Virus record (IMG/VR): IMGVR_UViG_3300031841_004925
Location: 1 to 26,394 of that record
DNA length: 26,394 nucleotides
Strand: one strand, 5' to 3'
DNA from: a virus
Part shown: in pieces, positions 1-26,394 of the stretch
Layout: each line of letters begins with the position of its first letter
How positions within the stretch are numbered: position 1 is the first letter of the stretch
The notes under the pieces: generated by a model
What the model saw: the letters and a program-made list of their open reading frames with translations, nothing else
Told to the model about the DNA's origin: nothing
The model's database searches: none
Position numbers and translations under genes: made by a program

Positions 1-9
1 GCGAAGCGG

Positions 10-23
10 CGGCCGAAAGGCCG
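10..23. other. GC-rich GAAA-tetraloop hairpin before the rep start
   Basis: CGGCC (10-14), loop GAAA (15-18) and GGCCG (19-23) form a perfect five-pair hairpin just upstream of the TTG start used for the replication gene. It could be an mRNA hairpin, part of a rolling-circle origin, or simply coding sequence if the gene starts further left. Nothing seen here decides among these. Confidence 0.35.
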
Positions 24-35
24 GAGACACTAGGC

Positions 36-1655
36 TTGTCCAAGGGCGCAAAAGTCCGACACGAGAAAAAGCGTTTAAAGTTGGCTCGAATCAACAAGCG
101 TGTGAAGGTTATTGGGCAGCCCATTGGCACCAAGACAGAACTTGATAGCCGAATGGGCCATGAAAGCTTTGATGCGTTATACGCAAGTACAGAGCGAAAT
201 ACCGCGCGAGTTTTGCCACTGAAGCATGAGAAAAGGCCCCCTTTCGAGAGGAAGCTCTCCCCTATATCTCTTCAACTGCAAAAACGAGACTGGTCTGGGC
301 AAATGCGCGCTCAAATTGTTACCCAGACGCCTGCAGGAAATGCACCCGAGGCTAATTCGGGTACTCGTTATACGGAAAAGCTAACACCAAAGAGCGTTTC
401 TAACATGTTCGAGAGTGGTGCGTATGTTGCCCAATGTCATGAAGGCTTTACTACATTTCTGACTTTGACTTTTACACCGGCACAACGTCACGCCATTTTT
501 TGCGCAATGGACGAAGGCATTGATGCTGACGGCCCATTTACTCCAGTAGAATTTGAACGAGATACTGGTGATCTTATTCCTGGCAAAGATGGCTTGTATA
601 CGCGGCTACCAAAACAACCTTTCAAAATCATTAAACCACTTGATACCAGTATTGGGCGCGAAACTTCCCGCTTTCTCGATGGCAGCAAAAAGATGTTTCA
701 CCGAGGTTGGTACACAGAAGATGGTGACTACGTTTCTGGGCAGTTCAAAGCGAAGCCTTCACCCTTCGGCCCTGATAGAGAGAAAGCAGATTTTCATTAT
801 ATGTGGGTAGCCGAAAGCCCCATGAATGAAGACGGCGAACCCAACCCACACGTTCACCTGTTGTTGAAGTGGACGGTCGATAAAAAGCATTTCAAAGACT
901 GGGCCAAACGTTTGGAATCTCTATGGGGTCATGGCATGGCTCACATCGAAAGAATTAGACAGCCCAAAGCAGCCAGTACTTATCTCATCAAAGCGGTTGG
1001 CTATGCTGCCAAAGGTAATAACGCAGACCAGGGTTTAATTAAGGGGAATCGCTACAGCATAGCGAGGGTCTCACGCGCACCAAGTTGGGAAACTCTTGCC
1101 TCGTTTGAAGCTGACAATATTACGGCTGTTATCCGTGAATTGGGTTACAAGCTTGAGCAGTGGAAAAAGCCTTTGCTACGAACTATCTCACGTATCAATA
1201 AGCAAAAAGCTCAAACCGTGAAAGCGTCGAGTATCGCCAAGCAACAAGGCAAGCCTGAAGACCATCTCAAAAAACTGCAGTCACGAATTATTCGCTTAGA
1301 ACATGCGGCTAAGAAAACCACGCAAGAAATGAAGTCTCGCCAAATGCATGCTTCTAGTGGTAACCGGTTCTCGATAACTTTTGACGGCGACGAAGCCAAA
1401 GAACGAATGGATAACTTCTTGATGTGGGCAGCTGGAGCCAGAGGTTGGTCGATGACTTGTCGTGATATCGATTGTAGCGATTTAAAGCAAGAAGCAGATG
1501 AAACGTATCAAGCACAATATCACCACTTCTTAGAGCGGCGGGCTTATTGGCGATCGGTTCTTGGTGAACCTTACATACCCGAAGAACCCGATGAGGATGA
1601 AGTGAGTTATTGGCAAAGTGCCAAAGCGGATTATTTAGAAGGGAGATTACAATAA
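36..1655 (+). CDS. HUH-family rolling-circle replication initiator (phage Rep, possibly 5'-truncated)
   Basis: Predicted to nick one strand at the phage origin through a tyrosine, covalently attach, and start rolling-circle replication, the role of P2 gpA-type proteins. The three HUH motifs are in order: FLTLTF near residues 141-146, PHVHLLLKW with metal-binding H272 and H274, and TYLIKAVGYAAKG, where Y316 and Y323 each begin a YxxK. The N-terminus is strongly basic. The start is a TTG with GGAG nine bases upstream; the frame stays open leftward to the window edge and the first ATG is at 153, so the true start could lie outside. The TAA overlaps the ATG of the next gene (TAATG), implying translational coupling. 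The role is firm by motif; the exact subfamily is not determined. Confidence 0.8.
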   Translation: MSKGAKVRHEKKRLKLARINKRVKVIGQPIGTKTELDSRMGHESFDALYASTERNTARVLPLKHEKRPPFERKLSPISLQLQKRDWSGQMRAQIVTQTPAGNAPEANSGTRYTEKLTPKSVSNMFESGAYVAQCHEGFTTFLTLTFTPAQRHAIFCAMDEGIDADGPFTPVEFERDTGDLIPGKDGLYTRLPKQPFKIIKPLDTSIGRETSRFLDGSKKMFHRGWYTEDGDYVSGQFKAKPSPFGPDREKADFHYMWVAESPMNEDGEPNPHVHLLLKWTVDKKHFKDWAKRLESLWGHGMAHIERIRQPKAASTYLIKAVGYAAKGNNADQGLIKGNRYSIARVSRAPSWETLASFEADNITAVIRELGYKLEQWKKPLLRTISRINKQKAQTVKASSIAKQQGKPEDHLKKLQSRIIRLEHAAKKTTQEMKSRQMHASSGNRFSITFDGDEAKERMDNFLMWAAGARGWSMTCRDIDCSDLKQEADETYQAQYHHFLERRAYWRSVLGEPYIPEEPDEDEVSYWQSAKADYLEGRLQ

Positions 1656-1888
1656 TGCTAGTGACATGCCCAAAATGTGAAAGCAAAACTCGTATTGCAA
1701 CCTCGCGTTCCATCAGTTCAGAAACGCGAGAGCTTTACTGCCAATGTTTAAACCTGAATTGCGGAAAAGTATTTGTAGCGCATACGTCGTTCTCGCACTT
1801 CATTGAACCAACGGGTCAGAAGCCAAATTCAGAGTTACAGCCTGAGCTGTGCAAAGGTGATGTGAACCAAATCGACATCTTTGAATAA
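1655..1888 (+). CDS. ogr: Ogr/Delta-family zinc-finger late transcription activator
   Basis: A 77-residue protein of the P2 Ogr / P4 Delta family. These small zinc proteins bind TGT-N12-ACA dyads near -55 of phage late promoters and recruit RNA polymerase. Visible are the CPKC pair near the N-terminus, the TSR.IS segment, and CLNLNCGKVFVAH supplying the second cysteine pair (C-x4-C), all in the family arrangement. The ATG at 1655 overlaps the stop of rep, so it is probably co-translated with it. A matching operator lies upstream of the scaffold gene at 15294-15311. The tail after the zinc domain is acidic and unremarkable. The following hairpin at 1895-1927 separates it from the convergent acetyltransferase genes. 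Confidence 0.88.
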   Translation: MLVTCPKCESKTRIATSRSISSETRELYCQCLNLNCGKVFVAHTSFSHFIEPTGQKPNSELQPELCKGDVNQIDIFE

Positions 1889-1894
1889 GTTGTT

Positions 1895-1927
1895 GGTACT
1901 TCCACAAGTGGGGCTTGTGAAAGTACC
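1895..1927. terminator. Hairpin between convergent ogr and algJ-like genes
   Basis: GGTACTTCCACAAG (1895-1908), loop TGGGG, and CTTGTGAAAGTACC (1914-1927) form a 14-position stem with one mismatch. It lies just after the ogr stop and before the end of the oppositely transcribed gene. Neither side has a clear T-run, so it may be a weak bidirectional terminator or an mRNA 3'-end stabiliser. Confidence 0.5.
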
Positions 1928-1939
1928 AGTCAAGATTGG

Positions 1940-3028
1940 TTACGGCTGTATTGGTGGAGGTGCTTGGAATAAATCATCAAGTGAATAGCGTTCAACAACT
2001 GTGACAAAAACGTAATCCGGTTTCCATTCTTGAATTAACTGTTCGAGCGCTTGTGTACCTAAAAGCTTACTCCAGTTTTGCTTTAAGATGTGCCCAAAGG
2101 TAGCTGTCATATAAGGAGCTAAAGCGTTCCCGTATGAATCACTTAACCATAGTACTTTTTTGTTATTGAGTGCATTTGGGGTTGTGATTAAGTACAGGTC
2201 ATCCCTATTCCCATATAATGGTGCTGTGCCTTTGTATACCACCGAATCTTTGTTGTAATCACTTATGATATGACTTAACTGTAAATTGTTTGCTTCTGTT
2301 ATTGGATTAGGATCAGAATATAGACTGCCAACTCGGAGAAATCTTGTAAGGTCACCATGGACATATGAATCATTCCTTATGACATTACTCCAATTAAGAG
2401 GAGGTAAAACTAGGCTTTCATTATTAATTCGTAACATAAACTCATTGAAAGCAACTCCCGCGCCGTAATAATTCCAATGCGTGTCCGTCTTGTAGTATAA
2501 ATCTTGAGTATTTATAACGTCAGATATTGTCTGCCTGACGTCGATGTAGATTTCACTGTCATACAGCGTTTGCGATATCGATTCGTTACTGGTTTTTGCC
2601 CATAGAGGTAAATATTCGTTGTAAATTGTACTTTTATTTGGCCCGACTAATATTTTATAGTCTTTTACGCCGTTCTTTTGAAAGTACTTTTCCCAGAGTA
2701 TCTGTGATTCTATGATTGCTTCTGAGCGCTCCTGAACTTCTACAGTCTGAAAACCTGCACGGTAAGCTGAAATTGTTTTTTGGTGGTCATCGCCTAAAAA
2801 GAACCACCCATCTTTTCCAACAACAACGGAGTTAGGTTTGATGCTTATCCCTAGAGGAACTAAATATGGGTTTATTTTTCCTTCAATAACATCAAGTGAA
2901 TAAAGGAACTTTGTGTTAGTAATATTTTCCTTTGTAAACCCACCTGAATAAATATTCACAATCGGCAGTATTGATAAAATAACACTGATTAATAAGAAAA
3001 ATATTTTAATATTGGCTCTATTGTTCAA
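1940..3028 (-). CDS. AlgJ/AlgX-like SGNH O-acetyltransferase partner
   Basis: A 362-residue membrane-anchored protein resembling the SGNH domain of AlgJ/AlgX, which act in the periplasm with an MBOAT protein to O-acetylate a polysaccharide. An N-terminal hydrophobic anchor spans about residues 8-26. GKDGWFFLG (71-79) is typical of the start of the AlgX catalytic domain. The catalytic Asp-His pair is in DTHW (D182, H184), and WLSDSYG supplies the probable nucleophile S298. It starts 14 bases after the MBOAT gene and is surely in the same operon. The stretch is visibly AT-richer than the phage structural genes, which fits acquired cargo. The acceptor (lipopolysaccharide, capsule or exopolysaccharide) cannot be told from sequence. 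Confidence 0.8.
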   Translation of the reverse strand: MNNRANIKIFFLLISVILSILPIVNIYSGGFTKENITNTKFLYSLDVIEGKINPYLVPLGISIKPNSVVVGKDGWFFLGDDHQKTISAYRAGFQTVEVQERSEAIIESQILWEKYFQKNGVKDYKILVGPNKSTIYNEYLPLWAKTSNESISQTLYDSEIYIDVRQTISDVINTQDLYYKTDTHWNYYGAGVAFNEFMLRINNESLVLPPLNWSNVIRNDSYVHGDLTRFLRVGSLYSDPNPITEANNLQLSHIISDYNKDSVVYKGTAPLYGNRDDLYLITTPNALNNKKVLWLSDSYGNALAPYMTATFGHILKQNWSKLLGTQALEQLIQEWKPDYVFVTVVERYSLDDLFQAPPPIQP

Positions 3029-3042
3029 TTAGATTCTCCTTA

Positions 3043-4506
3043 TTAAAAGTTAAAATATAGAAACACACTTGAAGATGAGCTTCTGATAATGTAAATGGAT
3101 ACTGCAAACAAAAAGGCCGCTGAAATCATTTTTCCTATCCCAACTTCTCTTTGTATCAATTCATATGAATTAGTTTTAGACAATAGATAAAAAGAAAAAG
3201 AGATGGCAGAGAATGGGATTGCATTTACGGCTACCATATTAGGAAGAATACCAAATAGAAGGTCAAAATTAGTACCAATCCATGACAATTTGTTAGAAGC
3301 TATTCCCTCTATTGGTTTATCGATTAGATTGAGCCCGCTCATGCTAGATAATAGGTTTACGGCGGTTGTAAGGTTTTCCGCCCTAAAAAAGACCCATGTC
3401 ATATTGATGAATATAAACGTTGTCAGCCAAGCTAACCATGTTGGCATGTTTCCGCCAACAGATTTCCACATTCTGTGCAATACGAGAGCCATGCCATGTA
3501 ACGCTCCCCAGATAACGAACATCCAGCTAGCACCATGCCATAGCCCACCAATTAGAAATGTAATGAAAAGGTTGCTGTAAGTCGTTAGTTCTTTTTTCTT
3601 ACTCCCACCAAGAGGAATGTAAATGTAATCCCTAAGGAACCTTCCTAATGTTATATGCCATCTACGCCAAAAGTCTTGGATATCTAGTGATTTATAAGGC
3701 GAGTTAAAGTTGATTGGTAGCTTTATGTTGAATAGCAACGCAGCGCCCATCGCCATGTCGCAGTAACCACTGAAATCAAAATACAACTGAAAAGAGTAGC
3801 TCAAGCTCGTTAGCCAAGCTTCGTAGAATGATAATGTGGCGGAGTTATAGAATCCTGCATCAGCCCATATAGAAAATGTATCAGCTATGGCAATTTTCTT
3901 AAACAAGCCGATAGAAAATATAAATAGACCAAGCGAGATATTTTTGCTTCTAGGAGCAAGATTCCATTTTGAATTAAATTGCGGCATCATTTCTTTATGA
4001 TGAACTATCGGGCCCGCAATTAATTGTGGAAAAAAAGTCACAAATAACGAGTAGTTCAAGAGGTCATATTCTTTAGTTTCTTTTCTGTAGCTGTCAACTA
4101 AGTACGCTATTTGCTGAAATGTGAAAAAACTAATAGCGAGTGGAAGAGCAATGTTAGTATTTTCAAATGGCTGGGATAATAATAAATTCACATTCCCAAT
4201 GATAAAGTTGGTGTACTTAAAGTAGCCAAGTAAAGCTATGTTTGTTATCACTCCAAAAGCCAAAAGAGACGATTTTTTAATGCCTTTATCTTTCTTGGTT
4301 AGATGACTTCCTAAAGCAAAATTGAATGCCAATGAACCGAGAATAATGGGAAGGTAGGAAGGCTCCCATCTAGCATAGAATATAAGACTAGCGACCACTA
4401 ACCACATCTTCGCGCAAGTATACAGTCGATACTTTGCTAGTATGAAATATATACAAAAGCAGATGGGTAAAAAGATGAATATGAAATTTATAGAACTGAA
4501 TAGCAT
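3043..4506 (-). CDS. AlgI-like MBOAT O-acyltransferase
   Basis: A 487-residue polytopic inner-membrane protein of the MBOAT family, AlgI/DltB/PatA type. It is predicted to pass acetyl groups across the membrane to its SGNH partner encoded directly downstream. Family signatures seen: LIFYARWEP in the N-terminal region, FPQLIAGPIVHH (159-170), FWRRWHITLGRFLRDYIYIP (279-298) and GGLWHGASWMFVIWGALHG (320-338), which carries the conserved histidines H324 and H338. The start MLFSSINFIF matches the usual AlgI-type beginning although no good ribosome binding site precedes it. Length is normal for the family. Located between ogr and the baseplate operon and on the opposite strand, it looks like a cargo gene changing surface polysaccharide during lysogeny. 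Confidence 0.87.
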   Translation of the reverse strand: MLFSSINFIFIFLPICFCIYFILAKYRLYTCAKMWLVVASLIFYARWEPSYLPIILGSLAFNFALGSHLTKKDKGIKKSSLLAFGVITNIALLGYFKYTNFIIGNVNLLLSQPFENTNIALPLAISFFTFQQIAYLVDSYRKETKEYDLLNYSLFVTFFPQLIAGPIVHHKEMMPQFNSKWNLAPRSKNISLGLFIFSIGLFKKIAIADTFSIWADAGFYNSATLSFYEAWLTSLSYSFQLYFDFSGYCDMAMGAALLFNIKLPINFNSPYKSLDIQDFWRRWHITLGRFLRDYIYIPLGGSKKKELTTYSNLFITFLIGGLWHGASWMFVIWGALHGMALVLHRMWKSVGGNMPTWLAWLTTFIFINMTWVFFRAENLTTAVNLLSSMSGLNLIDKPIEGIASNKLSWIGTNFDLLFGILPNMVAVNAIPFSAISFSFYLLSKTNSYELIQREVGIGKMISAAFLFAVSIYIIRSSSSSVFLYFNF

Positions 4507-4830
4507 AGGGACGTTACAAGGTGATAATCGAACTGGGAATGATACACTACTTGAACTGTACGTCTTTGATTTTTTATATAAACGAACAAAAACGATCTCG
4601 GACGATCTCTAAATCCCCAATCTAAAACAGCCCTCGATATAGATACATCGGGGGCTGTGTTCCAATACAACTACCGAAATGCAATGCGGTTCTAAGATCG
4701 CATAATTGCAGTGTGGAATTTTGGTGTGGAGGGGTGGGTGAGTCCGAACAGGGCCTGAGCGCCCAACTCCATCACTCATTTTATTCTCGCTGCCTAATTC
4801 TGATTTTCTTCTGTAGTTGGTGGCTTTTTG
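4507..4830. other. Gene-free spacer between algI-like gene and baseplate operon
   Basis: No convincing gene is seen on either strand in these 324 bases. The part nearest the algI-like start is AT-rich (TTTTTTATATAAAC around 4570-4584) and probably holds its leftward promoter. CATAAT at 4701-4706 is a possible -10 for the rightward baseplate operon. Only half of an Ogr-type dyad (TGT at 4658-4660 region, then ACC) could be found in front of it. The strong hairpin at 4627-4658 is listed separately. Confidence 0.5.
4627..4658 (-). terminator. Strong hairpin, terminator-like on the minus strand
   Basis: ACAGCCCTCGAT (4627-4638) pairs with ATCGGGGGCTGT (4647-4658) across an eight-base loop, twelve pairs with one G-U. 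Read on the minus strand it is followed by TTTTAGATT, so it could stop leftward transcription before the algI-like gene. On the plus strand there is no T-run. Confidence 0.5.
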
Positions 4831-6021
4831 ATGTGGGAACGACAGTACGAGCACGCTAGATGGAATGGGCTTAAGCTCAACATCCTATCGACCGCCTTTG
4901 ATGGTGGTAAGCGCTTGCAAGTCAGTGAAATCCCCTACTCTGACCTACCACACATCAAAGTCATGGGAACAAAAGCCCGAACTTACACGATTGAAGCGGT
5001 GTTTGTGGGTTCCAGTTCTCTGGCCGATGCCAATGTCCTCATTGAAAACCTAGAAGCAAAACCAACGGGCGAGCTAGAACATCCTTGGTTGGGTGAGCTG
5101 TCGCTTGTCTTTGAAGACGTATCCCAAAGCATCAGTACCAAGAAAGGCTTAGTCACGCTGAGCCTGAAGTTTGCTCGCGCTGGCTCTTCCCCTTCAATCA
5201 CTGCACCGACTTCCGTTCGTACAAAAACGCAGGCCAACATAGTCGAGAGCTTGTCGAAACGTTCTTTCGTAAAAGAAGTAAACGGCTTGGATGTATCGGA
5301 TATTCACAGAGTTCAGAGTGATGTCACCAGCGCATTGAACGTGTTGGTCGACATCACCAACCGTTTGAACCTCGAAGATGAAAACCTTCAAGACATTAAC
5401 CACGCCATCAACAAAGCGTTCTCTGCAGTGAGTAGCCTCAGCACCAATCCAACTGAGTTCGCTGATCTGTTTTCTACGTCTGTGGATGCGGTGGCCGATG
5501 GTGTTCAAGCTGAGCCAAGCTCAAACAATGAAGCTGTAGACAACTCGCGCAGTGCTCAAGCTTTGCTGTTAGGTGAAGTGAAACCGGACACGCCAACTCA
5601 GCATCACAATGTGCAGATGGTGACGGGTGCTGTGAAGATGAACAAAGACATAACACACCTAGAAAAAGGCGACCGCTTTGATATTACGCAGTCGGCTAAG
5701 CAGCCTGAAACCATCAAGAATGATCTGTCTACTTTGATTGTCGGTATCGATGAGCGCATCAAAGACACCACCCAAGTGTCGACACTTGAAAGTATTGAGT
5801 TGTTCGACGCGGTCACGACATTGAAAAGCAATGTCAAGGTTCAGCAAGATAAGGTGGTCAGCGGTACCGCACCCCATAGAACGGTGCAGTCACCACGCTT
5901 TCAATCTGCGTTGACAATTGCGCACGATGAATTCACTCAAGAAAAAGTCATCACCAAAATGAATGCATTGCAACACCCGCTCTTCATTCGTGGTGATATT
6001 GCCGTGAGGGATGTGTCATGA
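4831..6021 (+). CDS. DNA circulation / tail protein, Mu gp43-like (DNA_circ_N)
   Basis: First gene of the baseplate operon, 396 residues. The N-terminal domain matches the DNA circularisation family found in Mu-like tails: MWERQ start, GTKARTYTIEAVFVG near residues 47-62, then HPWLGELSLVFE and the SLKFARAG strand. The rest is helical and acidic. In related phages this gene directly follows the tape measure and the protein acts in baseplate or tail-tip assembly near the hub; here the tape measure is about 17 kb away at the other end of the cluster. The ATG at 4831 is preferred over the TTG at 4828 because MWE is the family start; the ribosome binding site is weak. Its end overlaps the next gene by four bases (ATGA). 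Confidence 0.82.
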   Translation: MWERQYEHARWNGLKLNILSTAFDGGKRLQVSEIPYSDLPHIKVMGTKARTYTIEAVFVGSSSLADANVLIENLEAKPTGELEHPWLGELSLVFEDVSQSISTKKGLVTLSLKFARAGSSPSITAPTSVRTKTQANIVESLSKRSFVKEVNGLDVSDIHRVQSDVTSALNVLVDITNRLNLEDENLQDINHAINKAFSAVSSLSTNPTEFADLFSTSVDAVADGVQAEPSSNNEAVDNSRSAQALLLGEVKPDTPTQHHNVQMVTGAVKMNKDITHLEKGDRFDITQSAKQPETIKNDLSTLIVGIDERIKDTTQVSTLESIELFDAVTTLKSNVKVQQDKVVSGTAPHRTVQSPRFQSALTIAHDEFTQEKVITKMNALQHPLFIRGDIAVRDVS

Positions 6022-6956
6022 ACACTCTAACGATGCACATTGATGGCAAGCCGCGCACCTTCTATCAGGCGAATCTCAACTACTCCATTGAACAGCTGGC
6101 CCACACGTTCAGTTGCTCAATTGAGCCTATGAGTATTGAAAGCCCGTTGTCGGTTGAGTTCTTCCTTAACGACAAGTCGATTCTGATTGGTCAGATTGAT
6201 GGTGTGGATTCCAATACCGATTTAAGCGCTCACGCTGTTTCCATTTCTGGCCGCTCGAAGAGTGCCAACATGATTGATTCACGCATCACGATGGATGCGC
6301 TTTATAACTTGAACGTGGAAGAGCTACTTCGCCATGTCGCCAAGCCATTTGGTTTGAAAGTGAAAAGCCTGGTGAAGAGTATGCCGGTCATCCCTGAGTT
6401 TCAGATAAATGCAGAATCACCGGTAGAGAACGTGGCGCAGCTCATTCGAGAGCAAGGTTTTATGTTGATTGAGCGCAGTGGCGTGTTGATCATTGAAAAC
6501 ACCGCTCATGCAACTATCAGCAACATCGGCTTAGAAACAGGCAACAACATCGACAGCCTGAACATCAAACGCACCTTCAATCAGCAATTTCACACCATTG
6601 ATGTGCAAGGCCAGTGGGATGACGCAAGCGCACAGGTCATCAATCCAAACGTCGATAGCTCACGCACCATGGTGATCACCTGTGACCAATTGCAAAACCG
6701 TGAAGCTTGCTTGTCTCGTGCTAAATATGAGCTCAACCTCGCCATTGCTCAAAGCCTGACAGCATCAAGCACGATTGCCGACATATTCCCTGAGTTGGCC
6801 ATTGATGGATTAAACCGAGTGATTCGAGCCGCCGACCAAGAGCAAAGCTTCAGTGAGATGTTGGTGATCAAGTCGCTTGGCCTATCAGTGTCTGAAAGCT
6901 CTACGGAAACGTCGGTTGAGCTATTCAGGCCATTTAAGGAGCAAAGCTATGTCTAG
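6018..6956 (+). CDS. Baseplate hub protein, Mu gp44 / P2 gpD-like
   Basis: A 312-residue protein of the gp44/gpD baseplate hub type, which forms the central ring through which the spike and tube assemble. The N-terminal half shows the hub pattern: YSIEQLAHTFSCSIEP, LIGQIDGVDS and VSISGRSKSANMIDS, followed by the AKPFGLKV segment and EQGFMLIERSGVLIIE. It overlaps the upstream gene by four bases and its last eight bases overlap the start of the spike gene, so the three are translationally coupled. No truncation is visible. Confidence 0.83.
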   Translation: MNTLTMHIDGKPRTFYQANLNYSIEQLAHTFSCSIEPMSIESPLSVEFFLNDKSILIGQIDGVDSNTDLSAHAVSISGRSKSANMIDSRITMDALYNLNVEELLRHVAKPFGLKVKSLVKSMPVIPEFQINAESPVENVAQLIREQGFMLIERSGVLIIENTAHATISNIGLETGNNIDSLNIKRTFNQQFHTIDVQGQWDDASAQVINPNVDSSRTMVITCDQLQNREACLSRAKYELNLAIAQSLTASSTIADIFPELAIDGLNRVIRAADQEQSFSEMLVIKSLGLSVSESSTETSVELFRPFKEQSYV

Positions 6957-7548
6957 TACTCAGCAGCAACAACAGCGGTTAATGGCCAGAATCAAAAACG
7001 TGATTGGCACCGGCACTGTCACAGGGGCAACCACTGGCCGATTACAAATCAAAACCGCAACAGGACGGACTAACGACAAGATAAAACGGGTGCACAACTA
7101 CGGGTTTATGAGCCGTCCATTACCAGGGGCGAAAACTTACAACCTGTTCATTGGTGGAACCACATCTCGCGGCATCACCGTGAACGTAGAAGACGAACGC
7201 CATCAAATAGATTTGCAGCCTGGTGAAGTCGCGATACTCGATGACAAAGGCAACCTTGTTCATTTCACAGACCAAGGCATCAAGATAAACGCCTGCGCAA
7301 AGTTAGAAGTGATATCGGCACAAGAAACCACCGTGAATGCAACAGCTGTGAACGTTACCGCCCCTAAGTCCACATTTTCTGGTGATGTAGAAATCGGCGG
7401 TAATCTGAAAGTCACCAAGAACGCTGATGTCACCGGTTCTGTGGGTGGTGCGTCCGGTACGTTCGGCGGTGTCAAAGTTGAAAAGCATGACCACGATTAC
7501 ACCGACGACGGGACAACAAGAACAACCAAGGGGCCAAACAAAGGATGA
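6949..7548 (+). CDS. Baseplate spike / central puncturing protein, Mu gp45-like
   Basis: Trimeric tail-spike protein of the Mu gp45 / P2 gpV type, at the tip of the tail. The start is the ATG at 6949, six bases after AAGGAG, giving 199 residues. An OB-fold-like N-terminal part (YGFMSRPLPGAKTYNLFIGG) leads into repeated short beta strands (VNATAVNVTAPKSTFSGDV) typical of the triple beta-helix. An HDH pair near the C-terminus (H180, H182) is placed where gp45 and gpV tips bind an iron ion. The order hub, spike, gp46, gp47, gp48 is the standard Mu-like one. Confidence 0.85.
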   Translation: MSSTQQQQQRLMARIKNVIGTGTVTGATTGRLQIKTATGRTNDKIKRVHNYGFMSRPLPGAKTYNLFIGGTTSRGITVNVEDERHQIDLQPGEVAILDDKGNLVHFTDQGIKINACAKLEVISAQETTVNATAVNVTAPKSTFSGDVEIGGNLKVTKNADVTGSVGGASGTFGGVKVEKHDHDYTDDGTTRTTKGPNKG

Positions 7549-7946
7549 GCCATTTCAAATTAACCGCCCTGACGGCACCACTCAACTCTAAAGAGGGATT
7601 AACCCACGCTGTTCTGCAGAGTGTTTATAACTATGCCGAATCGACTCAAAACGATCGCGCCCGTATGACAAGCAATGAGCGCGGCGGCACTTGGAGCAAT
7701 GAGTTGATAAACGTGGTCGGCTCTCGTGATTGGACGCTCAAACGAGCAAAGCTCACAGACGAAACATTAAGCCTCGCTAAGAGGTTTTGTGAAGAGTCGC
7801 TCGCTTGGCTCATTACCGACGGCCACGCCAAAGCAGTTGAAGTTTCAGTATGGCGAGAGAAGACAAACCAAATGGGTCGCAATGTGATGATCACTTTAGT
7901 CGATGGCTCTCAGTTTGATGTTCCACTTTCAAAGGTTAACCAATGA
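7545..7946 (+). CDS. Baseplate wedge protein, Mu gp46-like
   Basis: A 133-residue protein of the phage gp46 (gpW-like, T4 gp25-type) family, which connects wedge to sheath. The typical features are the early segment TAVLQSVYNYAEST-like (ligand to inner plate), GGTWSNELI, an arginine-rich core (SRDWTLKRAK), and the C-terminal strand pair ending VMITLVDGSQFDVPL. It overlaps both neighbours by four bases (ATGA), an arrangement found between most genes of this operon. Confidence 0.82.
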   Translation: MSHFKLTALTAPLNSKEGLTHAVLQSVYNYAESTQNDRARMTSNERGGTWSNELINVVGSRDWTLKRAKLTDETLSLAKRFCEESLAWLITDGHAKAVEVSVWREKTNQMGRNVMITLVDGSQFDVPLSKVNQ

Positions 7947-8986
7947 GTACACAACGAAGCCTAGACAGTCTGATTGCTCGCGCAGAAGCCAATCTGGTAT
8001 CTGAAACAGGGCAAAACAACACCGCAACCAAAGCGATAGCCGCTGCCATTGCTGGTGTCAGCTATGGGCAATATGGTTATCAAGATTTGCTCTTCAGACA
8101 GCTGCACCCAGAGACTTGCTCTGAAGAGTGGTTATACCTACACGCCAAGCGCCATAAAGCCCCTCGACTGCTGCCCACGTTCGCAACGGGCCGAGTACAG
8201 TTCACTGAGCTTGGTGGCACGGTGGTGATCAAGAAAGGCACCCGTTTAACGCATGCCAACCACGAGTACGAAACCACCAAAGAGCAATACAGCAACGTCC
8301 CCACTGACGTCATTGCGCTTGAATCTGGCGTGGATAGTAACCTCTCCGAAGGCGCGGTGCTTACGTTAAGCGAAGGGCTGAGCGGTATTGACCCAAACAG
8401 TGTGCTTTCACTTGGCATTGGCGGAGGCGCCAATATTGAAGAACTAGAGCACTGGCGAGTGCGTGTCATCGTTGCCTTTGAAAAGAACGAGCTGATTGGC
8501 AAAGCAGCAGATTACGAAGTGTGGGCGGTATCGGCTCACTCAGATGTGGATTTTGCTTGGGCGCTTGATAACACCCCACAACGAGGCATGGTTGAAGTGT
8601 ATATCGGTGCGCGAGAAAACAACCCAACGTTAAGCGGTGAAGTGGTCAAGTTGGTGCAAAACACGTTTGAACAAAATCGGCTTGCAGGTTGCCACCCATT
8701 TGCACACCTACCAGAGCAAGCGCCACTCAATATCGAGATCCAAGGTATTGAAGACCAAGAAGTACGAGACGATGTGGTCACTGCACTCGAAAACTTGGTG
8801 AAAGAGAAAATGGGCAACATCGAGGCGACAACCCAAAAGCCGGAGTCTATCACCAACACAGAAATTGTCTTAACTATCTCTACCGTGACCAACAACTTTA
8901 TTGTTCGCTCTCCAGTTGGAGAAGTCGCCATTGATAACAATCAGATACATGTATTAGGAGGCGTTACGTGGACACCTCCGACTTAA
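7943..8986 (+). CDS. Baseplate J protein, Mu gp47-like
   Basis: A 347-residue baseplate J/gp47 family protein, main wedge component. Seen are SLDSLIARAEANL at the N-terminus, EWLYLHAKRHKAPR (the W..R..I-type helix of the family), GTVVIKKGTRLTHANHEYETT, and the GGGANIEELEHWRVRV stretch that marks gp47 proteins. AVSAHSDVDFAWAL follows and a beta-rich C-terminus ends the protein. It overlaps gp46 by four bases and the gp48-like gene by about nineteen. Length and order are normal. Confidence 0.87.
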   Translation: MSTQRSLDSLIARAEANLVSETGQNNTATKAIAAAIAGVSYGQYGYQDLLFRQLHPETCSEEWLYLHAKRHKAPRLLPTFATGRVQFTELGGTVVIKKGTRLTHANHEYETTKEQYSNVPTDVIALESGVDSNLSEGAVLTLSEGLSGIDPNSVLSLGIGGGANIEELEHWRVRVIVAFEKNELIGKAADYEVWAVSAHSDVDFAWALDNTPQRGMVEVYIGARENNPTLSGEVVKLVQNTFEQNRLAGCHPFAHLPEQAPLNIEIQGIEDQEVRDDVVTALENLVKEKMGNIEATTQKPESITNTEIVLTISTVTNNFIVRSPVGEVAIDNNQIHVLGGVTWTPPT

Positions 8987-9498
8987 TTATTGAATACAGT
9001 GCCGGTGATTTTGAAGGCGCCTATCGTGGGCTATTACCCAAAGGCGAATATTGGCAAGACACCGAGAACGTAGAGCTTGCCAACACTATCCAAGGCATTG
9101 CCAAAGACTTCAAGCAAACCCATGACGAGATTGAACTGTCCCTATTGACTGAGTTTGAAGAGCAACAATTTGGTTGGAAGATTTCAGACTATCAACGGCT
9201 CTTGATGACTATGGGTTCAAACGGTTTTGTGTATGACGAGGTCGAAAGCCCAAACCTCATCAAAATAGACCTATATAGCTACAGCAATGACGCGGCCTTT
9301 AAAGCATTAGAAGAAAAACGACTGCCTCACACCGAGTTTCATTGGGTTTACCCATTAGCCAGTCGTGTCGCTATCAACCAAAATATCGCTATAACGTTTA
9401 CGCCTGAGTTTAACCAAGAACTGTCGATTAACGCCAACGCGCAATATCTATGTACCACGGCCATTACTTGGCTGCTAGAAATAGGAGGTGACTCGTGA
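8968..9498 (+). CDS. Baseplate/tail protein, Mu gp48-like (YmfQ, DUF2313)
   Basis: A 176-residue member of the YmfQ/gp48 family (DUF2313), which in Mu-like phages follows gp47 and corresponds to P2 gpI in linking baseplate to fibre. The family opening AYRGLLPKGEYW is clear at about residues 18-29, followed by IAKDFKQTHDEIELSLL and an acidic middle. The start is a GTG at 8968 within the end of gp47, with AGGAGG about six bases upstream. Its end overlaps the fibre gene by four bases (GTGA). Confidence 0.78.
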   Translation: MDTSDLIIEYSAGDFEGAYRGLLPKGEYWQDTENVELANTIQGIAKDFKQTHDEIELSLLTEFEEQQFGWKISDYQRLLMTMGSNGFVYDEVESPNLIKIDLYSYSNDAAFKALEEKRLPHTEFHWVYPLASRVAINQNIAITFTPEFNQELSINANAQYLCTTAITWLLEIGGDS

Positions 9499-10565
9499 AC
9501 CAATTACAAGCAATCCCAACAACGCACGGTTTGAGCATATTAACCAGTTCGCTTAAATCCACCATAAAGCAGTTTAAGTTGCTGGGTAATATTGGACCTG
9601 AATCGGCTGATGTGTATGAGTTCTACAGCTCTACTATTCATGCCAGTTATTACGATGAAAATGGAGTCCTAACATTTGAAATGCGTTTACCAACCGAAAC
9701 CCATTTTGATGAGTATATGTATAAGGTTCACATCGTTGATGATGCCAGTGCTGTAGTCATTGAGTGTGACACGCCAAAAATCGCACTGCCTAAAGGTATC
9801 GGGGGTATGTTGACATTGAAATCGACCGTCACGGGTAGCCCTGGTGATCTTGTTTTCCAAAACAGTGACTTTTTTACAGAAACTGAATTTATGGCTCGTT
9901 TTGCTTCTAAGATGCAGGCCATGCCATACGACCCCTCTCGAACTTACTCGACAGGTGAAACCTGCTATACGAAAGATGCTCACACAGGCGAACTCTCCTA
10001 CTGGCAATGGTATTCAAATGTTGAAATGCTTTCGGGTAAAGATCCACTAGACTCCAACAATCGATTTACTAATTGGTCAGACACAACCAAGCCACCTTAT
10101 TGGGTCCCTCATGTCTCTGGTGAAATTGGTTCAACCGTTTGGTTTGGCGGCACAATACCGCCAGAAACAATGCTAGTTGAAAATAATCAAGACGTACCTA
10201 AAGCGGTGTATTGGCGATTGGCGGCTAAGCGCCCAGAGCTTGTGGTTGGCAATGTGGTTCAACTACGTGAGTCTCAAGGACGTTATTTGCGTGCTGCTGA
10301 TAGTGCTGAGTACGTTGTAGGGCAAACCCACGAAGATGCGATACGTAATCTAAAAGGTGGCGTATCTTCTGTTTACTCTCCTATAAAAATGGATTCAGGC
10401 GTATTAGAGCTGAAAGAGTACGGAAGCAGTCCGGCTAAGGTAGGCGTCATAGGTGCTGACCCTGGAGGAAATCGTTCCATTGAGTTCGATGCATCTAAGA
10501 TGGTTCCGACAGCCAATCAAAACCAACCCGTAACGATGATTGAATGGAAGGGGCTCGTGATTTAA
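9495..10565 (+). CDS. Tail fibre protein, short, with aromatic carbohydrate-binding-like segment
   Basis: By position after the gp48-like gene this is the tail fibre, the host-receptor binding part. At 356 residues it is short for a P2 or Mu fibre. The N-terminal 130 or so residues (YYDENGVLTFEMRLPTET) look like the baseplate-attachment domain of P2 gpH-type fibres. A tryptophan- and tyrosine-rich block follows, including MPYDPSRTYSTGETCY and SYWQWYSN, then DPLDSNNRFTNW. It resembles a family 5/12-type carbohydrate-binding module, which often binds chitin. The start is a GTG with GGAGG close upstream. The stop overlaps the next ATG (TAATG). The fibre assignment is good; the sugar-binding reading is inference. 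Confidence 0.68.
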   Translation: MNQLQAIPTTHGLSILTSSLKSTIKQFKLLGNIGPESADVYEFYSSTIHASYYDENGVLTFEMRLPTETHFDEYMYKVHIVDDASAVVIECDTPKIALPKGIGGMLTLKSTVTGSPGDLVFQNSDFFTETEFMARFASKMQAMPYDPSRTYSTGETCYTKDAHTGELSYWQWYSNVEMLSGKDPLDSNNRFTNWSDTTKPPYWVPHVSGEIGSTVWFGGTIPPETMLVENNQDVPKAVYWRLAAKRPELVVGNVVQLRESQGRYLRAADSAEYVVGQTHEDAIRNLKGGVSSVYSPIKMDSGVLELKEYGSSPAKVGVIGADPGGNRSIEFDASKMVPTANQNQPVTMIEWKGLVI

Positions 10566-11122
10566 TGACTCAATATTATTACCAATACGATAAAGTAACC
10601 AGGGTTGTCATGCATAAGCCTATTTCTGCTTTCATTGGCTCCAAATTACCACAAGTTCCCCGCGATGCGCTGACTATAGAGCCGCTACGAAAAAAAGAAG
10701 GCTTTGTAGTAATAGCTTGTGAATTTGACGAACGTGGTAAGCCATTCCTGACTAAATACATCGAAGATCATCGTGGCGAAATCATTTATGACCAAACGAA
10801 TTGCAACAAATCTGAAACCGTTACCGAACTGGGTGAAATAAAAGAAGGTTGGACAGAGCTAAAACCTATTACTCAATTTGACGAGTGGATTAACAACGAT
10901 TGGGTAACCAACCAAAGTAATAAATACATCGCTGAATATAACCAAGTCGACAACGTTCGCCGTGGGCTATACGCTCAGATATGCGATCCCTTAATTGCTG
11001 AAGCCAACATCAAACGCTTACAAGGATTTGAAGATGATGCCCAAGCAATAGAAGCTCAAGTGTTAGCTGCCCGTAACAAAATCCAAACAGAAAATCCTTG
11101 GCCAACACCGCCTTCCAACTAA
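10565..11122 (+). CDS. Putative tail fibre assembly or accessory protein
   Basis: A 185-residue protein directly downstream of the fibre gene and coupled to it through TAATG, the usual place for a fibre chaperone (P2 gpG, Tfa). The N-terminal 90 residues are beta-rich with no motif I can name. The C-terminal part (RRGLYAQICDPLIAEANIKR, then a short helix and ENPWPTPP) resembles the C-terminal helix-rich segment seen in many fibre assembly and fibre-associated proteins. It is the last gene of the baseplate operon, followed at once by a strong terminator. The function is inferred mainly from position. Confidence 0.5.
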   Translation: MTQYYYQYDKVTRVVMHKPISAFIGSKLPQVPRDALTIEPLRKKEGFVVIACEFDERGKPFLTKYIEDHRGEIIYDQTNCNKSETVTELGEIKEGWTELKPITQFDEWINNDWVTNQSNKYIAEYNQVDNVRRGLYAQICDPLIAEANIKRLQGFEDDAQAIEAQVLAARNKIQTENPWPTPPSN

Positions 11123-11136
11123 TCCCAACCTTATTC

Positions 11137-11162
11137 AAACCCAGCCATTGCGCTGGGTTTTC
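11137..11162 (+). terminator. Terminator of the baseplate operon
   Basis: AAACCCAGC (11137-11145), loop CATTGC, GCTGGGTTT (11152-11160) and further T residues form a classical intrinsic terminator 15 bases after the fibre accessory gene. Confidence 0.85.
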
Positions 11163-11249
11163 TACATTTTCCATCTAGAATTCGCTTCAATATCCGCCAC
11201 TTAACCACCACGGTAAACTAAGCCTAGTTCATTACATTAGGTCGCCAGC

Positions 11250-11666
11250 ATGGAAACATTAGCCACAACACTTATTAAGAAACATGAAGGTCTTCGACTT
11301 AAGCCGTATCGATGCAGTGTGGGGAAACTCACCATTGGGTATGGTCGAAACCTCAGTGATGTTGGGATTACTCAAGCTGAAGCTGAGTTGCTACTCAAAC
11401 ACAATATCGATGGTGTGATTAAACAAGCTGAAACCTTGTCTTTCTTCAGTTCACTTAACGACGTTCGGCAAGCCGTAATTGTCGACATGATCTTCAATAT
11501 GGGCTTTCCACGCTTTAACCAATTCAAAAAGACCATTGCTTCGATTGAACAAGAAGCTTGGCAAGCGGCCGCAAACGAAATGTTAAACAGTCGCTGGGCA
11601 AGACAAGTGGGTAACCGATCTAAAACACTCAGTGACATGATGCGTTATGGAACTGAACCAAAATAA
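11250..11666 (+). CDS. Phage endolysin, T4-type lysozyme (GH24)
   Basis: A 138-residue muramidase that cleaves the peptidoglycan glycan strand at lysis. The GH24 catalytic stretch is at residues 12-33: HEGLRLKPYRCSVGKLTIGY. E13 is the acid, T28 matches Thr26 of T4 lysozyme, and Cys22 stands where T4 has Asp20, a substitution found in other phage GH24 enzymes. LLLKHNI, the central helices and the SRWARQVGNRSK segment follow as usual. There is no signal peptide or signal-anchor, so a holin is needed for release. It lies between a terminator and two small membrane-type genes, forming a lysis cassette. Confidence 0.9.
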   Translation: METLATTLIKKHEGLRLKPYRCSVGKLTIGYGRNLSDVGITQAEAELLLKHNIDGVIKQAETLSFFSSLNDVRQAVIVDMIFNMGFPRFNQFKKTIASIEQEAWQAAANEMLNSRWARQVGNRSKTLSDMMRYGTEPK

Positions 11667-11681
11667 AAGTAAGGAATGGTT

Positions 11682-11912
11682 ATGAATTTTATTACCGGGA
11701 TTTTAGGCAAAACACTCTGGGATGTGGTGAAAGGCTTAGTCTTACAGGTCGCATGGAAAGTAATTCTAGAGCGTTTTGCCTCTCGACTTGTGATTTGGGG
11801 GCTAGAGAAGATTAAAACTCTCACAACGAACGATGTAACCCAAGAAACTGTATCTGACATTATTTATTCACTGAAAGGTAAAAAACTGAAAGAGGTCGAA
11901 CAATGGGAATGA
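11682..11912 (+). CDS. Small lysis-cassette protein, hydrophobic N-terminal half
   Basis: A 76-residue protein between the endolysin and a small membrane protein. The N-terminal half is hydrophobic and amphipathic (TLWDVVKGLVLQVAWKVILE), followed by a charged C-terminal half ending VEQWE. I do not recognise a named family. Position suggests a role with the holin, but there is no single clean transmembrane helix. The ATG at 11682 is preferred to the one at 11676 because AAGGA (11671-11675) is then six bases away. It overlaps the following gene by ten bases. Confidence 0.55.
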   Translation: MNFITGILGKTLWDVVKGLVLQVAWKVILERFASRLVIWGLEKIKTLTTNDVTQETVSDIIYSLKGKKLKEVEQWE

Positions 11913-12154
11913 CACTAGATCCGAACTGGCTTAACGTGGTGATAGCCTTTTGTACTTTTGTCACCCTTATCCTCAGTTTGCTAATCGGTTATCTGTTTCG
12001 ACTGTCTAAAGAGCTTGGCGAGCACAAAACTCACGTAGCAGAAACCTATGCCACCAAAGATGATGTCAAAGAGTTGGGAGATAGAATAGAGCGCAGTATG
12101 GTGAAAGAGTTTGACCGCCTACACACCTTACTCCAAGGCAAAGAAGTCGTATAA
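11903..12154 (+). CDS. Small membrane protein with coiled coil, putative holin or lysis regulator
   Basis: An 83-residue protein with one clear membrane helix near residues 9-31 (LNVVIAFCTFVTLILSLLIGY), then a basic and acidic helical tail that includes HKTHVAETYATKDDVKELGD, likely a coiled coil. One membrane span with a coiled coil, next to an endolysin, is seen in holin-like and holin-modulating proteins of many phages. The XhlA type has the reverse order. The start ATG at 11903 lies eight bases after AGAGG; a second ATG at 11909 overlaps the upstream stop. A strong terminator follows. The holin role is inferred from context. Confidence 0.6.
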   Translation: MGMTLDPNWLNVVIAFCTFVTLILSLLIGYLFRLSKELGEHKTHVAETYATKDDVKELGDRIERSMVKEFDRLHTLLQGKEVV

Positions 12155-12155
12155 A

Positions 12156-12186
12156 AATACCGCCTAAGTTAGGGCGGTATTTTTTT
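12156..12186 (+). terminator. Terminator of the lysis genes
   Basis: AATACCGCC (12156-12164) pairs with GGCGGTATT (12173-12181) and is followed by a run of seven T to 12186. It starts two bases after the last lysis gene and is a strong intrinsic terminator that keeps rightward transcription out of the convergent portal operon. Confidence 0.9.
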
Positions 12187-12192
12187 GTATAA

Positions 12193-12504
12193 TTACTCTA
12201 TTGAATCAGCAGCCTGCTTCAACTTAAATGATAAAATTTCTAAACAATTTTTTATCTGACTATCGTAATAATCTTCCAGAAATTGTTCCATTTTTTTTTG
12301 CTCTTCTGGCGACATTGTTAACATCATCCTTTGCGCACTTTCGAGGCCATACTCCATACATGATTTAACAACCTTCATAGCATGTTCTTGCGCTCGTTCT
12401 AAACCATCACCTTGGGCATCATTTGATGCCCAAGTTAAGTTTGAGGTCAAAGCTACGAATAAATAAAACATAGGTTTAGTTAAGTGCACTAAAACACCCG
12501 TCAA
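12193..12504 (-). CDS. Small exported protein of unknown function (cargo gene)
   Basis: A 103-residue protein downstream of the portal gene on the same strand, where P2 has no gene. The N-terminal KPMFYLFVALTSNLTWASND reads as a signal peptide with cleavage likely after TWA, leaving about 77 residues of charged, helical mature protein with two cysteines (KSCMEY and KNCLEI). The start is a TTG at 12504, preceded by GGGGGA about thirteen bases away; an internal ATG at 12471 would begin inside the hydrophobic core. It is AT-rich compared with the portal gene. A secreted small helical protein could be a lysogenic-conversion or superinfection factor. No family is recognised. Confidence 0.6.
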   Translation of the reverse strand: MTGVLVHLTKPMFYLFVALTSNLTWASNDAQGDGLERAQEHAMKVVKSCMEYGLESAQRMMLTMSPEEQKKMEQFLEDYYDSQIKNCLEILSFKLKQAADSIE

Positions 12505-12552
12505 TAAAGTAAAAATCCCCCTTAATAATAGACGACAATAGACTGCATATAG

Positions 12553-13521
12553 TTATACTGCATTCAACTTTTTATATTCATTTGGCATTATCACCTCACT
12601 CCCCACAACATCGTTCAACTCCTGCATCATATCAATCAGCGGTAACAACTCGTTTTTGTGGAACAGCCAATCGACCTTGTTCAAATCGAGTGACGTAATA
12701 CTCTCGCGTCGAATGCTCATCAACTCGATTGGCACACGGTGAACCGAAAGCACCTCGTTCATGGTTTGGTTCTTTACTTCTTTGTATGAGTCTTTGGCTT
12801 CCACCTGACCAATTGGCTTGAGCTCTGGAGCTTTGGTGTCTTTACCTTTGGCATTCACAAACAAGTTTTTAAATGCCATGCCTTCTTGAGCCTGCAGTTG
12901 CTTCTTAATGGCTTTTTCTTGTTTCTCTGTCATGGTTGGCTCATTCATATACAGCAAGTAACCTGCATGGTTACCGTTACGGTAGTACTGACGACGAAAC
13001 AAGGTGGCATCATCGTTCAACCAGATAGAGGTCAAAGAGCTAATGTGACTCGGCAAACCATAAAGCTCTTGCGCCACATCGTAATCGCCCAAATGGAACA
13101 CTTGGCCGTTCTTGTAGTCGATGCGCCCGTCATCATCGTAAGCTCTTGGTTTATACGTCCAACCTAAGTCTTCACGTCTGCGCATATACAGTGCTGGTAT
13201 ATGTTTCAGCTTGATAGGCTCCCCCAACCCTCCATAGCCACGAATAACCTGTAAGTAAGCGTTGCCAAAGGTTAAGTAGTCTTGAATAAAGCGCTTTGCA
13301 TCTTGGCGTGAGAGCAATCCACTCAGCGCAATGGCATGCATTAACGTATTGCGCTTAAACTCAATCGCACTCGAATGCATCGGGTTCGTGCGCAGTGCTT
13401 TGGCTAAGGTATCGAGCGCAATCGGTGGTTCGTATAAACCATCAACCAACGCCACTTCTAAATAGCTGAGAATGTCGCTGTTCATCACGCTCACGGGGTT
13501 AGAAAATTCAATCTCTATCAC
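12553..13521 (-). CDS. Q: Portal protein, P2 gpQ-like (PBSX-type portal family)
   Basis: Forms the dodecameric ring at one capsid vertex through which DNA is packaged and to which the tail joins. The 322-residue protein shows the P2 portal pattern: NPMHSSAIEFKRNTL near residue 47, FGNAYLQVIRGYGG (92-105), YDVAQELYGLPSHISSL near 147-163, FRRQYYRNGNHAGYLLYM, and HRVPIELMSI late in the protein. The start is a GTG with GGAGAGG upstream. It is downstream of the large terminase on the minus strand, as P and Q are in P2. Slightly shorter than the usual P2-like portal of about 340 residues. Confidence 0.9.
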   Translation of the reverse strand: MIEIEFSNPVSVMNSDILSYLEVALVDGLYEPPIALDTLAKALRTNPMHSSAIEFKRNTLMHAIALSGLLSRQDAKRFIQDYLTFGNAYLQVIRGYGGLGEPIKLKHIPALYMRRREDLGWTYKPRAYDDDGRIDYKNGQVFHLGDYDVAQELYGLPSHISSLTSIWLNDDATLFRRQYYRNGNHAGYLLYMNEPTMTEKQEKAIKKQLQAQEGMAFKNLFVNAKGKDTKAPELKPIGQVEAKDSYKEVKNQTMNEVLSVHRVPIELMSIRRESITSLDLNKVDWLFHKNELLPLIDMMQELNDVVGSEVIMPNEYKKLNAV

Positions 13522-13542
13522 TTGGCCTCTCCAATAATTAGG

Positions 13543-15294
13543 CTAGAAGAACTCGACACTGGTGTTGGTGTCATTGTTTATATCAATCGGCTCCCAACGC
13601 ATCACATGCATCGAAGCCCAGGCTAAATCGGCATGAGAGCCAATTTTGCTCCGGTTGGAAACAAAGGTAATTTGGTTACTCACCTTGGTGGTCTGCTGAC
13701 GAATCATTAAGAACGAGTGAACGAGATCATCCCATTCCGCTTCAAACTGTAAGCGGCCACTGTTAATGATTTCTCTCGACTTATAGGCCATCAATCGTTT
13801 CACTTCGGGTGAATAATCCAGCTCGACCAGAGCTGGGTAAAACTTACGAACCAGCTCAGCGGTAGCCGAGCCTACGCCACTGGTATCCATGGCCATGTAC
13901 ACCACATTGTATTTCTCAGTAATACCGCGAATGGTTTCTGCCTGTTGCTCATAGCTAGAGCCTTTAAGGCGAACCCGCTCAATAAATCGGAACACGCCGC
14001 CTTTACGTTTAGGTTTCAGCGCCACCACTAAGCCTGCATCATCCGAGCTTTCACCCGTTCCGCCACCTCTTGGGTCATAACCGACCAAAACTTCTGCGTT
14101 ACCTACTGGCCTTGCTTTCTCGTGGTCGACATCTTTCCAAAGAGAACTGTCTGCCTTACAGGCCAGTAGCGCCTTAAGCGAGAAGAATGAAGCGCTGTCA
14201 TCCAAAAACTTACAACGCAATAGGTTGTCGAAAATCTCTTTAACTGGATATTTGCGCTTGAGCTTATCCATGTTGAAGAAGGTCGCGCCTTTCTTAATCG
14301 CATCATCCACAGTGATCATTTGACGGAAGATAAAATCAACACCCAAAGCGCCGGCTTTTAGCGCCTTGTGGCTAATATCAATGCCGTGCTCTTTCTTGCC
14401 TTGCCATTTCGGGTAGGCTTCATGGGCCATGGTAGAAGGTGTCGAAATGTAAGTGGTGCGGAACTGCGATTGCATCGACATACCGCCCGCGTAATTATCC
14501 AAATCCGCAAAGCCTGGGATCCAGAACACCTCGTCCCAATACATGTGGCCGTTAAAACCTTGAGAGGTCGCTACGTTGGTGGACATAAAACCAAGGTTCG
14601 CGCCGTTGCTGAGCTCGATGTCGTCCTTACCTTTTAGGTCAACTTCACCAATCTCTAGCGCAAACTTACGAATGTAGTTTTTGAAGATGTAGGACTGCTT
14701 TTTCGACGCAGAGATAAACACCTGGTTGTCGCCAGTCAGCACCGCATCTTCAAACGCTTCAAAGGCAAAATAGAACGTAAGACCAATCTGACGCGACTTA
14801 AGATAAAAGCGTACTTCATTGATCTCATCGTTTTGCTTATGGCCATGAATGTCCTTTTGGTATTCGAAGAAGGTTTTCTCGCGATATTCGTCCAACATCT
14901 CTTTGGTGATGTGGGATACATCGTTCTTCGTCTTATTTGGCTTACGACCCCGCTTTTGTTCGCCTTCGTTTCGGCCAGCTGGTCGGTTGCGCCTTTGCTC
15001 AGCTTCATCACGTTTGAATTGCTGTTCGAGCAACATCTTGAGCTCACGCTCTTGGCTCTCAAGCTTTTGGTCAACCCACATCAAGTAAGCAATGCGCTGT
15101 CTCATCATTAATTCGACGGGCGCGTCATCCCTCAGCGTTTTCCAATCAAACTGAGTTATCCATTTTTGAACCGTGCGAGTGGCCACACTAACCGATTCTG
15201 CAATTTCAGAAGGCTTACGTTGGCGTAAAAACAGTCCCAAAGCTTTCGTTTGGTCGGCGGTATAGAGCGGTTCGCTAACAACATTATTTTCCAT
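13543..15294 (-). CDS. P: Terminase large subunit, P2 gpP-like (ATPase and nuclease)
   Basis: DNA-packaging motor and nuclease, 583 residues. The N-terminus has a helix-turn-helix (KPSEIAESVSVATRTVQKWI, residues 27-46) like P2 gpP. The ATPase centre shows the P2-type Walker A variant KSRQIGLTFYFA (166-177) and a Walker B MYWDEVFW with D254 and E255. The C-terminal RNase H-like nuclease has VGYDPRGGGTGESSDDAG and MAMDTSGVGSAT, and the final acid in GSHADLAWASMH. It diverges from the scaffold gene with 134 bases between them, and the portal gene follows. The small subunit gene, adjacent to N and L in P2, is displaced here. Confidence 0.92.
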   Translation of the reverse strand: MENNVVSEPLYTADQTKALGLFLRQRKPSEIAESVSVATRTVQKWITQFDWKTLRDDAPVELMMRQRIAYLMWVDQKLESQERELKMLLEQQFKRDEAEQRRNRPAGRNEGEQKRGRKPNKTKNDVSHITKEMLDEYREKTFFEYQKDIHGHKQNDEINEVRFYLKSRQIGLTFYFAFEAFEDAVLTGDNQVFISASKKQSYIFKNYIRKFALEIGEVDLKGKDDIELSNGANLGFMSTNVATSQGFNGHMYWDEVFWIPGFADLDNYAGGMSMQSQFRTTYISTPSTMAHEAYPKWQGKKEHGIDISHKALKAGALGVDFIFRQMITVDDAIKKGATFFNMDKLKRKYPVKEIFDNLLRCKFLDDSASFFSLKALLACKADSSLWKDVDHEKARPVGNAEVLVGYDPRGGGTGESSDDAGLVVALKPKRKGGVFRFIERVRLKGSSYEQQAETIRGITEKYNVVYMAMDTSGVGSATAELVRKFYPALVELDYSPEVKRLMAYKSREIINSGRLQFEAEWDDLVHSFLMIRQQTTKVSNQITFVSNRSKIGSHADLAWASMHVMRWEPIDINNDTNTSVEFF

Positions 15295-15348
15295 GTTTGC
15301 ATAGTGCTACAGCACCGGTGATTACTCAGCTTGAACGATTTCTATATC
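15294..15348 (+). promoter_or_regulatory. Candidate Ogr-activated late promoter for the head operon
   Basis: TGT (15294-15296), twelve bases, then ACA (15309-15311) is an exact match to the P2 Ogr/Delta dyad. TATATC at 15343-15348 is a plausible -10, placing the dyad centre about 53 bases before the expected start, close to the -55 known for P2 late promoters. No good -35 is present, as in activator-dependent late promoters. A second, imperfect dyad with an eleven-base gap (TGT at 15352, ACA ending 15368) could serve the divergent terminase gene, but its geometry is poorer. Confidence 0.6.
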
Positions 15349-15428
15349 AAGTGTTTAGAACTAGGACAAATACAAAAAGGCGGATGCATTGGGTAAATTG
15401 GAATCATCGAATTTAGGAGAGTTTAGGC

Positions 15429-16256
15429 ATGTTCCAATCAGAGCTAATTTGTATTTTACAGGCAGGAGCAACCATTGATGGTCGAGTCATTGAGCAAAAA
15501 ATCATTGATCAGATTGCAGAAACTTACAGCCCAGACGTTTATACAGCTCGAATTAATGCAGACCATTACCCATGGAGTAACAAATACGGCTCTGTCCTCT
15601 CTGTCGAAAAGAAAGAAGACAAGCTATTCGCAATACTGAAACCAAACTCAATGCTTTTGCGTATGGCTGAGCAGGGGCAGCTTTTACATACCTCATGTGA
15701 GTTCTATGAAAAGTTTGCAGATACAGGGAAAGCCTACCTGACCGGATTGGCCCTGACTGATGAGCCTGCATCGTTAGGTACGACGCAGATTCAATTGTCG
15801 GCTAACAGCAAAGATAAAGCGTGTGTGCCAACAAACTTTCAAATTACCCCAGAGCAACTCTCGAAAGACACCGAGGAAGAAGCCTCGATGTTCCATACAT
15901 TTAAACGCTGGCTTAAGGGCGAAGGTGAACTTGAGCAGCTCTCACAACAACAGGAAGAAGACGACATGAGTAAAGAACTTGAAGAGCTACTCAAGCAAAG
16001 CATTGAGCAAGGCAAAGAAAATCAGCAACAACTCAGCCAGTTAAATGAGCAAGTTGAAAAGCTCAACACCAATGGTCAGCCGCAAGAACCTGAAGTCGAA
16101 GAAGGCATTGAAGTGACTGAGCTGGAAGACAAAGTCGAGAAGCTTTCATCTCAGGTAGAAAACCTAACAGGTCAAATTGAAAAATTCAGCAAATTGACCG
16201 ATGAAGAGCAGCGCAAGTTAGCCGGCGAAGGTAATGACGAAGAGCGCTACTTATAG
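15429..16256 (+). CDS. O: Capsid scaffolding protein and prohead protease, P2 gpO-like
   Basis: Directs capsid assembly and then cleaves itself and other head proteins. The N-terminal serine protease domain of 275 residues has D17 in GATIDGR, H46 in NADHYPW, and TGLALTDEPASLGT near 105-118, the gpO signature region. The nucleophile is probably a serine in this region or S89, not resolved here. The C-terminal half from about residue 165 is highly charged and predicted coiled coil (SQQQEEDDMSKELEELL), the scaffold part. AGGAG is about eleven bases before the ATG. It is the first gene of the long head and tail operon behind the candidate Ogr promoter. Confidence 0.9.
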   Translation: MFQSELICILQAGATIDGRVIEQKIIDQIAETYSPDVYTARINADHYPWSNKYGSVLSVEKKEDKLFAILKPNSMLLRMAEQGQLLHTSCEFYEKFADTGKAYLTGLALTDEPASLGTTQIQLSANSKDKACVPTNFQITPEQLSKDTEEEASMFHTFKRWLKGEGELEQLSQQQEEDDMSKELEELLKQSIEQGKENQQQLSQLNEQVEKLNTNGQPQEPEVEEGIEVTELEDKVEKLSSQVENLTGQIEKFSKLTDEEQRKLAGEGNDEERYL

Positions 16257-16302
16257 GCTTCGGCACGCCCTCAACCCATAACGAATTGAATTAGGTAAGA
16301 AC

Positions 16303-17340
16303 ATGCAAAAGCAGACCAAAATAAAACTCAGCGCCTACGTGAAAGCCGTGGCAGCGCAAAACGATGTAGATGATGCAACCGAGAAGTTTAACGTGAGCCC
16401 GAATGGTACTCAGCGCATTATCGCGGCTATCCGTGAAAGCAGTTGGTTCCTTAACAAAATCAACATCATCTCAGTGAAAAACCAAAAAGGCGAATCCATT
16501 GGTCTTGGTGTAACAGGCATGATTGCCAGTCGTACCGATACGTCGGGCTCAGGCAAACGTACACCGAAAGATCACTCAAGCATGGGGGCGATGCCTTACA
16601 TGTGTGAGCAAACGAACTTTGATACCGCGCTTCGTTACGCAAAACTGGACGCGTGGGCGCACCATAAGAACTTCAATGCCTTGATAAGCAAAACAACCCG
16701 AGAGCAGATTGACGCCAATAAAATCACCATTGGTTGGTATGGCGTAAGCGTCGCTAAAACTACCGATGCTAGCACCAACCCGAACGGTGAGGACGTGAAC
16801 AAAGGTTGGTTCCAAGCCATGCGTGACCATAACGCAGATCGCTTAATTACCACGGGGCAAAAAGCGGATGGTGAAATTCGTATCGGTGAAGGTGGTGACT
16901 TCATCAACCTAGACCTAGCCGTGCTTGAAACGAAAAACCTACTGCATGACGCCTGTGAAAATGATTCAAACCTTGTGGCCATCATCGGCTCTGACTTGCT
17001 TGCTTATGACAAAGCCAAGTTCTACGAATCGCACGGCAATACGCCAAGCGAAAAAGGCAAAATTCAGGAGCTGCAAGTCATCGGTACATATGGCGGTCTG
17101 CCTGCAGTGAAAGTACCAGGCTTCCCTTCTACGGGCATCATGGTGACCAGTTACGACAATCTATCCATCTACATTCAGGAAGGTTCAGTTCGCCGCTCTG
17201 CAGGTAAGAAGAATGATGAAAAAGACCAAATTGAAAACTTTGAGTCGATGAACATGGCTTACGTGCTCGAAGAAGTCGGTAAAGCCGCAGCCATTGAATT
17301 CAAAAACGTGAAGCTTTGGATTAATGAGGCTTGGCATTAA
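16303..17340 (+). CDS. N: Major capsid protein, P2 gpN-like
   Basis: HK97-fold capsid subunit of the P2 N family, 345 residues. Family features: KFNVSPNGTQRIIAAIRESS early in the chain, NIISVKNQKGESIGLGVTG, RTDTSGSGKRTPKD and ITIGWYGVSVAKTTD, then the GWFQAMRDH segment and the conserved LPAVKVPGFPSTGIMVT-type region near the C-terminus. The N-terminal 30 residues are probably removed by the gpO-like protease. It follows the scaffold gene by 46 bases. A structured 70-base element lies after it, in the place where P2 carries gene M. Confidence 0.93.
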   Translation: MQKQTKIKLSAYVKAVAAQNDVDDATEKFNVSPNGTQRIIAAIRESSWFLNKINIISVKNQKGESIGLGVTGMIASRTDTSGSGKRTPKDHSSMGAMPYMCEQTNFDTALRYAKLDAWAHHKNFNALISKTTREQIDANKITIGWYGVSVAKTTDASTNPNGEDVNKGWFQAMRDHNADRLITTGQKADGEIRIGEGGDFINLDLAVLETKNLLHDACENDSNLVAIIGSDLLAYDKAKFYESHGNTPSEKGKIQELQVIGTYGGLPAVKVPGFPSTGIMVTSYDNLSIYIQEGSVRRSAGKKNDEKDQIENFESMNMAYVLEEVGKAAAIEFKNVKLWINEAWH

Positions 17341-17368
17341 GCCAACCACTAAACACTAACACCCCCTC

Positions 17369-17438
17369 AATGCAGGCTCTATTGCTGTTTCAGGTGCGCT
17401 TTGGCGCCAACTGTTATTCGCGATTGTCGGCCTGCATT
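17369..17438. other. Long intergenic RNA-type hairpin between N and L
   Basis: AATGCAGGC (17369-17377) and GCCTGCATT (17430-17438) are perfect nine-base inverted arms. Inside them a second hairpin, CAGGTGCGC (17391-17399) against GGCGCCAACTG (17403-17413), closes over TTT with small mismatches. There is no T-run, so a simple terminator is unlikely. It occupies the 121-base gap between capsid and head-completion genes inside an otherwise tightly packed operon. Possible roles: processing or stability element, or regulator of expression after the abundant capsid gene. Confidence 0.6.
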
Positions 17439-17461
17439 CCCTAACACGGTAAGGATACATC

Positions 17462-17911
17462 ATGGAATTTGTCGGTGATAAAAACGAACGCTATGAATCT
17501 GAGTTACCAGCCTCGGACAAATATCCAGCACTGAAGATTTCAGAGTTTCAGTCTCTGTTCCATTTCCAAAGTAATGAAACAGAGGCAGGCATTCTGCATC
17601 ACGCTACGGTGTCACGCATCAAAGTGCATTCTGAACTTAAAGACACCTTAATCCCCTTTGCTAGTTTGACGGAGTTATCTCAAAAACGCTTTGGTGATGA
17701 TGACTCGACCGAAACACTTTATAAGCAGGCCGTATTCGCACTAACCGCCGCTCAACTAATCAGCGTACAAATGAGTGGTGACGCCACCGCTGAAGCAGCA
17801 GACCGACAAGAAGCGCTAACTATTAAGAAAGAAGAGTGTGAAGTGCAGTACCGCCAAGCCATAGACATGTTGATTCACGCAGAAGAAACCTACTGCTTTG
17901 AGAGGGTGTAA
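17462..17911 (+). CDS. L: Head completion protein, P2 gpL-like
   Basis: A 149-residue protein of the P2 gpL head completion and stabilisation family, which seals the portal vertex after packaging. The pattern PALKISEFQSLFHF near residues 24-37 and the helical remainder, including YKQAVFALTAAQLI and an acidic EECEVQYRQAIDML region, fit the family, as does its place after capsid and before tail completion genes. AAGGAT precedes the ATG. The stop overlaps the next ATG (TAATG). Confidence 0.75.
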   Translation: MEFVGDKNERYESELPASDKYPALKISEFQSLFHFQSNETEAGILHHATVSRIKVHSELKDTLIPFASLTELSQKRFGDDDSTETLYKQAVFALTAAQLISVQMSGDATAEAADRQEALTIKKEECEVQYRQAIDMLIHAEETYCFERV

Positions 17912-18375
17912 TGAAAGCATTGCAAAGCTTAACAGACCTATTCAAAAGCCATGTGACAGATGCGGCCAAAATGGATGTGTGGGCGGAGGATGGCGCCTTA
18001 TTTTGTGGCCAGGGTGCGGATGTCGATGGGTTTGAAATTGAATATACCGCCATCGTTTTCTTGCAAAGCGCCAAGTTAGAGCCACAAGTGTTGTTTATGC
18101 AATTAGTCAGCTGGCTCAATAAATACGACCCAGAGCGAGCAGAAAAAGGCTTGCCTATGCCGACGTTCGCGCTAGAGCCTCTCGATAAAGGTGCGTTTGA
18201 TCTCAAGCTGAAAATCGATATTCGTGAAGAGTTCGACCTTCAAGAAAATGAACAAGGCAATTGGAAGCAAGGTGATACCCGTTATGAATGTGTCAGTGGC
18301 TTTGAAGCACGAGCCGATGAAGACCAACTCGGTGAATTGGTCTACTTTGTCGGCCACTTAGATGATTTGCCATGA
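17911..18375 (+). CDS. R: Tail completion protein, P2 gpR-like
   Basis: A 154-residue protein matching the P2 gpR tail completion family, needed to finish the tail for joining to the head. Seen are SLTDLFKSHVTDAAKMDVWAE-type N-terminus, IVFLQSAKLEPQVLFMQLV, a polar loop, and the DLKLKIDIREEFDLQE strand characteristic of gpR. It is coupled to L by TAATG and to S by ATGA. In P2 the order lysis-R-S separates R from L; here the lysis genes have moved elsewhere. Confidence 0.75.
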   Translation: MKALQSLTDLFKSHVTDAAKMDVWAEDGALFCGQGADVDGFEIEYTAIVFLQSAKLEPQVLFMQLVSWLNKYDPERAEKGLPMPTFALEPLDKGAFDLKLKIDIREEFDLQENEQGNWKQGDTRYECVSGFEARADEDQLGELVYFVGHLDDLP

Positions 18376-18911
18376 GTGAGTTAACCCTCGCGACGCCTGA
18401 GCAATTGACTCAGGTTGTGGAAAGTTTAGTGCTGACGGTCAGTGATAAGTTTGAACTGAACAAACGGATGGCCAACCGCGCACGGCAGTTCTTTCGTCAG
18501 CAAATTCGCGCTCAGCGAGATATAGACAACAACCCGTACCAAAGCCGAACGCGGCGAAAGGCAACCCAACTATGGGATGGCACTCAAGCGCAGAACACCG
18601 TGAACAATAAAAACATGCTGCTCGGTTTTGGTAAGGCATTAAGAACTCACGTTACAGAAGAGAGCTTTGAAGTTGGCCTAAAAGGCGTCGCAGGTCGCAT
18701 TGGCCAAGAGCACAACCAAGGCGCTCAAGTGTCATTTACGACTCGTGTTAATGGTCACTACAACAGTAAAACAGGTCAATGGACAGGTGGCGTGAAAACC
18801 AAGCGCAATTACCAAATGCCCAAACGAACCTTCATTGGTTGGACGCCTGCTCTAGAGCGAGAGTTACTCGCCATGGCAGCGGAACACTTTGCACTAGAGG
18901 ATGCTGCGTAA
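18372..18911 (+). CDS. S: Tail completion / virion morphogenesis protein, P2 gpS-like
   Basis: A 179-residue virion morphogenesis protein of the P2 gpS family. It is arginine-rich with ANRARQFFRQQIRAQRD near residues 34-50, NPYQSRTRR, and the family motif KRNYQMPKRTFIGWTP close to the C-terminus. It works with gpR at the head-proximal end of the tail. Its start overlaps R by four bases and its stop overlaps the DUF2635 ATG (TAATG). Confidence 0.85.
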   Translation: MSELTLATPEQLTQVVESLVLTVSDKFELNKRMANRARQFFRQQIRAQRDIDNNPYQSRTRRKATQLWDGTQAQNTVNNKNMLLGFGKALRTHVTEESFEVGLKGVAGRIGQEHNQGAQVSFTTRVNGHYNSKTGQWTGGVKTKRNYQMPKRTFIGWTPALERELLAMAAEHFALEDAA

Positions 18912-19129
18912 TGGATAAACAACAAGTCGAGAAAACGGCGCTACCCACTTTCAAGATTAAGCCAGCGAAAACAAGTTTGATCGTGAAAGACCCAACAACC
19001 CGAGAGCCATTGAAAGCGGCAGGTGAAGATAAACCTCGTAACGCTTACTGGCTACGTCGACTCGCTGAAAAAAGTATCGTGGTCATCGATAAAACAGCCA
19101 AGCCCACAGCCCAAAAGGAAACTAAATAA
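18911..19129 (+). CDS. DUF2635 small tail protein, Mu gp38-like
   Basis: A 72-residue basic protein whose pattern SLIVKDPTTREPLKAAGE followed by NAYWLRRLAEKSIVV is that of DUF2635 proteins, found immediately before the tail sheath gene in Mu-like phages (Mu gp38). The function is not established. Its ATG overlaps the S stop and its stop overlaps the sheath ATG (TAATG), marking the switch from P2-type completion genes to Mu-type tail genes. Confidence 0.72.
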   Translation: MDKQQVEKTALPTFKIKPAKTSLIVKDPTTREPLKAAGEDKPRNAYWLRRLAEKSIVVIDKTAKPTAQKETK

Positions 19130-20265
19130 TGAGTATTGGTTTTGCTGAAGTACCCAGCACCGCTCGCGTTCCCGGTGTCTACATTGAAATTGATAATAGC
19201 CTGGCAAACAGCGCAGAAGACCTGCAAGTTATCTTGGCTATCGGTAATGCGGTCAGTGATGCAACGGTCGCGCCAAACAAAGTCACGCTTTGTATGGATG
19301 AGACGATTGCTGCAGCTTCGTTTGGTGCCAATAGCGACATAGTGGAAATGATCACCTATTTCCGTAAGCAAGATAAGACCATGCCTATCTTTGCGGTCAG
19401 TGTTGAAGATAGTGATACCGCAAGCGCCTTAGCCGCTTTGGGGGATGTTCAATATCACCACATCATGTGCTCATTGAACGACAGCACCACCATTCGTGAG
19501 TTAGGGACTTTTCTGGAAGAGCGATATGGCGCATTAGAGCAAGTACCAGGCATCGCGTATCTACCCAAGAAAGGCACACACGCAGAGCTCATCACCTTTG
19601 CACCAACAAGCAACTGCGCGTTAATCAACTTTCTGCCCATCAATAACTTGGGTGACTCTGCAGAAGCGCCATTGACTGACGCGGCAGCGATTGGCGCATG
19701 GGTTGGTCAAATCGCCCCGTCATTGGCCATCGACCCTTGTAGACCCCTGCAAACGCTCAAGTTGAACGGTGTTTATTCACTGGCAGCACAAGAATGGGAT
19801 TGGGCTGAACGTAACCTCTTTTTGTATGAAGGGTTGAGTACGTACACGGTGAACTCAGCGAATGAAGTGTTAGTCGAGCGCGCCGTTACTGCTTACACAG
19901 AAAACGCAGCTGGCGTAACGGACAACAGTTACCTCGATGTCATGACACCGGCAACCGCCATGTATTTTCGTCAGAAACAGCGTTCATTGATCTTAAGTGT
20001 CTACCCTCGCCATAAAGTTGCGAAAGACGGTACCAAGTTCGCCAAAGGTCAGCCGATTGTGACGCCGACTATGTTCAAAGCCAAGCTGTTGACCTTGTAT
20101 CGAGATTTAGAATACCAAGGCATCGTGCAAGATTTCGATGGCTACAAAAAGTCGCTCATTGTCGAGCTCGATGAAACCAACAAGCAGCGCGTCAACTACC
20201 AAGATTCACCGCAGTTCGTGAACGGTTTGATTATCGTTGCTGGCAAAATTCAATTTAGGAAGTAA
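19129..20265 (+). CDS. Contractile tail sheath protein, Mu gpL-like
   Basis: Sheath subunit whose contraction drives the tube into the cell. The N-terminus ARVPGVYIEIDNSLA is the Mu-type sheath opening. The middle has KVTLCMDETIAAASFG and the C-terminal domain ends with NFADG-like and PQFVNGLIIVAGKIQF strands that bind the tube and neighbouring subunits. At 378 residues it is shorter than Mu gpL (about 495), suggesting loss of the outer decorating domain. It is followed after a three-base gap by the tube gene. Confidence 0.87.
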   Translation: MSIGFAEVPSTARVPGVYIEIDNSLANSAEDLQVILAIGNAVSDATVAPNKVTLCMDETIAAASFGANSDIVEMITYFRKQDKTMPIFAVSVEDSDTASALAALGDVQYHHIMCSLNDSTTIRELGTFLEERYGALEQVPGIAYLPKKGTHAELITFAPTSNCALINFLPINNLGDSAEAPLTDAAAIGAWVGQIAPSLAIDPCRPLQTLKLNGVYSLAAQEWDWAERNLFLYEGLSTYTVNSANEVLVERAVTAYTENAAGVTDNSYLDVMTPATAMYFRQKQRSLILSVYPRHKVAKDGTKFAKGQPIVTPTMFKAKLLTLYRDLEYQGIVQDFDGYKKSLIVELDETNKQRVNYQDSPQFVNGLIIVAGKIQFRK

Positions 20266-20268
20266 GTC

Positions 20269-20634
20269 ATGGGAACAAAAATTACTAGCCGTGCTGTCCT
20301 TAACGCCGGTTCATTGGGGCGCCTTCCCATCAAAGAAGGGGCGGAATATGGCCTCGGCAACATGAAGCGCGAAACCATAATGGGTGACGATGGCCCTTTG
20401 GGTTTCTCTGAGCAATTCTCGGATGCGCCTTTTATCAAATGCACCATCATTCACGCTCAAGACACCGATGAGAAAGCCATTGCAGATTTTGTGGGTGAAG
20501 ACATCACCTTAGAAACTAACACAAACCGCGCTTACACCTTGAAAGGCGCATGGACAGTCGACCCGCTTACCGTTGCGGTAAAAGATGGCCAGCTTGAAGT
20601 GCTCTTCAACGGTGACGAACTCATCCCACAGTAA
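20269..20634 (+). CDS. Tail tube protein, Mu gpM-like
   Basis: A 121-residue inner-tube subunit. The pattern KEGAEYGLGNMKRETIMGD and the C-terminal TNRAYTLKGAWTVDPLTVAV followed by GQLEVLFNGDE is that of Mu-type tube proteins and fits a six-stranded tube barrel. AGGAAG precedes the ATG. It sits between sheath and small terminase, an order not usual in either P2 or Mu because the terminase gene intervenes before the tail chaperone. Confidence 0.85.
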   Translation: MGTKITSRAVLNAGSLGRLPIKEGAEYGLGNMKRETIMGDDGPLGFSEQFSDAPFIKCTIIHAQDTDEKAIADFVGEDITLETNTNRAYTLKGAWTVDPLTVAVKDGQLEVLFNGDELIPQ

Positions 20635-20645
20635 GGAGAAAGAAC

Positions 20646-21371
20646 ATGTTATCCATACTGATGAAACGAGAGGCTCAGAAGGCAAAGCCAGAACCGGTTG
20701 AAGCCTTTGAAGCAATCGACAGTGTTGACGCCATGAACGAGTCAACAGTAAGCCAAGCCGTTCGCACCGCTTTTGCTGATAAGCCCTGGGAAGAAACGCA
20801 ACTCGTGTTTAAGCATGACCAAAGCTACTTGCGCACCTTGTCGGGTTCGAAAGAGAAAGACCCGTACAAGCAAGAGCTCATTAACAAGTACCGACCATTG
20901 GTTGAAAAGCTACTGGATACCCACAAAGGCAACTACGACAACCTTGATGTGATGTGGTGCTTTTATATGTGGCACTTTGACCTTGGCCAGTTTGAAAAAA
21001 TTCACGATGACTTTCGAGCGGCCATCGATGGCGGATTAGAAACGCCGGCTAACTTTAAAGTGAACGGTCAAACGGGCTTCTGTGATTACGTATTTAAGTA
21101 CACGCACAAAGCGCATACCGACAAGAAAGCGTACAAGCGCGAATACCTGCTTAAAGCTGTAAATGATTTACTGGCTGGCGAGCTTGCTACTAACGCCCCA
21201 CTCAAAGTTAAGATGTTCCGCCTAGTCGGTGACTGGCACTTTGAAGCTGGTGAAAAAGAAAAAGCGCACAACCTGTTTGAGATAGTGATGAAGCTAGATC
21301 CAAACAAAGGCGGCGTGAAGAAGAAACTAGAAGCATTACAAAAGGAGCTTGGTTATGACCAACCCCATTAA
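20646..21371 (+). CDS. M: Terminase small subunit, P2 gpM-like, displaced into the tail cluster
   Basis: Recognises the packaging site and guides the large terminase. The 241-residue protein has the P2 M-type helical pattern: YKQELINKYRPLVEKLLDTH, NYDNLDVMWCFYMWHFDLGQ, RAAIDGGLETPANFK, and a C-terminal tetratricopeptide-like DWHFEAGEKEKAHNLFEIV then KLDPNKGGVKKKLEAL. Translation starts after AAGGAG. In P2 and its relatives M lies between N and L next to the other head genes; here it is between tube and tail chaperone, and its last 17 bases overlap the chaperone gene. The assignment rests on recognised pattern; the unusual place lowers confidence slightly. Confidence 0.8.
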   Translation: MLSILMKREAQKAKPEPVEAFEAIDSVDAMNESTVSQAVRTAFADKPWEETQLVFKHDQSYLRTLSGSKEKDPYKQELINKYRPLVEKLLDTHKGNYDNLDVMWCFYMWHFDLGQFEKIHDDFRAAIDGGLETPANFKVNGQTGFCDYVFKYTHKAHTDKKAYKREYLLKAVNDLLAGELATNAPLKVKMFRLVGDWHFEAGEKEKAHNLFEIVMKLDPNKGGVKKKLEALQKELGYDQPH

Positions 21372-21639
21372 AGACGAGTCACAAGTCAAGGTCGCGGAGT
21401 TGGCCTCGCCTATTGAAAAAGAGGGTAAATCGCTTACGCATATTGATATCAGCAAGCCACACTCTGGACATTTGCGTGGATTGAGCTTGATAGATGTGTG
21501 CGGAATGAAGTTTGAGGCAGGACAAACCCTATTACCTCGAATCTCTTGCTTGAACGAGCGTGACATTATCAACATGCCCCCAGAGAACTGGGCGCCTTTG
21601 CTCACGACGCTTGCCTCTTTTTTCGTTGCGACGGAATAG
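21355..21639 (+). CDS. E: Tail assembly chaperone, P2 gpE / Mu gp41-like
   Basis: A 94-residue chaperone that coats the tape measure during tube assembly. EKEGKSLTHIDISKPHSGH then LRGLSLIDVCGM followed by LLPRISCLNERDI is the E/41/14 family pattern. The ATG at 21355, seven bases after AAGGAG, is preferred over the upstream TTG at 21349. A T TTT TTC heptamer lies near the end of the gene in the correct phase for a -1 shift into the E' frame. Confidence 0.87.
   Translation: MTNPIKDESQVKVAELASPIEKEGKSLTHIDISKPHSGHLRGLSLIDVCGMKFEAGQTLLPRISCLNERDIINMPPENWAPLLTTLASFFVATE
21618..21624 (+). promoter_or_regulatory. Programmed -1 ribosomal frameshift site (T TTT TTC)
   Basis: The zero-frame codons of the chaperone read TTT TTC at 21619-21624 with T before them, an exact X XXY YYZ slippery heptamer. 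A -1 slip continues from CGT at 21624 into an open frame to the stop at 21789-21791. P2 uses a similar T TTT TTG site to make gpE+E'. Confidence 0.85.
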
Positions 21640-21791
21640 TGATAGAGCGAGTTGAAAACTATTACGCAGATATCGCCCTTGTGTTCCATTGGCCGCCAAG
21701 CGAAATAGACAAACTCAGCTACGACGATCTATTACTGTTTCGAGAGCTTGCCCGAGAGAGGCACGAACAAACACCACAAGAGAGCGAATGA
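21624..21791 (+). CDS. Frameshift extension E' of the tail assembly chaperone (GpE family)
   Basis: This is the -1 frame part of the E+E' fusion, about 55 residues after the slip (beginning RCDGIVIERV). It contains NYYADIALVFHWPPSEIDKL and DDLLLFRELARER, the P2 GpE (E') signature. It binds tube protein while the E part binds the tape measure. A GTG at 21639 could give separate translation but lacks a ribosome binding site, so expression as a fusion 21355-21791 is the likely route. Its stop codon lies in the loop of the terminator hairpin. Confidence 0.82.
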   Translation, partial: RCDGIVIERVENYYADIALVFHWPPSEIDKLSYDDLLLFRELARERHEQTPQESE

Positions 21792-21804
21792 GCTCTCTTT
21801 TTTT
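21779..21804 (+). terminator. Intrinsic terminator overlapping the E' stop
   Basis: AGAGAGC (21779-21785), loop GAATGA holding the TGA stop, GCTCTCT (21792-21798) and a T-run to 21804. Ribosomes finishing the frameshift product would cover the stem, so termination before the tape measure may depend on chaperone translation. Confidence 0.75.
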
Positions 21805-21827
21805 GTATCAACAAAAGGCTATCCAGA

Positions 21828-23723
21828 ATGAAAATGAAACTGTCTGTTCTCATGGATATGAAAGATAAAACTTCAGCGGTTCTCAAAGGGATGAGTGGCG
21901 AGAGTGATTATTACGCCAAGTCTATCAAAAAGGTACAGAAGACACAGGCTGATGATTCTGCCGCAATGGGGATGATTGACTCGTTAAAAACGTCACGAAA
22001 AGCAATGGACAAGAACGCAATTGCGGTTGCTGCGGTCAGCGAAAAGCTTGATGAGTTAAAAGTAAAAGTAGCAGGCGTTGAATCCCCAAGCGCTGCGCTC
22101 ACGGAGAAAATTACAAAGCAGCAAGCTAAGCTGAGCAAACTGAACACTGAGCAAGAGGGGTATAAATCCCATTTAGAAAAGCTCGATACCCAGTTAAAAA
22201 AGACAGGGGTGAATACAGGGAACCTTGATGGTGAATACGACCGACTTAATCGAAGTTACAAGAAACACGGTAAGGAAATAGGCAGGCTCAGTAAGCGTTA
22301 TACCACCTTACAAAGAGTCATGAGCCCGATTCAAAAGCTGAGCCGTTCAATCAAATTTCCAAAGGTCGGCGCTGCAGCGGCAGGAAAAGGCGCCGCGCTG
22401 TTAAGTGGTTTGAGCTTTGCTGGGTTAGTGACGCAAGTGAATGGTGCTGCAGGTGAAATGGACAACCTGGCAAAGACATCAGCCAACCTAAAATTACCTA
22501 TTGAAGAACTTCAAGCCATGCAATCCCAAGCTGAACATGCCGGGGTAAGTTCTGATGCCCTGTCTAACTCAATGCTTCGCTTTACCAAGCGACTTGGTGT
22601 GTTGCAACAAACGGGCTCAGGTGCGTTAGGCTCTTACCTCAAGATGAGTGAGAACGCGCTGCATAAAGGCTTACAGGGCGCGAAAGACACTAAGCAGGCT
22701 TATGAAATGCTCCTTGAAGAGTTCTCTCAACTTGAAACGCCGCAAGAGCAAATGGCCTTTGCCGATGCAGCCTTTGGCCAAGACGGTCGCAAAATGTTGA
22801 TCATGCTCAGAGAAGGAACACAGGGGTTAACGGCGGCGAGAAAAGAACTCAACGCATTGGGTGGCGGTGCGACTGCAGAAGATGCGGCGAAAGCTGAAGC
22901 TTACAACGATGCTCTGCAAAAAATCGAAGAAAGCGTTCGCTCTATGAAGTTTGCAGCACTTGCACCCATCATGGAAAAAGCAACCAAAGCATTCACCCAG
23001 TTTTCCGAGAAGTTTAAGAACGCAGCTTGGCGAACCGACTTCATCGAAAAGCTCATTCAAACCGTAGACGGTCTTTATCAAGGCTTTGAACTGCTAGGTA
23101 AAGGGCTTATTTGGTTAACGCAAAACTTCAAAGGGATTCTCGCGACTGTGGCTATCTTAAAAGTGGCGTTGATTGCTTTGAATGCGGCGGTTCTGGCAAA
23201 CCCCATCGGGCTCATGGTGGCTGCTGTTGCTGCTGCAGTAATCGCGATTACTTATTTAATCGATAAGTTCATTGGTTTAGACAAAGTCATTAAATGGATT
23301 GGTGACGGCATTGGTTGGTTGTGGGATAAATTCAAAGCACTGATCAACAAGTTGCCAGATGCACTCATCCCCGATGGATGGAAAATTCAAACCGATGAAG
23401 CTGGCCAAGAAGTCGATAACTTAGCCGCTAAACTCAACCTTATTGAAGACAAGAGCGCGACGCTTGGCATTACGACCAATGAAACCCAAAACCGAACTGA
23501 GCGAACCCAAACCGAGCAAGGTTACCACGCTTATCAAACTGGAGGGATTCAGCCTATTAAGCAAAGCGCATCTTATAGCCCACTGGGCAACCAAACCATC
23601 AAAAGTAAATCTGAAGTGTCATTGACCATCAAATCAGATAAGCCCGTTGCGATTGAGAAAGCGCAAAGTGAAAAAGGCACCGACTTAAATTTGGATGTGG
23701 GGAATATGGCGACGAGTTTTTAA
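21828..23723 (+). CDS. Tail tape measure protein
   Basis: A 631-residue protein that sets tail length and passes into the host membrane on infection. The N-terminal 180 residues are coiled coil (KSIKKVQKTQADD, QEGYKSHLEKLDTQLKKTG). A PF10145-like region with SFAGLVTQVNGAAGEMDNLA, MLRFTKRLGVLQQTGSG and FADAAFGQDGRKMLIML is typical of minor tail proteins. Hydrophobic stretches at about 435-482 are probable membrane segments. Its size predicts a tail of roughly 90-100 nm if about 1.5 angstrom per residue holds. The genes that normally follow it (DNA circulation, hub) are at the far left of the window. Confidence 0.9.
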   Translation: MKMKLSVLMDMKDKTSAVLKGMSGESDYYAKSIKKVQKTQADDSAAMGMIDSLKTSRKAMDKNAIAVAAVSEKLDELKVKVAGVESPSAALTEKITKQQAKLSKLNTEQEGYKSHLEKLDTQLKKTGVNTGNLDGEYDRLNRSYKKHGKEIGRLSKRYTTLQRVMSPIQKLSRSIKFPKVGAAAAGKGAALLSGLSFAGLVTQVNGAAGEMDNLAKTSANLKLPIEELQAMQSQAEHAGVSSDALSNSMLRFTKRLGVLQQTGSGALGSYLKMSENALHKGLQGAKDTKQAYEMLLEEFSQLETPQEQMAFADAAFGQDGRKMLIMLREGTQGLTAARKELNALGGGATAEDAAKAEAYNDALQKIEESVRSMKFAALAPIMEKATKAFTQFSEKFKNAAWRTDFIEKLIQTVDGLYQGFELLGKGLIWLTQNFKGILATVAILKVALIALNAAVLANPIGLMVAAVAAAVIAITYLIDKFIGLDKVIKWIGDGIGWLWDKFKALINKLPDALIPDGWKIQTDEAGQEVDNLAAKLNLIEDKSATLGITTNETQNRTERTQTEQGYHAYQTGGIQPIKQSASYSPLGNQTIKSKSEVSLTIKSDKPVAIEKAQSEKGTDLNLDVGNMATSF

Positions 23724-23750
23724 ATTATTCATACCCAGCCCTTAAAAATC

Positions 23751-23780
23751 AAAAAAGCCGCCATCAAGACTCAAGGCGGC
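23751..23780 (-). terminator. Terminator of the TIR-like gene
   Basis: On the minus strand GCCGCC (23780-23775), a twelve-base loop and GGCGGC (23762-23757) are followed by six T (23756-23751). It ends the minus-strand gene. On the plus strand it may also slow transcription leaving the tape measure gene, though without a T-run. Confidence 0.82.
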
Positions 23781-23822
23781 GACTTAGTTTAACTTTGGGT
23801 AATTAAAAGAGTCTGAAAGATC

Positions 23823-24683
23823 TTAAATCGGTGCAAAACTGATAACGGACACACTTTTCGTGGATGGATGTTTCAGGACCATTTCATACGCCGAATCAAT
23901 TGATGTAAATTCGGGCTGACGCACAAAAAAACTAGACCCCAATGGTTCAACGGTTATATCTAACATAGCAGAGATCTCAACTTTAACTTCCTGTATTACA
24001 TCTTCATTTTCACTACTAATGTCAAACTTTACTCCTCTACGTATCTTTGAGCCTTTTTTCGTACGGTTACTGACTTCATTCACCATATATGAATTTGAAA
24101 TCATTGATTCTAGCTTATCCATCTTCCCCAAAAGGTACTTACCAAGCTGACCATCAACATTTTCATTAGCCGCTATTTCTTTCATTACATTATGTGTAAT
24201 AGCTCTATAAACTGGGTTATCAGGTTCTTCATCATTAAGAGCTTCTACAGCTAGAGTCTGAAGGCGGTCTTTTAACACAACAACACCTGCCATATCATTT
24301 TTATAGAAAATCGTACGCTCATCGGAGATATCGAACGGTAGTCTTGTACCGTCAACTGCGAGCGAAATCACAGGCTTTCGAGCACAATGGCGTAAGCCAA
24401 GTTCATACATAACATTAGGGTTCAATTCAGAAAGATTCGCTATAACCAATTCATCGTTAAGTACGTGCTCGATGACTTGTGTTGTAATTGAACCAGGGGT
24501 ATCTATTCGGTGTGCAACAACAACCTCCAAACCTAAAGCCTTACAAACAGGTTCAATTACCGCATCGATGATTCCGTCAGCGTGTCTTCGCGTATCTGAG
24601 TTATCAGCACCAATAGGCGTTACAATAAAGCACTTTTTGACTTTTTGTACTTGTTCTTCTTTCTTAGATTCAGCCTTTGCCAT
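23823..24683 (-). CDS. TIR-like / nucleoside deoxyribosyltransferase-like protein, candidate antiphage defence
   Basis: A 286-residue protein with a Rossmann-like N-terminal domain. CFIVTPIG (residues 18-25) is the first strand. RRHADGIIDAVIEPV, VVVAHRIDTPGSITTQVI and LVIANLSELNPNVMYELGL follow, where E94 is in the position of the catalytic glutamate of TIR NADases and nucleoside 2-deoxyribosyltransferases. KPVISLAVDGTRLPFD completes this domain. Residues from about 205 form a separate, acidic, beta-rich domain that may sense a ligand or phage protein. It has its own strand, promoter and terminator at the end of the prophage, where P2-type phages carry defence cargo. The fold assignment is fairly good; NAD cleavage and defence are inference. 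A plain metabolic role is the alternative. Confidence 0.68.
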   Translation of the reverse strand: MAKAESKKEEQVQKVKKCFIVTPIGADNSDTRRHADGIIDAVIEPVCKALGLEVVVAHRIDTPGSITTQVIEHVLNDELVIANLSELNPNVMYELGLRHCARKPVISLAVDGTRLPFDISDERTIFYKNDMAGVVVLKDRLQTLAVEALNDEEPDNPVYRAITHNVMKEIAANENVDGQLGKYLLGKMDKLESMISNSYMVNEVSNRTKKGSKIRRGVKFDISSENEDVIQEVKVEISAMLDITVEPLGSSFFVRQPEFTSIDSAYEMVLKHPSTKSVSVISFAPI

Positions 24684-24713
24684 TGCAATAATTCCATGAT
24701 TGTTTTCCTATGT

Positions 24714-24743
24714 TTCATATGGGGTTAACCTAAGCTTATTCAA
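24714..24743 (-). promoter_or_regulatory. Candidate promoter of the TIR-like gene
   Basis: On the minus strand TTGAAT (24743-24738) and TATGAA (24719-24714) are 18 bases apart, about 30 bases before the ATG at 24683. Both boxes are four-of-six matches, giving a modest constitutive promoter in keeping with expression in the lysogen. Confidence 0.4.
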
Positions 24744-24796
24744 GAGCTTGTGCGCTATAAAGCTAGATTAAATGCCATAAAGTGAGATACACCCCA

Positions 24797-24826
24797 TTGA
24801 CACCCTACCCCTAACAACCTTAACCT
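24797..24826 (+). promoter_or_regulatory. Candidate promoter of the C4 RNA / antirepressor transcript
   Basis: TTGACA at 24797-24802 is a perfect -35; TAACCT at 24821-24826 is a weak -10 with an 18-base spacer. Transcription would begin near 24833, just at the CACTGG/CCAGTG hairpin (24834-24851) that opens the leader. Confidence 0.5.
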
Positions 24827-24857
24827 ACCTATGCACTGGCAAAATCCAGTGTCGGGC

Positions 24858-24881
24858 GTAGGAACCCGTTTAGACATAAGG
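24858..24881 (+). promoter_or_regulatory. First C4 target copy (b1/a1-like) in the leader
   Basis: GTAGGAA at 24858-24864 (loop of a CGGG/CCCG hairpin) and GACATAAGG at 24873-24881 are complementary to C4 segments TTCCTAC (25027-25033) and CCTTGTGTC (25012-25020), the second with one G-U pair. They repeat the pair found before the antirepressor start, as the two target copies flank c4 in phage P1. Confidence 0.55.
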
Positions 24882-24891
24882 CGCATAGACG

Positions 24892-24913
24892 CCAGCTTTT
24901 TGCTGGTTTTTTT
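24892..24913 (+). terminator. Terminator or attenuator in the C4 leader
   Basis: CCAGC (24892-24896), loop TTTTT, GCTGG (24902-24906), then seven T. A competing stem GGCG (24880-24883) with CGCC (24890-24893) overlaps its left arm, so the two cannot form together. This suggests attenuation before the C4 RNA and antirepressor gene. Confidence 0.72.
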
Positions 24914-24954
24914 ATGTGTGGCTTCGGCACACTTGCACATAGTCGTTTCGTATA

Positions 24955-25036
24955 GAAACCGTACTATCTGAATTATGGTGGGCTGGGCAAGGCAGCTTCG
25001 GCTGGCCGTATCCTTGTGTCGCGGTATTCCTACCCT
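24955..25036 (+). ncRNA. c4: C4 antisense RNA (antirepressor control)
   Basis: The stretch has the form of C4 RNAs of P1-like and many other phages: GAATTATGGTGGGCTGGGC, a CAGC-TTCG-GCTG hairpin (24993-25004), CCGTATCCTTGTGTCGCGG and ATTCCTACCC. Its TCCTTGTGTC (25011-25020) is perfectly complementary to 25090-25099, which covers most of the ribosome binding site of the downstream BRO gene. TTCCTAC (25027-25033) pairs with GTAGGAA at 25059-25065. In P1, C4 silences ant this way. The boundaries are approximate. Identification is from remembered family sequence plus the visible complementarity. Confidence 0.72.
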
Positions 25037-25058
25037 TGTTCAGTTCACCACCCGAAGC

Positions 25059-25101
25059 GTAGGAACTCCGAGTGGTGATTTAAAATCATGACACAAGGAG
25101 G
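25059..25101 (+). promoter_or_regulatory. C4 target site and ribosome binding site of the antirepressor
   Basis: GTAGGAA (25059-25065) and GACACAAGGA (25090-25099) are the b2 and a2 targets of the C4 RNA; the latter overlaps AAGGAGG (25095-25101), six bases before the ATG. CACCAC (25046-25051) can pair with GTGGTG (25072-25077), presenting GTAGGAA in a loop. Pairing with C4 would block translation. Confidence 0.65.
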
Positions 25102-25106
25102 CTATC

Positions 25107-25670
25107 ATGCCGACATCTTCCCTTTCTTTCCAAAATACTCATTTCGAAATTATTGAACAAAGTAATCAACTTTGGCTAACTGCCACCGATATAGCTAAAG
25201 CTCTTGGCTACCGAAAGCGAGATGCTGTAACTCAGATTTTCGAACGAAATTCTGATGAGTTCACAGGTCAAATGACTGAGACACTCAGAATGAGTGCCTC
25301 AGGTAATTACCAAAAAACAGTACGTATATTCTCCCTTCGTGGTGCGCACTTAATCGCTATGTTTAGCCGAACCTCTGCTGCCAAAGAATTCCGCAAATGG
25401 GTATTGGACGTATTAGATCGAGAAATACAAAAGCCACAAAACAATCAAAACCCCACCCTACTCAACAACGCCAAAAGAGCATGCGAACGCGTAAGCCAGT
25501 GCGAAAACCAAAGCTATAACGAGTTACTCGCACTCAAAGAAACCTTCGCTCAGCTCGAACACTCTTCTCGCATTGCCCAAAACCAAATCAACGACCTATT
25601 AACCAGCCATCACTCTAAGCGTGACCATATCGCTCATATCTATTTAGCGCACCAGGTAATGGTTGTGTAA
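25107..25670 (+). CDS. BRO-N domain antirepressor (Ant-like)
   Basis: A 187-residue protein. Residues 8-112 form a BRO-N domain: FEIIEQSNQLWLTATDIAKA, LGYRKRDAVTQIFERN, and the hallmark FSLRGAHLIAMFSRTSAAKE followed by FRKWVLDVLDREI. The rest is a helical, possibly coiled-coil tail. Proteins of this kind next to C4 RNAs (P1 Ant) bind the phage repressor and trigger or maintain lytic growth. It is preceded by a C4 RNA complementary to its ribosome binding site and followed by a strong hairpin. Its natural target would be the prophage repressor, which lies outside the window. The BRO-N domain is certain; the antirepressor role is inferred from family and context. Confidence 0.85.
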   Translation: MPTSSLSFQNTHFEIIEQSNQLWLTATDIAKALGYRKRDAVTQIFERNSDEFTGQMTETLRMSASGNYQKTVRIFSLRGAHLIAMFSRTSAAKEFRKWVLDVLDREIQKPQNNQNPTLLNNAKRACERVSQCENQSYNELLALKETFAQLEHSSRIAQNQINDLLTSHHSKRDHIAHIYLAHQVMVV

Positions 25671-25682
25671 CTTGCTTAAACA

Positions 25683-25712
25683 AAAGCCCTTATCCATCTG
25701 AATAAGGGCTTT
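25683..25712. terminator. Terminator after the antirepressor gene
   Basis: AAAGCCCTTAT (25683-25693), loop CCATCTGA, ATAAGGGCTTT (25702-25712) form an eleven-pair stem 13 bases after the BRO stop. A short T-rich end follows on either strand, so it could be bidirectional. Confidence 0.75.
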
Positions 25713-25823
25713 GTATTAGTAAAAGCTCGTTCTTTGTTAAGTCACTCGGCTCCCCAAACAATTGTGCTTGCGAATTTTTCAATGCCTGTTCGAGAATGGA
25801 GCTAAATTAATATAGGAGCTAGC

Positions 25824-26108
25824 ATGGTCGTTAACCCACCAGAATTAGAACCGTTTTTCCATTTCGTTCGTGTATCTATTGTTAGAGCACTCGGAGGCGA
25901 TGAAGAGGCATACTGTTCGAACGAAACACTGGAGCAATATATAAACGCAGCCAATAGCAATATCACTCCGTTACTCTATGACTTCTTCGTAAAATTCGAT
26001 TACTTGTACGCGCTGCAGCAAGCAAATGCGCCACTGAGTACCGAAGAATCCGAAGTGCTACTTTCAGCCCAAGACTTGATTGACGAAGTACACCTTACTG
26101 TCATGTGA
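25824..26108 (+). CDS. Small acidic protein of unknown function
   Basis: A 94-residue protein with an AGGAG site nine bases before its ATG, alone between the BRO terminator and yaeQ. It is acidic and mainly helical (EPFFHFVRVSIVRALGG, PLLYDFFVKFDYLYALQQ, EVLLSAQDLIDEVHL), has no signal peptide or membrane segment, and contains one cysteine. I do not recognise a family. It may be the last prophage gene or a host gene; the change of style and the inverted repeats just after it suggest that the attachment junction is near. It could be a regulator or small anti-host protein, but nothing in the sequence shows that. Confidence 0.6.
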   Translation: MVVNPPELEPFFHFVRVSIVRALGGDEEAYCSNETLEQYINAANSNITPLLYDFFVKFDYLYALQQANAPLSTEESEVLLSAQDLIDEVHLTVM

Positions 26109-26148
26109 TCCCTTTCTTGTTAGTTCGCCATAAGTGCTTAAAATAGTT

Positions 26149-26264
26149 GAGGTGTACCGAAACCTTATCTTGCTAGCTAACTGCTCTACTTCGTTTATAC
26201 TAGGCACAACTTATCTATAGGCTGTGATTTCAAAAAACTCATTGGTACACCTATAGTACACCTC
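26149..26264. repeat. GGTGTAC inverted repeats, possible attR region
   Basis: GAGGTGTAC occurs forward at 26149-26157 and inverted as GGTACACCT (26244-26252) and GTACACCTC (26256-26264). The copies lie between the last accessory gene and yaeQ. Spaced inverted copies of a short box are typical of integrase arm sites or of an operator. Where the recombination core lies cannot be told without the left end. Confidence 0.45.
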
Positions 26265-26288
26265 ATCCGATTGGAACCCTTACATCAC

Positions 26289-26394
26289 ATGGCTCTAAAA
26301 CCCACAATCTACAAGTTTCGTATCTCTTTAACCGATATGAATCGCGACTATTACGACTCTTTTAATCTAACGGTTGCACAACACCCTTCTGAAA
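26289..26394 (+). CDS. yaeQ: YaeQ family protein (start only, host gene)
   Basis: The first 35 codons of a gene cut by the window edge. The sequence [20 protein letters not shown] then LTVAQHPSE is the characteristic N-terminus of YaeQ, a conserved gammaproteobacterial protein of PD-(D/E)XK-like fold. Its role is not settled; links to transcription antitermination have been proposed. The gene is a normal chromosomal one, so the prophage ends before it. No clear ribosome binding site is seen. Confidence 0.82.

Follow-up and report, generated by a model that had tools for sequence, protein, structure and literature searches.

An MBOAT/SGNH acyltransferase gene pair in a variable cargo slot of a P2-like Vibrio prophage: a putative route to O-acetylation of the host surface

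What would a P2-like prophage gain from a membrane-bound acyltransferase and an SGNH partner, encoded on the strand opposite to that of the phage genes around them? The question is raised by a partial virus record (IMG/VR IMGVR_UViG_3300031841_004925), of which the whole stretch analysed, 26,394 nucleotides, is here called the window. The window is a P2-like prophage of a marine Vibrio; among public phages those closest to it come from Vibrio cyclitrophicus and are colinear with it, at 84-95% DNA identity outside the cargo sites. At its left end lies a replication-protein gene (36-1655, plus strand; Pfam REP_ORF2-G2P, 5e-7), the left part of which is cut by the window start and which in Vibrio phage 10N.237.312.G08_PE003 (L003) is complete and encodes 639 amino acids. 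It is followed by the gene of an ogr/delta-type late activator (1655-1888, plus strand; Pfam Ogr_Delta, 1.6e-15), a variable slot (1889-4569), a conserved non-coding block (4570-4824, plus strand), and the gene of a baseplate hub of the DNA circularisation N family (4828-6021, plus strand; Pfam DNA_circ_N, 2e-22; PHROG 184). A first-pass annotation had placed an acetyltransferase pair between ogr and the baseplate operon, and the profile matches of the two flanking genes bear this placement out.

The slot holds two minus-strand genes that form an operon with a 14-bp gap: upstream, a gene for an MBOAT acyltransferase of the AlgI/DltB/PatA-like type (3043-4506; 487 amino acids, ATG start) and, downstream, one for an SGNH O-acetyltransferase of the AlgX/DHHW type (1940-3028; 362 amino acids, TTG start behind AAGGAG). 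Both the profile score (PF03062, E 3e-41, 142 bits with a gathering cut-off of 27) and the conserved histidines assign the first protein to the MBOAT family, and its nearest solved relative is DltB (4.5e-27). The second carries an N-terminal hydrophobic membrane anchor and matches ALGX (PF16822, E 2e-13, 51 bits with a cut-off of 26.5) and DHHW (1e-5); among solved structures it matches PatB1 and AlgJ (phmmer, E about 1e-5). Alignment with PatB1 pairs its TDTHW with TDHHW and its SDS with KDS, which are catalytic motifs (PMC9487903). The protein is circularly permuted, D182 and H184 (D-x-H) preceding the nucleophile S298, an order also described in PMC9487903 and fitting SGNH transferases of the AlgX/DHHW type. 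These three residues are invariant in an alignment of homologues, as are H324 and H337 of the MBOAT protein across five homologues; the key residues named at first reading hold, except that the second histidine had been numbered H338, off by one. Pfam matches of the pair are limited to MBOAT, MBOAT_2, ALGX and DHHW, the Acyl_transf_3 domain of AT3/OafA enzymes being absent, and PADLOC contains no model that matches the pair. A single-sequence structure prediction of the SGNH protein gave a mean pLDDT of 35. The open reading frames, Pfam profiles and solved-structure matches confirm a complete MBOAT and SGNH pair on the opposite strand, genuine at this place far beyond chance, and acetyl transfer is, from its motifs and family, its likely biochemistry.

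Comparison with related prophages places the pair in exchangeable DNA. The L003 sequence matches the window as far as 1882 and resumes matching at 4570, with different DNA between; where the window has an insert of 2681 bp, relatives have 167-2481 bp of different content. Searches with the hub protein recovered 22 loci in IMG/VR and seven in genomes, including one weak, unrelated match. Across about 27 related Vibrio prophage loci, ogr and hub are conserved while the contents between them differ, with at least a dozen kinds represented: SIR2-TPR (four variants), KAP NTPase, RES, DUF6710, an 8xMP membrane protein, a TPR membrane protein and several unknowns; some relatives have no more than a small gene there, about 300 bp long. 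The KAP NTPase matches the candidate defence family PDC-S49. At this slot the MBOAT/SGNH pair occurs in none of the surveyed related loci. Its GC content is 0.367, compared with 0.459 for the rest of the window, and slot inserts in relatives mostly lie at 0.35-0.40. Conserved flanks and high turnover of content define a prophage cargo hotspot, and the ogr-to-hub gap shows both; a prophage cargo slot with rapid turnover is thus supported. Because the flanks are conserved while the content varies, and because of its lower GC, the pair itself is best read as cargo, as had been proposed at first reading; none of 228 Vibrio species genomes contained it as a core chromosomal locus with the same flanks. 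Since roughly every second occupant lacks a recognised defence domain, a defence role for the slot is suggestive only.

The other occupants merit description in their own right. In the SIR2-TPR proteins (L008, L020, L021 and L025) the SIR2 half is conserved and the TPR half diverges, which makes them candidate NAD-depleting defence genes with a fast-changing sensor part. The single-gene occupants of L006, L010, L011, L012 and L026, together with a gene at 29631-31007 of L003, have no Pfam or PADLOC match, or a TPR match only, and are candidates for new defence genes. The L003 slot contains a full-length 5S rRNA-like sequence (10681-10796 of L003, plus strand; 89.8 bits) and no sizeable open reading frame there. 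The L003 gene at 29631-31007, which encodes 458 amino acids, stands at a second site, in the interval from the tape-measure gene to the right end, where the window has instead a minus-strand gene (23823-24683) with a weak match to a TIR effector (PADLOC, E 4e-7); because the two genes differ, this site is a second variable cargo slot. Further along, Rfam matches to isrK and C4 antisense RNA (24833-24912 and 24971-25055, plus strand) are conserved in L003 and lie beside a Bro-N gene, so that this stretch resembles an immunity or antirepressor region of the P1/P4 type.

The position of the slot agrees, in place and strand, with the tin-old lysogenic-conversion locus of P2. The P2 map runs from A (replication, plus strand) through orf91, tin and old (both minus strand) to cos, and that of the window from rep (plus strand) through ogr, the SGNH and MBOAT genes (both minus strand) to the conserved block; by this alignment of maps, both would carry variable cargo for lysogenic conversion on the minus strand after a replication gene. 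They differ in the chemistry of the cargo and in the presence of ogr to the left of the slot in the window. The P2 hotspot adjoins cos; between P2 cos and the right block of the window there is no significant match. Rousset et al. (2022; PMC9122126) described the E. coli P2 slot next to cos as an antiviral hotspot; the hotspot that they report in Vibrionaceae is a different slot, between cI and integrase, and the ogr-to-hub slot receives no mention in the excerpted text. The block at 4570-4824 is 92-97% identical in close relatives and contains GGTGTGGAGGGGTGGGTGAG at 4723-4742, a motif that is present in the relative loci and occurs once in the window; its GGNGNGGAGGGNNNGGTGAG motif persists even in L032, the hub of which is only 49% identical. 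The block is possibly a late promoter or a packaging site. It is not put forward as a P2-type cos, local alignments to the ends of P2, HP1 and K139 being no better than those of shuffled sequences.

AlgI is often used as a default name for MBOAT proteins. The pair had been called alginate-type at first reading. The label describes the chemistry: like AlgI with AlgJ/AlgX of Pseudomonas, the pair combines an MBOAT protein with a circularly permuted SGNH protein bearing D-x-H and S. It does not describe the system, for the pair has a single SGNH protein, no AlgF or alginate biosynthesis reading frame lies beside it in the window, and its locus is of another type. The next homologous pair in Vibrio (in genome G027; 56-61% identity for MBOAT and 46-49% for SGNH, both genes frameshifted) sits in a surface-polysaccharide locus, with genes for a glycosyltransferase, a sugar transferase, a Polysacc_synt_2 protein, an RmlD-like reductase, glucose-1-phosphate cytidylyltransferase and CDP-glucose 4,6-dehydratase, and with a GC content of 0.33-0.43 compared with 0.46 in the adjoining core genes. 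A further MBOAT relative (57%, genome G090) lies beside rmlD and a Wzt-type ABC transporter and has a different partner gene. In the stretches examined around both homologues there were no alginate genes. Because the chromosomal homologues stand in surface-polysaccharide loci without alginate genes, the acceptor is, by this context, most likely O-antigen or capsule and not alginate. A true alginate acetylation system of the AlgI/AlgJ/AlgX/AlgF kind, to which the ALGX profile and the weak match to the AlgJ structure 4o8v might point, is disfavoured, and with a lone SGNH protein, no alginate genes alongside and relatives in O-antigen-type loci we give it almost no credence. The pair also resembles PatA/PatB1 of Bacillus in its aligned motifs, but that system is chromosomal and its acceptor is a Gram-positive secondary cell wall polysaccharide.

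Homologous pairs are carried by other phages. Pseudomonas phage JBD44 and eight related records, among them vB_Pae_LC3I3, JBD88b, JBD94b and DO4, encode an MBOAT protein and an ALGX protein with 57% and 34% identity, respectively, to those of the window. JBD44 is likewise temperate, and gene order and catalytic residues are the same; it differs in being a siphophage, in which the pair lies outside a P2-type slot, near tail-fibre genes. To call such a system unusual for a P2-like phage was reasonable, but among phages at large it is not unique to this one. In a tree of ten MBOAT sequences, the deep forks of which are not resolved, the JBD44 protein clusters (97/97) with that of a chromosomal pair in another gammaproteobacterium, the window copy standing apart, so that the two pairs were likely recruited separately. 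An IMG/VR scan with the MBOAT protein returned one distant Mu-like contig only, in which the MBOAT gene is followed by one for a protein without a Pfam match that appears SGNH-like by eye; the corresponding scan with the SGNH protein gave no match. The receptor of JBD44 is O-antigen, and the paper reporting this mentions no acetylase (PMC9112912). A search of the open-licence literature turned up no work on MBOAT/SGNH pairs in phages.

In JBD44 the pair adjoins the endolysin gene. This arrangement, together with the MBOAT and SGNH layout shared with PatA/PatB (PMC9487903), would suit an enzyme that acetylates peptidoglycan and so shields it from lysozyme or endolysin and times lysis. Set against this, neither protein of the window matches DUF459, the PatB family, in Pfam at E 0.001, the only matches being to the families named above, and the nearest chromosomal homologues belong to surface-polysaccharide loci. 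We consider a peptidoglycan acceptor quite improbable.

A second copy of the pair gives an indication of how it has been maintained. Only one of the 228 Vibrio species genomes (G208) has a near-identical pair, with 97% protein identity for SGNH and 99.8% for MBOAT and with 96% identity of the copy. It is intact and lies on the chromosome inside an IS-riddled remnant of the same prophage, in the order 5' piece of int, IS, end of rep, broken ogr, intact pair, part of the right block, second IS, and prophage right end; the two IS copies are direct repeats, 99.3% identical. A chromosomal source locus or a satellite was considered for this copy and rejected, as sequence from the int and right-end parts of this prophage lies on either side of it, beyond the IS copies. 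Between the window and G208, dN is 0.0009 and dS 0.085 for MBOAT (dN/dS about 0.01), and dN is 0.013 and dS 0.11 for SGNH (dN/dS 0.12), ratios that come from two sequences and do not distinguish the branch under selection. Because these ratios are low, both genes are, on sequence grounds, under purifying selection, strong in the case of MBOAT, which argues against an inactive prophage form. The same result bears on the view that the pair is recent passenger DNA without function. Low GC (0.367 against 0.459) and rarity among relatives would be expected of such DNA, but both genes have open frames and low dN/dS, and their catalytic residues are invariant, which makes it highly improbable.

In the G208 remnant the pair has survived whole although almost all of the prophage has disappeared around the two IS copies, which would be expected if the pair served the host even with the phage gone. 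This could also indicate that acetylation of the surface polysaccharide benefits the host in some way other than phage exclusion, for example against grazers, antimicrobial peptides or animal immunity, or in biofilms. The remnant is a single case and an anecdote, whereas the slot is phage-borne, changes its content fast and has several occupants with defence-type domains. We regard this alternative as unlikely, though it retains some weight, and phage exclusion as the likelier benefit.

The reading that we favour, and hold to be probable, is lysogenic conversion in which a surface polysaccharide is O-acetylated in the periplasm, resulting in receptor masking or superinfection exclusion. The first-pass annotation had suggested, in the same vein, a changed receptor, blocked superinfection or a changed serotype, a functional reading that is plausible. 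The MBOAT protein would take acetyl from acetyl-CoA in the cytoplasm and pass it through the inner membrane to the anchored SGNH protein in the periplasm, which would accept it on S298 of the D182/H184/S298 triad and move it to a hydroxyl group on one of the host's surface polysaccharides, most likely the repeat units of O-antigen or capsule. The acetylated glycan would then mask the receptor and lower the adsorption of competing phages, and perhaps the re-adsorption of released virions. Because the operon runs opposite to its phage neighbours in a tin-old-like slot, it is probably transcribed from its own promoter in the lysogen; sigma-70 and terminator scans were at or below chance level, and no convincing sigma-70 promoter emerged upstream of the pair. 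Surface polysaccharide is probable as the class of acceptor, while the acetyl nature of the group, the acceptor sugar, expression in the lysogen and phage exclusion are what we infer from gene content and context. A functional analogy, through receptor masking, is offered by the Oac/OafA acetylases of D3 and Sf6, which are likewise prophage-borne and act by extracytoplasmic O-acetylation, but which belong to the one-protein AT3 family (PF01757), unrelated to MBOAT. In D3 and Sf6, O-antigen acetylation by such enzymes excludes phages (PMC11436027, PMC9558356), and capsule types of Klebsiella have been linked to prophage acetyltransferases (PMC13123978).

It is possible, and we put it forward tentatively, that MBOAT/SGNH pairs are a recurrent and hitherto unrecognised receptor-masking cargo, which temperate phages of P2-like, siphovirus and perhaps Mu-like type have each acquired from O-antigen-type loci in separate events; in Vibrio such a pair would share a tin-old-like slot with intracellular defence genes. 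Phage O-antigen acetylation is known through one-protein AT3 enzymes; here the same job would be performed by unrelated two-protein enzymes. If this is true, prophage-borne defence would be widened to surface chemistry, and the reason for which O-antigen acetylation differs among close Vibrio could be tested directly. With its dozen or so unrelated contents, several uncharacterised proteins among them, the ogr-to-baseplate slot also provides a list of candidate defence genes.

Follow-up and report, generated by a model that had tools for sequence, protein, structure and literature searches.

A candidate single-protein anti-phage system with a TIR/NDT-like catalytic domain and a hypervariable C-terminal domain in a P2-related Vibrio prophage

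Described systems and the TIR-like gene

Several described systems resemble the product of the TIR-like gene analyzed here. The TIR domains of the Cap12/Pycsar group (PF10137, CAP12-PCTIR_TIR) carry an NVxxE catalytic motif with a downstream LPxD, and deoxyribosyltransferases of the NDT (PF05014) and DNPH1 (Rcl) types present the same fold, a catalytic Glu, and an IANLT-like strand. CapRel, a fused toxSAS toxin-antitoxin, binds phage proteins through its least conserved part, the C-terminal region, which also determines specificity (PMC9712102). TIR proteins at variable cargo sites of P2-type elements are represented by the TIR-NLR and the AC1 TIR + TM system of P4/P2 hotspots (PMC9122126), and TIR-fold genes of temperate phages by the Firmicute phage TIR domains with SLATT partners (Javan281 and SN10; PMC9503650). 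The wider CFVIMPFG superfamily combines a homologous N-terminal domain (profile-profile E 8.6e-43) with TPR ('TRAFs-binding') C-termini.

The protein encoded at our locus (P0001, 286 aa) differs from each of these systems. It shares both motifs with the Cap12/Pycsar TIR domains but falls below Pfam detection (no PF10137 match), has a C-terminal domain of another kind, and carries no recognizable cyclic-nucleotide receptor domain; no CD-NTase or Pyc cyclase was found near the gene, the nearby ORFs being phage genes only. From the NDT and DNPH1 enzymes it is set apart by the replacement of the nucleobase Asp and by an extra linker and C-terminal domain. Its likeness to CapRel lies in a single prophage-borne gene with a conserved N-terminal enzyme and a least conserved C-terminal part; however, CapRel's own enzyme is a pyrophosphokinase and its receptor a pseudo-zinc-finger; the two are not homologous and are alike only in the inferred way of working. 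The TIR-NLR has STAND and TPR parts and AC1 has TM partners, whereas P0001 has neither and occupies another genome position. The 41 phage records retrieved with the SM1 family member do not include Javan281 or SN10, and P0001 has no SLATT partner. In contrast to P0001, plasmid-annotated members of the CFVIMPFG superfamily bear TPR-type C-terminal parts.

The window, i.e., the whole stretch of DNA that was analyzed, is a complete IMG/VR record of 26,394 bases. It represents a P2-related Vibrio prophage: Vibrio phage 10N.237.312.G08_PE003 (PQ189295) aligns with 77% of its length at 93%, and the annotated genes of that phage include P2-like homologues for the terminase, capsid, baseplate, and tape measure. 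The features discussed below are the following:

21828..23723, plus strand: tape-measure gene, a conserved flank of the cargo site (orthologue annotated TMP in PQ189295; 94.5% DNA identity)
23712..24795, no strand: exchangeable cargo segment with flanks 94-95% identical (unrelated 458-aa gene in PQ189295, L064; other genes or empty elsewhere)
23751..23780, minus strand: intrinsic terminator, GCCGCC-N12-GGCGGC then T6 (from the sequence; MFE -12.6 kcal/mol, z -2.1)
23823..24683, minus strand: coding sequence of P0001, 286 aa, with a TIR/NDT-like catalytic domain, a helical linker, and a hypervariable C-terminal domain
23829..24035, minus strand: hypervariable ferredoxin-like C-terminal domain, residues 217-285 (beta-alpha-beta-beta-alpha-beta in two models; variability; no specific structural match)
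24057..24215, minus strand: helical linker, residues 157-209, with helices 157-172 and 179-209 (AlphaFold/DSSP; break in DNA identity with sister prophage L002 at its end, ~204)
24234..24635, minus strand: catalytic domain, residues 17-150 (AlphaFold/DSSP; Foldseek to NDT, SPARTA TIR, DNPH1, and SARM1; invariant columns)
24402-24404, minus strand: codon of E94
24833..24912, plus strand: isrK RNA, RF01394, divergent from the cargo gene (cmscan 63.6 bits, gathering 50)
24971..25055, plus strand: C4 antisense RNA, RF01695 (cmscan 66.3 bits, gathering 45)
25107..25670, plus strand: Bro-N antirepressor-like gene, HI_1422 type (PF02498 E 9e-14; 95-99% identical in sister prophages)

The first-pass annotation of this DNA had pointed to a candidate single-gene protein after the tape measure of a P2-type phage. 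The ORF proved to be intact, and we add its minus-strand orientation, which had been left unstated; the gene indeed stands directly past the tape-measure gene, between it and the Bro-N antirepressor-like gene, both on the plus strand. The further placement near an attachment end found no support; the gene is flanked by the tape-measure gene on one side and by an isrK-C4-antirepressor module on the other. The window record contains no int-cI arm, and in the closest relative, PQ189295, that arm lies at the opposite end of the record.

A promoter and a terminator of the gene's own had also been proposed. The terminator was recovered as a hairpin 3' of the stop codon (stem 23757-23762/23775-23780, followed by T6), which a simple terminator scanner missed because its loop is 12 nt long. 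In contrast to this result, a consensus scan gave no sigma-70-like candidate ahead of the gene, nor any in the region that exceeded chance, which leaves the promoter claim to the gene's solitary place on the opposite strand. A short ORF (24697-24623, minus strand) overlaps the start of the TIR-like gene in another frame; its ATG at 24697 follows an AGGA by 9 nt, and this stretch is conserved in the related prophages L002 and L003. Since no Shine-Dalgarno sequence is well placed for the ATG of the TIR-like gene itself, the start assignment, or a regulatory upstream ORF, merits attention.

Catalytic domain and family of the TIR-like protein

The AlphaFold model of P0001 (mean pLDDT 85.5) contains a Rossmann-like domain at residues 17-150, with pLDDT of about 90 or more across most of this range and 79 in the lowest block. 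Foldseek searches against the PDB with this model retrieved NDT (E 4e-6), SPARTA TIR-APAZ (9e-6), DNPH1 (4.5e-5; TMt 0.66-0.75), and the SARM1 TIR domain (4e-4), as well as the CMP N-glycosidase BcmB. With E-values for NDT, SPARTA TIR, DNPH1, and SARM1 ranging from 4e-6 to 6e-4, the N-terminal domain has the TIR/NDT (TIR-DrHyd-SLOG) Rossmannoid fold, in agreement with the earlier proposal. Residue E94, which had been singled out as a TIR/NDT-type glutamate, lies in the helix after the central strand, aligns with the catalytic Glu of Rcl and NDT, and does not vary among the 45 relatives aligned.

An alignment of 48 family members is well conserved over residues 16-200 and has 27 invariant columns (26 besides M1), including N90, Y93, E94, R98, H99, the LPFD stretch, D130, N156, and P157. 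The invariant residues N90-V91..E94 (NVxxE) and L115-P116-F117-D118 (LPxD) recur as the same motifs in most of the PF10137 domains compared. In hhalign comparisons with profiles built from domains retrieved by genome search, the closest profile by E-value was NDT rather than TIR (1.9e-8 over 70 columns), followed by the Cap12/Pycsar TIR profile PF10137 (2.7e-6 over 121 columns) and TIR_2 (7e-4). Base binding in NDT and DNPH1 requires a nucleobase-contacting Asp, D69 in rat Rcl. This position aligns with V70 of P0001 and is occupied by Val in 35, Ile in 8, and Leu in 2 of 45 relatives, which argues against an ordinary metabolic NDT; of the conserved nucleoside-binding residues that the first-pass annotation had associated with a metabolic deoxyribosyltransferase, this Asp is thus not retained. 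By the Foldseek and profile comparisons, the family is a bridge between NDT and the Cap12/Pycsar-type TIRs, and sequence alone does not reveal its substrate. As candidate substrate we favor NAD+, since the family carries the motifs of TIR NADases; a NADase activity is predicted by analogy with TIR relatives only.

The searches with P0001 returned zero matches in Pfam (E up to 10) and NCBIfam, and significant matches to PHROG 10872 (E 3e-61) and PHROG 3634 (E 2e-49), both annotated as function unknown. The PADLOC model of a CBASS TIR effector, PDLC00733, was matched by P0001 with E 4e-7 at positions 242-356 of 388 only, a partial coverage that falls short of a whole-model match; the same model was matched by 48 of 48 family members, and PF05014 by 18 of 48 (best 1.4e-5). 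Relatives were found at 35 loci in viral contigs and at 27 loci in genomes of Pseudomonadota, Bacteroidota, Bacillota, and others, as well as in 52 phage records and 67 plasmids. The family, which has neither a name nor a Pfam model, is carried by temperate phages and by bacteria of several phyla. A search of the open-licence literature, which is not searchable by sequence, found no publication describing it, and blastn of E. coli genomes with the Kosakonia member returned nothing.

The ORF calls in these locus surveys are mechanical. No constant partner gene was observed across the 60 loci examined with this crude ORF calling, and a two-gene system was dropped from consideration for that reason. 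Family members in other phages adjoin an integrase, antiterminator-like, or terminase gene. The relatives from phages of Streptococcus and Staphylococcus are also oriented against their neighbors, and they are ~219 aa long with little or no C-terminal domain, so this domain is not universal in the family. Broken reading frames of the family gene were noticed in two genomic copies, in Pseudomonas fluorescens HKI0770 and a Longimicrobiaceae MAG (L062 and L063).

Hypervariable C-terminal domain

When modelled separately from the rest of P0001, the C-terminal domain retained its fold (pLDDT 82); the fold models cover P0001 alone. Foldseek searches with the separate domain produced generic ferredoxin-like folds only (best E 0.011), which upholds the earlier statement that this domain has no assignable family. 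In the 30 member pairs whose enzyme domains share at least 80% identity, median identity was 85% for one half of that domain and 86% for the other, whereas the median for the C-terminal domain was 26%, compared with 22±5% for shuffled sequences; the alignments of this domain are unreliable because it is so variable.

The comparison with L002, a sister prophage carrying the gene at the same site, located the onset of the variability. DNA identity is 93-100% (about 96%) up to residue ~204, drops to 59-68% (about 62%) through the gene end and the terminator, and returns beyond the terminator to 80% and then to about 95% in the tape measure. At the protein level, the enzyme domains are 99% and the C-terminal domains 46% identical. 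Across residue ~204, dS rises from 0.15 to 0.97, a jump that is not expected from amino-acid selection alone and is most simply explained by exchange with a diverged allele. The C-terminal domain thus appears to have been swapped as a unit between sister prophages rather than to have changed gradually. The same domain was not found on other genes in viral contigs, and hence no donor of the exchanged domain was obtained.

In the pair L004/L009, in which both parts have diverged together, dN/dS is about 0.06 for the enzyme part and 0.33 for the C-terminal domain; judged by these ratios, the evolution of this domain is fast, yet constrained and below neutrality. Such variability is as expected for a part that would recognize phages. 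Alternatively, it could reflect loose constraint or a role in oligomerization.

Cargo site, proposed function, and alternatives

Prophages retrieved via the tape-measure gene show what else occupies the site between the tape measure and the antirepressor. The TIR-like family is present there in the window, L002/L076, and L003/L080; the 458-aa gene of PQ189295 is found also in L082, a RelA/SpoT-domain protein similar to the PADLOC candidate PDC-S33 in L070, a DUF4062 protein in L079, and genes without assigned function in L075, L081, L083, and L085. The site is empty in L071, L077, and L088, and AbiQ/ToxN fills it in L093, a less closely related phage whose tape measure is 42% identical. Related prophages thus contain at least seven other cargos, or none, at a high-turnover site with defence genes; the counts of cargo types are minimal because several contigs end inside the site, and most neighbors in sister prophages carry no known function. 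This comparison bears out the variable cargo site that had been suspected, and shows that some related prophages lack the TIR-like gene, which is replaced or absent in sisters. The RelA/SpoT-domain protein (L070 7009-8127, minus strand, 373 aa) is possibly a CapRel or toxSAS relative. In K139-like Vibrio phages, the cI-integrase interval is a defence hotspot (Rousset et al., PMC9122126), and PQ189295 carries genes labelled Rst_3HP by the depositors between its integrase and repressor. The tape-measure/antirepressor site would be a second hotspot in this Vibrio phage group.

The isrK-C4-Bro-N module (window 24833-25670) occurs at several different positions in Vibrio P2-like phages. The isrK-C4-antirepressor stretch adjoins PD-T4-9 A, B, and C in PQ189358 (depositors' annotation) and a 379-aa protein in PQ189285, and V. 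cholerae phage O395 has it as well. The idea that isrK marks defence cargo in general was rejected: among 73 isrK sites in viral contigs, only 20 had an opposite-strand upstream gene, with few PADLOC matches among these. The cargo site next to isrK-C4-antirepressor modules may help to locate more defence genes in Vibrio phages.

A constant enzyme of an immune superfamily, a hypervariable and exchanged C-terminal domain, a single gene with no constant partner in the 60 loci, a cargo site in temperate phages, and counter-orientation together fit a self-contained sensor-effector, for which CapRel is the precedent. We slightly favor the reading that the TIR-like gene is a prophage-borne single-protein anti-phage (superinfection) system. 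In the model that we infer for its enzymatic activity, substrate, autoinhibition, trigger, and defence phenotype, the N-terminal TIR/NDT-like domain would be an N-glycosidase effector, most likely a NAD(P)+ glycohydrolase, although its substrate could possibly be a different nucleotide. The long helices of the linker, together with the ferredoxin-like C-terminal domain, would keep the enzyme inactive and would serve as a receptor for something made by an invading phage. Binding of this phage product would release or assemble the enzyme domain, which in its active state would destroy the cofactor and stop the infected cell.

Several other functions were weighed against this proposal. A nucleotide-metabolism enzyme, i.e., an NDT/DNPH1-type deoxyribosyltransferase or a nucleotide hydrolase for phage salvage or modified-base chemistry, is suggested by the top Foldseek ranks of NDT and DNPH1, by the best profile-profile E-value of NDT, and by the PF05014 matches within the family. 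We consider it unlikely, since the nucleobase-contacting Asp is replaced in every relative aligned, the gene runs opposite to the phage genes and gives way to unrelated genes in sisters, the loci examined reveal no association with nucleotide genes, and such an enzyme would not need a hypervariable C-terminal domain; the loss of the Asp and the cargo context led us to reject it as the main reading. It is also improbable that the protein is a lysogenic-conversion or phage-regulatory factor acting, for example, with the isrK-C4-antirepressor module in the lysis-lysogeny decision. The module lies upstream of and divergent from the TIR-like gene with about 150 bp between, as would suit such a role, but it borders unrelated genes in sisters and the family stands beside other genes elsewhere, so the pairing is not specific.

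The gene ThsA of Thoeris is encoded beside ThsB. A Thoeris-like signal generator, whose nucleotide or ADP-ribose messenger would switch on an effector encoded at another locus of the host or prophage, would make a toxic partner unnecessary, and TIR/DrHyd domains can be cyclases (PMC9503650); with no constant neighboring effector in the 60 examined loci, we rate this possibility as rather unlikely. A toxin-antitoxin gene within a gene, in which translation from an internal start would yield the variable C-terminal domain by itself to neutralize the full-length toxin, is modelled on the Rpn proteins, which combine a conserved enzyme domain with a small, highly variable C-terminal domain that is made separately as the antitoxin (PMC10327210). 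However, in-frame starts in the linker are preceded by a Shine-Dalgarno sequence of <=-5 kcal/mol in 6% of cases, compared with 8% in the N-terminal domain and 30% at true starts; internal starts thus show no Shine-Dalgarno enrichment, and an intragenic Rpn-type antitoxin was discarded as highly unlikely.

Extending the preferred reading, a prophage-borne sensor-effector, to the whole family, we tentatively suggest, with more doubt than for the single locus, a widespread family of one-protein phage sensors in which a TIR/NDT hybrid effector would be joined to a ferredoxin-like C-terminal receptor, diversified and swapped between temperate phages as a recognition cassette, each version for a different phage product. 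If this is true, prophages of several phyla hold a compact immune protein with a hypervariable recognition part on a constant enzyme. Natural pairs such as the window and L002 would then be ready-made domain swaps for asking what a TIR-type protein recognizes in a phage, a question that is open for most bacterial TIR systems.

Elsewhere in the window, at 1940-4506 on the minus strand, an AlgX-like SGNH protein (PF16822 2e-13) and an MBOAT acyltransferase (PF03062 3e-41) are encoded by a gene pair inserted between a replication gene and a circularization-protein gene, and missing in PQ189295. This is probably a second cargo, a surface-polysaccharide O-acetylation pair. The interval of PQ189295 (L064) that corresponds to its place in the window contains a full-length 5S rRNA match (10681-10796, plus strand; 89.8 bits).
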